From positions 372,001 through 436,000 of the forward strand of contig ML991780.1 of the NCBI GenBank assembly GCA_010094025.1: a stretch of 64,000 nt of DNA. The letters run 5' to 3'. The stretch comes from Viridothelium virens (Eukaryota > Ascomycota > Dothideomycetes > Trypetheliales > Trypetheliaceae). Position numbers and translations under genes: made by a program. The notes under the pieces are model-generated. The model was not told the DNA's origin. It searched no databases and saw nothing but the letters and a program-made list of their open reading frames with translations. Shown piece by piece: positions 1 through 64,000 of the stretch (the first letter of the stretch is position 1; each line of letters begins with the position of its first letter).

Positions 1-3000
1 AGATCCTCAGTTGCAGTTTTTCGATTGTCTTGCAATACTCGTTCATGGGCTTCTTCCATATCTTGCGCATGTGCTCGATGAGACTCACGCAATTGATTCA
101 CCAGCTTAGCATGTTCTTCCGCCTGGGAATTAAGCAATTCCTTGCGAGCTACCTCGGCATCTGCAAGCTCTCTAGCTAGCCTCGACTCGAGATCAGCAAC
201 TGTGGATTTGTGCCTTTCATCCGTCTCGGTGGTCTGCTGGGCATGCTTTTCTTGGAAATTGGCCAAGATTTCCCCATGGCTGGATTTGGCGTCTACCAAG
301 CTTGCTTCTAAATCGGCAATTCTTCTTGTCATTCGATTGTCGAGGCTAGCAAGCTCAGACTTATGCGCAACTTCAGCTTCTAACATAAGGCGATTGTGTA
401 GATCTTTTGCCGTTGTCATTTCGGATTGATGAGACTCCTGTCCTGCTTTCATTGCGGCCTCGTGTTTCAGTCTGGCTTCTTCAAGTTCTTTACGTTTCCT
501 TGACTGAACATCAGACAGCTCGTGGGCTTGTCGGTCTTTTAGCTCTCTCATGGCAACGCGTTGGGATTCTTCAACTTCTTTCACACGTCTCGCATGATCA
601 GCCTTCAATTCTTCTGCCTTTCGAGTTCCCATGTCCTTGACGTTTTCAGCTTCGCGCTTCCAGATCCTTTCGAGCTCCTTTCGCTCTTCAGCGCAACGTG
701 TTTCGACCGTTCGAAGTGATTGCTCAGAATCCTTAATTTGTCGCTGATGCTTATCTTTGAGCTCTTGCATTTCTTTGCGCTTAGTCGACTCTGCATCCGC
801 AAGCTTGAAAGCCATGTGATCCTCTAAATCCTTCAGTGCGGACCGATGAGAGAATTCTGCCTCTCGAAGTCTTTGCTGGCTATCTCCCCAATTCGTTCTG
901 AGCTCTTCGAGTTCCGAATCGTGCTTTTTTTGTATCTCTTGTAACTTTCTCCAATGCATATTCTTCGCCTCGCCAAGATGGTTCTGCAACGTCGCAGTTT
1001 CCTGGTGCGCCTCCTCCAATGATGTTGCATGTGCTTGTTCCGTGTTCTTGAGCCGTTGCCGTAGACTCTGCTCGATCCCTGCGGCTCGAGAGCGCTCTTC
1101 CTCGGCCGCTCGATTGCTCCGTTCCAGATCCTGGCGACGCGTTTGTTGAATTTCGTCGATCATCTTTTGAAGACCATCCGCTTGGTCGTAAGCTTCCCGT
1201 CGTTCCTGCTCTATAGAGGCGACTTGTCGAGAATGAGCCCCTTCGGCGTCACGAAATCCAGATTTTTCTTTTTCCAACTGTTTTTCGAATTGTGTAATCC
1301 GGCTATCAAGCGCCTTCTTGACATCTTCATGACTCAGATTTACATCTGCAATCTGCCGAATGGATTCATCACGCTCACGCTCCAAGCTTTGAACTCGTTC
1401 GGAATGGATTCGCTCAGCTTCCGAGAATTTAGAAGCCTCCTCATTCAAACGGGTCAAATTTTCTTGATGCTTGATATCAGCAGTATGCCTCGACTCTTCC
1501 AGGGCGGCTTCGAGACCCACAAGTTTGCTCATAGCATTCGCAAGTTCTTGGTCGAGGGTATTAAGGCGTTGCTTATGAAGTCCTTCTGCCTCTGTCACGT
1601 CCCGCTGGTGGTCGCTTTCCGCTTTGGCAAACTTGGACTGGCTTTCTTTCAGTTGACTCTCCAGTTCTTCGACACGACTTTCCATTGACTGGAGCGACTG
1701 GCTGGATGCATTATGTAAAGCCTTGTAATCGTCTCTCATCGCTTGAAGCTGCTGGGAGGTAGTTTCATGTGCTTTTTCGGTGTCCACAACTCTATTACGC
1801 TCTGTTGAGAGATCCTCCAAGGCTTTGTCATGGGCTTCAATTGCTTCTGTAGCCTTTGAACGGCTTTCGTCCGCCCGATGTTCGAGGTCCTTAAGGCGAA
1901 CTTCTAATTCTTGCTTGGATCGTTTGAAAGACTGTTCAAGATTTGCTAGCTGGCGTTCTTTCTCCTCCAATTGCTTCGATGCCACGCGGTGTGCTTCATC
2001 CGCTTTCGACACGCTCGAGCGCTCTGCAGCAAGATCGTTGAGCATCTGTTCGCGGTCTCGTTCCAAATCGGCCATCTTTGAGCGGCTTTGGTTGATTTCG
2101 CTCTCGAGCTCATCACTACGGGTCTCCAACTGTTCCTTCAATTTGGTTTCAGAATGTTGGAGATGCTTGATTTGCTCCTCAGCTTCTCGTAGCCGATCAG
2201 CCTTTACTTGATCAGCTTTCTCGATGGCTGCAAGCTTGGAGCGCTCCGCAGCCAGATCCTTGAGTGCCTGTCCGAATTGGTCCTCGTGTAGCTGCCTTAG
2301 TTGGTCTGATGATGTCTGGAGATCTTCGAGGCGAGATCCTAGAACGTCACGCTCTTCCTTCACTTTTTCGTAATAGTCTTGCAGTTCCGTAGAATTTGAC
2401 TGCTCGTTCTTGAGCTGGGTTTGCAGGTCCTGAACATCGCGCTCGTGTGTCCCAAGAGCCTCTTGGAGATTCTCAATTTGCTGTTTCGCATCAGCACCCT
2501 CGTTACTTGCAGTGTTGTGAGCGTTCTCGAGTTCCACGAGGGTTGACTGCTCCGTCTTCAGCTGATCTTGCAAGGAGCGAATTCCGTCCCGTTGCCTTTC
2601 AAAAGACTCTTGTGCATCGCTCAGTTGACCGCGTACTATAGTCAACTCGTCCGTTGTCTCAGCAAGGGCGTTCTCTGTTTCCGTCTGCTTTAGACATTCA
2701 TTATGCAACTGCTTCTGCAGAACCTGGTTCTCGCCCTCGTACCTGTTCTTGATCTCCGAGATCTCATGCTCAAGCTGCACTTTCGCAGAACTGTGCTCCT
2801 CTTTCGCCTGAGTATATGCGCTCTCAAGGTCTGCGTGTTTCGTGCGTGCGTTCTCCAGCTTTTCCTGCATGGTTTGAGTCTCGTCTTCGTGCTTCTGTCT
2901 CAGCCGAGAAAGCTGAAACTCATGGCTTTGCTGAGTTTCCTCAGACGCCTTTTTCCAATTTTCCTCAGCAGTCGCGTGATCGGATATCACTTGAGCATGT

Positions 3001-4586
3001 TCTGCCGTTGTAGTTTCTGAAATAGTTCGAAGACTCTCGAGTTCATCTCTAGTAGCCTGTAAAGCAGCCTTGGACTCCTCGGCCTCCTGCTTCGTAGCTG
3101 ACAGGGAAGATCGTACCTCTTTCAAGGTGTCTTCAAGATTGTGACTTTGTTTAATATAGGTGATCCGCACTCCTTCTAAAGCATCCCGAGCCGTTCGTGC
3201 CTCCTTTTCCCTCTTCGACAATTGACTATCAAGCTCTCGAAGATTTCCCTCAAGTCCCTCTCTCTGCTTTTGATACTCTGAATGAGCACGACGCAAGTCC
3301 TCCTGCAGAGTCGTGATATTCCCGTCTTTCTCCAATTGCAGAGTCTTCAAATCATTGAGCTCCGTTCGCACGGCTTCCGACGCGTTGAGGGCCTCCGCAG
3401 CATCTTGTCGGGCTTTCTCGAGTGATTCGTTAGCATCTTTCAGACTTCGCCGTTGTGAATCTTTTTCCGAGTCATGCGTTGCCTGGAGCTTTTGTATTCC
3501 CTCCTTTGCTGTCAAAAGTTCCCGATCCTTTTGGAGTAGGGAAGCTTCAAGATGTTGTGCTTTTGTGTGTACCTCCTGGTTACGTTCGCCAAGTTCTTTG
3601 AGTTCCCTGTTCCTCGAATCTGCTAGTTTCTTTATTTCTTCGAGATAGACACGAGTTTCGTCACGCTCGTTTGTGATACATTCTAAAGTACCTTGTTGAT
3701 CGCCCATCTGCTTTTGCCCCTCATGCAATTGTGACTCTAGGCCCTGCGTCCTCTTTTCGAGCTCACCATGTGCTTGGGTGAGCTTGTCAAGTTCTTTGGC
3801 TCTCGAAGAAGCTTCTTCAAGCGAGTTACGAAGCTCGTTAAGTTCATGCTCGTGCTCGGCTCGTTCATCTTGCATTGCACTGGTCGCTTCCCTTATTTCC
3901 TGCGTCTTCATGGAAAGAGATTCCTTGATCTCTTCGACAGTTTGCTCAAGTCGCTGGTTCTTCTCCATGAGCGCCTGTAGACCTTTGTTCTTGGCCGTTG
4001 CGTCTGCCAATAGACGATCAAGCTTTTCTACCTGTTGCCTCGTCTCAGATAGAGCGCCGGAAGTCTCGTCGTGTTCGATCCGAGCTTGATGTAACTCAGC
4101 TCTTGTCTGTTCGAGTGTCTCAGAGAGGTGCGAATGTTTTTGATCACTCTCCTCAAGCATGGATCGGAGGTCCCCCACTGACTTGGAAAGCTCTCCTCTC
4201 TCATCATCGAGATGATCAATCCTTTCTTCGGCAAATTCGAGAGCTTCTTCATTGCGACGTCTGATTTCCTTGAGCTCTCTCTGGAAATTATCTTCGTCGG
4301 ACCATCGTCCGCGTTCAACGCCTTCCTCACCAGCTGACGGTAAGTCATCAACGTCTTCTACAGAGGAATCTCTTCTAGCTTGTTGTTGTTTGTAGCTTTG
4401 CTTCAGAGCGTCTAGTTCACGAAGGATCTGGGAATGGCCGGTTGTCAATCCACGGGAGCGGCGAAAGATCTGATGACTGAATCCTTCGTTCGTACCCGAG
4501 TATGAGAGTGAGATCAATTCCTTGATGTGCTCAACCTGATCAGTTAAAGATAGGTCCTTGGAAGGACCGGGGCTAGAACTCTCCAT
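1..4586 (-). CDS. Giant coiled-coil protein, N-terminal 1528 residues (partial)
   Basis: One uninterrupted minus-strand frame runs from an ATG at 4586 to the left edge, so the C-terminus and stop lie outside the window. The first 60 or so residues are Ser-rich and not coiled. A short acidic/basic linker follows (around 75-100), and then the rest is almost pure heptad-like sequence rich in Glu, Lys, Gln, Leu, Ala and Asp. Degenerate repeats such as 'DLAAERS' and 'AEVAHKSEL' recur, and no enzymatic motif is visible. The composition suggests a long rod of the golgin, tether or spindle-pole scaffold type, but I recognise no specific family. The start is the first ATG after an untranslatable stretch and gives the N-terminus 'MESSSPGPSKDLSLTDQ'. 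Large numbers of antisense frames here are by-products of the Glu/Lys-rich codon use. I am sure it is coding and unsure of its function. Confidence 0.88.
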   Translation of the reverse strand, partial: MESSSPGPSKDLSLTDQVEHIKELISLSYSGTNEGFSHQIFRRSRGLTTGHSQILRELDALKQSYKQQQARRDSSVEDVDDLPSAGEEGVERGRWSDEDNFQRELKEIRRRNEEALEFAEERIDHLDDERGELSKSVGDLRSMLEESDQKHSHLSETLEQTRAELHQARIEHDETSGALSETRQQVEKLDRLLADATAKNKGLQALMEKNQRLEQTVEEIKESLSMKTQEIREATSAMQDERAEHEHELNELRNSLEEASSRAKELDKLTQAHGELEKRTQGLESQLHEGQKQMGDQQGTLECITNERDETRVYLEEIKKLADSRNRELKELGERNQEVHTKAQHLEASLLQKDRELLTAKEGIQKLQATHDSEKDSQRRSLKDANESLEKARQDAAEALNASEAVRTELNDLKTLQLEKDGNITTLQEDLRRAHSEYQKQREGLEGNLRELDSQLSKREKEARTARDALEGVRITYIKQSHNLEDTLKEVRSSLSATKQEAEESKAALQATRDELESLRTISETTTAEHAQVISDHATAEENWKKASEETQQSHEFQLSRLRQKHEDETQTMQEKLENARTKHADLESAYTQAKEEHSSAKVQLEHEISEIKNRYEGENQVLQKQLHNECLKQTETENALAETTDELTIVRGQLSDAQESFERQRDGIRSLQDQLKTEQSTLVELENAHNTASNEGADAKQQIENLQEALGTHERDVQDLQTQLKNEQSNSTELQDYYEKVKEERDVLGSRLEDLQTSSDQLRQLHEDQFGQALKDLAAERSKLAAIEKADQVKADRLREAEEQIKHLQHSETKLKEQLETRSDELESEINQSRSKMADLERDREQMLNDLAAERSSVSKADEAHRVASKQLEEKERQLANLEQSFKRSKQELEVRLKDLEHRADESRSKATEAIEAHDKALEDLSTERNRVVDTEKAHETTSQQLQAMRDDYKALHNASSQSLQSMESRVEELESQLKESQSKFAKAESDHQRDVTEAEGLHKQRLNTLDQELANAMSKLVGLEAALEESRHTADIKHQENLTRLNEEASKFSEAERIHSERVQSLERERDESIRQIADVNLSHEDVKKALDSRITQFEKQLEKEKSGFRDAEGAHSRQVASIEQERREAYDQADGLQKMIDEIQQTRRQDLERSNRAAEEERSRAAGIEQSLRQRLKNTEQAHATSLEEAHQETATLQNHLGEAKNMHWRKLQEIQKKHDSELEELRTNWGDSQQRLREAEFSHRSALKDLEDHMAFKLADAESTKRKEMQELKDKHQRQIKDSEQSLRTVETRCAEERKELERIWKREAENVKDMGTRKAEELKADHARRVKEVEESQRVAMRELKDRQAHELSDVQSRKRKELEEARLKHEAAMKAGQESHQSEMTTAKDLHNRLMLEAEVAHKSELASLDNRMTRRIADLEASLVDAKSSHGEILANFQEKHAQQTTETDERHKSTVADLESRLARELADAEVARKELLNSQAEEHAKLVNQLRESHRAHAQDMEEAHERVLQDNRKTATED

Positions 4587-5380
4587 GTTCTACTGTTCCA
4601 GGAAAAAATTGGATGGCTATTGTACTGATGGCAGAGGAGCTTAGTTATCGACGGCGGAGTGCATGACTAGAAACAACAAAGCGCCAGAAAACATTTTCAT
4701 ATAGCAACAACATCTAGAATCCACCCCTTCGCTAAATTCCAATGATGTTCGGTCATGATGAGAAGTCGTGAGGTGTAATTTACCATTCTTTCTAGAAGCT
4801 CCACTCAGAATGTCGTCACTAGTTCCCGCTGACAAGTGCCCAGGTGGCAAGCGCTTCCCGGCGCGAATTCCCCATATTTTATTTGCAGTTCACAATGAGT
4901 CTTCTCTGAAACGCTTCAGCGCGAGAGCCTCATCGCGAGAGATTCACGACCAGCAGAGCAATGTCACAACCTGACTGAGTCCTCATTGTAATCGATAAGC
5001 TGCCATTGGGAAAGTTTCGAGGCTAAATCCGGTCCTAAATAACCCCACCAACAACCCTCCGGACCAACCTTCAAACCTGAGGAGTGCCCCGCGCTTGAGA
5101 CTGCAAAACACGGCAACCCTGGATCACGCAATCGATCCCGGTACATACTCCGTAGGTGACCGAGGATCGTTCTTCGAATCTGTCGTCATTCTAGCAGGCA
5201 TTGGAAACGTAAGCGCCAACGGGAGATAATGAAGATGGTGGCGCAGGAGTATTTTTCACTTCATATCTCCATTTGATCCGTTGTATCCTCTCAGAAATAC
5301 AACTTCTCTTCTCGTTTCATCTCAGTCTCAGTTCCTCACGAATTGAAGTCAATTGATACCCGTGGACGATTGTTGTTATT
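4587..5380. promoter_or_regulatory. Divergent intergenic region, coiled-coil gene / dioxygenase gene
   Basis: This is 794 bases between two genes read outward, so it should hold both promoters. I see pyrimidine-rich stretches before the dioxygenase ATG (around 5270-5340) but no motif I can name and no supported small gene. Confidence 0.5.
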
Positions 5381-6635
5381 ATGGCACCTGCTTTAACAGC
5401 TGAGACACCCCAAGCACCGCATACACTGTCCAGCTTGAGTTCTGCCCCAAAGTCAATATTCCCCGATGGCATTAAGACGTCCGGCCAGATCCCCCCTCTT
5501 CACGATGAACTGAAACCCTACTCTGACTTTCCCAAAGAAATCACGGGTCCCACAGTGTGGAAAAAGGAAGACTATGAGAACAATCCTGAGCGCTGGACTC
5601 ACTCCTTCAGCAAAGAAGAGGTTGAAGAGATGAGCAAGGCGGCGGATGATTTCATCAAGGCTGGAACACCACTGACAGGCATCTCCAAGGACAACTATCC
5701 CCTGCCAACTATGTCACCCTTCTTGAGATCTATGCGCAACGAGTTACTCAACGGCAAAGGCTTCATCCTCTTCAAAGGCTTCCCAGTACAAGCATGGGGC
5801 CTTCACAAGTGTGCCGTAGCCTACATGGGTCTCGGCACATATCTGGGGTACTTCGTCAGTCAGAACGGCAGGGGTCATGTGCTTGGCCATGTCAAGGACC
5901 TAGGTGAGGATGCCACGGCCATTGACCGCGTTCGAATATACCGTACCAATGCACGTCAATTCTTTCACGCGGACGACAGCGACATTGTGGGATTGCTATG
6001 TATTGCAAGAGCGCTTGAAGGCGGAGAGTCTGACATCTGCTCCTCGCATCATGTCTTCAATACCCTCCAGCGTGAGCATCCTGATGTAGTAGAGACTCTG
6101 ACAACGCCCAATTGGTACTTCGACCGCAAAGGTGAGACAAGCGTGGGACAGGAGGAGTGGATCAAGACTGCCGTATTCTACAAGGAACGGGGCCAAGACG
6201 GAAGAGTATACACCAAGTAAGTATATGCTCTGTCACCTTTCGAGGCTCAAGTACTAACGAAGCGTGTCTAGATGGGATCCATACTATGTTCGATCGCTCA
6301 CTCGCTTCTCGGACAAGGGCATCATTCCGCCCCTCAGCGCCGCGCAAGAGCACGCTGCAGCAGTCTTGGAAGAAACGTGTAACAGACTGGCGCTGCACAT
6401 GATTCTCGAGGTCGGCGACATTCAATTCTTGTCGAACGAGCATGTCTTGCATGCCCGAACAGCCTATAAGGATTACCCTCCACCCTCACCGCGGCGTCAT
6501 CTCATGAGGTTGTGGCTGTCTACGCCGGAGGACGAGGGGGGCTGGATGCTACCTTTCGCTGATAGTCATGAGAAGAAGAGGGGTGGAATTCAGGTCAACG
6601 ATCAGAGACCAGTGGCGCCACTTGATGCTGAGTAG
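5381..6635 (+). CDS. TauD/TfdA-family Fe(II)/2-oxoglutarate dioxygenase
   Basis: Two exons, 5381-6216 and 6272-6635, joined across a 55-nt intron (GTAAGT donor, TACTAAC branch point, CTAG acceptor), give 399 residues. The fold is that of clavaminate-synthase-like or taurine-dioxygenase-like enzymes, which use non-haem iron, O2 and 2-oxoglutarate to hydroxylate small substrates. The iron-binding H-x-D is visible in 'FFHADDSD', the distal His in 'NEHVLHART', and the 2-oxoglutarate-binding Arg in 'RRHLMRLWLS'. The protein has no signal peptide, so a cytosolic site is likely. Fungal members of this size often occur alone or in metabolite clusters; no partner genes are next to this one and the substrate cannot be inferred. 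The intron interrupts a Lys codon, and the next exon starts 'WDPYYVRS', which fixes the junction. Confidence 0.9.
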
Positions 6636-6801
6636 GTGACGAGCCCTGTATGACACGAAATGCATTGGGAGGCTTTCTGTGTATCTATACGGTCATGACT
6701 CTAGTTTCAAAATACGTAAGTTGAGTGAGGTGTCCAAATTTGGCATAGCTGCAGAGATGGTCGTAAACATGAGTATGCGGATTCCATCATTCTGTTTATT
6801 T

Positions 6802-7557
6802 TCACTCTTCGACTTTTTCCCATTCGCTATCAGTGCTCATGTCACCTGACATGCTAGCAACGCTCTTTGGCCGCGTCAGGAGTACTTCATCCTCTGAGGC
6901 GCTGAGTCCACTAGCGCTGGAACCCGTCTGATGTTCTTGCGCCACAGTGGTGGATTGCTGTTGCAATGAATGTGCGTTGTTTGCGTCTGAAGGAGGAATC
7001 GCCCTCTGCATCGGCATGGTCCTCCTCCTCCTCCCTTGCTCTTCCGTCTCTGTCTCCGTATCCGTATCAACACTTGTATGGCGCTTCGAGCGCTCTCGTA
7101 GTCCTTCTATAGGAGTGTTCGCAAGCGCTGATAGGTCCTGACTTCTATCCACCTCCTCATCCCACTCTGCTCCTCCCTCTTCGTCCCCGTCGCTTCCCTT
7201 TCCCCCATCCTTGTCTCTCTCTAGCCGGTCCTTCTCCCTCTTCTTCTGTTCCCGTTGTACCTCTTCACTCGCTTGCAGCTCCCGCGCGAACCAGTTGATG
7301 CTCCACCATAACGCCGCGCTGATGAGACTTAGAGCGAAGAAGTGAACGCTGTAGGTTACTATGAGGAGCGAGAATAGCACCAACTGAAGTGCGCCGAATG
7401 TTATGTTAGTTGCAATTAAGAGAGTTGGCGTTGCGCCAGGAGTGAAGATAGACGACCAGAGAGCGACCAGGAAGTTCTCGTCCCCTTCGGTAGTGGGGTT
7501 ATTGATGCCCGAAGGTGGGGTGGATGCATCGACTGACATGGTGAGCGTGGTGACCAC
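6802..7557 (-). CDS. PKR1: Pkr1-like V-ATPase assembly factor
   Basis: A single-exon gene of 251 codons. Residues around 28-95 match the Pkr1 family: 'FLVALWSSIFTPG' followed by 'TPTLLIATN', then two hydrophobic membrane segments and the closing 'LWWSINWFARELQ'. Yeast Pkr1 is a small ER membrane protein that works with Vma21-type factors to assemble the V0 sector of the vacuolar ATPase. The membrane core is conserved here, but the C-terminal half is a long hydrophilic tail (basic coiled stretch, acidic patch, then Ser/Thr/Gln-rich), as in other filamentous fungi and unlike the short yeast protein. A second in-frame ATG six codons downstream is an equally possible start. It is tail-to-tail with the dioxygenase gene. 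Confidence 0.88.
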   Translation of the reverse strand: MVTTLTMSVDASTPPSGINNPTTEGDENFLVALWSSIFTPGATPTLLIATNITFGALQLVLFSLLIVTYSVHFFALSLISAALWWSINWFARELQASEEVQREQKKREKDRLERDKDGGKGSDGDEEGGAEWDEEVDRSQDLSALANTPIEGLRERSKRHTSVDTDTETETEEQGRRRRTMPMQRAIPPSDANNAHSLQQQSTTVAQEHQTGSSASGLSASEDEVLLTRPKSVASMSGDMSTDSEWEKVEE

Positions 7558-8058
7558 GCTCAGGAAGGTGGTATTTTTAACGAGCGTCGAAGATGAGCGT
7601 GAGATCAGTCAAGGATTGTCGAGCGTCGGCGAATAGAAGGGAGCAGATGTGCAGACGTTGTACTGAAGACAGGAAAGTCGATTGAGGGATGCCAAAAGAT
7701 ACGAGGTGGTTGGTCACGAATATGTAAGACGCGAAGGCAGGCAAGTCTTTCTATGTCATTTGGAGCGAGAGTAATTGAAGACGATAGATTTGTAGGGATA
7801 GAAGCGAAAGAGTCAAGACATTTGAGTTAATAGAAGTAGCTCTAAGTTATGCATCAAGCCGTACCTGGCCCGGTTTGAGATACGTCAATCGGCGGTGCAA
7901 CGCGCATGACCACGAGCCAATCACCGCGTGATGCGCCGAGCTTCAACTTCTTCAATTTCGCTCACACGCGACAATCGCCTTCCTACTACACCTCCTCTGA
8001 CGCATTCCTCCACAACAAGACACAGATTTCACAGAAGGCCATTCGATTCGTTACCAAC
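7558..8058. promoter_or_regulatory. Divergent intergenic region, PKR1 / Sm D1
   Basis: 500 bases separate two genes read outward. It presumably carries both promoters and 5' leaders. No named element and no further gene were recognised. Confidence 0.45.
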
Positions 8059-8621
8059 ATGAAGCTCGTCAGGTATGTCTCCAAGCCACTCAGAAAGCGT
8101 TGCCCAAGCTGAGCTTTCTCTTCAAGGACCGAATCGACTGACGCATCCCAGATTCTTGATGAAATGTATAAACGAGACAGTCACGATTGAGCTCAAGAAT
8201 GGTATGGAACGTGTTTCTGAGGCATAATATCTTCTAGCTCCTTTAAAGAGCCTGCGGTGTTGCCTCGTTTTCTTAGGTATCGCCTAGCCTAACCTTTCTT
8301 CTAGGCACTATCGTCCACGGCACCATCATGTCGGTGTCACCTCTGATGAATACCGCTCTCCGTGCCGTCAAGATGACACCAAAGGCTCCCGCTGGTCAGA
8401 CTCGCGAGACCATCTCTCTTGATACCATCAACATCCGCGGCTCCACCATACGGTACTACATTCTACCGGACAGCTTGCCACTGGATGTTCTGTTAGTCGA
8501 CGATGCACCGAAGCCAAAGAACAAAGCAAAGAAGGAAACTGATCGGGGCCGAGGAGGAAGGGGCGGTCCTAGAGGTCGTGGAAGAGGAAGGGGCCGAGGA
8601 AGGGGTGGAAGGGGTTTCTAG
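8059..8621 (+). CDS. SMD1: Small nuclear ribonucleoprotein Sm D1
   Basis: Three exons, 8059-8072, 8152-8201 and 8305-8621, encode 126 residues. The protein starts '[20 protein letters not shown]', the hallmark start of Sm D1, and carries both Sm motifs (Sm1 around 8-45, Sm2 '[17 protein letters not shown]'). It ends in a Lys-rich linker and a string of Arg-Gly repeats, the usual target of arginine methylation. Sm D1 is one of seven proteins that form the heptameric ring on U1, U2, U4 and U5 snRNAs, so it acts in the nuclear spliceosome. The first exon is only 14 nt long, and both introns fall in the first third of the gene, an arrangement common for short housekeeping genes in this group. The splice choices are forced by the strict conservation of this region. 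Confidence 0.96.
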
Positions 8622-9608
8622 GTCGTTACATCTATCTTTACTTCCTGCTGGTTATACCATGTGTTTCGCCCATGGAACGCTCCATGTGCCGGATCTGAAG
8701 ACGCACATGCTTCGGAGATTCGAGGCGCACATATTTCACCGAACTTCAATCGCTGCGGAAGGGAGACTTCTCATCCTTGCTCTGAAATCGGCTAATCTCC
8801 TTCATCACGGAATTGGATTGGCTCAAAAGTAGATTGTGGCGAGCGGGTGTAAACTGGATTCTTCCTAGTAAAATTCATTACACGGTATTGGGTGTTCAAA
8901 ATTTATCATCATACGAACGGCCGGTGAAATATTGGAGTTCCATGAGACTATTTCCCAATAATTCTCCTTTTTTCCTCAGCACCTTCAGCAGCTGGCATAA
9001 TTTCGTACACATCAGTTGCAATGCACAACACCTCCCTCCATCTCACAGGAACCACGTCATCAGACCGTCGTTCTGCCTCCCTATGCATCCATTCACCTGT
9101 ACACAACTGAGATAGTCATCAGGCTATGCTAGGAAGAATCCACCAAGCTTGACAGTCTTGCGCTAAAACCTCTCTCTTCTTCCCTTGACTACATCTAAAT
9201 CCTTTTTCAAGAGAAAGTCGTGTCGTGACGGAGTTCCCCAGTATAGCTGCTCGCTGCTCACATAAGTGCAAACGCAACAGACTGGTAAACTTATCTATCC
9301 GAACTAGCTGTTTACTCCTGTGAGATCTGACACACGCTAGATTAGGCAGAACCTGCACGGATTGTTACACGCGTTCTCTCCTCAAAGCTACACAGTCTTG
9401 CTACCTACAAACTCCTGCTACCTACAAGCTCTTGCTTCCTATAGGCTCTTGCTACCTACAGCTCCTGCTACCTACAAGCTCTTGCTACCTACAAGCTCTT
9501 GCTACCTACAAGCTCTCCGCACAACTTCACCTATTGACTTCATTTGCTCTGACATTCTCTGGCTACCACACCACTTTCGCTCTAACTTGACCATCAAGAG
9601 CATCCATA
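8622..9608. other. Intergenic, no gene recognised
   Basis: 987 bases hold only short unrelated frames on both strands. The one structured element is the 17-bp tandem repeat listed at 9397-9514. Confidence 0.5.
9397..9514. repeat. 17-bp minisatellite, about seven copies
   Basis: Seven head-to-tail units of consensus CTTGCTACCTACAAGCT are visible. The last two are identical, copies 2 and 5 differ only by C for T at position 2, copy 3 is the most diverged and copy 4 lacks one base. There are no unique spacers, so this is a minisatellite and not a CRISPR array. It ends 95 bases before the start of the next gene and may sit in its 5' leader or promoter. Confidence 0.9.
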
Positions 9609-10730
9609 ATGCCTCTTCCCAGCTTTACTGAGAAGGAGATAAGCTCCTTGGAGCGGCATTCAACTGTTTTGACGTCGAGCCCAAAGTAAGATCGAGTTTC
9701 GTCGAGAGTTTTACATCGATCCATTATGAACATCATCTCTCCCGTGCTCACGGCTCGATTGAAATACTTCTCATGTTCAGAGTCTGTGTTTCAGCCACCA
9801 TTATTGATCTGAGCACTGCCAAGACATCTTCAGCAGCGTGGAAAATACTGCTAATCGATCTTGACTTGGCACTGCTCTGCACAGAGGTCCCAGTCTCTGC
9901 GAGCCAGAGGCAGCAAAATTGCCCACCTCTTGCATCACCTTTTGGTGTCTTCAGTATCGGTACACGGCCTTGCAAATGCAAGAATCTCTGCAGCATACTG
10001 TGCCAGTTTCGTCGCGCCATATTTGTGGCCCATACCCTCTTGCGGGTCGCAATATCATCGCGCTCCTTTGCCATCATGGACACCAGACCACGCCAAGTCC
10101 ACCTCGCCTTGATTCCTCCCCAAAACGCATTTTACCATTTCCCGACCGAGGAGGCCCCCAGCTCTATTTTTCCTCCCCCCTGGCTAAACCACGCTCCCAC
10201 CTTAGGTCGACTACCAAAAGCTCGCCGTCTATGGCAATTTCAAGAGCTCCGGCTCAGCCACTGCGGCCTGGAACCGCATTAAGAAGAAGGTCACTGCCGT
10301 CTATGATATCGAGGAGACTGACAACAACAATATCAGCCCTGCGCCTGGCCCGGCGACCAACGCCGGCGATGGCCAGGCTGGCAGCGATGATGATGAAGAT
10401 GACGAGGACGTTGAGGACGAGACGAAGACCAAGGGAGAAGCCACGACTAAGGCGAGGGGCGGCGGCGGCAAGAAGGCTGGCGGTCGTGGTGGTATTGCTG
10501 CCGCCGCTTTTGCTCCTCGTCATTCTCCTCGTCTAGCTACTTCTGGTGCCAAGAGCGGGCCAAGCTTGGCGACGGGCGCGAATGCCGTCACGATGGGGGA
10601 AGGGCGTTCATTCCCCAGCAAGCCCGAAGTCGAGCAGGCGATTGAGGGGAACAAGCGGGGGAGGGGCGAAGGGGGTCAGGGTGGAGGTGGGGGGGCCCCC
10701 AAGGGGGCGAAGAAGGCGAGGCGAGGATGA
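9609..10730 (+). CDS. Small fungal nuclear-like protein with helical N-domain and acidic/RG tail; reading frame broken in exon 1
   Basis: Exon 2 (10206-10730) is an intact 175-codon frame that begins 'VDYQKLAVYGNF' and contains 'ATAAWNRIKKKV'. This is the pattern of a widespread family of small ascomycete proteins whose short helical N-domain resembles a Myb/SANT-type fold. An acidic run, a Gly/Lys-rich stretch and a basic end follow. Upstream, 9609-9685 gives 'MPLPSFTEKE' in one frame and 'DKLLGAAFNCFDVEPK' in the next frame over. The second piece has no start codon of its own, because a TGA lies just before it. Together they look like one conserved N-terminus with one base missing near 9639. 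The intron (9686-10205) has good ends but is 520 nt, far longer than others here. Either the gene is inactivated or the base is an assembly error. DNA binding is only an inference. Confidence 0.55.
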
Positions 10731-10741
10731 AGGAGGTGAAA

Positions 10742-10764
10742 GGGGGGGGGGGGGGGGGGGGGGG
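10742..10764 (+). repeat. Homopolymer tract of 23 G
   Basis: An unbroken run of 23 G begins twelve bases after the stop codon of the preceding gene, inside a longer G-rich strand (10670-10800). Such a tract is prone to slippage and to sequencing error, and on the RNA it could form a quadruplex in the 3' untranslated region. Confidence 0.9.
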
Positions 10765-10933
10765 TGGGGAGGCCGACGTGGAGGATGAAGGGGTGGAGTT
10801 CTGAGCGCTGGGGGTATTGGGGGGTGCCCGGATGGTAATCCGGCAAAATGGATTTTCGTGCATGATTCAATGATGTTTCTCTGGCTATGTCTTTAAAAAC
10901 CTAAGTAACTAGGTGCTGCAATTCCCGCTGCGT

Positions 10934-11973
10934 TTAGACGTCAACTGCCTCTACAGTAACGCCTTTGCTCCAGGAATACTGCAAAATCCTCGCCACCTCA
11001 ACTGCACTCTCATGGCTAACCATCGCCCCAACCAGATAGCACGCCGCGTCCATACCCGTCGTCACTCCACCACTCGTAATCACCCTCAACCCACCCAACC
11101 TCAACGCCGCCCTCCTTGCATTGCTCTCCCTGCGCCGATTCGAGTCCCTCCACGCATCGCTGCCCTTCCTCGCCATCGACGCCCTCCTGGCGTTCCGATT
11201 CGACATCGGGCTGCCGGGCGTGGTGGGCGGATCCTCCGGCGGCTTCGACACGATGAACGGGTTCTCGTCGAGGTTCTCGCCGAGATCGAAGCGCGCGTTG
11301 TTCACCACGTACCGCTCCTCCATGACATCGGTGCGGTCGCCGAGGTCGCGCCGGGCGGCGTCGGCGCACAGGATCTCCAGCTTCGTGTAGTAGTCTGGGT
11401 GGGTGGTGGCGCAGAGGCCCTGGAGGATGCCGGTCTGCGCGACGAAGAGCGCGCCCGTGCAGATGCTCATCAGGGTGCGCTCTTTGGAGGGGTCCTTCTT
11501 CTGCATGTCGGCGAAGGAGCGGATGAGCGTCATGGGCTCCTCGTTGGCTTTCAGTACTTCGTCGCTGTTGCCGCCGGGCACGATGAGGATGTCGTAGTCT
11601 TCGATGTTTTGGTGGGCGTCGGAGTAGTTCATGTCGGCTTTGACGACGACGCCTTGGGAGGAGGTCGTGCCGGGTTGGGAGGAGACGATGGAGATTTCGA
11701 AGGCATGGGAGGCTGTGGTTAGGGTTGGACACGTGAGCAGGTATGGTGGGATAATTGTGTCAGGGTAGGTGATGGTGGAGGTGTCTTGGAGAAAGCTTGG
11801 ATGGCGAGTCAGATGCCAAATTGGAGGGAGAACCTACTTTTGTCCTTAGGGTCATGACGAGCCTGGTGCAAGATCTCGAGGGGTCCGGTGAGGTCCAGAG
11901 TATCAAACCCAGGGTGGAGGGTGAATAAGACCTGGATTGGCTCGGGATGATCCCCATCCGCAATTGCACTCAT
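10934..11973 (-). CDS. DJ-1/PfpI-family (class I glutamine amidotransferase-like) protein
   Basis: Two exons on the minus strand, 11973-11838 and 11712-10934, encode 304 residues. The junction restores 'DPKDKTSHAFEISIVSSQ', as expected for the family. The nucleophile elbow is visible as 'SICTGALF' with Cys130, and 'YDILIVPGG' is the preceding strand and loop. A His follows in 'ATTHPDYYTK'. Members of this group include isonitrile hydratase-like enzymes, chaperone-like proteins and uncharacterised amidases; which one cannot be told from sequence alone. One oddity is an insert at about residues 188-249 that is Arg/Ser-rich, disordered and has several R-R-x-S-like sites. It sits just before the conserved 'ITSGGVTTGMD' that closes the fold. 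No signal peptide is present. Confidence 0.88.
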
Positions 11974-12341
11974 CTTGTCTGGTTCTGACGATCAATGTAT
12001 GGAGTTTCAATTGAATCTGATTGAAGTTGTAGAGAGAAGAAAAGGTTTAAGGGGGAGAGAATTGCGTAAATACATGTATGCGTGTAAGCTGAGGGCGGGT
12101 GGGTCCAGCTCGTCCCCCACGGGGAATTCCCCGCACTGGAGCTAAGACCCTTTCGGTGCTTTCGCCCCAAACCCCTTGCAGCGCCTCCGACCCGTGATCA
12201 AGATACAGACTCTTAGGCGTTAGGTAAGGTAGGTAGGCTCGACCGATTGATATGAAATGACTGGTCCGTACATACAAAGCAGTTGTCCAAGGCTCAAATC
12301 ACTAAACTTCAATTCTTAAGCACAACTACTCTAATTGGGTA
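11974..12341. other. Intergenic, no gene recognised
   Basis: 368 bases lie between the start of the DJ-1-like gene and the stop of the sugar transporter, both on the minus strand. This is the likely promoter of the DJ-1-like gene. No distinct motif was seen. Confidence 0.45.
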
Positions 12342-14391
12342 TCATGATGCAATATGTAGATCCAGCCCTCCCGCAATCCTCTCCTCAGCTCGTTGTCTCC
12401 TTTCTTCATCCGCACTGCTGCTTACGTCTTTGAACACATGATCCATTTGCTCGAGTGTACGCCCATTTGTTTCTGGTACAAAGAAGTATGTCCATACAAG
12501 GGATAGCAGGCAGAATACAGCGAAAAAAACGTATGCTCCATATCCCGTATTTTCGACAAGTGGTGGGGTAATCAAGCCCTGACGGAGATTGAAAGTCAGT
12601 CATGTTTCTCAATGAGTTTTCTTGAACAAAAACACATACAATGATGAAGTTATTGAGCCAGTTCGAGCACGTAGAAAGAGCAACGCCCTTGGCACGTAGA
12701 GACGAAGGGAAGATTTCAGAAGGCATAGCCCAAGGCACCGGCCCCCAAGAGGCACCAAATCCTGGAGGCTAATTAGCTGCTGTTCATCCATCCAACAAGC
12801 TTACTCAGAGACATCATTGACTTACCGAGCATGTAAACGAATAAGAATGCTACGCTGGTCCAGCCTTCGGAACGATGGGCAGGCCAATTATTCGAAAATT
12901 TGCCAACCAAAATTGCAATAATAATATGGCTAATAGTCATGATGATACTACCGCCAAGGAGTAAAGGACGCCTCCCAAGAGCATCCATTGTCCAGATGGA
13001 TGTCGAGACACCGACGAGTTGGGCAACGTTCAGAACTCCGCTCATGATAAGCTGCATGCTGTGGTCAAGACCCATAGTCTGGAAAAGCGTTGGCGAATAG
13101 TAGATTAGAGCTAGAAATCGCTGTATGAGCAAAATTCAGAACATGAGTGTTTTCGGGGTAAACGAACCATTGATCCCGACAAATTGCTGGAAAAACATGA
13201 GCACAACCCCCACATGAGTTCTTCTTCTGCATCCTGTCTTGAAACAGTCGAGCCATTGAGCGATCTCCAACCTCAATCGACTTGGCGTGCCATTGCTATA
13301 TAGCTTGGGATGCTTCTCTTGATTAGCCTCACTCTGAAAGGCAACCTCCGCCCTGATATCGATCCATTCCTGTTGCACCCTCAGATCATCTTTCGACACC
13401 CTTCTCAATTTTGACAGTGTTGACAAAGCCTCCTCATCTCGATTCTTCGAAACTAGCCATCTTGGGCTAAATGGAAGCATAAAGACTCCAGCAGCTAAAA
13501 CAATGCCCGGAACCAACTGCAAAAGAAACGGTAACCTCCAGCTCCATTCGCTAGATATGTATTGCGTTCCATACGTGATCCAGAAAGCAATCACAATACC
13601 AGTGACAATTGCAAATTCTTCAAGCACCAGCAAAGCTCCTCGTGTCTCAGGTGGAGAGATTTCCGAAATATACAATGGTGCGACCGTAGATAGCATACCG
13701 ATCCCCAGACCCCCAATGAATCGTGCCACAGTCAACATAGCATAGTCCACGGAACCAGTTTGCAGGGCAGAACCTAGCGCAAAAACGCAGACTGCGATGA
13801 ACAGGGAGAATTTGCGGGATAAAAGGTCAGCAAAGTATCCTGCATTGAGGGCACCTGTACGGAAGACAAGGTCAATACATAATAACTCTAGTGATGATGC
13901 CCTGCAACTCACCAATGAGAGCGCCAAGCTCAATCATCGCTGTCAGAAGACCTTTCCAAAATCCAGCGCCTGAAGCGCCTTCGGCTACTCGAGGGAAACG
14001 GTCGAGAAATTGAGGCATGACTAAAATGACGGATACGACACCCTGACTATTGCCCAGCCCATATCAGTATTCAATTACCCAGATCATAGAGAATGTGGCC
14101 TCGACGGGAAGCATGGCGTGTGAAGAAGTGAATCGTACTCATATCCGAATAATAATCCTCCTAGTGTCGCGAATGCGGCGCATAACGATACATAGTAGTT
14201 CGAAAAGAGGCCTCGAAAGCCTAGGCGACACGAATTAGTCGTGTCAAGGTGTACCATCCAACTCAAGACTCACCAGCCGGGCCATAGGTCTCTCTCGTCT
14301 CCCACACAGCGCGATCATGACGCGCTACTGTGATCTCATTTGTCGGCGAAGAGTTTTCGTCCCCATATTTCATATCATCTCTTGAGTCCAT
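12342..14391 (-). CDS. MFS sugar/polyol transporter
   Basis: Seven exons on the minus strand (14391-14274, 14220-14139, 14046-13913, 13854-13168, 13110-12826, 12761-12640, 12578-12342) give 554 residues. All phases match, and the joins rebuild family signatures: 'GYDQGVVS' in membrane helix 1, 'PPETRGALL', 'QQFVGINALIYYSP', 'DALGRRPLLLGG' and the closing 'PETNGRTLEQMD'. These identify the sugar porter family of the major facilitator superfamily, with twelve helices in the plasma membrane driving proton-coupled uptake of hexose, disaccharide or polyol. The cytosolic N-terminus (about 40 residues) is charged. The substrate cannot be read from the sequence. The start at 14391 was chosen because it is in frame with the first splice junction and the N-terminus 'MDSRDDMKYGDENSS' is typical for the group. 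Confidence 0.93.
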
Positions 14392-15811
14392 GCTTCGCTT
14401 CCAATGCGCGTGTCAGTCTTGTAAAGAGAAAAGGAAGAGTAGAGTGGTCCAACCCGACGGAGAAGAGGAGACGAAGAAGAGGGCTCCCCAACGCTGAGAG
14501 GAGAAGGGGAGCGTGAAGACGAGGGCGAGGAAGGAGATGAGGCCATGGTCAGACTGGTATTTGAGATTTTATTTGGGACTAGAAACCGAGGCCTTGTCAC
14601 GCTGGCGCATCGTAGAGCGTTAAGTTGTGGGGAAGCCCTGATAGAAAATTCTGTAACCGGTAATTGATAGCCAACGAGACCTAGCTAGCTTAACCCGTCC
14701 GAGCACAATCTCCTATTAACTTTATCTCCCTCTCAACAACTCTATGATCTTCCAGCTGATCTTCTTTAACAACGCTGTCTCCAAATTACAGGAGAAGTCT
14801 ATCATTTTCTGGTTGGACCCTTGAAGCAGTAATACGCAGCATTACCTTTTATGGTTGCTTACCTTGCCGCGGTCAGGGGGTTCCTCAACTGGTAATTAAT
14901 CCAATGTTATTTCAAAGATACTGTTGTGACCATGTTGGTCCATGTAAAGGGTGGCTCTTGAGCGTCGGCCGCTCTGCTGGTTTCTTTTTAGGGAGCTTAA
15001 AGCTCTCTGGGACAGACTGGACATACCCAGGTGGGTAGAGCGTTTTCGCGCCGTCTGCTGGGTAGACGTTAAAGGCTGGTACGCCTGCACGGCTCTGGCT
15101 GAGTGCGTTCATGTTCCGACTCATTCTGCTCGAGCCTTCGCCAGAGTCGTCATCTTGACTCCGTCGCAGCCTAGAGTCGGTTTTGCTCTTCTCCAGATTG
15201 TCCCTGCTCTTCCTCAGCTCCGCGTATGACTGGGATCAGTTCGTCGCACAATTCGCTTGTGGCTTGTGCCATTTCTGCCAACTGCGGAAGTGAGATGTCA
15301 GCGTGGCTTGTTACACGCCTTCGTTGTGGCTCCCTAACCTATTGCCATGACAGTTCGAGCTCGGCCACAGCTTCCTGCAACCTGTCTGTTTTACATGGGC
15401 CAACATGGTCATACTTTGAAATAACATTGGATTAATTACCAGCTGAGGAACCCCCTGACCGCGGTAAGGTAGGCACTTTACTGGTTCCTGTCTCTCGTGA
15501 CATGGGGTTCAATTGAGATTGAAATCTAATCGTTTCTTGGCAAGTGGTAGATGACTGTCGATTGTCGCGCAATTGGTTTCTAATTCAGGTACACATTTTG
15601 AAACTGTCTTGCTTCATATTGGCAAAGTCGTAAACATAATCCCACCAGACGCTAAAGCTAGAACGCTCTTTGCCAAAGTAGCAAGGGCATATCCCGCTCG
15701 TCACATAGAGCAATGCATTCAATCTCAGAAAACCCATCTCCTGAGCTTCAAGCGCAGTACCTTCTGTGATCCGACTCTGCAAAGGGCCATACACTGCCAG
15801 TGCTCATAATT
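14392..15811. other. Intergenic region containing a transposon-like element
   Basis: About 1.4 kb separates the sugar transporter start from the RecQ stop. Apart from the inverted-repeat element at 14862-15469, I see no gene. The first 470 bases are presumably the transporter promoter. Confidence 0.5.
14862..15469. mobile_element. Non-autonomous inverted-repeat DNA element, 608 bp, TA target site (family copy A)
   Basis: The two ends are near-perfect inverted repeats of roughly 85-90 bases. The left end reads CCTTGCCGCGGTCAGGGGG and the right end, reversed, reads CCTTACCGCGGTCAGGGGG; the match continues through GTTCCTCA, TGGTAATTAATCC and CAATGTTATTTCAAAG. TA lies immediately outside both ends (14860-14861 and 15470-15471), the target duplication of Tc1/mariner-type elements. 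The central 430 bases are GC-richer and hold only short frames without transposase motifs, so the element cannot move itself. A 191-bp relative sits at 26064-26254 and a single end at 42803-42840. The family name is not known to me. Confidence 0.88.
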
Positions 15812-18800
15812 TCAAACGGGCATCATAGCTATCCCTCCCCTACCCCTACTACCCCCAGCCCCTCCGGCCCTGGAACCTCGAGAGGAATTCCTACTCCCTG
15901 ATGCCCTTCGTCTTGGCGCACTCTTATTTCCTCGCGATTGCTTGAAGTCCGATCCAAATGATTTGGATCTAGTATAGCCACCTCGATATGATGATTTCCT
16001 CCGCTGACCAGCAGTACCACCGCCCCTTCCGGATGCTCTTGATGCAGCCGTCTTACCCTTCTTCCCTACGTCTTGTTCCCTTCTCTGCTTCGTGATAGCA
16101 AGTTGAGAATTAAACGCGTGCACTTCAGGTGGCCGCCTGTCGAAGTATTGACTTCTATGCTCAGGCTCTTCGTCATCCGTTGTCGATCCATCCTGCTGAG
16201 ACGGAAGTCCCCTCCTTTCAAACTCTTGATCAATGTCAGAGGAACAAGAGACCTCACTATGTTCTTCGCTCTCCGTTGTCCGATCTTCATCTTCTGATAT
16301 CAGGTTGATGACATTCTCGTGATTAGGATCTTGTAACTGTTCCTGCTCTCCTGATAGCTGTTCGTAGAGCTTTCGGGCATTCTTGATCAGTGGTAAAAAC
16401 TTTGATCCGTGAAAGTCGACCTTTTGTTCATCTACTCCGGCTATTTGCTTCATTTCATCAACGCTATCCGGGAGATTGATAGCAAATTCACGGAGCGTTG
16501 TGTCTGTAAATGGCACGCTCCGCAAGGATTTTTCGATCAGGATTTTTCGGCACATCTGCTTGGCATGATGCATGAAATCCTCAAGGACCATGCGATGCAC
16601 ATCATCCAAATCTGCCATCTTCTGGTCGACTGTAATCGGAACTCCAAGACTGGCCTGCCGTCGATCACTTCTCATCTTACGGTGGCCTTGGATTCGAATA
16701 GGACCGAAAGCTTCATCATCGTCGTCATCATCACTCGATGCACGCGAGGGATCATTATTGGGTCTTCGGACGTTGCGACGTTCGGATGCTGCTTGTACGG
16801 GCGACGACACATTCGTTGACAAAGGATGCCCCTGTTGAGCTGTAGACCCACCAGTCTTTCCGGTTCTGGGTGGCTTCGATATAGGTAGTTTGGATTTTGT
16901 GCGAGGCGAAACTCGGACCTGGAGTTTGAGGCGCTGCTTGCCGTCCAAAACCTCACCACACCTTCTACCGGGCTCCTTGAAGTTAGCAATTGATAGGCGC
17001 GAAAGACGACAACACTTACGAAAATGTACTGGATGGGAAAGCCAGCTTTGTTCACGACGTTCCGTTCCTGTAATGCATCCTCACTGAGCAGACGGTAAAA
17101 CAAGCGCTCAACATCGCCCCGGTCAAGGTCCCGTCCAACCCCATACTCTTCGAGCTGGTCGTGCCTTTCTTGCGTGATCTTCTTGTTTTTTGAGCCTCTA
17201 AGAATGTCCACGCAATGCAACAAGGTGACTCTGTCGTCCTGCAAGCGCTTGACAAGGCGCATAGCAGAAGCTGCGAAATCTGTGAAATCCTGCATTTGAA
17301 ACGTACTCTCCGACAAGCAGTTATCGCAAGCGCCATTGCAGTCTTCCTGGCGAAACGTCTCGCCAAAATATGCCAGAAGCTGGACCCTTCTGCAATCGCT
17401 TCTATTTTCGCAGAACTGTACCATGTTTCTCAGCATTTCGCGTTGGCGTTCCTTCTGCTCCCAGTTACCATCACCCTGATCGATCATATCTCTAAGGACT
17501 CTGGTATCCCGATACCCATAGAAGAGATAGCACCCAGACCTTTTGCTATCGCGACCCGCTCTGCCAGTTTCTTGGTAGTAACCTTCCAGGCTTTTAGGAA
17601 TAGTATGGTGAATGACGAAGCGGACATTAGCCTTGTCAATGCCCATACCAAAGGCTATAGTGGCAACGATAACACTATATCGACCTTCTTGCCACTTTCG
17701 TTGCACAGTCCGTTTCAGGTCCGCATCCAGTCCAGCATGGTAATGGTGCGCTCGAATTCCATACTCTTCCTCCAACTTCTGGGCCACGAGCTCGCATTTC
17801 TTCCGAGACAAACAATAGACAATGCCAGACTGCAGAGGATAATTGTTGTTAATGATGTTGGCGATGCTATCCAGCACGTCTTTCTCTTTGCCTTTCTGCC
17901 GTACCTCATAGTGCAGACCAGGCCGATTGAAGCTTGATGTAAAGACAGCACATCCAGTCATTCCTAAATTGTGCATCACGTCTACCTTGACATTCGCTGT
18001 CGCGGTTGCTGTCAGAGCCATGACTGGCACGCCGAGAAATTGTTGTCGAATTTCACCCAGGAGTTTGTAGTCTGGCCGAAAATCGTGGCCCCACTGACTC
18101 ACGCAGTGCGCTTCGTCAATGACGATTCTTGCGAGCCTATTTCGGGAGTGTAAGGTTCGGAATGCGTTCACCATGCTTTGACTTTTGCTCAGCATTTCCG
18201 GTGTCACATACAGCAACTGGATGAACTCCTCCACACGAGGACCCCTAAGAGCTGTCATGATGTGTTGACGTTCTTCCATGCTGCTTTCGCTATTCAGGAC
18301 GAATGCTTGGATATTAAGGGCCTGTAGATGCTGAACTTGATCTTCCATAAGGCTGAGCAAGGGAGAAATCACCACAGTCACGCCTCTGGTCTTGCCGGAA
18401 GTGACTATAGAGGGCAGCTGGTAGCACAACGACTTTCCGCCTCCGGTAGGCATCAAAACAAAAGCATCCTTTCCATTCAGTGTCGTATTGATAGTTGGTA
18501 ACTGGTTAGCTCGAAAGCCTCGCAAATGAAAGCGATCCAACAAAGCGGTCCTAACATCTGCAGACCAAGGGTGCTGCATATCTGGCCCAGCCATTGACAG
18601 ATGCTGTCTTGGTCGTTTCGCCGGCGAACTAGAGATACGCTTCTTGGGTAACATCTTGTTTCCAGACGTCGTACCTAATATGGATCGGTGACAAGAAGGA
18701 CCACGCGGGCTTTCGGTAATTGAAGGGTCGTGATCTAATGCCGCCGCTGCCTCCAACATTTCGTCATCGTCCTCACAGAAGCCGTAAAAGTCGTCCTGTC

Positions 18801-20928
18801 CTTCCGATCTTGCAGGCGGCATACCCATAACAGTACTAAATATGCCTTCTTCCTCGTCATCATCACCGAAAAAGTTTTCCTCGGCTTCTTGGCGAGAATT
18901 ATCGCATGCATGCATTTCGTGACTCTTTCGCCTTTCAGATTGTAGTACCTGGTTCGCGCCAGCGTTCGTGAACTCAGCCTCCGTAGCCGGATGATTTTTC
19001 AGTCGCCCATCGCCTGGTTTTGGGTGGTCAGCCTGGGTAACAGGTCGCTGGACATCTCTCAGACGCTTTTGTGGGGCCATATTGTTGTGTGAACCAATCT
19101 GTGTTTGGGGTATTGTGCTTGAGCCTGGTATTGGCATCGATGAGGGACTGTCCTGTAAGCTTTGATATTGTGTGGACTTTACGACAGCGGGGGAATTTGG
19201 CGTTTCTTCTTCGTGGAGAGAATCATCCATCATAAGATCTTCTGACATTCCCGAAGTCTTAAATTGCTGAACTATATCGACCTTCAGCTGTGCAAGGGTT
19301 CGTTTGAAAGCCTTCACCTCGGCTTTTATGGGACCCAAGGCTTCGTTATCACTTGGTCGTGCTTTGATCAAAGTGAAGAGCCTCTGCTTTAGCTCGTTCT
19401 CGTGATCAATTGCTATTCTCAACTCCTCCCTGAGAGGCAGCAGACTTGTGCATGCTTCGAGTTTCTGCTCCCACAGTTTGAAGTCCTGTAATACGTCTGC
19501 AGGTGCTTCCCCATCATAGGTCCAGAATATCTCTTGATAGTTATCGATTCGTTCCTTGATATTCTTGACGCATTCGCTCAAATGCTTCTCTGTGAGAGAG
19601 TTGAACTTTGCAAAGATATGTTCTTCAGTAGCATCCAATTCTATTTGTGAAGACTCTTGGCGGGTGACTTGGATAATCGGCCGACTTGAAGGGGATTTTG
19701 TAGGAGACCTTCGTTTGCGAGGAGTTCTGGAAGACTCCTTGGCAGGACTGCTGACTGGAAAGGACCGGTCTGTGGGAGATTTTGTGACGTTTCGGTCGAG
19801 TAAACATCTACGCGGTGTAGAGGGTATGTCCGACGAATATTCTTTCTCACGCTGACCCAAATGCTTTATCCCCTTCACATCGAGTATATTACAACCCCTC
19901 CGACCATTTCTGTGAGTAGCATCAGTCACCCCCTCCTCGTCCTCAGAGTCCACAACAACCCGCTTTCTAGTAGCGCCTCGCGTGATCGTCGGACTTTGAT
20001 ATATGGGGTCCAGTATTCGCGCATGTCTACTATTGTCGATTTGGCCCTGGTCTTCGAATTCCGACTCACTTGAAGCGTGTCTTGGACGAAGTCCCGGCAC
20101 TTGCTTGGTCTTCGGTGTGAGCCTTCCCATAGCATCAAAATTTCTGTCAAAAAAGGGTTCTTCAATTGAGCCAGGTACTGAACTACTGGGAGGAGGGGTT
20201 GTCTCTTCAGCATGAAAGATTTCTGGGGCTTGGGCGACAGTTGAATACGGAGGAGGCGGCTCGACGATATCGTCAATCGAGGTAAACTCAGTAGCTCTAG
20301 CGTGCTCAAATGCGAGATATTTCGTGGGATTTCCAGATACGGTTGATCTGCTGTCCATTTCAAACTCGGAGCTTTTACGTTTTCTTCCAGCTCTAGCAGC
20401 GGATTGCCGTATACTCATGATTTGCGTTGGACTTCCAACAGCTTCTGTCAGATCGATGGAATCGACGTGTGGCCGGTCATCCTCTCGTGTCCGCCGGTTC
20501 AAGTGGATCGCGGCATGGATGTCCGGAGTTCTTGGTATGACTGATCTTTCCTTGTTATCTTCACTTGTCTGACGCCTGGCGGTGGGTTTAGCTGAGTTGC
20601 CTGTGCCTGTCACCGCAGCGAGCTGCGACTTGGACGCTGAGTTGGGTGTCACTCGAAGTCTTGCCATGCTCTCAAGCTGATTCACTTGACCGCCACCACT
20701 TTCTGGGGCTCCCAGAGCCTGAGATTGATCACCTAGCCGATTTTCTTGGTCTTGTAGCCCGACATCATTCCTTTGAGATCCAAAAGAGGCGACCGTATGC
20801 TCGGTTGACTGTTGAGTGCGGCTCGGCGAAGTCTGCAATCGCGCGTTTGGTTCGCCAGTATGAGCCGGAATGTGTGGTTTAGCGCTTAACAACCAAGAGA
20901 GATGCTGCGATAGATTATTGATGGTCAT
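15812..20928 (-). CDS. RecQ-type ATP-dependent DNA helicase (BLM/Sgs1/QDE-3 class)
   Basis: Two exons, 20928-17020 and 16975-15812, split by a 44-nt intron, encode 1690 residues. A long disordered N-terminal half (about 800 residues, Ser/Pro-rich with coiled and acidic patches) is followed by the helicase core. Walker A 'MPTGGGKSLCYQLPS' is near residue 826, the DEAH box 'IDEAHCVSQWGHDFRPDY' is near 935, and motif VI is 'YYQETGRAGRDS'. Next come the zinc-binding Cys cluster ending 'CDNCL', the winged-helix RQC region, an HRDC domain (about 1422-1505) and a Gly/Arg/Ser-rich tail. The HRDC plus long N-terminus places it with Sgs1/BLM, which dissolves double Holliday junctions with topoisomerase III and Rmi1 in the nucleus. 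The intron lies between RQC and HRDC. It is divergently paired with a GEN1-type resolvase gene. Confidence 0.96.
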
Positions 20929-21352
20929 TTGCCCTAGTCATTGTTGTTGAGAAAGGCCCGTCAATCGCCGTACGTGAACTTGTGGGGATATCGGCTCTCA
21001 CATCAAAGTGGATGGGTAGTGTTCTCCGAAACTCGGATAAACTGTGCGATCCCACTTGCATGACTGAGAGGTTGACGCGAAAATGACGCGAGTCACGTGA
21101 CCAAACTAATCAACATCTCGATGGATGTCCTCTATCCTATAATTACTCCATTAAAATTCTAGTCTGGAGAAAGGCTGATTCTGCACTGATTTTTCAGTGG
21201 TCTTCAAGAAATGGAGCCACGCTGCCTCGAAGCTCTGTCTGATTGACTGTGCTACCAATCATTCAGTTATCAGAGATCCACTTAGCGTGCATATGCGCAG
21301 GCAGGCGTTCACCGCGTTGGTGTCCTGCACGTTAAGCGCCGCTTCGTAAACA
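20929..21352. promoter_or_regulatory. Shared promoter of the RecQ helicase and GEN1-type nuclease genes
   Basis: 424 bases separate the two start codons. Around 21074-21091 lies a direct repeat of TGACGCGA separated by AAA. It contains CGCGAAA (21076-21082), which fits the SBF/MBF-type cell-cycle box CRCGAAA or the ACGCG core. A palindromic CACGTG follows at 21094-21099. G1/S-phase co-expression of the two genes is an inference from these motifs and from their related roles. Confidence 0.55.
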
Positions 21353-23255
21353 ATGGGGCTTCCAGAGTAGGCAATCCCTACACAACCTAAGAGATCAAAC
21401 TAATCCTCCCTAAAGGCTTTGGAATGAGCTCGGTGATGGTGAGGTTTATCACATTGCTGAATTCGCAGCGCGTCATTTTGAACGGACTGGTCGCCCATTA
21501 CGCACAGCCGTGGACGAACCGGGATGGAGATATAAGAATCTTACCCCCCAGCAAGCTCACCAGATACGTCAAAGTAGGTAGTTTTATGTGAATACGCCTC
21601 AGAATTTTCTTAATCTCGAATCTCCTCCTTATGGCAAATCAGACACCGTTCAAGCCGGGAATCTCATCGAGAAACTAATACTCTATCGACTTCTCAAACT
21701 CCTTCGCCTCAACATTCAGTTTCTTTTCGTCTTTGATGGAGCAAACAGGCCACGCGGTAAGCGAGGCAAACATGGCGGTGGAGGCGTTCAATGGAAGGAG
21801 ATCACTCTCCTAAAGAATTTACTCAAACAGCTAGGAGTGGCCCAACATATGGCACCAGGCGAAGCCAAAGCAGAATGCGCAGCACTACAGAGGCATGGTG
21901 TCGTGGACACGGTCTGGTCTGAAGACTGCGACTGTCTGATGTTTGGCTGTACCACGCTGATACGTGACTTTCGTGAGGGAGGTAAAAAGAGTGAGACCAA
22001 AGTCCGAATCTACCGGGCCGAACTCGTCAAGGAAAAAGTTAGACTTGATCGAGAGGGTCTCGTGGCCTTTGCCATGCTGAACGGAGGCGATTACGACAGC
22101 ACGGGTCTCAGGGGGTGCGGTCCGAAGCTTGCAATTCAAGCTGCAAGGCGTGGACTTGGGCAGTCATTATGTGATGCTCTAGATCAAGGGATCAGTATGG
22201 GACGCTGGCGATCAGAGCTTGTTGAATTTCTCAGAGAGCAACGCAAACCTCTAGAGATTCCTCCAAATTACCCTTCTGTTGACAAGGCGAGACTTTATCA
22301 TAGGCCACTCGTTTCAAGGCCACATCAATTGACAGATCTAAATTGCCTTCGCAATGGTTGGGATTTGGAGATAGATGAGGCAAACCTTCGTGAGCATTTG
22401 CGCAACCACTTCAACTTCTTCACCAAAGAATACATGAAACATATTACGCCTGTCCTCTTAGCAAGGTCGCTAGCGAGTGCCGATCCTGGGGGACGAGCAT
22501 TCGTTCATCGCTACGATGTACAACCAGCGAAGAGGTCCAAAAAGGAGACTGAAGAAGCCGCCAAGAGCTCTACGAAGATCTCTTTCAAACCTGCTGAAGT
22601 TACATGTATCGATGTCGGCGAGTCCGTCGCCATGGATTTGGGAATGGAAAGACAGAGGAAAGATCCCCCGTATGATCCAGATGAGAGAGTTGAATGTGAA
22701 CTCTTGAATGTTATCTTGAAACGAGCCTTTCCCAACCAAGATTTTAACGCGCCTCCTATTAAGCAAAGGAAGAATGCAAAGAAGAAGTATGGGGATGACC
22801 CTAATTCGAAGGGTTGGAATATCAAGTCTCAGAACAAGGACCGGAATAAGAGGAAGTCAAGCGAGCTGCATTCATCCGATGACCTCGACAGGCTGGTGGA
22901 GAAGGAACCCAGACAGGACCGACCAACAAAGAGGCCAAGAGGAAGAAGGAAGGAATCCGACATAACCGCGAAGGCTTTGGCCGACAGAGATGAGACAACT
23001 TTGCAAAGCCTTGATGTCGATCAAGCCGTTAGAGATCTGAGTCCTGGCTCTGATCTCCCTGATCTTGACGACTTGCTTCACGACGCTCCTGTTCTAGTTC
23101 CGTTGTCTCCGAACGCAACACGCAAGGGCTTCGCTCCTTATGCGCAGGTTGAAAAGAAGGCCAAGAATTCAAAACCGACAGCGTTGATCAAGGTCACGCC
23201 CAAATGCGGCTTTTCAGATCCCATAGTGGGTCTTGTAGATCTCACAGATGATTAA
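21353..23255 (+). CDS. GEN1/Yen1-type Holliday junction 5'-flap endonuclease (XPG family)
   Basis: Three exons, 21353-21366, 21416-21573 and about 21643-23255, give 594 residues. The first exon is 14 nt ('MGLPE'), joined to 'LWNELGDGEVYHIAEF', the normal XPG N-terminus. The acidic active-site residues are present: Asp38 in 'RTAVDEPGW', Asp in 'FVFDGANRP', the two Glu in 'APGEAKAEC', Asp in 'WSEDCDCLMFG' and 'GGDYDSTGLRGCGP'. The last is the helix-hairpin-helix region, and it carries the glycine spacing typical of GEN1 rather than FEN1 or Exo1. The C-terminal 200 residues are Lys-rich and disordered, as expected for a nuclear enzyme under cell-cycle control. GEN1/Yen1 cuts four-way DNA junctions that escape Sgs1-type dissolution. 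The acceptor of the second intron could be 21642 or the AG at 21654; the former gives the better match. Confidence 0.9.
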
Positions 23256-23287
23256 ACTACCGGAGATGCTTTTCAATCGAGAAATCG

Positions 23288-23500
23288 TTAGCGACCCGGC
23301 GTTGGACTTTCCTTGGCCCTGGACTCAGGCCGCATTTTGGGTATTTTGAGCCTCTTCAACTTTGCACTCTTCGCATCGTATCGAGCGTTGTTATGTATGT
23401 CCTCGGCCATTTTCGCCTTTCGTTTATACAGGTCCTGACTCATGCTGGGTTCCGGCGTTCTTCCTCTTTTCGTAGCGAGTGAGGCGTTCTGCAAGGTCAC
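23288..23500 (-). CDS. Possible small basic protein or exon
   Basis: An open minus-strand frame ends at 23288 and stays open upstream to 23549. It encodes a basic, helical-looking sequence with 'LATKRGRTPEPSMSQDLY' and a Lys/Arg-rich end. The sequence looks protein-like, with no low-complexity bias and a balanced composition, but the only ATG in frame is internal. An upstream first exon would have to overlap the 3' end of the EFM5 gene. I could not find a convincing splice join, and I do not recognise the family. It may be a real overlapping gene, or read-through sequence in the EFM5 3' region. Confidence 0.3.
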   Translation of the reverse strand: MTLQNASLATKRGRTPEPSMSQDLYKRKAKMAEDIHNNARYDAKSAKLKRLKIPKMRPESRAKESPTPGR

Positions 23501-23604
23501 CGCGAGGCATGCATTCTTGAAAGCTTGTCTTTGTCGACCCTTGTCAATCTACACAGTTTGGAATTTCTCCCCAGACCCGATAGATCCTGGGATCGAGTCG
23601 AACG

Positions 23605-24576
23605 TTATCTCCATTTCCATTGGTCATTCTCAAAGTTAGCATAACATCTGAACTCATTGCTCAACCCTTTTGCGTGCCGCACGTCGAATGTCGTCGTTCG
23701 GACTCCTGCTTTCCCGTACAATTTCTCAACCACTGACTGCATTCGCTCACCTGTGCAGACTAGAATCCTTTGTCCATCATAATCACCGGGACTCTGGCTC
23801 GGTGAGCTCCACGACCTACAAAGCCATCTCACAGTGAGTGCAGCTAAGAAAGCAGTCAGTGATCTGCACCTCAAGTAGAAATTCGGGGACAATTCACACC
23901 CTTGGTCTGACAGTCTTCGCTGAGAAATGGGGGATCACAGATTAGGCGATCAAAACTTCCCTTGAGATCCACGGGCAGCTTTAATGGTTGCTGAAAGTCG
24001 TAGTGCACAAATTCTTGCTTGAACACGCCGAACCGCTCGTCGTACTCAAGAAGCACGATCATCGGTCTCTCAGATGCTTCGACAGTCGACTAAAAGGCAA
24101 TTAGGTATCGACTACAAACCCTCAAGCTGAGATGCGGCCTACGAGAAGGTTCTTTAGCTGGACGAAGACACTCGGTGCCGAGACGACGCCAATCCTCGTT
24201 TGGTGGTTTGCATTCTCGAGAAGTGCTCGCGCTAAGGTCTTAGCCGTCTCATCTCTGTACTTAAAGCCGTCAACCTTGAGGTCGACTTCGCTACCTTCTC
24301 AAGAATGTTGGAACGGCGACATACCCAGAATTGACTCGCATTCCAATCTTCAGAGAAGGCTTCCATGGAGAAAGGCTTTTCCGAGAAGTCGCTTTCTGCT
24401 TGATCCTGGAGAGCTGCAAATTGCTTTGCGCGCAGGTCCCGTTCTTCGTTGAATTCCCGCAATGCTGCTAAAGTGTCCGCAGGCAATTGGCTAAACGATG
24501 GCGTCAGTGGATTCGTCTCAAGGCAAATTAGAAGTATCAAGGCTACCCACGGCATATCATCGTCATCGTCCGCCAT
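23605..24576 (-). CDS. EFM5: EFM5-type protein-lysine N-methyltransferase (eEF1A lysine)
   Basis: Five exons on the minus strand (24576-24551, 24490-24325, 24259-24143, 24089-23900, 23843-23605) encode 245 residues. The order of conserved pieces matches EFM5/EEF1AKMT1: acidic start 'MADDDDDMPQLPADTLAAL', then 'DWNASQFWYRDETA', 'IGVVSAPSVF', 'LLEYDERF', the catalytic 'DPPFLSEDC' (155-163) and 'ILVCTGERM', closing with 'LSNEFRCYANF'. The DPPF motif resembles N6-adenine DNA methylases, but this group trimethylates an N-terminal lysine of translation elongation factor 1A in the cytosol. All four introns are short and phases agree. It starts 273 bases from the divergent metallo-beta-lactamase-fold gene, so the two probably share a promoter. 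Confidence 0.93.
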
Positions 24577-24849
24577 GTTTCCTACTCAAGAATTTCTTGT
24601 GTCGAGTCTCGGTTCATCGGAGCAATTGGAGACGCCCGAGAAGGAATTGCTTTGAGGTTGTACTCCGTTCCCTGCTTGGACAAAATGTAGGCACTATTTC
24701 CATTAGCGAGCTACGAACTCCGATATCTTGTACCTCGGTGATCGCGCAATCGCGATAGTAATCTGATCTGAATGTTCTCAGCCGTATCATCATGTAGGTC
24801 TTTATTCATCGATCATTTCCTACATCGCCGTCTCCATTCCATTCGCCTA

Positions 24850-25797
24850 ATGGCTACCAACCTCCCGCATCTACCAGATGTGCAGAGACTAAGCCCACAT
24901 GTCTTTCGCATCCTCGGGGGGAACCCTGGAAAGGCATCTCTCTCTCTCTCTCTCTCCTGCCCTCGTCTTCCCCGACCTCGTCTCTAACTCCAGCTCCAGT
25001 TCACCCTCCAAGGATCCAACACCTACCTCCTCGGCACCGGTTCCTCCCGCCTCCTCATCGACACCGGCGAAGGCCGCCCCCAATGGCGTTCCTCCCTCTC
25101 CTCTCTTCTAGCCTCCGAATCCGCCACCATCTCCACCTGCCTCCTCACGCACTGGCACCCTGACCACGTCGGCGGAATCCCGGACCTGCTATCCCTCTGC
25201 CCCGACTGCGAAGTCTACAAAGCAGAACCCGAGCTTGGGAACCCAAATCTCGCGTCGCCGGACGCAAAGCCATGGCGAGATATCGCGCACGGCCAGACTT
25301 TCCAGGTGGAAGGTGTGAGTAGCTTGCGTGCGTTCCATTGTCCAGGGCATACGGTGGATCATATGGCGCTGGTGCTGGAGAGCGAGGACGCCATGTTTAC
25401 GGGGGATAATGTGCTCGGTCACGGGACGGCGGTCTTTGAGGATCTGGCGGCGTACATGGAGTCACTGGAGCGAATGCGGCATGAGTTTGCTGGGCGCGCA
25501 TATCCGGGCCATGGGGATGTGATTGAGGATGGGAAGGCAAAAGTCAGGGAGTATATTGCGCATCGGAAGGAGAGGGAAGGCCAAATATTGCAGGCGATGG
25601 GGAGTGAGGGGGATAAGAAGAGGGACTGGAAGAGCATGGAGATTGTGAAGATCGTGTACAAGGAGTATCCAGAGAGTCTGCATGAGCCAGCCGAGAAGGG
25701 GGTCGTGCAGGTGCTCGATAAGTTGGAAGGTGAGGGAAAGGTTGTGAAAGATGAGAACGCAGATAGCTGGAGATTGAGTAACAAGGCATCGTTATGA
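24850..25797 (+). CDS. Metallo-beta-lactamase-fold hydrolase, LACTB2-like
   Basis: Two exons, 24850-24933 and 25000-25797, give 293 residues. The join rebuilds 'LGGNPGKFTLQGSNTYLLG', characteristic of LACTB2-type proteins. The metal-binding 'THWHPDH' lies at 78-84, and further ligands fall in 'FHCPGHTVDHM', 'FTGDNVLGHG' and 'YPGHGD'. The C-terminal region (about 195-290) is the winged-helix-like tail of this group. Human LACTB2 is a mitochondrial single-strand-specific endoribonuclease; fungal relatives also include hydrolases tied to polyketide pathways, and no such pathway is seen here. The intron starts with GC instead of GT (AAG|GCATCT), since no usable GT lies nearby, and it contains a run of ten TC dinucleotides. 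The acceptor is the second of two CTCCAG copies. Confidence 0.92.
24937..24956. repeat. (TC)10 microsatellite in an intron
   Basis: Ten TC dinucleotides in a row lie just inside the 5' end of the GC-AG intron of the metallo-beta-lactamase-fold gene. The pyrimidine run could vary in length without touching the coding sequence. Confidence 0.9.
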
Positions 25798-26527
25798 TCC
25801 AAATGACAGCTCATGGATTGTGAACTGATGCACTGCAGAAACGGCTATACAATAGTGTGTGACTACATTCGATATATTGAGGATAAAAAATGCCAGATAT
25901 TCATGCGTCTCTCCTGGATAGTCTGGGAGTATCTCTTTGCAGTTTCCCACGACGACTCGAGGGCCTTGAATCAGACCAGCTAGTTTTGAACTGTCTCATT
26001 ATCATAGCAGCATCTCCTTTACACTTGCAAGATCCACAAATACACCAATCACCGATTAAGGTACCTTAACGCGGCTGAGGGGTTCCTCAACTGGTAGGTA
26101 ATACAATGTTATTTCGACTTTACTGTTATGACCATGTTAATACATGTTAATACATGTTAACACCGCTTTAACATGGGCTAACATGGTTATAACAGTTAAA
26201 CTGAGGTAACGTTGTACTAACTACCAGTTGAGGAACCCCCCAGCCGCCGTAAGGTAGATATCACTATGTCTCAACACTGCTACCTGCCTCCCTCCGCCCC
26301 ACCTACGATAATCTCAGAACACTCCAAACACCGATAGTGTGACCATCTTTTCCAATCCTCACTCTTGCCTCCGAATCACTCCATCCCACAACTGTTGTTT
26401 ACCTAATACGCGCTTCTTTTAAGCCATAATGCGTGCAAAATGCGTCACTGTTCAACAACATTGCTTTGTTCCTTTATTATCCGACGTCAACCTATACTCA
26501 ACCCCAGACCAGATTTTACCTTACAGT
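25798..26527. other. Intergenic region with a MITE
   Basis: 730 bases separate two plus-strand genes. The middle is occupied by the 191-bp inverted-repeat element at 26064-26254. The rest shows no recognised gene or motif. Confidence 0.5.
26064..26254. mobile_element. MITE, 191 bp near-complete hairpin with TA target site (family copy B)
   Basis: The left arm starts CCTTAACGCGGCTGAGGGG and the right arm, reversed, CCTTACGGCGGCTGGGGGG. Pairing continues through GTTCCTCAACTGGTA and ACCATGTTA nearly to the centre, so each arm is about 86 bases and the whole unit can fold into one hairpin. TA flanks both ends (26062-26063 and 26255-26256). Terminal sequence and arm order match the 608-bp element at 14862-15469, which shows that they are one family. 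Here the centre is replaced by short ATGTTAATAC repeats. There is no coding capacity. Confidence 0.9.
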
Positions 26528-27031
26528 ATGGCGCCTAATGATGGTGACTCTAATGATGAGATTAAGAGTCAGGATGATCCACCGCAAGGAAACGCCAACG
26601 ACAGGACGAAGCCTACATTTAGTGGCCCGAGAATGAGAAGAAAGTTTGGTGGACTCGTCGAAGAGCTGGAACTCTTTGAGGATACTACCGGCGTTGGCCA
26701 TATCAGTGCTTTACAGGCCACCGTATCTGAACTGAAGCAACAGATTGCTGATTTGGCCACTTTTACTCGATCGGGGTTTACCGCAATGCGTAACGATATT
26801 GGAGCCCTCCAAAACGACGTGACAACCCTGCGAACCGACGTGATAACTCTGCGAACCGACGTCCAGACCACTGAGACCCGTCTTACCACAGAGATTCAGA
26901 ATACTCAGACTCAGATTCAAGCTCAGTATGGACTCTTGACAGCTTACCGCATGCATGATACACTAACAGTACTGCTTAGAGCTGCCAATGTAGTCGCACA
27001 GATCAACAGCGCGCAGTCGAAGGTCATTTGA
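26528..27031 (+). CDS. Hypothetical coiled-coil protein
   Basis: A single-exon frame of 167 codons from the ATG at 26528; the frame is open further upstream to an ATG at 26429, but the downstream ATG has the better start context and N-terminus ('MAPNDGDSND'). After an acidic start and a basic patch ('GPRMRRKFGG'), the sequence becomes a long amphipathic helix. It contains 'VTTLRTDVITLRTDVQTTE', a tandem of seven-residue units like those of trimeric or dimeric coiled coils. There is no signal peptide or membrane segment. I recognise no family. It follows a MITE by 270 bases and has no obvious partner, so it could be a lineage-specific gene. Confidence 0.55.
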   Translation: MAPNDGDSNDEIKSQDDPPQGNANDRTKPTFSGPRMRRKFGGLVEELELFEDTTGVGHISALQATVSELKQQIADLATFTRSGFTAMRNDIGALQNDVTTLRTDVITLRTDVQTTETRLTTEIQNTQTQIQAQYGLLTAYRMHDTLTVLLRAANVVAQINSAQSKVI

Positions 27032-27354
27032 GCGTCGAAACCCATGTACACGAGACACGAGATCCGAGGGCGTTCTGAACTGGAACGGCCGTTGCATTCC
27101 TAGATCCCGAAGAAGTTGTGCTACTTCCTAGGAACCTTACTTTTCTTTAGGCAGATAATAATATAACATGTTTCTATACCATAGCTATCTAAATTGCCGC
27201 AATATGTCGCCAGGGTTTGAATGCTTGATTGATGTCGGATAGGCTGAGTTGCCCGGCTCCTGTGAGCTCTTGGACTGCAGTTGCGAAGACTGTCTGGACT
27301 TGACGAGGAAATTCCGAGATGTCTAGGCTTCATGCTAACAGGAAATGGGCATGC
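27032..27354. other. Intergenic, no gene recognised
   Basis: 323 bases lie between the convergent coiled-coil gene and MOG1. Nothing beyond presumed 3' ends was recognised. Confidence 0.45.
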
Positions 27355-28124
27355 TCAATTGACGAAGAGATTCCAATCTTTAATTTCAAAGCTTGCCAGA
27401 ATCTTCTCCTGATAGGCAGAGGCAGCTTCGAGGAGTGAACCCAAACGTCCGTTTTCAGGATCAATAGTTCCGCTTTCCCATGAGCCAGGCTCGTGGGGTA
27501 CGTTGACAGTGATTACAATATCGGTCTGTTTTTCTTCAAGACGCAGAAGAACCAATAGGATGCTCGTATATTTCTGATGTCTAGAATTCTGTAGACTGGG
27601 AACTGGTTCCGTCGCAAACAAAGAAAGTACAGGAGAAGTGTTCCTTAACATTCATTAGCTTACACAAGAGACGTCGAGAGCAGAGTATTAGGATGACATA
27701 GAAGAACATCAGCTCGGCCTTTCGTGAACAGTGGCAGGCTAAGGGGGTAAGAGAAGGAACCTCGGAAAGCAAAAGATTTATACTTACGGTATTTTAGAGA
27801 ACTGTGCAGCTCCAGCAGTCCAGATCTTTGTATGCATTAAGTCGTGATCGTTCGTGATGTCTTTCAAATGGTTTATGGCAACCTCCTCATCGTCACTGCA
27901 CATTTCTGACGGTTGGCGCTCCAAGATGTCGACGATAATGCTCGTTAGACCATTGGCGTCAATATAAACTTCCTGGTGATCAGGAACCTGACGAAGGTCG
28001 CTTTGTATCTATTAGAGCTACCGTTGAAAGCGTATAGGTTGCAAGAGATTTACCTAACATCAATGAATGTATTTGGATAGTCTGCGGTGATGGCACCGCC
28101 AAACAGCTCAACAGTCTTGGACAT
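27355..28124 (-). CDS. MOG1: Mog1-like Ran-GTPase binding protein
   Basis: Three exons on the minus strand, 28124-28054, 28000-27788 and 27643-27355, encode 190 residues. The start 'MSKTVELFGGAITADYP' and 'DLRQVPDHQEVYID' are the family's N-terminal signature. The third exon supplies 'LLVLLRLEEKQTDIVITVN' and 'VPHEPGSW', the conserved C-terminal strand and loop. Mog1 binds Ran in the nucleus, promotes nucleotide release from Ran-GTP and supports nuclear protein import. The second intron is 144 nt, longer than most here. The first acceptor is taken as the AAAG at 28001-28004, because the earlier AG at the end of TCTAATAG breaks the frame. Confidence 0.92.
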
Positions 28125-29140
28125 CTCTATGCTTAAGCTGAGAAGTAGTGGGCTTCAGTAGGAGAAATGATGGGAGATAGATAGACATTTCCCATGAGTC
28201 CGACACATCACTGTAGAATTTATTCGGCTTTCGTAGCTTAGACCGTAGGCAGTACTCGTCGTGTTGTAGGCAGAAGCAATCAGGCACACAGGCATCACTT
28301 GACGCTACAGCTTGGAAAATACATATTCTTACTAAGCACAACCGCACATCTTGCAATGTGTTGCAATCCATAATATAATGTCGTTGGCTTTTATCAGAGT
28401 CCAGTTGTGAAAAATTTACATGGTGGGATGGTACTTTTGTGGGGTTTGGAGTAGAGTAGTGGGAATTTATGGAGAAATCGACGAGGCTACTGAAGCCTCG
28501 CAGACAAGATTGCTGAGACCCTTGTCCCGACCTTTGCAACTCATCTTGTTTTTATTAAGCTTTTGAGCTGTCCTGACAATTTGAAGTAGGAGTAGTATTC
28601 TGGAGGTTCAAGAGATCTAATCCGACGAATTCTCTGACAATAGTCCTAGTCCATCCTATCTCCACTCCTCTATTTTCACCAAGAAATCCTGCATTGGAGT
28701 CTCGAGAGCGTTGCGGGGCCATCGACGCAGTATAGACCGTTTCTCGACATCATGCGTTTGTTGATCGGCAACGCAATGTGCTGGGGCAAGTCAGAGCCGT
28801 GAACGTGACCAATCCCTACTGCTGACCTACAACGAGAAGTCAAAAGAGCTAGAAGGAACCCTTGACGAAAGCAAGAGCAAGGTGTCCCTGCGCTTTTTCA
28901 TGTGCGTTGATGCGCTTAAGCCAATTTCGTCCGGGACAGCTGTTGGTCTGTAGAAGCATGACCGACAACATAGTAGCAAAGGGATGAACGTATGTCTGAG
29001 ATTTGAGGATTGGTGATTGTTTGCAGGAATAGTCTCCAAATGAGACTGGAAGCGATTGATCTGACCATCTCAATGGCTGGAAATCCGGGCAGCTTTTGAG
29101 CTTTTCAAGATGGACATCAAATGTCGGCGAGGATTGCCTC
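28125..29140. other. Intergenic, 1 kb, no gene recognised
   Basis: Only short frames without family resemblance occur between the MOG1 start and the BUD20 stop. A stretch at 28825-28900 reads as a short charged helix-like peptide on the plus strand ('EKSKELEGTLDESKSKV') but has no usable start. It may be a remnant or chance. Confidence 0.45.
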
Positions 29141-29525
29141 TCAGACTGGTCTGTCTTGCTTTCCATTGTCTGTCCACAAACCGACAGCAGCTTCAGCTTC
29201 TTTCTGTGTGTATGGATCTTCTTTCAGAAGACGCTCCCTGCCCAGATGTTAGCCTGAAGGATAATAAACTCTCAGTTTCAGATATGACTGACATCTTTTT
29301 GTGTTTCTTGCTTTTCTGGTGCGCCTCCAAATTGTTACCACTCTCAAACCATCTGGCGCAAGACTTGCAGTACCATTCACCCAGTGCCGGGAGGTCCTCA
29401 GCAGCCTTTGTGTTTGTGTATCCTGTTAGATGTTTCTCATCTCGGATATCTGCATGGATTTGATCCAGGTCTCGGGCACGTCTCCTGGTCTTAGATTTTG
29501 ATTTTGAGCCACGGATAGCGGGCAT
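29141..29525 (-). CDS. BUD20: Bud20/ZNF593-type C2H2 zinc-finger ribosome export factor
   Basis: Two exons, 29525-29293 and 29237-29141, encode 109 residues. The basic N-terminus 'MPAIRGSKSKSKTRRRARD' is followed by a single C2H2 finger, 'WYCKSCARWFESGNNLEAH' and 'QKSKKHKK'. The C-terminus contains 'LLKEDPYTQKEAEAAVGL', which the intron join restores. Bud20 is a shuttling factor on pre-60S ribosomal particles that helps their export from the nucleus. The size matches the family (about 110-166 residues). The donor is AT|GTCAGT, in the middle of a Met codon. Confidence 0.94.
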
Positions 29526-29997
29526 TTTGGCTAAGGGTCGGGACTATCTCCGGGAAATGAACTTGCAAATGGCGTCTGCGAGAACCTTTTCTACTTTTCC
29601 CTTGGATGGTGGACTTTCAATGATCACGGTTACTAAGCTGGGTAAATGGTGGGAAAAATTGAGCTTTGAGTCGGGTAAGCGGCGCTTACCAGGGTACCGG
29701 GGAGTTTCACGTGAGTTTGTGGTGTGTAAAAGGGAGGGCATTAGTGGGTGGAGTGGTCTGAGACAGATACCTCGGGCTTGCATTATTACGGAATTACATC
29801 CCGGTCGTTATCGCGGCAACAGCTTCCACGCAAAAGCTTGCTACCATCATATTGACACCATCTCCTCTCCTCTCCCCTTCCAACATCAATTGCTCAAAGA
29901 GACGCTGAGAATCCTGTGCAGGTCTACTGCAGCTTCTCTTCGTCTGTACATGAGCTATTGATCAATTCGCACCCTTTTGCCTGGCGGGGTTTCCAAG
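29526..29997. promoter_or_regulatory. Divergent promoter region, BUD20 / aconitase
   Basis: 472 bases lie between two outward-read start codons. A pyrimidine-rich stretch at 29850-29890 precedes the aconitase ATG, as is common for strongly expressed fungal genes. No specific site was identified. Confidence 0.5.
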
Positions 29998-32673
29998 ATG
30001 TTCACTGCACGCTCGGCTGCGAGGAAGCTGGTATGCTTCTTTTCTCATACCACACTCGACTTGACTGATGTATCTTCTTAGCTTGGCCGTCGTGGCCTCG
30101 CGACCGTCAGCGATGCTCCTCTAAACCGCAAGGTCGAAATGACCAACTGGGAGAAGGGTCATCACATAAACTACCAGAAGATGAGCGAGAACCTATCCAT
30201 CGTTCGATCACGATTGAACAGACCCTTGACCTACGCTGAGAAGGTATGCATCCGTGTATCTCAAGGATGATGTGATCTAATGTAGACTAGATTCTCTATT
30301 CCCATTTGGACGACCCTCATGGACAAGACATTGAACGTGGCAAATCCTACCTGAAGCTTCGACCCGATAGAGTGGCATGCCAAGATGCAACCGCTCAAAT
30401 GGCAATTCTACAGTTCATGTCTGCAGGCATGCCTTCCGTCGCTACCCCTACTACGGTCCATTGTGACCATCTTATTGAGGCACAAATTGGTGGAGAGAAG
30501 GATTTGGAGCGAGCACAGAATATCAACAAAGAAGTATACGACTTTCTATCGACATCATGCGCCAAATACAACATTGGTTTCTGGAAGCCAGGGTCTGGAA
30601 TTATTCACCAGATCGTCCTCGAGAACTACGCTTTCCCTGGTGGACTCATGATTGGAACCGACTCCCACACCCCCAATGCTGGTGGTCTTGGCATGGCTGC
30701 TATCGGTGTCGGTGGTGCCGATGCTGTAGATGTGATGGCAAACCTTCCTTGGGAGTTAAAGGCGCCGAAAGTCACTGGTGTTAGGCTCACAGGGGAGATG
30801 TCGGGCTGGACTGCACCAAAAGGTAGGGACTGCATCCGATTGTCTAGAACGGCTATCCGATGCTTCTATTCTTCTGAGACCTATCCTTCCGAAACACAGT
30901 CCAAGAGCGTCCCAATGAGATATTTGAGCTAACCAGTGCTCCAGATATCATCCTCAAGGTTGCTGGTATCCTCACAGTCAAGGGGGGTACTGGGGCCATC
31001 ATTGAGTACCACGGCCCCGGCACGAAATCGCTTTCTTGCACTGGTATGGGAACGATATGTAACATGGGGTATAGCAACCACTTTCTTCTGTGTACGAAAG
31101 AGGAAGTCCAGGAAACTGACTGACTTTGTAGTGCCGAAATTGGTGCAACCACCTCGCTCTTCCCCTTCAACGACCGCATGTACGACTACTTAGTGGCAAC
31201 AAAGCGCAAGGACATTGGTGACTTTGCTCGCGCATATGCACAAGAACTACATGAGGACGAAGGTGCAGAATACGACCAACTCATCGAGATCAACTTGTCC
31301 GAACTAGAACCCCATATCAATGGTCCATTCACGCCGGATCTTGCGACTCCAATCGGCAAGTTCAAGGAAGCTGTCGAGACCAATAAGTGGCCAGAGGAGC
31401 TCAAGGTGGGCTTGATCGGCTCTTGCACTAACTCTTCTTACGAAGACATGTCTCGCGCAGCTTCAATTGCCCAAGATGCCTTAGATCACGGTGTAAAGGC
31501 CAAGTCCATGTTCACTGTGACACCAGGATCTGAGCAAATCCGTGCCACTATCGAGCGTGATGGTCAGATGAAGACGCTCGAGGAATTTGGCGGTCTTGTC
31601 CTCGCAAATGCATGCGGTCCTTGCATTGGCCAATGGGACCGTAAAGATGTCAAGAAGGGGGAGCCCAACTCGATCATCTCCTCCTACAATCGTAACTTCA
31701 CTGGCCGGAATGATGCTAACCCTGCTACTCATGCTTTTGTCACTTCTCCGGATCTCGTTGTTGCCATGACCCTGGCCGGTACTCTGAAATTTAACCCACT
31801 TACTGATACACTCAAGGACAAGGACGGAAAGGACTTTAAGCTCACTGCTCCCACCGGTGATGCTCTCCCAAGGAATGGCTATGACCCTGGTACCGATACC
31901 TACCAGGCTCCTCCTTCGGATCGCGCAACCGTCCAAGTTGCCGTCTCTCCTACTTCGGACCGTCTCCAAGTCCTTCAGCCTTTCCCAAGCTGGGACGGTA
32001 AAGACAAGCTGGACATGCCCATCTTGATCAAGACCAAGGGCAAGACAACCACGGACCATATCTCCAGTAAGTGTTTGATTTGTGGTACCTTTATCAGAGC
32101 ACGTAAGACTGATCCTGAAATTTAGTGGCCGGACCGTGGCTCAAGTACCGAGGTCATCTTGACAACATTTCGAACAACATGCTCATCGGTGCGATCAATG
32201 AGGCCAACGGTGAGGCCAACAAAGTCAAGAACGAAACGACTGGGGAATGGGGCGCAGTCCCTGCCACCGCTCGAGATTACAAGAAGAAAGGCGTCGAATG
32301 GGTGGTCGTCGGCGATTGGAACTACGGGGAAGGCTCATCCCGTGAACATGCCGCTCTCGAACCTCGTCACCTCGGAGGTATCGCAATCATCACTCGATCC
32401 TTTGCCCGTATCCACGAGACCAATCTCAAGAAGCAAGGCGTACTTCCTTTGACTTTCTCCGACCCCGCCGATTATGATAAGATCAAGCCTGACGACAGAG
32501 TTGACCTCTTGTGCACGCAAATTGCGGTTGGCAAGCCGATGACACTGAGAGTACATCCTGCGGATGGTGGAAAGACTTTTGATGTATCGTTATCCCACAC
32601 CTTCAACGAAAGCCAGATAGAATGGTTCAAGAATGGCAGCGCGTTGAACACTATGGCCAAAGCGCATTCATAG
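29998..32673 (+). CDS. ACO1: Aconitate hydratase, mitochondrial
   Basis: Six exons (29998-30030, 30082-30243, 30291-30822, 30945-31068, 31132-32066, 32126-32673) encode 777 residues, the usual length. The N-terminal '[19 protein letters not shown]' is a mitochondrial targeting peptide. The three cysteines that bind the [4Fe-4S] cluster are Cys382 in 'GSCTNSS' and Cys445/Cys448 in '[11 protein letters not shown]'. The swivel domain is marked by '[15 protein letters not shown]'. The enzyme converts citrate to isocitrate in the TCA cycle. Introns cluster in the first half except for one before the C-terminal domain. All splice phases agree, and the sequence shows no sign of damage. The gene is divergent from BUD20. 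Confidence 0.98.
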
Positions 32674-33337
32674 GTAGAGCCTTGTTTCTCTTCACGAGTC
32701 GTTGAGATGAGAAGACGTTGGGAGGTTGTGGATAAGAGGGTTCGAGGGGGATGCAACGGAGACGAGGAAACAAGAAGAGCGGATGCACTCAAGATTCGGG
32801 GAATTCGGTTCTTCGCAGAGTGGCTGCACCATTGTATGCATGTGAATAGTACGCTTGTGTTTTATGTAGGTCTCACTAAATTTTCATTCACTGTTCGATG
32901 GTTTGAAGATTTCTGGAACCGTGCCTCAGCTGGATTCCAGCAGCTGCCCCTACTTTAAGGTCTGCGTCAACACCGCTGCGACCGCTTTTGCTTCCGTACC
33001 TACAGCCGATCTCTAAATGCTATTCCTTGCAAGTGGGGAGTTTACACGGGTCCCCGGATTTTGTTCGTGGTCTTCAGCTGCCGCTCGGCCGAACGCACCC
33101 TATTGTGGCAATGAAATACGACCAACTGAAATCAGGGCTTTCTCCCCTTGCGATGTCTCAAGAGGTATACCATGTCGAGAAAGTCGGCTGTTAGAGAATG
33201 CCATGAGACTTATAGTTTCTGGTTACGTACTGCTGCAGAGTTACCCGGTCTCCTTTATGCCTCTACAAAATCTCCCCCTCATTTTCTGACTTTCATTCCT
33301 TCAATTGCTTCATGCTTCATTCAGTCCAGATAGTTCA
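32674..33337. other. Intergenic, no gene recognised
   Basis: 664 bases lie between aconitase and the next plus-strand gene: the aconitase 3' end, then the promoter of the membrane protein. No named motif was seen. Confidence 0.45.
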
Positions 33338-34446
33338 ATGTTTTTACGACACCTAGTTCACCTTTTTCTCTTTTCCGCTTTCTGTCAAGCCAAGAACAAT
33401 GGGACATGCTACTTCCCTGATGGAAGCGTTAGCAAGGGCGATGAGCCTTGCGATAGTAACGCGGAAGTCAGCATGTGCTGTGGGCCGGGAAATTTATGTC
33501 TAACGAATGGATTCTGTGGATTAGATGTTACGAACAATTCGGGTATAAGCCTTGGAAGAGGGACGTGTACCGACGAGTCATGGAAATCTGAAATTTGTCC
33601 CCAGCAGTGTCGATTCAGTAAGTGACGCCCAAGCTCTAGGCTTCTGTCTCTCGCCTCTCTGGCGATATGCATCCGTATTCCCCAGTTGTCTAGAAATTCA
33701 TGGCAAACCATTTCTCCCATCCAGATCAAGATTCGGCTATCAACGCTTCCGCCTACAATTTCGCCCATAATCCGGTCCATGTATGGGACTGCGGCCCAGG
33801 ACAAGGGTATGGCACAACCGCAAGCGCCTGTTGCGAATCTGAACAAGAATCTCTCCGATGCTGCTTCACCGCGACCGCCGTTTTCCAGATCGACTCAGCC
33901 ACCATAGGGAACCCTTCCAGCACGGAGGCTACCACAACACCAGCGGGACTGACCACGGCCGGGTCTACGGCGATATCAGCATTCTCCTCCGTTCCAGAGT
34001 CCGGGTCAACCCCGACAGCGAGTCCCGTCCATAGCGCTAATAGTCGAGGTGCGAAGATTGGTATCGGCATAGGAGTTCCACTTGGAGCCATCCTCGCAGC
34101 CGCTTTAGCTGTCCTGGTGTGGAGACTGCGCCGGAAGGAGAAATCAAGAAAGGAGTTGGAAGCACAGCTGCAAGCGGCGACGAAGGGAGGGCTAGTGGAC
34201 AAGCCGGAGCTCGATAGTGCGTCAAAGCATGTTGCAGAATTGGGTGTTATGACGCCGCCAGAAATGGATTCTGGAGGACAGAAACCGGTGACATCTTGGA
34301 AAGTACCCGAACTGGATTCACAACAGATAAGTTCAAATCAGAAGGGCTCGGGTCTGGACGACTTGCAGAAGAGTCCTGATCGAAAATGGACGAGTTCCAA
34401 TCAAAAAGAGACAGAGGCTGGTCCTGCGGCTACTCCCTCGCCGTAA
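33338..34446 (+). CDS. Cysteine-rich secreted-ectodomain, single-pass membrane protein
   Basis: Two exons, 33338-33617 and 33725-34446, encode 333 residues. A signal peptide (about 1-18, ending 'FSAFCQA') is followed by an ectodomain with many cysteines in pairs, including 'SMCCGPGNLCLTNGFCG', 'CPQQCR' and 'CCFTA'. A Ser/Thr/Pro-rich stalk (about 195-245) leads to one membrane helix ('GVPLGAILAAALAVLVWRLR'). The cytosolic tail carries three copies of a 'PELDS/PEMDS' motif. This architecture is common in ascomycete surface sensors and adhesin-like proteins of unknown role, and a receptor or wall-sensing function is only a guess. The intron (107 nt) is fixed by the need to keep the cysteine-rich frame open on both sides. 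Confidence 0.85.
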
Positions 34447-34551
34447 GCAGCTCGAAAATTTTTGTATTGATAATATGCCATTAGCATGTAAGATAGATGT
34501 AGAGTAACGAGTATTTACGGATGGCGCGATAAGCTCGCGAATTTTGGTCTA

Positions 34552-36708
34552 TCAATCTTGCAAAGATCCTGTGGCACCCAGCCAAGCCACAACGGACCCA
34601 ATGAACCACGCGGGCCACCACAAGAGCCAGACCACAACCTGTGTCCACAGTCCATGCACATGCCAACCCACACTGGCAGCTGTTAAGACTTCTGTTACGT
34701 GCACCTCAGTCGCCCAGGCAACCGCGAACGTCAGAGTTAGGGGGCTTAGCGCGGCGAGTAAGAACACCACTGCCACGCATACGATCCGTGGTATCAGTCG
34801 ATTGGATGACGGCGGAGAAGTGCCATTAGTAGACATCGGGATGCAGAGATGGACGAATGATAAAGGAGCAGTAGCAAGGCCGACGAGGAAGGCGAGCGAG
34901 AAGTTGAGGGTCGCGAGAGCAGAAAGGAACATTCCGAGGAGTAGGAGGGAGAAGCACGAGAGGAGAGTGACGTCTTGGCGGGTAGGTGTACGGAGAGTGG
35001 TGAAGAAAAGGGAACTAAGAGGGGGAAGGATAAGAGTAATGGTAGTAGAGACTGTGAATGTGCTGGTGAGAGACTATGTGTCAAGCATTTATTAGATGGT
35101 TGATCAAGTTGGCGAAACAGATTGGGGTAATTGACTTACACTTTCAAATGTATTGTTGAAGACATAAAGAGGAATGAGTCCTAGGAAGTGCACGGCACAT
35201 ACGAAAGTCAATGGTAAAAATAGTTGTCGTTCCGTCACTTCGAGCGTTTCTGTAGGCACCAGTGCAACCATGCCGTCTTGTTTGAGAACGGTCAGATCTT
35301 CCTTCACTCCTTTCTTCTCCTTTGGTTCTGGTATGCCAACCTTGGTGGACTGCTTCGGCCGACCGCTCTGCACCCACAATGCAATCGACGTGATAGTGAA
35401 ATTAACCGCAACAAGCATGGCACTTGGGAGATATGTGCCAATACTCACGAATCGGTTCGCTTGCATAAGCAAGTAGAAGAAGAAACTCTGATGGAGATGC
35501 TCTAGCAGATTGTTCAGACTTCGAAACATGCTTTCGACAGTACGACCAAGGCTCATCTCATCTTGCCAACCGTCACCAATGGTCTGCAGAGTAATTGCGT
35601 CGACGTGGTACGGGATGAAGCTGCTGTGAGGGCCCGAAGCGTGTCCCAAACCTTGACTTAGCATCCCTCTTAGCATAGTCTCCAACCGCTCTTGGTAGGT
35701 GTCATCATGCTTCCACATGCGTTGAAGTGTACAGCCAATGCCCATTTGACCACTTGCAATAGATACGGCCGTATTGAAGAGATCAAGGTTGGATAATTGG
35801 CCATTTATTCCGTCATAGATGATGTGAAGCTTGTCAAAGCGATGGCCCCATGTTCCTGCAGGGTAGTCGACCGCGACAGCGCCTTGGAGGGCACCGGATT
35901 TTAGGGTCAAAGACTCGACAGTAGTGGGTGAGTGTGCATCATGGTAGGCATCCACCCAGGCCTGAGGTCCGGCCGTGCTATCCCCGGCGATCAGGAAGAT
36001 GATATCTTTAGACCATAATGACCATCCTGCCGCTTCCATTAGCCAGACTCATACTGTTTTGGGCGGGAAGCAAGTTGATTACTCTTGAAATATCTGGCCA
36101 TGGTAAGGACAAGAGCCACCCCGCTCTGATTGAGTACATGGTCCATATTCCTCCAAGCCCCAATGAGGACAACAGCCTCCGTCGCATCTGCTCTCGGGCC
36201 TTGTAGCACAGCGTAGACATTTTGGCCTGTGATGTTTTTCCCGGCAGCCGTATATCGATACGTTTGACGAGCTACTCTAAGACCGCAGGTTTTGAAGAAC
36301 TCCGCTAACTTTTCCGTTCGTCTAATCTAAATGTAAGCGATAGCTAAGACTGTCAGATAGTGAAATGACTCCGGCATACTCCTCATCCGTCTTGTCACCC
36401 AAAGCTGCTACCTCTTGCCTATATGCTCGAAAGATGTTGTGCTCACTTCCACCAAAGTAGGTGTGAACCTGCCCCGGAAGCAATGCATTCTCGGAGACAT
36501 ATGTCTGTCTCGAATATTCGTTTAAGGGCAGTATCAGAAGCCAGACTACGCCAACAATGACGCACAATGCTGAAAGAAAGGGCGGCGCCTTTTGGGCTCG
36601 CGGATCGTTTCTCAGGGCCAGTAGTCGAGCTGGTTAGGGGTCAGTACTGTTGCGCATACGATACATCCGGTTTTAATTGACTTGATTGGACTCACCTACT
36701 AGCGACAT
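34552..36708 (-). CDS. GAA1: GPI transamidase complex subunit Gaa1
   Basis: Five exons on the minus strand (36708-36696, 36629-36380, 36321-36083, 36026-35140, 35073-34552) give 636 residues. The first exon is 13 nt. A membrane anchor near residues 20-40 is followed by a large luminal domain with the M28-peptidase-like pattern: 'EAVVLIGAWRN', 'RWSLWSKDIIFLIAGD' and 'GPQAWVDAYHD'. Several C-terminal membrane spans end with 'WVQSGRPK..' and 'WWPAWFIGSVVAWLG'. Gaa1 sits in the ER membrane and helps the transamidase join preformed GPI anchors to proteins. Splice phases are consistent throughout, and the joins restore 'ARYFKRWSLW' and 'NNTFESSLTSTF'. It shares a 177-base upstream region with the rhomboid gene. 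Confidence 0.95.
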
Positions 36709-36885
36709 AGTTTTCGAAGCGTGTGTTCAAGCAAGCATTATGTCATTTCGTTCATTATTGAAGAGATCGGAAATTTGTACTAGACGAAAACGCGATTCTC
36801 GGAGCACGCGACTGCGATTGAGCGTCATCCCGTCTTCCTCTCCCATTTCTTCCTCCCTCACCTCCGCCATCCTCCGCGACGCCAT
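36709..36885. promoter_or_regulatory. Compact bidirectional promoter, GAA1 / rhomboid
   Basis: Only 177 bases separate the two start codons, so both genes must use overlapping control sequences. Both products are ER/Golgi membrane proteins. No specific factor site was recognised. Confidence 0.55.
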
Positions 36886-37870
36886 ATGGCACAATCCTCC
36901 TGGCAGGTGAGCCCTGCTAGGATCCGGTCATATTTGAATAGAATTCCGCTTGCGACTCGACTTCTTGTCTTGTCCATCTTTTTCATTTCGATTCTGGGTC
37001 AACGTTTACCGAGCCTACGAGATTGGGGGTGCTTGCTTCCAGCAGAGACTAATTTGGCAACTCGTGAGTGTCGAACTCAGATGACCGACTTCAAACGATT
37101 ACCGTCGCCATAGGCTAAATATATGGAAACCTAGTCAATCGACTATCTACCTACCCGTTCTTCCATCTTTCACTCATCCATCTCGTCCTCAACCTCCTCG
37201 CACTTACGCCTCTCCTGACTAACTTCGAATCCGAAAACGGCACTATCGTCACCCTTGTGCTCTTCACTGGTCGTACGTTCCCTCTCATATCTCATCCTCT
37301 CCCTCTCCCCAAAAGAAAAGAGAACCTCTCCCAAGGCTAACATCCCCACCCCCAACAGCCTTCTGTCTCATCCCCGGCCTCATCTACACAGGCCTCACCC
37401 TCCTCACTCACCTCTCCACCAACGCCGCCGTCTGCGGCTCCAGCATCTGGATCTTCCTCCTCCTCTCCTCCACCGCCTACGCCACCTACCGCACGAACCC
37501 GTATTTCGTTATCCCCATCACCTCTCCCTCGCTGCACTTCCCGACCTGGGCGTCTCCGCTCCTCGCCGCCCTCCTCATCTGGATCTTCATCCCGGGAACC
37601 TCGCTGCTGGGTCACCTCTGCGGGTGCGCGGTGGGGTACGGATGGGGGAGCGGAGTGCTGAAGTTCTTGGGCCCGCCAGAGCGGCCGCTGCGCTGGATCG
37701 AGGGCAAGCTGAATTTGTTAGGGAGACTGCCGCATTATGTGAGTGTGGATCAGAAGATCTATGGCCGGTACGGGGTGTTGCCAAGTATGGGCGGCTCGGA
37801 TGAGGATGTGGAGGCGGGGACGTCGAGGTTTAGGGGGACGGGTCCGTCGGGGCAGAGACTTGGACCTTGA
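36886..37870 (+). CDS. RBD2: Rhomboid-type intramembrane serine protease (Rbd2-like)
   Basis: Three exons, 36886-37063, 37135-37269 and 37359-37870, give 274 residues. Six hydrophobic helices are visible. The catalytic Ser is in the GxS motif at residue 133 ('CGSSIWIF'), and the partner His is in 'GHLCGCAVGYGWG'. The conserved 'STYPFFHLSLIHLVLNLLAL' loop helix is rebuilt by the first splice join. Rbd2-type rhomboids act in the Golgi; in several fungi they cleave the membrane-bound SREBP factor during low oxygen, which is family knowledge and not shown here. The tail is short and acidic. An alternative would be an inactive rhomboid, but both catalytic residues are present. Confidence 0.92.
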
Positions 37871-38392
37871 ATGGAGGAAGGGAAATGAAGCTCAAATTTA
37901 TCTTCTCTATTTCTTGTATTTGGAATGGGTCTGTATAGGGACTCTGGATTGAAGCGTATTTGATGTTGTGGACATTTGGGGCAATACTCATGCCTTTCTC
38001 GACATGGCAAGAGACTGGACTTGTATAATTTTACTTTCTCTTGGGTCAAACGGCGAAAATGTTTCGCGGTCGGAATCCAAAAAAGATATAAAACGGTGGA
38101 GATGTGCTGCTTGAACATAGCCAGATGAGACCTGCGCCGTGTCTTTGATTGATTTTGCACACACAGTATTGAGATGGACACAGGGAACAATGCGACATGC
38201 TTGCTGCAGATAGGCCAACTCCCGTGACACCTACAGCCCCAAGACCCTATTAACGAAACGGGGGAGAAGACCAGCCCAAAGAATCTCCGACAACGCGCCG
38301 ATCACCCCAACGCACTCCTTCGCTATCGTGCAAACGCTGACAGGGTTCGCCCTCACTGATTCCAGGGCCTACCGTGAGCGATTCTATCTTGC
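37871..38392. other. Intergenic between convergent genes
   Basis: 522 bases hold the 3' ends of the rhomboid and Bsd2-like genes. No gene or distinct terminator was recognised. Confidence 0.45.
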
Positions 38393-39683
38393 TCAAACAC
38401 TTGTCTCTGGCCTCTCTCCCTCTGCTACAACGGGAGTGCCGAGACCGCGATCCGGACTCTGTAAGACTAGCTGCTCGTGCCGTCTCGCCCGTAAGAAATC
38501 GCTCACAGCTCTGATGAGGATGAACCACCCGATGACCATCAACGCGTATGCCATCCAGTCATTCGACGAAATCCCGCCCAAGCCACCAGGCACCTCACCC
38601 GTCGGCATCGACCCATCCGGTCCGACATCCCCCGGGTTGAAATCATGCGAATTCGGATCCGGAGGCGAACCACCGAAATCCCCACCAGGCTGTCCACCGT
38701 TCGCAGGATCGCTTGGGTTGGGCGAGGGACCGGTTGATGCCCCTTTCATCGTAAAGCCATACTGGACAAGAGTAATTCCGAGCCCGGCGCGGGATCCGTT
38801 CTTGGCGGCGTGCGTGGTGTGCAGGAGGTAGGTAAGAAGGAAGCCGACGAGCTGGAAGGACATGCTGATCATGCCATTCCAGACGAAGGAGAAGACGGAG
38901 CCGACAGGGAGACCGTCGACGAAGACTTCGTCGCTTACCATGCCAGGCGCGAGGATGGTGGTCTCCCAGTAAGGGGGAGTGGCGTCGGCAGCAGCTTGCT
39001 CGTAGGTCTGTATTGACTAGTCAGCATAACATGACGCAGAGAGGAAGTCCTTGTGTAAGTGAGGCTTGACATACCGGTGGCTTCTCATCTAGTTCTTCGC
39101 CCCGTGTTGGCTTGGCGCTAAGATTCGCAAACACGCCATCGTGAACATTATTGCCTCCACCGTATACCGGTCCATTTGTTCCAGATGTGGGCGGAGGGAC
39201 AAAGGTGGGCAACTCCGTGACTCTTCTTTGTATTTGGCCAGGTCTTACATCTTCATCTTCTGCCTCGCCGCTGCCACTCGCCGAAGGATTGCCACGCATG
39301 AGTCGCTGTCTATCATCTCCATTCTCGTTCTCATCGTCTGAGTCATCGTCGGAAGGTACATCAAACGTGTCTGCCAGTGTTCGTTCGGCTTCTGAGCGCA
39401 AAGGATCATGTGAGGAGATTGAGTGTCGTCTTGATTGAGGAGAGGAAGCGCGAGATCGGAATGACGGCGGTGGGGAGTTGGGTATCGAGTGTTGACGTGG
39501 CATAGGGGACGTAGGCGTTACTGGAGAGCTATCATCATCTTGCGCCGCGACCTGAAATTGCATATCAGCCATATTCTATCGTAGCCTTGAAAGTGACCCT
39601 GAGTTGGGTCGTCCGGGGTAAGGTGTTGTTGGTGAGGAGTGGCGAGAGTAACATACCCTCTCGTATCTTCCGTGAGAGCTCAT
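38393..39683 (-). CDS. Bsd2/Ndfip-like Rsp5 adaptor membrane protein
   Basis: Three exons, 39683-39657, 39551-39075 and 39007-38393, encode 372 residues. The start 'MSSHGRYERVAAQDDD' is typical of the group and is rebuilt only when the 27-nt first exon is used; the ATG at 39572 is otherwise intronic. The N-terminal half is disordered and acidic. A PPxY motif (PPTY, residues 167-170) spans the second intron; it is the docking signal for the WW domains of the ubiquitin ligase Rsp5/Nedd4. The second half has three hydrophobic segments ('WNGMISMSFQLVGFLLTYLL' and two others) around a Pro/Gly/Asp-rich loop. Bsd2 sends metal transporters and faulty membrane proteins to the vacuole. Confidence 0.9.
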
Positions 39684-40009
39684 GTCGAGCCTCTGGAAGA
39701 ATGGAAGAGTTCAGAATGGAAAGAAAAGAGTGGTAAAGATCAGGGCTGAAGAGGAGCCAGGGAAGGTATGAGTGATGTGAAAGGGCCGCGACGGTCAGGT
39801 ATCTGGAACGACATGGAACAGATGGAGGAGCAGGTGGTGCTGAGCCACCGCCGCTTTGAGCCAGGAGTGAGCCCACCCGGTCATCACGACGCGACTTGAT
39901 TGGATAGAGACTACATATGACGACCTCGAAAAAGTTATCACCGGTCATCTTGTATAACAATTCAGGTGATTTCGCCTTTGGCGCATCCTTTCAAAAAACA
40001 CCCTCAACC
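39684..40009. promoter_or_regulatory. Bidirectional promoter, Bsd2-like / Cbp6-like
   Basis: 326 bases separate two divergent start codons. No named motif was recognised. Confidence 0.45.
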
Positions 40010-40564
40010 ATGTCTCGCGCCGTGCGTTTACAATTACCCTTGCCACAATTCCCAAAACCTCATCCGTGCTAATCTCTACCATCGCAGATCGCTGCAAAAC
40101 ACTATGAGCGCATCCTTCAAGCATGGCCAAAGGACCTGCTACGGCCCACGGTCTCACTCCAAAAACTCCTTCAAAAGCGCCTAGAAAATCAAAACCCAGA
40201 ACCAGCAGTAGGATCGCCAGCATCAGGATCGCCAGCATCTTCCCCTAGCCTTAAGCAAACCGCGTTCAGCGAAGGCGCAGAATTGAGACAAATCAATGCT
40301 CTTTACTCACTACTAGATAATCGATACTCTAAGCAGGTAAACATTTCCCACAAGTCAGATCATTATCTGATTCATACGATTGAGTATGGTATGGATAATG
40401 CTAACACGCGCGGCCAATAGTACCCCGTCTCAAAAAGATTGATGAATCCAACCTTTGATCCGACCTATTATCATCGCCTATCCCATGAAATTGAGCAAGC
40501 GCCAAATTTGTCCTTTTTTGAAAGACTATTGAGAAGAGTAAAAGCAAGGATACGATTTTCATAG
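40010..40564 (+). CDS. Cbp6/UQCC2-like cytochrome bc1 assembly factor
   Basis: Three exons, 40010-40021, 40088-40336 and 40421-40564, encode 134 residues. The first exon has only four codons ('MSRA'). The protein continues 'IAAKHYERILQAWPKDLLRP' and 'SLQKLLQKRL', with a later 'INALYSLLDNRYSKQYPVS'. It ends basic ('LLRRVKARIRFS'). This matches the short helical family that includes yeast Cbp6 and human UQCC2, mitochondrial proteins that with Cbp3 bind the ribosome tunnel and newly made cytochrome b. The call rests on pattern memory of a weakly conserved family; the gene model itself is solid because all phases fit. Confidence 0.8.
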
Positions 40565-41107
40565 TATGAGTATCTTGTCTGTTTGGAACAAACTGCATAG
40601 CGAACGGCGTCTACGCTGTGCAAGTGGCAAGTTCATGTCATCGATGGCTTCCGACAGTCTATTCTATCTTGTATTGATATTCATGGCCAGTCTCAGGACT
40701 CCATCAGTATTGTTATTAATTGTCGATGGTCGATAGCCAATGGCCAAAAAACCCACTTCGATGACACTATCTCCATATACCTTTCCCTCAGAATTCTTCT
40801 GTCGTCATGACTGTCAACAGCGAGACTCGGCTCAGATGGACATTAGCCTCGTCTTCTCTCGTCTCCTCTTGTCATTAGGACGAAACGGATCGCAATTACC
40901 CTTTGGACATTTACAAGTCGACAAGCAAGCCTGAACAAACAAATTTGCCTGGAAGAATAGTATCTCTCACAAAATGCCCCAGGAAAATGGAAATCCATAC
41001 AAGTACTGTAGATCCTATGAAAGAGAATGCGAAACGCTAACGAGAAGAGTGTTAGAATCACCTCACTGACAAATGTTTTTTAACCAGATAATTTTCGAAT
41101 GTTCGGA
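40565..41107. other. Intergenic between convergent genes
   Basis: 543 bases lie between the Cbp6-like and TBCC stops. Nothing was recognised. Confidence 0.45.
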
Positions 41108-42430
41108 CTATGGTGCCGTTTGTGCAACAGACTCGCGGATTACTTTCGTGACCTGAAGAATATTTTCGACATTGATATCAGCCTCTCTAGGGACAATTTT
41201 CCGCCATACGCTCTCCTCAGTTCTTTCTGCAGGTGGCAGAACTCGCCAATGCGGATTGCGCTCAGCCTTCAACCAGTTAAAGTCGTCGACTTGGTCGTAC
41301 TTGTTCGTAGTTTGGCGCTGGAATTCCTTCGTCTGTTAAATAATCAGTCAACTTTCAATAAATTTCATCATAATGTAATGGGAAGACTCACATAGGTCTC
41401 TGGAAGTGGCGCAAAACTAATCCCTTCACACCGTTCAACGATTGGCCTGCTACTGCAATGCAGATACACATCGCAATTCTTGCAATCATGCATGCGAAAC
41501 TGTCTGCTCGCTACAACAATCACACATCTCTCGAGACCCGTGACGTGGACTGGCCCCCGAATATCCCCATCTATGATAAGTGACTCGGTCACGTACTTCA
41601 TTGCGAGGCTACTCAAAGGGTGCCCGCCTAATGCGGGAGCAGACAAGTCCACCACGCAATGATTGATATCGGAAATATTTCCTATCACTGACCCATTGTC
41701 GGGTAAGGTGACGTGCTTACGCTCATGATTTGAGACTGAAACATTAACGGACGGCTCAAATTCGTGAGTAGGGAGCCCTTTTATGGAAGTCAGCATGCCC
41801 CTGAATGCCGTTCCTAGCATTGACTGCACCATTTCCGTTCTCTCCATTTTCCACGGCGTCCTCGTTCCCATTGACCGGATTATCCTGCATCGTCGCTGGC
41901 GTCGACTTCGGCCAACTTGACTCCTCGAACCGTCGTTCAGATCGACCGCGATCTTCCTTCTTAGGGCTTGTCAACGAGGATCGTGTACGCATGGCAGATT
42001 TGAAGGTAAATTTGGGTCGAGGTGCAAAAGAAGCACGGGTCTTTTGAAGCTTCTCGGAAAGGGCTTTGATTGCCTAAGGTGCCTTAGCAATTTGCGCACA
42101 GTACCTGTACCTGAATTAAGAGCAACCTACCTCATCGTATGTCCGAAGGTCGTAGACGGGAATTCGACTTGAGGATTCCTTGACTTCATTCGAGAGTCGA
42201 GCGATGCCTGCAAGACAATGCTCAACACCGTCCGCACGTTCCCCACCAGAAACGCTCGTCTCGGCAAGCTGTGCTATTTCTTCTTGAAGCGCTGCATTTG
42301 ATCAGCATTAGTATTGAAATGATGCCAACGCGTGTGATTCTTGCTCACCAGTGACTTCATGCTGGAAATATCGGAAGAAGCGTGCCTTCGGATCAATTTC
42401 CGTCGGCGAATTGGTCGCAGCAGATGCCAT
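41108..42430 (-). CDS. Tubulin-folding cofactor C (TBCC)
   Basis: Five exons on the minus strand (42430-42349, 42291-42131, 42073-41830, 41777-41392, 41332-41108) give 365 residues. The N-terminal half is helical ('RFFRYFQHEV', 'IAQLAETSVSGGERADGVEH'), as in the spectrin-like domain of TBCC. A disordered Asn/Glu-rich linker precedes the C-terminal beta-helix (C-CAP) domain. Its catalytic arginine lies in 'VVASRQFRMHDC', and 'DVYLHCSSRPIVERC' follows. TBCC stimulates GTP hydrolysis by beta-tubulin in the complex with cofactors D and E, releasing native tubulin dimers. The third intron (52 nt) is needed to change frame within the linker. Its donor is a weak GTGCAG, while the branch point GCTGAC is good, so an alternative donor within the linker is possible. 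Confidence 0.9.
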
Positions 42431-43177
42431 GATTGGTAATGACCTGGAGAGAAGTTGAATCGCCAATTAAGATTAAGAAATTGAAGACCAGCACGCAAGG
42501 TAACGACAGTAAGCACCTACTAACGGCGCACGAGCTAATTATACGCTTCTTTCAAATGGTCAAACCCGACTTTGCAGTCAGTGACGTCGAGCGTCATCCC
42601 CACACATGCAGGGAGGCTTGGAGGGGTAAAGGAATGGTGGGAGCCCCGAAAAACGCCCCTGCACGGAGCGATGTGGCGGTCGGATGCAGGCATGAAATTC
42701 GCCCAATGCATCTTGGTGGCGCGTATCGCATCCAATTGTATGATGGCACTTGCAAAATCCCAGGACACCATGGATTTAGGTGGATTAGTCTACCTACCCA
42801 CCTACTTTACCGCAGCCGGAGGTTCCTCAACTGGTAATTAGTAGCAGCCTGGAGCCACGTCTTGTAACAACCACTCATACGCTGCCATGAATATTTTTAT
42901 TGTACAATAGTATCTAGGTATCTAGTTGTGACAAGCATGATTGTAGTGGAAAATCTAATGTCTTTCTTCATCAGGACTCAAGAAGAGTGACTGCATCCAT
43001 CCTTTCGGCCGGCGTTTCAGTCGCTCTCCGCCAACAGACTTACCAAAGCTTCGGTCACAAGGGAGACCGGTTGACTAAGGTTTCGGATATCCTTGCTCCT
43101 CTGTCGGGCGAGAGATGGGATACCAACGGGCAAACTTGCTGAGCCGCCGTCCCTGATTTTATAGGTATTCTCCTTAA
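42431..43177. other. Intergenic, with one MITE end
   Basis: 747 bases lie between the TBCC start and the CCT6 stop. It contains the single inverted-repeat end at 42803-42840. No gene was recognised. Confidence 0.45.
42803..42840 (+). mobile_element. Solo terminal repeat of the TA-flanked MITE family (copy C, fragment)
   Basis: The stretch reads ACTTTACCGCAGCCGGAGG and then GTTCCTCAACTGGTAATTA. This matches the left end of the elements at 14862 and 26064 with a few changes. No matching opposite end is found within the next kilobase, so this is a leftover of an old insertion. Confidence 0.75.
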
Positions 43178-44917
43178 TCATTGCTCTTGCGCTCCAGGAC
43201 CCTCTTTGCCGCCCTGGAAGGAGTCCACACGTTAGCTCATGCCGCTATGTATAATTAGAGCGACGACTTCAACTTACCATTTGCCGTGCTTTTAGCATCT
43301 CATCGCACAACAACAAATTCGACGCTATGCCCGTGCTCGAAGCAATACAATTCCTCAACACCCGGAAGGAGTCATAGACACCAGCTTGGACTGGATCCAT
43401 GGGTTCGCCGGATGCAAGATCTAGCCCGACGGTATTCCCCTCTGCTTGCTCGTCCTGAAGTTTTGAGATCGAGTCCTGTATGTCATGACCAGAGTTTGCC
43501 GCGAGAGTCTTGGGTATTACCAAAAGCGCGTCAGCAAAGGCTGCAACCCCTGATTTGACCTTTCCTTTCGCTTCCTTACGGAAAGCGTCGCTCAGTAAGT
43601 GCGCTGCGCAAGCGACTTGGAATGCTCCGCCTCCTGGAACAACGCTCTTGTCCACAATCATGTTATACACACTCCGTAAGCCATCTCTGACCGCATCTTT
43701 CACCTGAGTGATGGTGTGTTGATTTGGTCCCTTAATGAGGATTGTCACTGATTTCGGGTCCTTGACCTCCTCAATGAAGGTGAACTTCTCCTCGCCAAGC
43801 TGATGCTCGTACACGAGACCAGCCCAACCCAGAACATCTGGCGTCAGGTCGTCAACGCTATTTTGCGCCGTTCCGCCGCATATGAGCTGCAGCCTCTCCA
43901 TATTCCTTCGCTTTGCTCTTCGCAGCGCTAGAATCCCATTCTTTACCAATACATCCAAACTCAGCGGGTCAATTCCCTTCTGGTTTATTACCACAAAGCT
44001 CTTCTTTGAATCGTTCCCACAGACCTCTTTCTTCAGTTCGACAATTTTCCGCAATTTGTCGTCTACAAATCTCCGCTCACTTTCGACGAGCTTCTCACGC
44101 TGGTCCGCACTCGAATAATAAAACCCTGAATTGATCTCTGACTTTTCATATTCGAGACTGACGTTCAAAGTGAGGATATACGCGTTCTCCACTCGCTTTG
44201 GCATGTCTGGATGGCGCGCTCCATGATCCAAAGCAAGACCTCTAATGAGCTGTGTATCGGCGGCTGTTCGATGTTGCATCGTCATTATCTCAACCATATG
44301 GAGGTCAGGTTTTTCTGGAGGATTGTAGATAGCGAGTACGGCGTCGGTGATGTCTGGCGTGAGTTGTTCGGCGAGGGTACTATTAAGCTTTGTCGACAGT
44401 GATGTCCGTGCTACCGACAGTAGTAATTCACGATCCACCTCTTTCTGCATCTTAAATTGATCCAGGAATTTAAGCGCCTCAGTCTTTGCAAGCTCATAGC
44501 CGTCTGTTATTACTCGGGGATGAAGTCCTTCGGATATGTATCTATCGGCCTGTTTCAACAATTCACCCACCATGAGTACGACTGAAGTCGTTCCATCTCC
44601 ACATATGTCATCTTGCGCCGTCGCTGCTCTGGCAATCATCACAGCTGTTGGATTCTGGATCTGCATCTCTCGTAAAAGAACGCTTCCATCCTTTGTAAGC
44701 TTGATTGCTCCAGCTCCGTCGACCAACATCTTGAGTGTTCCTTGGGGTCCCAAATTTGACGCGAGAACTTGTTGCAAGCCCTCTCCTGCAGATATGTTAA
44801 CTTTTAGAGCTTCCCCACGTCTCTATAATGAAGTTAGTTTATGCGACCGGGAGTAGGCTTCGAACGCAAACGTACTCTCGACTCCGCTTTGGGATTTAAT
44901 AGTTGCGTGGCCGACAT
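43178..44917 (-). CDS. CCT6: Chaperonin CCT/TRiC subunit zeta
   Basis: Three exons, 44917-44876, 44822-43278 and 43213-43178, encode 540 residues. The start '[20 protein letters not shown]' is the signature of the zeta subunit. The ATPase loop is '[15 protein letters not shown]', with '[14 protein letters not shown]' before it. The apical and equatorial domains continue without gaps ('[17 protein letters not shown]'). CCT6 is one of eight paralogous subunits of the cytosolic double-ring chaperonin that folds actin and tubulin. The last exon is only 36 nt, coding a short tail ('[11 protein letters not shown]'). The gene lies next to the TBCC gene, so two tubulin-folding genes are neighbours here. 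It is divergent from NOP56. Confidence 0.97.
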
Positions 44918-45312
44918 AACGTAATGATGGACTACCCCTCTGATTGATGCGAAAGCGTGTCAATGAGGTTTAAGACGTGAGAAAAGTCGGATGACGAGGA
45001 AAGGCTGCAATATCAAAAATTTGAAGCATTGGAGACGCGACGCGATAGGCCGGGGAGCTTTCTGGAAGATTGTAAGCCCGTACCCGACCTCGTTGTCGAG
45101 CTTGGACCAGCTCGGACTTTTGACGAATTTCGCACCTCGAAAAGCTCGAGCTTTGCTTTCCCCCACCACCTACCACTCGGCACGGGAAAGAGACAGTCTT
45201 CTGTCGCTTATTCGACGAAACTTTGGTGATCTCCGCGTCACCTATCGACGTCTTCCGCAGGTCAACATCTCACACTCTCAGTGCGCTGCCGCGCACCTCT
45301 ATCCCGATCATC
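44918..45312. promoter_or_regulatory. Bidirectional promoter, CCT6 / NOP56
   Basis: 395 bases separate two strongly expressed housekeeping genes. No specific site could be named with confidence. Confidence 0.5.
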
Positions 45313-47084
45313 ATGTCGAAGATCGACTTCCTCCTCCACGAGAGTGCCGTGGGCTATGCTGTATGATCCCGACGGACAGCTTATCCAAATGTGACTGACG
45401 AACCGTTAGATCTTCAAAGTCAACATGCAAGCTGACGCGATTGGGAATCGCTTGAAAGAAGCCGAGGACACGGCCGAAGAGCTCTCCCTTTTTGGTATGT
45501 TTCTATCTCCGATATGAACGAAAATGGCTTGGCTAAATGGCAAAAGGCAAAATGGTGGAAGTAGTGGGATTTGCACCATTCCAAGGTGCAGCTCATGCCC
45601 TCGAAAATGCGAATGACCTCTCTGAAGGAATCGTATCGGACTACTTACGCACGGTGCTTGAGACAAATCTCCCAAAAGCCAGTTCAAAGCACAAGCTGGT
45701 TCTTGGCGTATACGACAAAAATTTAGCAAATGGTATTAAAACGGCGTTTGATTATGTCGAGTGCGAGACGCGCGAGACAAGTGAGATCGTGGCAGGCCTT
45801 CTCCGTGGTCTCCGCCTTCATGCGGAGAAACTCCTCAAGCAACTTCAAGAAGGCGATCTCGAACGTGCCCAGCTTGGTTTGGGCCATGCATACTCACGTG
45901 CCAAGGTTAAATTTAATGTCGAAAAGAACGACCGCCACATCACGCAAGCGATTGCGTTGCTCGACCAGCTCGACAAAGCTGTCAACAAATTCGCGATGCG
46001 CGTTCGGGAATGGTATTCATGGCACTTCCCCGAACTGCTCAAGATTGTGTCGGACAATCTGACATACTCAAAATTGGCGCTCGCTATTGGCGATAAAAAC
46101 AGACTATCGGATGCGGACATCCACGACGTAGCAGCCATTGTGAATGACGACTCCGATATCGCTGGCAATATCATCCACGCAGCTCGTAACAGCATGGGAC
46201 GCGACATTACTAATTACGACTTAGAGGCCTTCTTATCTCTCGCTCGTCGCGCCATTAGTCTAGCAGAGTACCGGACAGACCTTCACATCTATCTCATCGA
46301 AAAAATGAATGTGGTCGCTCCCAACCTCGCAGCTCTCATTGGTGAGACAATAGGTGCGCGTCTTATCTCTCATGCGGGTAGTCTCACCAATCTCGCCAAA
46401 GCCCCGGCATCGACAGTTCAAATCCTTGGTGCTGAAAAAGCGCTCTTCCGTGCGTTGAAGACCAAGGGAAACACTCCCAAATATGGTCTCATTTACAATT
46501 CTACCTTCATTGGACGTGCTGCCGTCAAGGATAAAGGACGCATTTCTCGATTTTTGGCGAACAAGGCCAGCCTTGCGTCTCGGGTTGACCATTTCGCACA
46601 GGAACCTTCCACGGCTGTGGGTAAGGCATTTCGCCAACAGGTAGAGGACAGGTTGGAGTTCTACGCCTCAGGCAAGCCACCAACGAAGAATGAAATCGTA
46701 ATTAAGAACGCCATGGAGGAGACTTTGGCAAACATGAACGTTGAGGATCCAACCGAAGCAGGTGCCGAGGACGAGATTCAGGCTGATGGTGTCACGGCTC
46801 AAGCCACGGAGCAGGCTTTAAGGAAGGAAAAGAGTAAGGAAGATAAGAAGAAAGAGAAGAAAGAGAAGAAGATGGCGAAGAAGATGGCGAAGGTGAACGG
46901 TGATGTAGAAATGACAGGTGCAGATGATATCAATGGTGACGCCGAGACAGTGGTGAAGAAGGAGAGCAAAAAGGAGAAGAAGAGGAAACTTGCCGAGGTG
47001 GATGCTGAGGTGGATGGAGAAGCCAATGGAGAAAAGAAAAAGAAGAAAAAGAAAGATAAAAAAGACAAGAAGGCGGCTGCTTGA
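45313..47084 (+). CDS. NOP56: Box C/D snoRNP core protein Nop56
   Basis: Three exons, 45313-45360, 45410-45494 and 45547-47084, give 556 residues. The order is NOP5NT domain, NOSIC coiled region ('ERAQLGLGHAYSRAKVKF') and the RNA-binding Nop domain ('IGARLISHAGSLTNLAKAP' and 'ALKTKGNTPKYGLIY'). The tail is long and Lys/Glu/Asp-rich, typical of nucleolar proteins. Nop56 rather than Nop58 is chosen from the N-terminus ('MSKIDFLLHESAVGYAIFKV') and from 'MRVREWYSWHFPEL' with 'GRISRFLANKASLASRVD'. It forms the scaffold of box C/D particles that methylate rRNA ribose with fibrillarin. Both introns lie in the first 80 codons. Confidence 0.96.
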
Positions 47085-47424
47085 TTGTCTCTTGTATTAT
47101 ACAGCTTTCTCTCTCTGGAGGTGGCTTGGTTCATTTCCATGGGCATTATCATAGCATGGTGTTTTTGGCGCGTGGTGTGCTGGGTGAGGTTACGGAGAGG
47201 CGAAATATGACCCGACGACTCTGCGTCACTGTTTGAAATGGGCATACTGGGTACAGTCCATACACTGGCGAGGCAAAAATCGTAGGTACCTATACATTCT
47301 GCAGGCAGGTGCATAATATGGCGACAGCGACTAAGTAGCATAGTGTAACAGTTTTCATGGATAATATAGCCGACTTTATTATTTGCAGTCATTATCATCA
47401 TTACTACGTCGAATGACTTCTTCG
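47085..47424. other. Intergenic between convergent genes
   Basis: 340 bases hold the 3' ends of NOP56 and a hypothetical gene. Nothing else was recognised. Confidence 0.45.
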
Positions 47425-48185
47425 CTAAACCACTGCTTCCTCCATATTTTGGAATCTTGGGTTCCCTTCCTCCATGTAGCGCGTCATATCCACTGTGCCA
47501 TTCTGACTCGCATCCAATAAAGCGGCCCGCTTCCTCTGTCTCGCAAATGCGGGCGTCCCAAATCTCAACACCTCCTCATTTTCCGTATACCCCACGACCT
47601 TCATCCACGGGTTCGGATCTGTGATTAAGCCCTTTTCCATTCCCCACTCGCTTGGCGCCATGGAAAGATACTCAAATGAAGCCATGTCGATGGCGGCATC
47701 CTTGAATGACATCCGAATCTTCTTCAGCACCACATCATTCTCGCCCTCGCCCCAGTCCGGCGCGTCGGTGCAGACGAATACTGTTTTGTCTTTCGCTGTC
47801 TGCTCATCGGCGACCAGGAACGTGAAGGCCGTGTAACGATTCTCGACGACGTCGTCCTTGGCGCGGACGTACTGTTTCCAGAAGGCGTAGATGTCGTCGA
47901 CAGACCAGCCAGCGAAGTTGTCGGGCGGTTGAGCAGAGAGGGGGGGAACGGTGGGCTTGGTGATATCCGTGGTGCTGCTGGCGGTGGGACCAGCATCATC
48001 AGGGCCTAAAATTCGGACGACATCGCGGATCTGTGGGTCTTCGTTGCGGGTGGTTTCAAGGAGCTCGTTGAGGACCTGACGAGACAGACGTCAGAGACGA
48101 GAAATGCATGGATGGCGCAGGGAGTAAACCTTACCGGGAGTGGAAGCTCTGCAGTGCAGAAAAGTGGCCAGAGAACGTCAGGCAT
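47425..48185 (-). CDS. Conserved-looking hypothetical protein
   Basis: Two exons, 48185-48135 and 48075-47425, encode 233 residues. The N-terminus 'MPDVLWPLFCTAELPLP' is joined to 'VLNELLETTRNEDPQIRDVV'. A Pro/Thr-rich linker, then a soluble mixed domain ('GWSVDDIYAFWKQYVRAKDD' and 'YTAFTFLVADEQTAKDKTVF') and a charged helical end follow. Sequence balance, the clean intron and uniform codon use support a real gene. I do not recognise a domain or catalytic motif. There is no signal peptide or membrane segment, so a cytosolic or nuclear site is most likely. Confidence 0.75.
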
Positions 48186-49007
48186 ATTGGAAGAATAGTA
48201 TGTAATGTATATGGAATTCCAATTTACTTGGGGGAAATGAATAAACGGGAAATGTATGGAGACACGGAAATCTTTGAAATACCACCCAGCGAGGCGAAGA
48301 GCGGAGTTCAAATAGGATAGCAGTAATTGATGGTCTACGTTTGGTCAGGCAACAACACTTCTAGACCAATGTTGCGGCGCTCTGTTTGGTTGACTGTAGT
48401 TAAGTTCAGGTAGTATCAGGGTAACGCTGTTGTATGTCTGTTGGAGGATGACATCACAGCTATAGAAGAGCTTGGTGGCTTGGTGGCCTGACGTTGAAAC
48501 AGCTTGCACCCTGAATGAATACGGAGCACGGCAGAACTAACAGGTGCCTAAGTAATAAATGGGGCTTGCAACATGTTGGCTCGTTTCAGAACGCAATCTC
48601 AGAAGAAGATGAGTTAACGCGTGTACTTCGTTTGCATACACGCCAAATTAGCAGCCAAGCAGCTCATGATCACCGTCCTCGAAGGGAAATTAATAACTTC
48701 CGAGCTCAGGAGACAGACGAGCCAATTGCGCGTTGTTGGCGCATTCGAGGTTGCACACCGGCCGGCCCGAGGGAGCGGTGAACCTGATGGGGTCGCCGAG
48801 GTGGCTTTCTCCTGCTTTCTGCGAAGCTTGATCCCAGCTGCAAGCGCGCCTACGGCGGGACGGGATGGCACACGGACCTTACCCTAGGGCCCGTGGGCCC
48901 GCTGCTTTGGCACTGGGACCGAGTCGGCTTCAATCTTGAGCACCTCAGTGGCTTCCCCTCCTTCGGTATCATGACATTTGTGAGAGGAACATCCCTCTCC
49001 CCAAACA
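48186..49007. promoter_or_regulatory. Divergent intergenic region, hypothetical / LaeA-like methyltransferase
   Basis: 822 bases separate outward-read starts. A GC-rich inverted motif (TAGGGCCCGTGGGCCCGC, 48885-48902) is present, with GGGCCC twice. No gene was recognised. Confidence 0.4.
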
Positions 49008-50538
49008 ATGTCGTCCTCTACGACTCCGCCCTCGCCTGCCGATGGCACTCGTTCGGTATCCATCCTCGAAGCGGACGTATGTGTTGTCCTCCTCCCATCT
49101 TGATCATTTCGTGAAGACGAGAGCATGTGAAGGCTAACTGTCGTGCGCTCAACAGTCTGATCCTGATCGCTCTGGTCTCGAAAGTCTGGAGTATGTATCA
49201 CGAAACACAAAAGCCGTTGAGCCAGCAGCGTAACGGTGCACGGTGTCTTGACTTGAACAGAAATACCTAATCATCTCGCAGTACCACGAAATCCCTCACA
49301 GACAGCATCTACAACTACATTGAAGAAAATGGGAGAACCTACCACCGCTACAAAGAAGGCTGTAGGTCCGCCATCGATTTTTCATGTCCACCGAACATAC
49401 TGATGCTTATTCTGAAGCCTATGTCTATCCAAACGATGAGGTAAGCCTATTCCTGGTGAGTCAGTATCAGAGACGGGTACTCAGTACTTCAATAGTCGGA
49501 AAAGGAAAGGCTCGACCTGCAGTATGAGCTGTTGAAAATCCTATTCGACTACAAAGATTTCTTCGCTCCGCTTTCTGATCCCCAGAGGATATTAGACGTT
49601 GGTACGGGCACTGGAGGATGGGTAATTGATGTTGGTGAGCTTACCCGTTACCGTGCCTGCGGGATTGAGTTGCTGACACTTACACGTTACACAGCCATGC
49701 GGTTTCCCGACTGCGAGGTACCACCCCTGTCTGCCTGTGAGGTCCATCTCAGCTAATCTTCTCTAGGTGACCGGCATAGATCTGTCTCCCATTCAACCCG
49801 ATTGGTAACCGACTCACCAGGCTCGTCCTCACCTTCATCTTCGAATCATACTAACTCGACGCTTTCGTAGGGTCCCTGACAACGTCCACTTCGTCATTGA
49901 TGATGCTTGCGAAGAAGACTGGATGGTTGAACCTTCCTCCTACGATCTCATTCACACACGTATGATGCTTGGCTCCTTCGAAGACTTTCGCGACATCATC
50001 GCGCGGGGGTTCAAATACACCAAACCAGGAGGGTGGATGGAATCTCAAGATCTAATGCCTACCGTGTGCTGTGACGACGGTACAATGGCACCAGACCATC
50101 CACTATCGAAGTGGACGAAGCTGAATGACGAAGCACAAATGAGAATGCAACGGCCGGTACGGATCGGCAATAAGCTGAAGAGGTGGTTCCAACAAGCAGG
50201 GTTTGTGGATGTACAGGAAAAGGTGTTCAAGTTGCCTATAAACCCCTGGACGAAAGATGAAAAACTCAAGATCGTCGGTCGCTTTCATGAAGCTTCTATG
50301 GTGGACGGCATCCAGGGTTTCTCCTTGGCTCCGTTTTCACGCGCCCTGGGATGGACCAAGGAAGAGATTGAAGTTTACCTCATCGATGTTCGAAAGTCCA
50401 TCTCAGACCGCAATGTGCATTGTTACCACAAAGTGTACGTCAATCCTCCCTAAGCATACCCTACTTATCTGATTGACGTCTTTCAGCTATGTTGTCTGGG
50501 GACGCAAGCCTTATCCAGGCGAACTTGCGATGGGCTAA
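49008..50538 (+). CDS. LaeA-like SAM-dependent methyltransferase, nine exons
   Basis: Nine exons (49008-49076, 49156-49190, 49282-49361, 49418-49440, 49496-49634, 49695-49717, 49767-49804, 49871-50434, 50487-50538) add up to 340 residues with every phase in register. The SAM-binding loop is 'ILDVGTGTGGWVIDVA', then 'EVTGIDLSPIQPDWVPDNV', the acidic 'FVIDDACEEDW', 'DLIHTRMMLGSF' and 'KYTKPGGWMESQD'. This is the pattern of the large LaeA-like family in filamentous fungi. A few members control secondary metabolism and development; most have unknown substrates. Exons 4 and 6 are each only 23 nt. No biosynthetic cluster is visible beside it, so a regulatory role is possible but unproven. Confidence 0.9.
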
Positions 50539-51464
50539 GCCGCTCAACCCATCTTCTCCTTTCCATCCTTCGAAGTCAATCTCAATCGCATTTGCAAGGG
50601 CCATTGGCGTTGGGCGAAACAAGATTCTGATTCCTTTCCTCTTACATTGGAAGGATGCTCTGTGCCCTAAAAATTGCTACGTTTACCATTAGCGCTGGAG
50701 TTTCTGGATCGGATCAGAATTTGGACGACATTTACAATTTGGTGGGATGCTACGGTTCGATATCACGCTTCGATGATTTACGACATAGATTCGTCTTCTT
50801 GGCTTCCCGCCAGTCACGGCTGTCCGGCCCCAGCAACGAACGCAGTAAGAAATTCCGGCTGGATTCACAAGGTTCAAGATTTGAATGGGTGCCTCCTGGG
50901 TAGTTTGAAGCTGGATATGACATTAGAAATCTTTTACTGGTTCCTGTCCGACATCGTGCTAAGCTCTTCTCTACAACTCACCCGGCCGTGCCAAAATTTA
51001 TGGACCATTGGGCAGCCGAATGTTTGCCTTGGGGCTCTGAGCTTGTGCAGAGCGAGGATAGAGCTGATTAATTCTATAGGTAGCTCTTCTTCCAACTCGT
51101 TCTTCTTTTTCTTGCCTCCATTCTAACCCCTTTATCCCCTAATAAAAGCCAGATGTTTCTCACGTCTTTTCCAGAGGATCTCCAGACATGTACAGAAAAA
51201 TTCCTCAACCAAAGCGGTGTTCGATTCGACTGTATTCTAGTGACGCATGACTGTCAACGCCCTCTAGTGGTACCCCCAAAAGCACGGAGATTGCAATATC
51301 GACTGCCTCTAATAATAACGTTATTGTGTATTTCGTTCCCTGGTGGGCGTTTGTCGATTTCTGTCGAAAGGATCTCAATTTATATCCGGAAGATTTGGCC
51401 TCTCCAAGGTCATGGTACTATGATAAACTACCTTCTAAAGCATTACCTTAAATGTGTGCCGCCC
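50539..51464. other. Intergenic, 0.9 kb, protein-like but unassigned
   Basis: A plus-strand frame at 50674-51126 is rich in Trp, Ile and aromatic residues ('RIRIWTTFTIWWDATVRYH'), and short open pieces continue to 51460. No start, splice pattern or family can be supported. It may be a worn-out gene remnant or simply the shared 3' regions of two convergent genes. Confidence 0.35.
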
Positions 51465-52564
51465 TCAAATCTCCACACTCTCCCCCTTCCCATCTACTGC
51501 CCCATCCCCCTCAACACCCTTCTGCACCACCTTCAAACTGAAATCCACATGCCGCACCCCTTGATGAATACTACTGCTACTTATCACATCCACATGCTCA
51601 CACGCATACGCCCCCACATTCTCCTCCGTCAACCCACCACTCACCTCCACGAGCACCTTCTCCCCCCACCTCTCCTTCAACTCCCTCGCCGCGACCGCCA
51701 CCTCCTCCGCCCCAAAATTATCCAGCATGACGACATCCGCGCCCGCCGCCGCCGCCGTCTGCGCCTCCGCCACGCTCTGACACTCGACCTCGATCTTGAC
51801 GCTGAAGCCGCCAGCCGCGCGAGCAGCCGCAATGGCAGCCGTGATGGCGGCGTCGGTGGTGGAGGCGGCGTGCGCCCCGCGGTGCGCCCAGATGTGGTTG
51901 TCCTTCAGCATCGTCATGCTGCTCAGCGAATGCCGGTGCGGGTCGCATCCGCCGACGAGCATCGCGTATTTCTCGGGCAGCCGGAACCCCGGGGTGGTTT
52001 TGCGCGTGCCGGCGAGGGTGTTGGGGTAGCCGGCGGTGCGGAGGAGGGTGAGGAGGTGGTTGGATCTGTGGGTGGGAAGAGGGGGTGGTTAGATGGGATG
52101 GGATGCGTAGGGTAGGGTGGGTGGTGGGGTGGGATGGGGTGGACTGGACTGGGGAGGGGAGGGGAGGGGAGGAGAGAAGCGTACTGTGTTGCGATGCCGG
52201 AACAGCGGGCGAGTACGTTGAGGCCTACGCGCTCGCCGAGGAGTATCTTTCGCGCGGGTCCGCGTACTGTAGCGACGTGTTTCTTGCCTTCGCCTGCGAT
52301 CAGCTCCCCCTCTTTCACTAACCACTCTACTTGACAGCCGAGCATTCGGAAGGTCTCGTTGAAGAAAGGTACGCCGGCGACGATTCCGCGCGATTTACAT
52401 AGGAGGCGGGCTTCTGCAGGTGTGTCGCCGACGACAAAGCCTCCAACGTCGAAAGCGGGTGTATCTTCGGTGAGCCAACTGGTAATGAGGGGCTCAAGAG
52501 TTGGAGGGAGGAGATGGGAAGGATCGCCGTGAGAAGGAGCGCCACCAGCCGGCGGCGATGGCAT
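51465..52564 (-). CDS. BNA6: Nicotinate-nucleotide pyrophosphorylase (quinolinate phosphoribosyltransferase)
   Basis: Two exons, 52564-52185 and 52065-51465, encode 326 residues. The family's signatures are all present: '[20 protein letters not shown]' (the join restores this), '[20 protein letters not shown]', '[19 protein letters not shown]', '[14 protein letters not shown]' and '[11 protein letters not shown]'. The enzyme joins quinolinate and phosphoribosyl pyrophosphate to make nicotinate mononucleotide, the last step of de novo NAD synthesis from tryptophan. The intron is 119 nt and unusually rich in C and T. The coding strand is also GC-rich for this window. Confidence 0.97.
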
Positions 52565-54649
52565 TTTTGATAATTAGTTGACCAGTAGCTCGAGCTGGCA
52601 GAAGTTTAGATTTGAAAGTCAATGTTGAGCTTGAGAGAAGGGCTAGCAGTCCATTGATGTGAGGAAAATGCCGAAGAGAAATGAAAGTTTTCTGATCCTA
52701 TTAAAGGTATACAAGGTTTACTTTCTCACCAAGCCAGCACCACGATCTGGTTAATTGAGGCGAAGAAAAAAATATATATATATATTGTTGCCGAGGACGT
52801 CAGAAATAACTTTCCAAAAGATTGGAGCTAGTGGCGCAGGTACAAAGCTATCATGATGTGTAGTGAATGACGAGGTCTTGGGCGCCCCGCAAACCTGGGT
52901 AACGCTCCCCGCATGGAGTTTCTCCTACGTAAAATGACGAGCAGCGATCCAATGATCCGATGCGAGGTTTCTATTAAGGAATGTTTGGGCAAATCGTCAG
53001 CTGTTTTTATAACCAGCCTTCCCACCTTTATTTGGACCTCACTTCTTCGAGCTCAAGACGTCGCAGCTTTGACGTTTCCCCGAGTGGACATGAGCAAAGG
53101 AGATCTCCCGTTCTGATACTCAGTTTTGTTAGAGGACATCTCTGACTACGCGCCCTCACGTGTACGTTCAGGGCCCTCCATGACGATGCAAATTGAGACA
53201 GCAGCAAGGAACGATGCCGGACGACGCAGGTTGGAACAAGTTCGATAAATCCGCTCGGACGGGTCGAAAGCACCAAAAGACGCGAGCCTGGCGAGATGGT
53301 ATCACTTAGGAGGCCTTAAACGGGCCCTTTATCCTGGACACTGTTCTCTTCTCATAACCAAAGCCTCAAAACGGGTGAATCACAAAAACTAGATGTTCCG
53401 CAGTTTATCGAGTGCTTTTTTGCAAGTCAAAGATCTCTCAGAGCCTTAACCTACACATTCAAGTGGTACGAAAAAGCATTACTTGATTGGAGCCCCTTCA
53501 CATGATTGGTCAGATTCGGGATTGATAAGGGGCAGCCAGCCAAACCCCACGCTCGGAGTACCACCAATATCAGCACTCATTAAATCCATCCAGCATAAGA
53601 TGTTCAGTTTCATGGACTTGTTGAGCAATGCAATGGTTGGATTCGAGGAATTCCAAATACCTGATTTGCAATGGATATCAGTAGGAGTTGAGCCCAAAAG
53701 AAAACAAGCGTTGCTTGCAGAATAATATTTAAATTCGGTATCGACGAGATCTCAATCGCTGAGCTCCACCCGCAATGGAGTAAACGATTTAGCCAAAAAT
53801 ATGTGGAGACTACCGCGGAGAAAGATGGACCTTTAAATCTTCTTATCCTGTGCCTTTGAAACTGTGGATCTGGACCAGGATGCACTTGATAAGCAGCTGG
53901 CTTCAACGCGGCTGACTGCCGAGAGATAAGCAATCGATGTCTAGGGTATGCACGTAACAAAGCTCCTGGGTATTTCGGCATGCGCCATGCTGTCATGAGA
54001 TACCAGCCTTTTTCTTTGGGACCTCCTCCGACACGGATTTGACCGGACCTGGCTGTACCCAAACTACCTGACTGTCTGTCCAAGAAATCTTCCCCAAAAC
54101 CCCTCGGTTCGCACCTACGTCGCATTGCTTGTAGGGTCTTCCAGGCTTGCATACTTTTGACATCTCCGCGCAAAGTTTTGCCTGGAACGCTCCGCTTCAG
54201 GGAGGCAAACATTCGAGACCTTGAGCTAAGATTCTGCAAGTCAACCGCTGCCACGCTACAGACTCACTTGGACACCATTCTGGGCAACACTCACTACCTT
54301 ATCGGGCACGAATTGGGTCATGCAGCCTAGCCTTGACCTGCATGGCAAGCAAGCGATGCGCCGCTGAAACCAAGATCTCCACAGGGATCGATCCGCGGAT
54401 ATCCTTTGATTGGGCATTTGCACACATTGATTGTAAAGGCACCGGAGAAGCATCATCATAGCACTGCTTCTACTAGTCCCATCTTCCGTATAAGAAAGTG
54501 ACATCTCCAAGCTCTACAGGGCTGCCGTTCCATTTCGAGTAACTTCACTTATCTGGCCATCAGACCAAACTGTGCATCACAAGTCAACATTCACCAAAGA
54601 CTATCAAAGCGTATCGAGTAAAGAGTGCTACATGAAAAGTAGTGTCAAC
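52565..54649. promoter_or_regulatory. Nitrogen-responsive upstream region of the nitrate transporter gene
   Basis: About 2.1 kb without a supported gene. Six GATAAG cores (either strand) occur at 53524, 53842, 53888, 53925, 54298 and 54548; such a 6-mer is expected less than once in this span by chance. One CTCCGCGG, matching the NirA consensus CTCCGHGG, lies at 53813-53820 on the minus strand. In Aspergillus and Neurospora, AreA/NIT2 binds GATA sites and NirA/NIT4 gives nitrate induction. The arrangement therefore fits nitrate induction and ammonium repression. A short (AT)7 run is at 52772-52785. Confidence 0.7.
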
Positions 54650-56326
54650 ATGTCGGGCATCTCCTTGCTCTGGGCTGCCCCAGAAGTCAATCCCATCAAC
54701 CACAAAGCTCGCTCCATTCCGGTATTAAATCCTTTCAATGTGTATGGCAGAGTCTGGTGGTTTGCCTGGTTTGGTTTCTTCATTGCGTTCTGGTCCTGGT
54801 AAGCCTCTCCCGTTGAGGAAATGGCGCCCAAAGCCTGCATATGCACGACCGTTGGTACTGACAAAGCTTGCTCTAGGTACGCGTTTCCTCCGCTGCTACA
54901 GGATGTAATTGCAAAGGACATTGGGTTAAACTCCACGCAACTTGCCAACTCAAACATCGTTGCTCTTCTGGCAACGTAAGTCAAACTCGTTCAACGCCTG
55001 ACCTCTTCATCAACTAATATCAGTAGTCTTCTTGTTCGTCTAGTAGCTGGCCCTTGTTGCGATCGATTTGGACCTCGGTACACATTTGCAGGATGTCTCC
55101 TCGCTGGAGCCATTCCTACCTTCTGTGCTGGAGGAGTGAAGAATCCCTCGGGTCTTTTGGCTTTGCGATTCTTCATTGGCATTCTGGGCGGCTCGTTCGT
55201 TCCATGCCAGGTCTGGACTACTGGATTCTTTGACAAGAATGTCGTGGGCACAGCCAACGCCTTGACTGGTGGATTTGGTAATGCAGGTGGCGGGGTGACA
55301 TACTTTGTCATGCCTGCAGTCTATCGATCCCTTGTCAAGAATGGCCTCACGAGCCATGTCGCATGGAGAGTATCCTTTGTCGTTCCCGGCATTCTCATCC
55401 TTGCCACTACCCTTTTCATGGTGCTGCTCTGTCCAGACACGCCCGTCGGAAAGTGGTCTGATCGTGTACAAGCCGCCGAGAGCAACCTACGTCAACACAC
55501 GGTTTCCGACGGTCCCGTCGTCGATGTTGCTGGGGAGCTCACCGCTGAAAAGAACAGATCCAATGCTGGCTCAGACTCCACCGAACGGGTCTCGGACGAA
55601 GAAAAGAAACTTGGAGAAACACGTGGCGTCTTCGACGATCACGAGATCCAGATGGGTGAGCAGCAAATGGTTGACATCGCTCGTGGCGAAGTCATCCAGA
55701 AGCCGTCAACCAAGGAGATGCTCCACGTTTTCGCGAGCGCCAGCACCTTCGTCACTGCTGCTTGCTATTTCTGCAGCTTCGGCTCCGAGCTCGCTATCAA
55801 CAGTATCCTTGGCAACTACTATGCCAAGAATTTCCCCAAATTAGGTCTTCAGAATCAAGGCAATTGGGCCGCTATGTTCGGTCTTCTCAATGTTGTCTGC
55901 CGTCCACTCGGTGGATTCATTGCCGATGTCGCATACCGCAGAACCGGAAGCGTTTGGGCCAAGAAGGTTCTCCTGCACACTTACGGTGTCATCTTTGGAG
56001 CCTTTCTTGTTGCCATTGGTGCCACGGACCCCCATAGTGAGAGCACTTTGTTTGGTCTCATCGCTGGTGCCGCCTTTTTTCTCGAGGGCGCCAACGGGCT
56101 GAACTACGCACTAGTACCTCATGTTCATCCATACGCGAATGGTGTCATTTCAGGCTTCACAGGCGCGTCGGGCAACTTTGGTGGTATCATCTTTGCCATC
56201 ATCTTCAGGTACAACGTCAAGAATTATGCGAGGAGCTTCTGGATCATCGGAGTCATCGCTATGGTGATGAATGTAGCCGTCTGCTGGATCAGGCCAGTGC
56301 CTAAGGGCCAGATTGGTGGGAGATAA
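54650..56326 (+). CDS. High-affinity nitrate/nitrite transporter, NRT2/CrnA type (MFS)
   Basis: Three exons, 54650-54798, 54877-54975 and 55024-56326, encode 516 residues. Twelve membrane helices are visible. The nitrate-porter signatures are '[17 protein letters not shown]' in helix 5 and '[17 protein letters not shown]' in helix 11, with '[10 protein letters not shown]' between helices 2 and 3. The large central cytosolic loop (about 195-300) is acidic and hydrophilic, as in fungal CrnA/NrtA, where it takes part in nitrogen-dependent regulation of the protein. Proton-driven nitrate uptake at the plasma membrane is the family role. The start at 54650 ('[15 protein letters not shown]') is preferred; an ATG at 54632 is an alternative. 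Nitrate and nitrite reductase genes, often adjacent, are not in this window. Confidence 0.95.
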
Positions 56327-56689
56327 TTTTACTCTCTCAACGGTGGCATTCTCGCCCGACTATAGAATGGAGGGAAAGGGAATTTTTGCCTGTATTTATT
56401 CTGAGATATCCGAAATTTTAAGTCCATATATGCACGATGTCATGGATAGAAAAATTGAGCGCGTTTGAAAGCCGACCGAGTTCAAAGTACAAGAACGGCG
56501 TTGATGTAATTAATTACTGCGTCGACCTGATCAGGGCTAGCGCTAGCCCTCAGATATTTCGATTCTGAGGGTTTGCACGTCGTGATTAACTTAGTCTTAT
56601 CAATTCCGAGAGCTGGTTATGATCTTCTTGATGACTTTTCGGATGGCGGCTTTGGCTGCAGGACACAGGAGTAAAGCGCTTAGAATATA
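56327..56689. other. Intergenic, no gene recognised
   Basis: 363 bases follow the nitrate transporter. A palindrome AGGGCTAGCGCTAGCCCT (56533-56550) is the only structured feature; it could be a transcript-end hairpin or chance. Confidence 0.4.
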
Positions 56690-57237
56690 TAAGCTGGTCG
56701 CAACAGTCAAAAGGAACCACTCGCCCTTCGGACTCGCAAACTCACGAATCTCTCCCACTCTCCCTCGTTCGTGGCTACTGGATGTTCCACGAAGGCAACA
56801 ACGGTTGCCACAGCTAAGGTACTGTCGCAGGCGTCAAACTTGATGGAGTCTACGTTTTCGCTGCCGCCCATAAGGTCACCTTCATTAAGGGATACACCTC
56901 TCTCGTCGGTGCTTTAGAGGGGCTGGGTCATGGCAAGCGGCCAAAGTGTGCTCTCGTCTGTCCATGGCCTGGGCATCAACCGCGTCCTCGAATTCGAAAT
57001 CGTCGCCCCTGATGGAGCCTTATGCATCGTCAACACCTGCCAAAATGCGAATCTCTTTTAGGCACTCCATGGCGGCGGCTGTGACACCTTCGGCGTCGTC
57101 TCTCGACCACGCACGAAGTAGAACCCGTCATGCGTCTCACCGTCGCTTACCTCAGTTTCACCCCGATACCCATCAACGCCCTTTCCTTCCTCTCCCTCTT
57201 GGTCAACGAGTCCCTCAACTGGGGCCCTGAGGGCTGA
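56690..57237 (+). pseudogene. N-terminal remnant of an FAD-linked, berberine-bridge-type oxidase
   Basis: Degenerate but clear similarity runs in order along the plus strand: a worn 'VKRNHSPFG' where the family has V-K-N-T-G-H, 'YWMFHEGNNGCHS', 'GTVAGVKLDGVYVFAAAHKV', 'GWVMASGQSVLSSVHGLGIN', 'RVLEFEIVAPDGALCIVN', 'ALHGGGCDTFGVVSR', and 'INALSFLSLLVNESLNWGPE'. The frame is interrupted by nonsense codons (one replaces the conserved Trp of 'LFWALRGGG' by TAG) and at least one frameshift. These enzymes bind FAD and oxidise secondary metabolites or sugars. Similarity stops at about 57237, just where the family reads 'GWGGY'. The other half is at 62340-62904. Confidence 0.82.
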
Positions 57238-60200
57238 CACTCCGTAAAGCCGAATTTGACACCGTAGGTTTGGAAGCGTCCTGCTGATTCGCTTCGATTT
57301 TGCGACGAAGAAGCCAAATCTTTTTCCAGCGCTCGATGAATATCACAGCCCGTTCCAAAGAATCTATATCCCACTGTTTCCCGAGTTCGGTAAGCCAACG
57401 CTTCCTTTTCATGACTTCTGACCCGACTTTCACGCTCTCAGGATCCTGGGCTCGCCAAGCCTTTTCATCAAATTTTGGGATGTGAAGATGCTTGTGGTCT
57501 TGGTGACAAGTGAGAACATCCAATTGGCCGGCTTTGAGCTTCTCGTAGCACTGCTGGTCAAATTGAGTTTCGAAACAATCCCTGCAGGTCCATATGTCGT
57601 CTGCATAGCTCCAATTCCGGTCACATCCTCCGTTGCAACTGAAGTAGGATTGTCCCTTCAATTTCGGAGGACGAGAATCGACAGGTATGGCTGCCGAGGA
57701 GACATCAGGAATTGTTCCTTGCTCAATGGTTGAATTAGGGTCATGGGAGGTATTTCCATCTAGCTCGTCGCCGTTTGCTAAATTTGAGGCTGTCTGCGCT
57801 TCGGAAGATGAATTCATGCTATCCTCAGTATATTTTGCGTCTGTCTTTGCGACCCTCTCCACTTTATCTTCCCTTAAAGGCTCCAAGAGAGACCAGGCAG
57901 CGAGAGCGTTGATATCATCGTCCAGGACGGGTAATATCAGCGCGAGCTGTTCATACCCCTCAGCAGCAGTTCTGTCTTCTTTGCCGAGATGTATCGCTTT
58001 GCGCACAAGTGGTCGAAGCACTTTGTGGGCTTTGTCATCATCTCCTGCTAGATGATAGCAACGGCCAAGGATCAATCGCACGTCTTTCCACCAAAAGCGT
58101 GCCGCCATGTCGGACGTATCGCTGCTCAATCCACTCAACCGGTCAAGGTGTAATTGCGATTCGGTGGGATTCCCGCGAGCCTGCATTGCCATAGTTCGTA
58201 GTGCGTGGGCCAGTTCTTTGACCGCGCTACGCCTAGTGAAACCGCTCCATTCTTTGTTCTCATCTTTCGTGATACGTATAATTGATTCCATTTCGTTAAG
58301 GCAAGAGCCTCGGATATCGAGAGGGCCGCAGAACCATCTCAGCCTCCATCGACAAAATCGCAGATGAAGGGAAGCACCAGACGCCTCCAAAGCCAAATTA
58401 TTTTCCCTTACACTGTCATACAATATATCCATCTCGCTGAACAACTGCAAGGTGTGAGCGAGCACGACCATGTGGTTATGCATGTCGCTGTACGGCTTCT
58501 GAAGTGTTTTCATAAGCCAACTTTGTCCATCTTGCATATTTCTGTTCAGTCTGTGCAGTATTTCCAGCGCATCGCTAATGCTACCCTGCTTATTTAATGC
58601 ACCAACGAGAGCACATACATGGTCTTCAGCCGTCTCGGAAAACGATTTGATCTCGAGCGCGTGATCGAAGGTGCGCCAGTACCACGTTGCTGCAGTGCTG
58701 AATTGCGCCAATCGCAAGTGGCAGTCGCCCATAGTCCCCACGAGGCTATCCCAGTAAGCCTTTTCATATTTTTCGTCTTTTCCAAGGAGAGAATCATGGC
58801 TGCTCATAATCGCTTCGAGTTGTTCGATACAGGCACGGTCTTCTCTCAAGCTATAAAGGATTGTTGCTCTGAGCATCTGGGCTTGCCATAGATTTTGATC
58901 GAACTTTACCGCTTGATCGCATCGAGCGCATGCAATTGCAAGGAATTCATCGCTGCGATGACGTTCAGCAAACATCTGCGACACGTTATAGACTGAGGCC
59001 ATGCGGAAATAAAACCAGGCATCGTCGGTTTGCCGTTGGAGCTCTGTAAGAGCCCATTTCTCCCAGTCTTGAATCTCCTGGACAGAGGCATCATCGTACG
59101 AGGAGGCCTGTGCGTAAAGATCGGCGTGTGGTCCTGCCTGTTCGAAATTATTTAGCGTCGAAAAGTAAGCCTGTTCCATTGCAATACCTTCTGAAAGTAG
59201 CCACGGAGCCAATAGACGACTCGCCACGGCCAATCATCGTCATCTTTGTACCAGCGCTGCAGTATACAGCGAGCTACGTGCTGGAGCACTTTTTCCTTTG
59301 CGACTTTGCCAGACGTAACTTCTGTAACCCATTCTATGTCAGTCGACACTGCAAGGATGCTCTTCCTCACATCCGGATCTTTCATCCAGTTGACAACAGT
59401 TTCGCAAAACACATTACCGTCACAGAACCAGTCTATCATGGACATGATTTCATCAGTATTAGCCCAAACATCGATCACAGTGTCTTCGCGAAGCATTCGA
59501 AATAGCCGTTGGCCGATGTTTTGCTTCAAGTTGGAGTCAACCTGATCTAAATTGACATCGACAATATGTTTGTCAAAGTATCTGCTCGCGTATTGGCGAA
59601 GCGCCTGGTGCTTTTCCGAATCATAAAAATCGCATACGGCTGTCACGCAGGCTTCGAGGACCCGTACTGCGTTCTCTTCGCTCGGGTCTAGGTGCACCAA
59701 GTCGATCTCTGCGTTTCGCTTCTCCTCAAAGAATCTTTTGAAATCGAACTTGTCGTAGATGTCAAGATCGCCAAAAACTCGCTGGAAATTGGTTTGCAGC
59801 ACTGCTTGGATCAGTCTGATCTCATCTTCTGACACAGTCAATCGCCTATCGTCAGATTCCCGAAGGGAGCGCTCGGCATCGGGCGCAAATCTGACTTCCT
59901 CGTCCTTACTGATATCGACCAAGCTGGAGCAGTTCTTCTTCAAATACTCGACCGGTTTGAGTAGTCCAGATTCTCCAAAGGTCATGGAAAGCGCAGAGCT
60001 CAATAAAGAGGCATCGGGAGGTGATCTTGCTGTTGCTATCCACATAAAAATAGTATTGAGCTGCTTGATGTACTGACCCCCCAGACGCTCGTTGAGTGCG
60101 TTAATCTCACGTTTTATAGCCTGCGCGCTGTCCTCGTCGACTCTATTTAAGACGTCCTCGACCTGCGTCAAATCGTCGCTAACCTCGATATCATAGAGTA

Positions 60201-62010
60201 TGCGATTGATGGTGTTGTAGTTGCCACGAGCTGCGGCAAGAAGCCGCTCTAGTATCTTTGCCCTCAAAGCTTCCTGCTCGGATGGAAGCATACCATGAAA
60301 GATCCTGATCATATCAAGACGACTAGTGACGAACTGCTTGATGTCTCCGTGTTGCTTGAGTTCCTCTGAGGGCGTGTTCTTCGACGGCAGTAGGTCGATT
60401 GAAGGAAGTGCCAGGTTAGGAATGCCTCGCATACTTTCGAAGCCTTCGCTATCACCGGTCAAGAAGAGTCGGATACGGAGATCCTCTGAATTATTTTGTC
60501 TTGACATTATTGAATCAACCACATCCCGAAGCGGTCCTCTGTCGTCGGGGTCAAGACGGTTGACTCCATCCAAAACGATAAAGAATGTGACACCAGGTCG
60601 CTTTTTAGAATAATCAGCAACTAGCTGCTTCCAAATAACTGATGTATCTTGATGGTCGGTCATATTGTATCCTTTGCAGACTGCATGCAGAAATTGCAAG
60701 TATGCTTGGTCCTTTGCAAGTTGCCAGATAAGGTAGCGGAAAGCTTGGTTGACAGCATTGCGCTTTGGCTCTTTTGGGATATCGTACCATGCAACACGCA
60801 TATTGAGTTGTTTCGCTTCACTTCGGCTCTCACCGTTTAAGTAGTCAACAACCGCATGGCTGAGATAGCTTTTACCATAACCCTCGGGTCCTTGGATGCT
60901 GAACACATTATATGTATTGTCTGTTGATTTACAGATACGGACGTCTTTCCAATGCTGGAAGTCATTGTACTCGAAGAGCCATTGCCCAGTGCCGGCCGTT
61001 CGATTGGAGAAGTCACCGTGAGTCTGCAGAACACTTTCCATCTCTCCCGATTTAATGTTGAGGGCGTTCATAACGGTATTCTTGGTCTTGTTGTCGCCAT
61101 CACTGATTCGTAGCTGCTCCAACGTCGTACTGTTTTGCCCTTGTATTACAGAGTTCTCTTGCAATAAAGCAACGCTTTCCTGCATGGTAGTATTCATGGC
61201 GTGCACTTCAATGCTCAAGCTACAAATCCTTCTAGCCGCGTCGCTCATGCCTCTATGAATCTCGTCAATCTGAACTTTGGATACTTCTGCGATCAGATTC
61301 TCAAACTTGGCCATCGCATCCTGAATGCCGCTGTCGTCACCAAAAGCTCCAACCTTAACAGCCACTTTCACCCTGGCTTTCATTGACTCGAATTTTCCTG
61401 TGAGACCGTGAGGTTCCTCAATTCCCCTCCAGCTATGTGTCAATTGGTAAGATTTGGCCATGATAGTAATGAAGTGCTCCAAGACTCGATAGACGCTGCG
61501 CCGCAGGTTTTTGTCCAACTTCACGTCGACATCCTTCTGGTCACAGTACATCCCAAGCCGCTCAAGGAACACACCGAGCCGGTCCATCAGCGCGGTCAAA
61601 TTATCAAAGACCGTTTGTGTTTCTTGTGAGACCTTTATCAGGAAGCTCACAGCATTAAACACCTGATTACTCGGACCAAAAACCTATGACAAAAGTGAGG
61701 ACCTTGTCCACAAATGTGCATCGGACTTGAAGAAACATACCACGCTCGCGCCTTGTGCAATCATGGAGCCGAAACTATCAATAAATTTAAGCGTTTTGCT
61801 AAAGATGGCCTTGGCCGTGGTTTTGGTAGCCGAGTCAGCCTTGGGTGGATTGATCATAGCAGTGATCTGTTCTATCGAAGGCGCTTGGCCCGGATCGAGA
61901 GGTATATTGAAGCTTGCCTCATTTCCTAGACGGGCCATGAGTTTATTCCATGCCTGCTCCAAGTCCTCTTCCTCCGAGAATGGGCTCGAGATCGTGGCTT
62001 CTGTAGCCAT
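57215..62010 (-). CDS. NLR-like STAND protein: Goodbye-like N-domain, NACHT, helical repeats, Cys/His-rich C-terminus
   Basis: Three exons on the minus strand (62010-61741, 61683-59188, 59137-57215) encode 1562 residues; phases fit, and joins restore 'GASVVFGPSNQVFNAVSFLI' and 'GYFQKAGPHADLYAQA'. Residues 15-330 follow the pattern of the Goodbye domain found at the start of fungal STAND proteins. The NACHT ATPase has Walker A 'GPEGYGKS' (355-362) and Walker B 'FFIVLDGVNRLD' (about 457-468). The middle part (about 900-1350) is helical with TPR-like spacing. Near 1420-1478 lies a cluster, 'YFSCNGGCDRNW', 'WTCRDCFE', 'QCYEKL', 'CHQDHKHLHIP', that looks zinc-binding. Such proteins act in self/non-self recognition and regulated cell death in fungi. 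The last seven codons and stop coincide with antisense oxidase sequence. Confidence 0.9.
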
Positions 62011-62339
62011 ATTGAGCGCGCGTTGCACCTACTGATCGACCAGAGCAGTGAAAGGGCCTTCCAGCAGCTTGAATAAAGGGACTGCGCAGGATGTTTGCAT
62101 GTCGTTAAGCATAGCAACAGATTCGCGACTGCCACACTTATATGTTATTCATAGTCAGGGACTGAGATACGCCATGCAGGAGCAGGGGCCATAAAGAGTC
62201 GTGAGTGGTGGCTTCCAGAGGCCGCGCATGCAGGCTGCACTGAAATTGGCGTATCTCCCGACGAACGAAGTTTCGAGAGCCCAGCAGCACCTGTAGAGAG
62301 GTATCTCTGCACCTAGCCAATTTCTGTCCCGAGCGAATG
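62011..62339. promoter_or_regulatory. Upstream region of the NLR gene, inside the inserted block
   Basis: About 330 bases lie between the NLR start and the point where oxidase similarity resumes. If the insertion model is right, this is the promoter that travelled with the NLR gene. No terminal repeat or target duplication was seen. Confidence 0.45.
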
Positions 62340-62904
62340 AAGTCGAACCCAAACCGCCACCGTTGGGACCAAGCGCTTCCCTATCACTCCCCTCGTCCCA
62401 CTCTCGCTCGTCGCCATCGCCATGGGTCGCGCGCGTCTGATGTCGTGTCTGACCGGCCTGGTCTCCGCAGGCCTGAGGCCGTGCTTCCCTGTCGTGGCGC
62501 CGAAGCTATGTCACCCGGAGACGGGGGCGAACGCGACGTCTGCGACTCCGGCGTGGAGGAAGGACTACCTTAGGTACAGGGAGCTGGGTGGAGCGGTGGG
62601 GTTGGCGTAGCATTCGTTGGCGGAGGAGAGGAGGACGGCCGCGGGGCAGCTGAAGAATTTGACGGCGGGGTTGCAAGCCTTGATGCCGGAGAGCGGGGCG
62701 TACATGAACGAGGCGAACCCGCGGACGGAGGGATGGCAGGAGCTATGGTGGGGTGAGGAGAATCATGCGAGGTTGGTAGAGGTGAAGAGGAGGTATCATC
62801 CAGTTGGGTTATTGTCGTGTTGGAAGTGTGTTGGGTTTGTGGGGTTTGTGGGGAGTTTGCGTGCCCGGAGGATTTGGCTCAGGGATAGCATTAGTACTAC
62901 TTAG
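62340..62904 (+). pseudogene. C-terminal remnant of the same FAD-linked oxidase
   Basis: In plus-strand order the sequence shows 'KRFPITPLVPLSLVAIA', 'SCLTGLVSAGLRPCFPVV', 'HPETGANATSATPAWRKDYL', 'LTAGLQALMPESGAYMNEAN', 'GWQELWWGEENHARLVEVK' and 'RYHPVGLLSCWKCVGF'. This is the characteristic C-terminal end of berberine-bridge-type oxidases, with the Tyr-x-Asn-Glu motif and the closing Cys-Trp-x-Cys-Val-Gly. A TAG stands where Trp is expected before 'HSLAEE'. The N-terminal half lies 5 kb upstream on the same strand. The central 100-200 residues of the enzyme are missing from both pieces. Confidence 0.82.
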
Positions 62905-63270
62905 GCATTGGTCGATCAAGTCAGGTGTACAGGAGAAAGTCATTGTTTGCAGACTCAGCACAATGAAATCGTTCTGATTAGGATTCATACGGAGACTATG
63001 GAGCATAACTACTCAGACTTATTGAAAGAAAGAGAGAAGTCCCGATCTAAGACATCGCAGACTCAAGAGGTAAAACGATACCATAGTCGGGAAAAGCGCC
63101 ACCCAAATGCAACCACGTTCTATGCCAAAAGCAATGGTGCTGCTTTTTGTAAATCCGTCTAGTCAGTGATGCCCACCCCTATCCCATCAAACAATCAACG
63201 CTGAAACGACGAACAATATGTCCACACAGCCTTGCCGAGCAGAAAAGGAGGGAAGTTTGGATGGAAAGAA
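62905..63270. other. Intergenic, no gene recognised
   Basis: 366 bases lie between the oxidase remnant and the stop of the last gene. Nothing was recognised. Confidence 0.45.
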
Positions 63271-64000
63271 TCAAGTCGTCACACCGTTCGTCTTTGTATC
63301 CTGCTGCTCACTGGCCTCGCCCTTCAACGTCCCGGCCTGAGCGCTTGCCCTCGCCTGTGGCTGCATCGCGAGCTGGGCTTTCTGCCGATCCAGCATCAGC
63401 TGTTGCTCCTGCGAAGTCTGATATGTGTGATAGCCACTCGGTCCAGTTGCCGAGTGTGCCTGGGCTGGTGCCGAAGTCGGGTTTGGAGTGCTAGGGCTAT
63501 TTCGCCTCCCCTTCGCAGGGAGCGCAGTGGACGATCCACCGTACGACGCTGGATATGACTGCCTGGAGCCGGTCGAAAACGCGGTGGCGGTTTTGTTATG
63601 GGGGGATGATGTTCGAGCGTAGGTTCCGCTCGTTGGAGTAGAATAAGAAGTAGGAACAGTGCCAGAAGGGCGAGGAGGATAACCGACACCGTTCTGAGGT
63701 CGGGCAATTGGGGTTGCAGTGTTATACTGTTGACTGTAATTATAGTTGCCTGAGCTTGGGCGTTGATGGAATCCCTGACCGTTCGGTATGCCACCATATG
63801 ATTGCTGCGCAGGACGTGACTGACTGTAAGAAGCCGTGTATGATGTGCGATTTGAGGAAGCCTGGGTTGGGGTGGTGTAGTTCTGGCTATTTCCCGAGGA
63901 AGGACGTTGAGAAAAGTTCATGGACGGAGAGCGGTTGGGTGGCTGTTGCTGTGGGTAATATCCCTGGTTGGCCTGCGCTGGCCGGCTGCTCGATTGTTGT
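63271..64000 (-). CDS. Gln/Ser/Pro/Tyr-rich protein, C-terminal part (partial)
   Basis: An open minus-strand frame runs from the right edge to a stop at 63271; at least 242 codons are in the window and the start lies outside. The sequence is low in complexity, with 'QRPSSGN' repeated at least twice and many Tyr, Gln, Ser, Pro and Thr residues. A more ordered end follows ('YHTYQTSQEQQLMLDRQKAQ', then 'LAMQPQARASAQAG'). That end resembles tails of fungal chromatin-remodelling subunits of the Ssr4 type, but the match is from memory and weak. Prion-like disorder is the safest description. Confidence 0.7.
   Translation of the reverse strand, partial: QQSSSRPAQANQGYYPQQQPPNRSPSMNFSQRPSSGNSQNYTTPTQASSNRTSYTASYSQSRPAQQSYGGIPNGQGFHQRPSSGNYNYSQQYNTATPIARPQNGVGYPPRPSGTVPTSYSTPTSGTYARTSSPHNKTATAFSTGSRQSYPASYGGSSTALPAKGRRNSPSTPNPTSAPAQAHSATGPSGYHTYQTSQEQQLMLDRQKAQLAMQPQARASAQAGTLKGEASEQQDTKTNGVTT

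What the first reader, a model, noticed from the sequence alone, without database searches (positions are those of the whole stretch)
56690..62904. An NLR gene sits inside a broken FAD-oxidase gene
Seen: plus-strand remnants of one berberine-bridge-type oxidase flank the antisense NLR gene, N-terminal part at 56690-57237 and C-terminal part at 62340-62904, in correct order and orientation. Between them lies 5.1 kb holding just one gene with its promoter. Inference: the NLR gene was inserted into the oxidase gene with loss of the oxidase centre. NLR repertoires of fungi are known to vary strongly between strains, so this may be a presence/absence locus caught at its insertion site.
Basis: partly seen in the sequence, partly recalled or inferred. 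Interest (0 to 1): 0.88.

Follow-up and report, generated by a model that had tools for sequence, protein, structure and literature searches.

The report
Immune-receptor gene inside decayed oxidase gene
In this fungal DNA an apparently intact immune-receptor-type gene lies between two decayed fragments of what looks like one old oxidase gene, most likely because it was inserted there, but only comparison with related strains could prove it.

Summary
A minus-strand fungal NLR gene with an open frame (CDS 62010-57215, two predicted introns, 1562 aa; Goodbye and NACHT-type domains) lies between two plus-strand pseudogene pieces of a berberine-bridge-type oxidase. Both pieces match the same two PDB chains and one bacterial protein in N-to-C order. 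With five reference oxidases these are the best places in the window (42-65 bits); 200 shuffled references reach at most 32.3 bits. Two corrections. The left piece is the middle of the FAD domain, not the N-terminus: about 110-160 N-terminal residues are also gone, so the oxidase decayed beyond what one insertion explains. And the NLR stop codon seems to lie about 22 bp inside the left piece, so its last codons would be antisense oxidase DNA; but the stretches next to the NLR have no database match, and the edges rest on reading frame and recalled similarity. No target duplication, terminal repeats or RIP signature was found. Insertion is the best reading (0.7). No fungal genomes were available, so the empty site and presence/absence between strains could not be tested.

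The parts
57215..62010 (-). NLR (STAND) gene, 1562 aa, predicted exons 62010-61741, 61683-59188, 59137-57215
   Evidence: open spliced frame with GT..AG introns; Goodbye PF17109 and NPHP3_N PF24883
61684..61740 (-). predicted intron 1 of the NLR gene, 57 bp
   Evidence: GTATGT..CATAG; Goodbye matches on both sides; no RNA data
59138..59187 (-). predicted intron 2 of the NLR gene, 50 bp
   Evidence: GTATTG..CAG, joins the two long frames; no RNA data
56696..57106 (+). oxidase pseudogene, left piece, middle of the FAD domain (not the N-terminus)
   Evidence: tblastn with 5 of 5 reference oxidases, best E 2.6e-13, two of them reaching 56696 and three starting at 56921; stops at 56915 and 57059 within the matched frame; PDB 6f72/6f74
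57107..57236 (+). presumed continuation of the left oxidase piece up to the left junction, in another frame
   Evidence: frame open to 57234; recalled family similarity only; no match
57215..57236 (.). presumed overlap: last NLR codons and stop within the oxidase piece
   Evidence: NLR stop at 57215-57217; oxidase frame to 57234
62011..62340 (.). NLR leader and presumed promoter; right junction here or at its end
   Evidence: no reference oxidase matches here; G+C 0.42 at 62100-62159, 0.55-0.58 at 62160-62339, 0.62-0.68 at 62340-62759
62341..62607 (+). presumed substrate-domain part of the right oxidase piece
   Evidence: open frame in phase with the BBE match, ended by a stop at 62608-62610; no match
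62611..62904 (+). oxidase pseudogene, right piece with BBE C-terminal domain
   Evidence: PF08031 31.1 bits, cut-off 20.6; PDB 6f74 E 3e-05; 4 of 5 references

Best explanation
A segment of about 5 kb carrying an NLR gene was inserted, antisense, into a berberine-bridge-type oxidase gene or its pseudogene next to a nitrate-transporter-like gene. Shown: an open NLR frame between two decayed, collinear, same-strand pieces of BBE-type oxidase. Inferred: that the pieces were one gene; that the segment arrived after the oxidase existed; that the left edge lies near 57236, so that the segment was cut close to the NLR's 3' end and the frame now stops in antisense oxidase DNA; that the joining was by break repair or ectopic recombination rather than by a DNA transposon with target duplication. 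The NLR itself would work as other fungal NLRs are thought to: its C-terminal sensor region and NACHT module control oligomerisation of an N-terminal Goodbye-type effector domain in non-self recognition and cell death (family knowledge, not tested here).
For: Both pieces match the same PDB chains and the same bacterial protein in correct order. The three references picked through the right piece all match the left piece too; of the two picked through the left piece one (Caballeronia, also among the right-piece hits) matches the right. With these five references no oxidase stretch is strongly matched twice and no third place scores above 26.9 bits. Both pieces are richer in G+C (0.56, 0.62) than the NLR (0.48). 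The NLR frame is intact while both oxidase pieces carry disablements. The NLR stop lies inside the presumed oxidase piece.
Against: No empty site was seen. No target duplication or terminal repeats. About 110-160 N-terminal residues of the oxidase are missing as well, so deletions unrelated to the insertion happened. The pieces may differ in decay (2 to 4 disablements left, 1 right; for 4 against 1 binomial p 0.21), not significant, but it would fit two genes. The stretches next to the NLR have no database match, and neither has the part of the left piece that I read in a second frame, 56818-56913.
Confidence: 0.7

Rival explanations
1. Two neighbouring oxidase genes, one on each side of an older NLR gene, decayed separately; the left one kept its middle and the right one its C-terminal part.
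For: Left and right pieces may differ in number of disablements (2 to 4 against 1) and somewhat in G+C (0.56 and 0.62); the left piece has also lost its N-terminal part.
Against: Needs same strand, N-to-C order and non-overlapping remains by coincidence; with the five references no oxidase stretch is strongly matched twice.
Confidence: 0.15
2. The oxidase was already a shrunken pseudogene, and the NLR came with a larger rearrangement (translocation or ectopic gene conversion) of which the present junctions are only the worn remains; the centre was lost by ordinary deletion.
For: N-terminal loss outside the NLR segment; the unaccounted 60-100 residues may be decayed within 62011-62340; no sharp insertion signs.
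Against: The composition profile and the flanking genes seen (24 of 46 long frames scanned) show nothing that looks like a larger foreign block; synteny could not be tested.
Confidence: 0.12
3. Assembly artefact that joins unrelated contigs.
For: No positive evidence from any call; cannot be excluded without reads.
Against: Would need two false joins, both inside one oxidase family in correct order.
Confidence: 0.03

Closest known systems
Fungal NLR (STAND) proteins with a Goodbye-like N-terminal domain and NACHT (PMC4986451: abstract, passages and section 15 seen; PMC12258605: abstract, passages and section 14 seen)
   Same: Goodbye domain, NACHT-type NTPase and a long C-terminal region with near-cut-off TPR matches; a C-terminal Cys/His-rich stretch that looks to me like a ZZ finger, a domain which PMC12258605 section 14 reports for 17 Sordariales NLRs
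   Different: TPR matches are below Pfam's cut-offs, and the ZZ resemblance is by eye only, without a match
Strain-variable fungal NLR genes (PMC4986451 section 15: some polymorphism of the NLR complement in all 15 species compared; PMC10990425, one passage: NACHT and NB-ARC domains taken together enriched among lineage-differentiating variable genes of Magnaporthe oryzae)
   Same: an NLR at what looks like an insertion site
   Different: variation between strains not tested for this gene
VAO/BBE-type flavoprotein oxidases such as MtVAO615 (PDB 6f72) and PDB 6f74
   Same: FAD-domain and BBE C-terminal similarity
   Different: here broken: stops, frame changes, and no N-terminal part with the FAD-linking His motif
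NLR as Starship cargo (PMC12134995, passages: one putative NLR on one Gaeumannomyces element)
   Same: an NLR that could move with a mobile element
   Different: no Starship part seen among the frames scanned; here a single gene

Membership tests
fungal NLR | N-terminal effector domain | tested here: met
   PF17109 Goodbye, 41.2 bits in exon 2 and 24.2 bits in exon 1 given with intron 1 (cut-off 24.8)
fungal NLR | NACHT or NB-ARC NTPase with Walker motifs | tested here: met
   PF24883 NPHP3_N 70.8 bits, cut-off 24.8; GPEGYGKS and FFIVLDG read by eye, motifs recalled
fungal NLR | C-terminal repeats (TPR, ANK, WD or HEAT) | tested here: inconclusive
   TPR_14 22.7 bits (cut-off 23.5), TPR_19 21.2 (cut-off 25); single-sequence model mostly helical but mean pLDDT 42.1
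fungal NLR | non-self recognition or cell death | not testable with these tools
   needs the organism
BBE/VAO-type oxidase (as pseudogene) | BBE C-terminal domain | tested here: met
   PF08031 31.1 bits, cut-off 20.6
BBE/VAO-type oxidase (as pseudogene) | FAD-binding domain | tested here: inconclusive
   no Pfam hit for the three short left pieces given, but matches to 5 of 5 reference oxidases and to PDB 6f72/6f74
BBE/VAO-type oxidase (as pseudogene) | R/KxxGH motif with FAD-linking His (motif from a passage of PMC8752850) | tested here: not met
   tblastn matches begin after this motif in Caballeronia and Paraburkholderia and later still in Polymorphobacter and Pararhizobium; not recognised by eye upstream of 56696
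DNA-transposon insertion | target-site duplication at the junctions | tested here: not met
   no shared direct word of 7 or more bases between 57205-57265 and 62010-62400; three of 6 bases, 5.7 expected; edges uncertain
DNA-transposon insertion | terminal inverted repeats | tested here: not met
   none of the 3 inverted pairs frames the segment; one search shows inverted matches of 7 bases at most
presence/absence NLR locus | empty allele in relatives | not testable with these tools
   no genome held for the window and no fungal collection offered

The most novel reading that the evidence does not exclude
An NLR gene without its own 3' end, and perhaps without much of its own promoter, was captured by a dying oxidase gene: its stop codon, and possibly part of its control region, are antisense oxidase DNA, and the site is a young presence/absence (idiomorph-like) locus of non-self recognition.
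Probability: 0.25. Interest if true: 0.6.

Novelty: new member of a known kind. Interest (0 to 1): 0.42.

Why it matters
Fungal NLR repertoires are known to turn over fast. The lists returned by my paper searches (open papers only, 10 to 15 titles listed at most, listing 12 of 303, 12 of 28 and 12 of 33) showed no paper about an NLR caught inside a broken gene. If relatives carry the intact oxidase, this site would give exact junctions and so show how a single NLR gene moves. If not, it is an ordinary NLR beside old pseudogene pieces.

Tried and rejected
RIP as cause of the oxidase decay: rejected, no 500-base window (step 250) in the 64 kb reaches the thresholds used (product index over 1.1 and substrate index under 0.75). 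A lower RIP substrate index in both oxidase pieces (1.06, 0.97) than in the NLR (1.39) is not special to them: windows at 63251-64000 have 1.16 and 1.10; I do not use it. Target duplication or terminal repeats: none; the 16-bp direct repeat 56753/62396 lies inside the pieces, about 470 bp before the left junction, and is taken as chance. Mobile element near by: 24 of the 46 stop-to-stop frames of 170 aa or more were scanned with Pfam (4, 10 each); none gave a transposase or recombinase; the other 22 were not scanned. Relatives of the NLR: none in viral contigs or genome contigs; of the oxidase right piece none in viral contigs or genome contigs. Support for single oxidase stretches: none for 57115-57234, 62341-62607 and 56818-56913 (and, where shuffles reached or beat the score in 105 to 497 of 500 trials); only the first left stretch, 56696-56824, beat shuffles (reached by 0, 0, 9 and 4 of 500 against four of the five references). 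ZZ finger: no match. Structure model of exon 3: mean pLDDT 42.1, not used. Simple inversion as cause: rejected, it would turn one piece round.

Full report
What is there. The window is fungal by its genes: a RecQ-type helicase, an XPG-type nuclease, a TCP-1 chaperonin, NOP56, GAA1, Pkr1 and a Goodbye-domain NLR, with long exons; I take it for a filamentous ascomycete (inference, not tested). No whole genome is held for it. At 54980-56326 on the plus strand lies a nitrate-transporter-like frame (TIGR00886, 306.5 bits, just under its cut-off of 311.7). After it come the left oxidase piece, the NLR and the right oxidase piece.

The NLR. On the minus strand three predicted exons (62010-61741, 61683-59188, 59137-57215) with introns of 57 and 50 bp give an open frame of 1562 aa. 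Intron 1 falls in a Goodbye domain, which Pfam finds on both sides of it (24.2 bits in exon 1, just under the cut-off, and 41.2 bits in exon 2); the NTPase matches NPHP3_N with 70.8 bits; TPR matches are just under the cut-offs. Walker A (GPEGYGKS) and a Walker-B-like stretch (FFIVLDG) are read by eye. The C-terminal Cys/His-rich stretch looks like a ZZ finger to me, but neither Pfam nor the PDB sequences support it. ZZ fingers are reported for 17 Sordariales NLRs (PMC12258605, section 14). The frame shows no sign of decay.

The oxidase pieces. The right piece carries the BBE domain (PF08031, 2.4e-07) and matches PDB 6f74 and 6f72. The left piece matches the same two chains at residues 251-284 and 234-275 (E 0.0089 and 0.0046); Pfam found nothing in the three short left pieces given. 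With five bacterial oxidases as references (two picked through the left piece, three through the right), tblastn against the whole window puts its best hits at just these two places: left with 5 of 5 (42.4-64.7 bits), right with 4 of 5 (42.0-50.4 bits); Nocardia's protein gave no right-hand match among the 60 rows shown. The next best place, 51657-51965 on the minus strand, scores 26.9 bits with E 0.096. The best of 200 shuffled references scores 32.3 bits. So the pieces are real, and the Caballeronia protein holds both in one chain, residues 162-297 and 534-603.

The left piece is not N-terminal. In the two references whose match reaches 56696, 110 (Paraburkholderia) and 161 (Caballeronia) residues come before it, among them the R/KxxGH motif whose His links FAD (motif as given in a passage of PMC8752850). 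The 369 bp between the transporter frame's stop and 56696 gave no match to them that stands out. The oxidase thus lost more than one insertion explains. The centre: from the match ends, plus the open frames that run on toward the NLR, I reckon about 60, 75 and 98 missing residues by 6f72, 6f74 and Caballeronia (arithmetic). The 330 bp between the NLR start codon and 62341 could hold that much in decayed form. So a loss of the centre is possible but not shown.

The junctions. By reading frame and recalled family similarity the left piece runs to about 57236 (frame open to 57234), and the right piece begins near 62341. Neither stretch next to the NLR has a database match, so the edges are soft. 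If the left edge is right, the NLR stop at 57215-57217 lies within the oxidase piece, 22 bp from its edge, and the last codons of the NLR are antisense oxidase sequence. G+C is 0.42 at 62100-62159, 0.55-0.58 at 62160-62339 and 0.62-0.68 at 62340-62759. No direct word of 7 or more bases is shared between the two junction regions, and no repeat found frames the segment.

Decay. In the frame that tblastn follows, the left piece has two stops, at 56915 and 57059. By hand I read it instead as three frame changes and one stop, but the stretch in the second frame (56818-56913) has no support. The right piece has one stop, at 62608. Thus 2 to 4 disablements left against 1 right on about equal lengths; for 4 against 1, p is 0.21. 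There is no RIP signature at the thresholds used.

Reading. One gene split by an NLR-bearing segment is the simplest account (0.7). Two separate decayed oxidases (0.15) need several coincidences. A worn, larger rearrangement (0.12) is also possible. How the segment came is open; break repair or ectopic recombination fits best, since transposon signs are missing.

What is known. In all 15 fungal species compared, the NLR complement shows some polymorphism between strains (PMC4986451, section 15). NACHT and NB-ARC domains together are enriched among lineage-differentiating variable genes of Magnaporthe oryzae (passage of PMC10990425). One putative NLR has been seen as Starship cargo in Gaeumannomyces (passage of PMC12134995). 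At the het-v locus of Podospora anserina a region of about 12 kb with five genes is replaced by transposable elements in the other type (passages of PMC9262711). An NLR within a broken oxidase did not show in the lists of my searches, which cover open papers and listed at most 15 titles each. The finding is thus a plausible new example of a known kind of variation, with one notable detail, the borrowed stop codon, that awaits proof.

Noticed in passing
62112-62029: In frame with and just upstream of the NLR start codon (62010) lies a short open stretch of 27 codons with its own ATG, ended by a stop 7 codons before the NLR ATG; a possible upstream ORF or lost N-terminal extension.
   Followed up: no
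1-4000: Steady strong AT skew of -0.30 to -0.34 over 4 kb, stronger than in any other 1-kb bin of the window.
   Followed up: no
9388-9516: Tandem array of a 17-bp unit, about 7 copies, in a bin with GC skew -0.255.
   Followed up: no
56753-56768 and 62396-62411: 16-bp direct repeat, 94% alike, one copy in each oxidase piece; probably chance.
   Followed up: partly
54980-56326: Nitrate/nitrite-transporter-like frame of the NarK type directly upstream of the oxidase remnant.
   Followed up: partly
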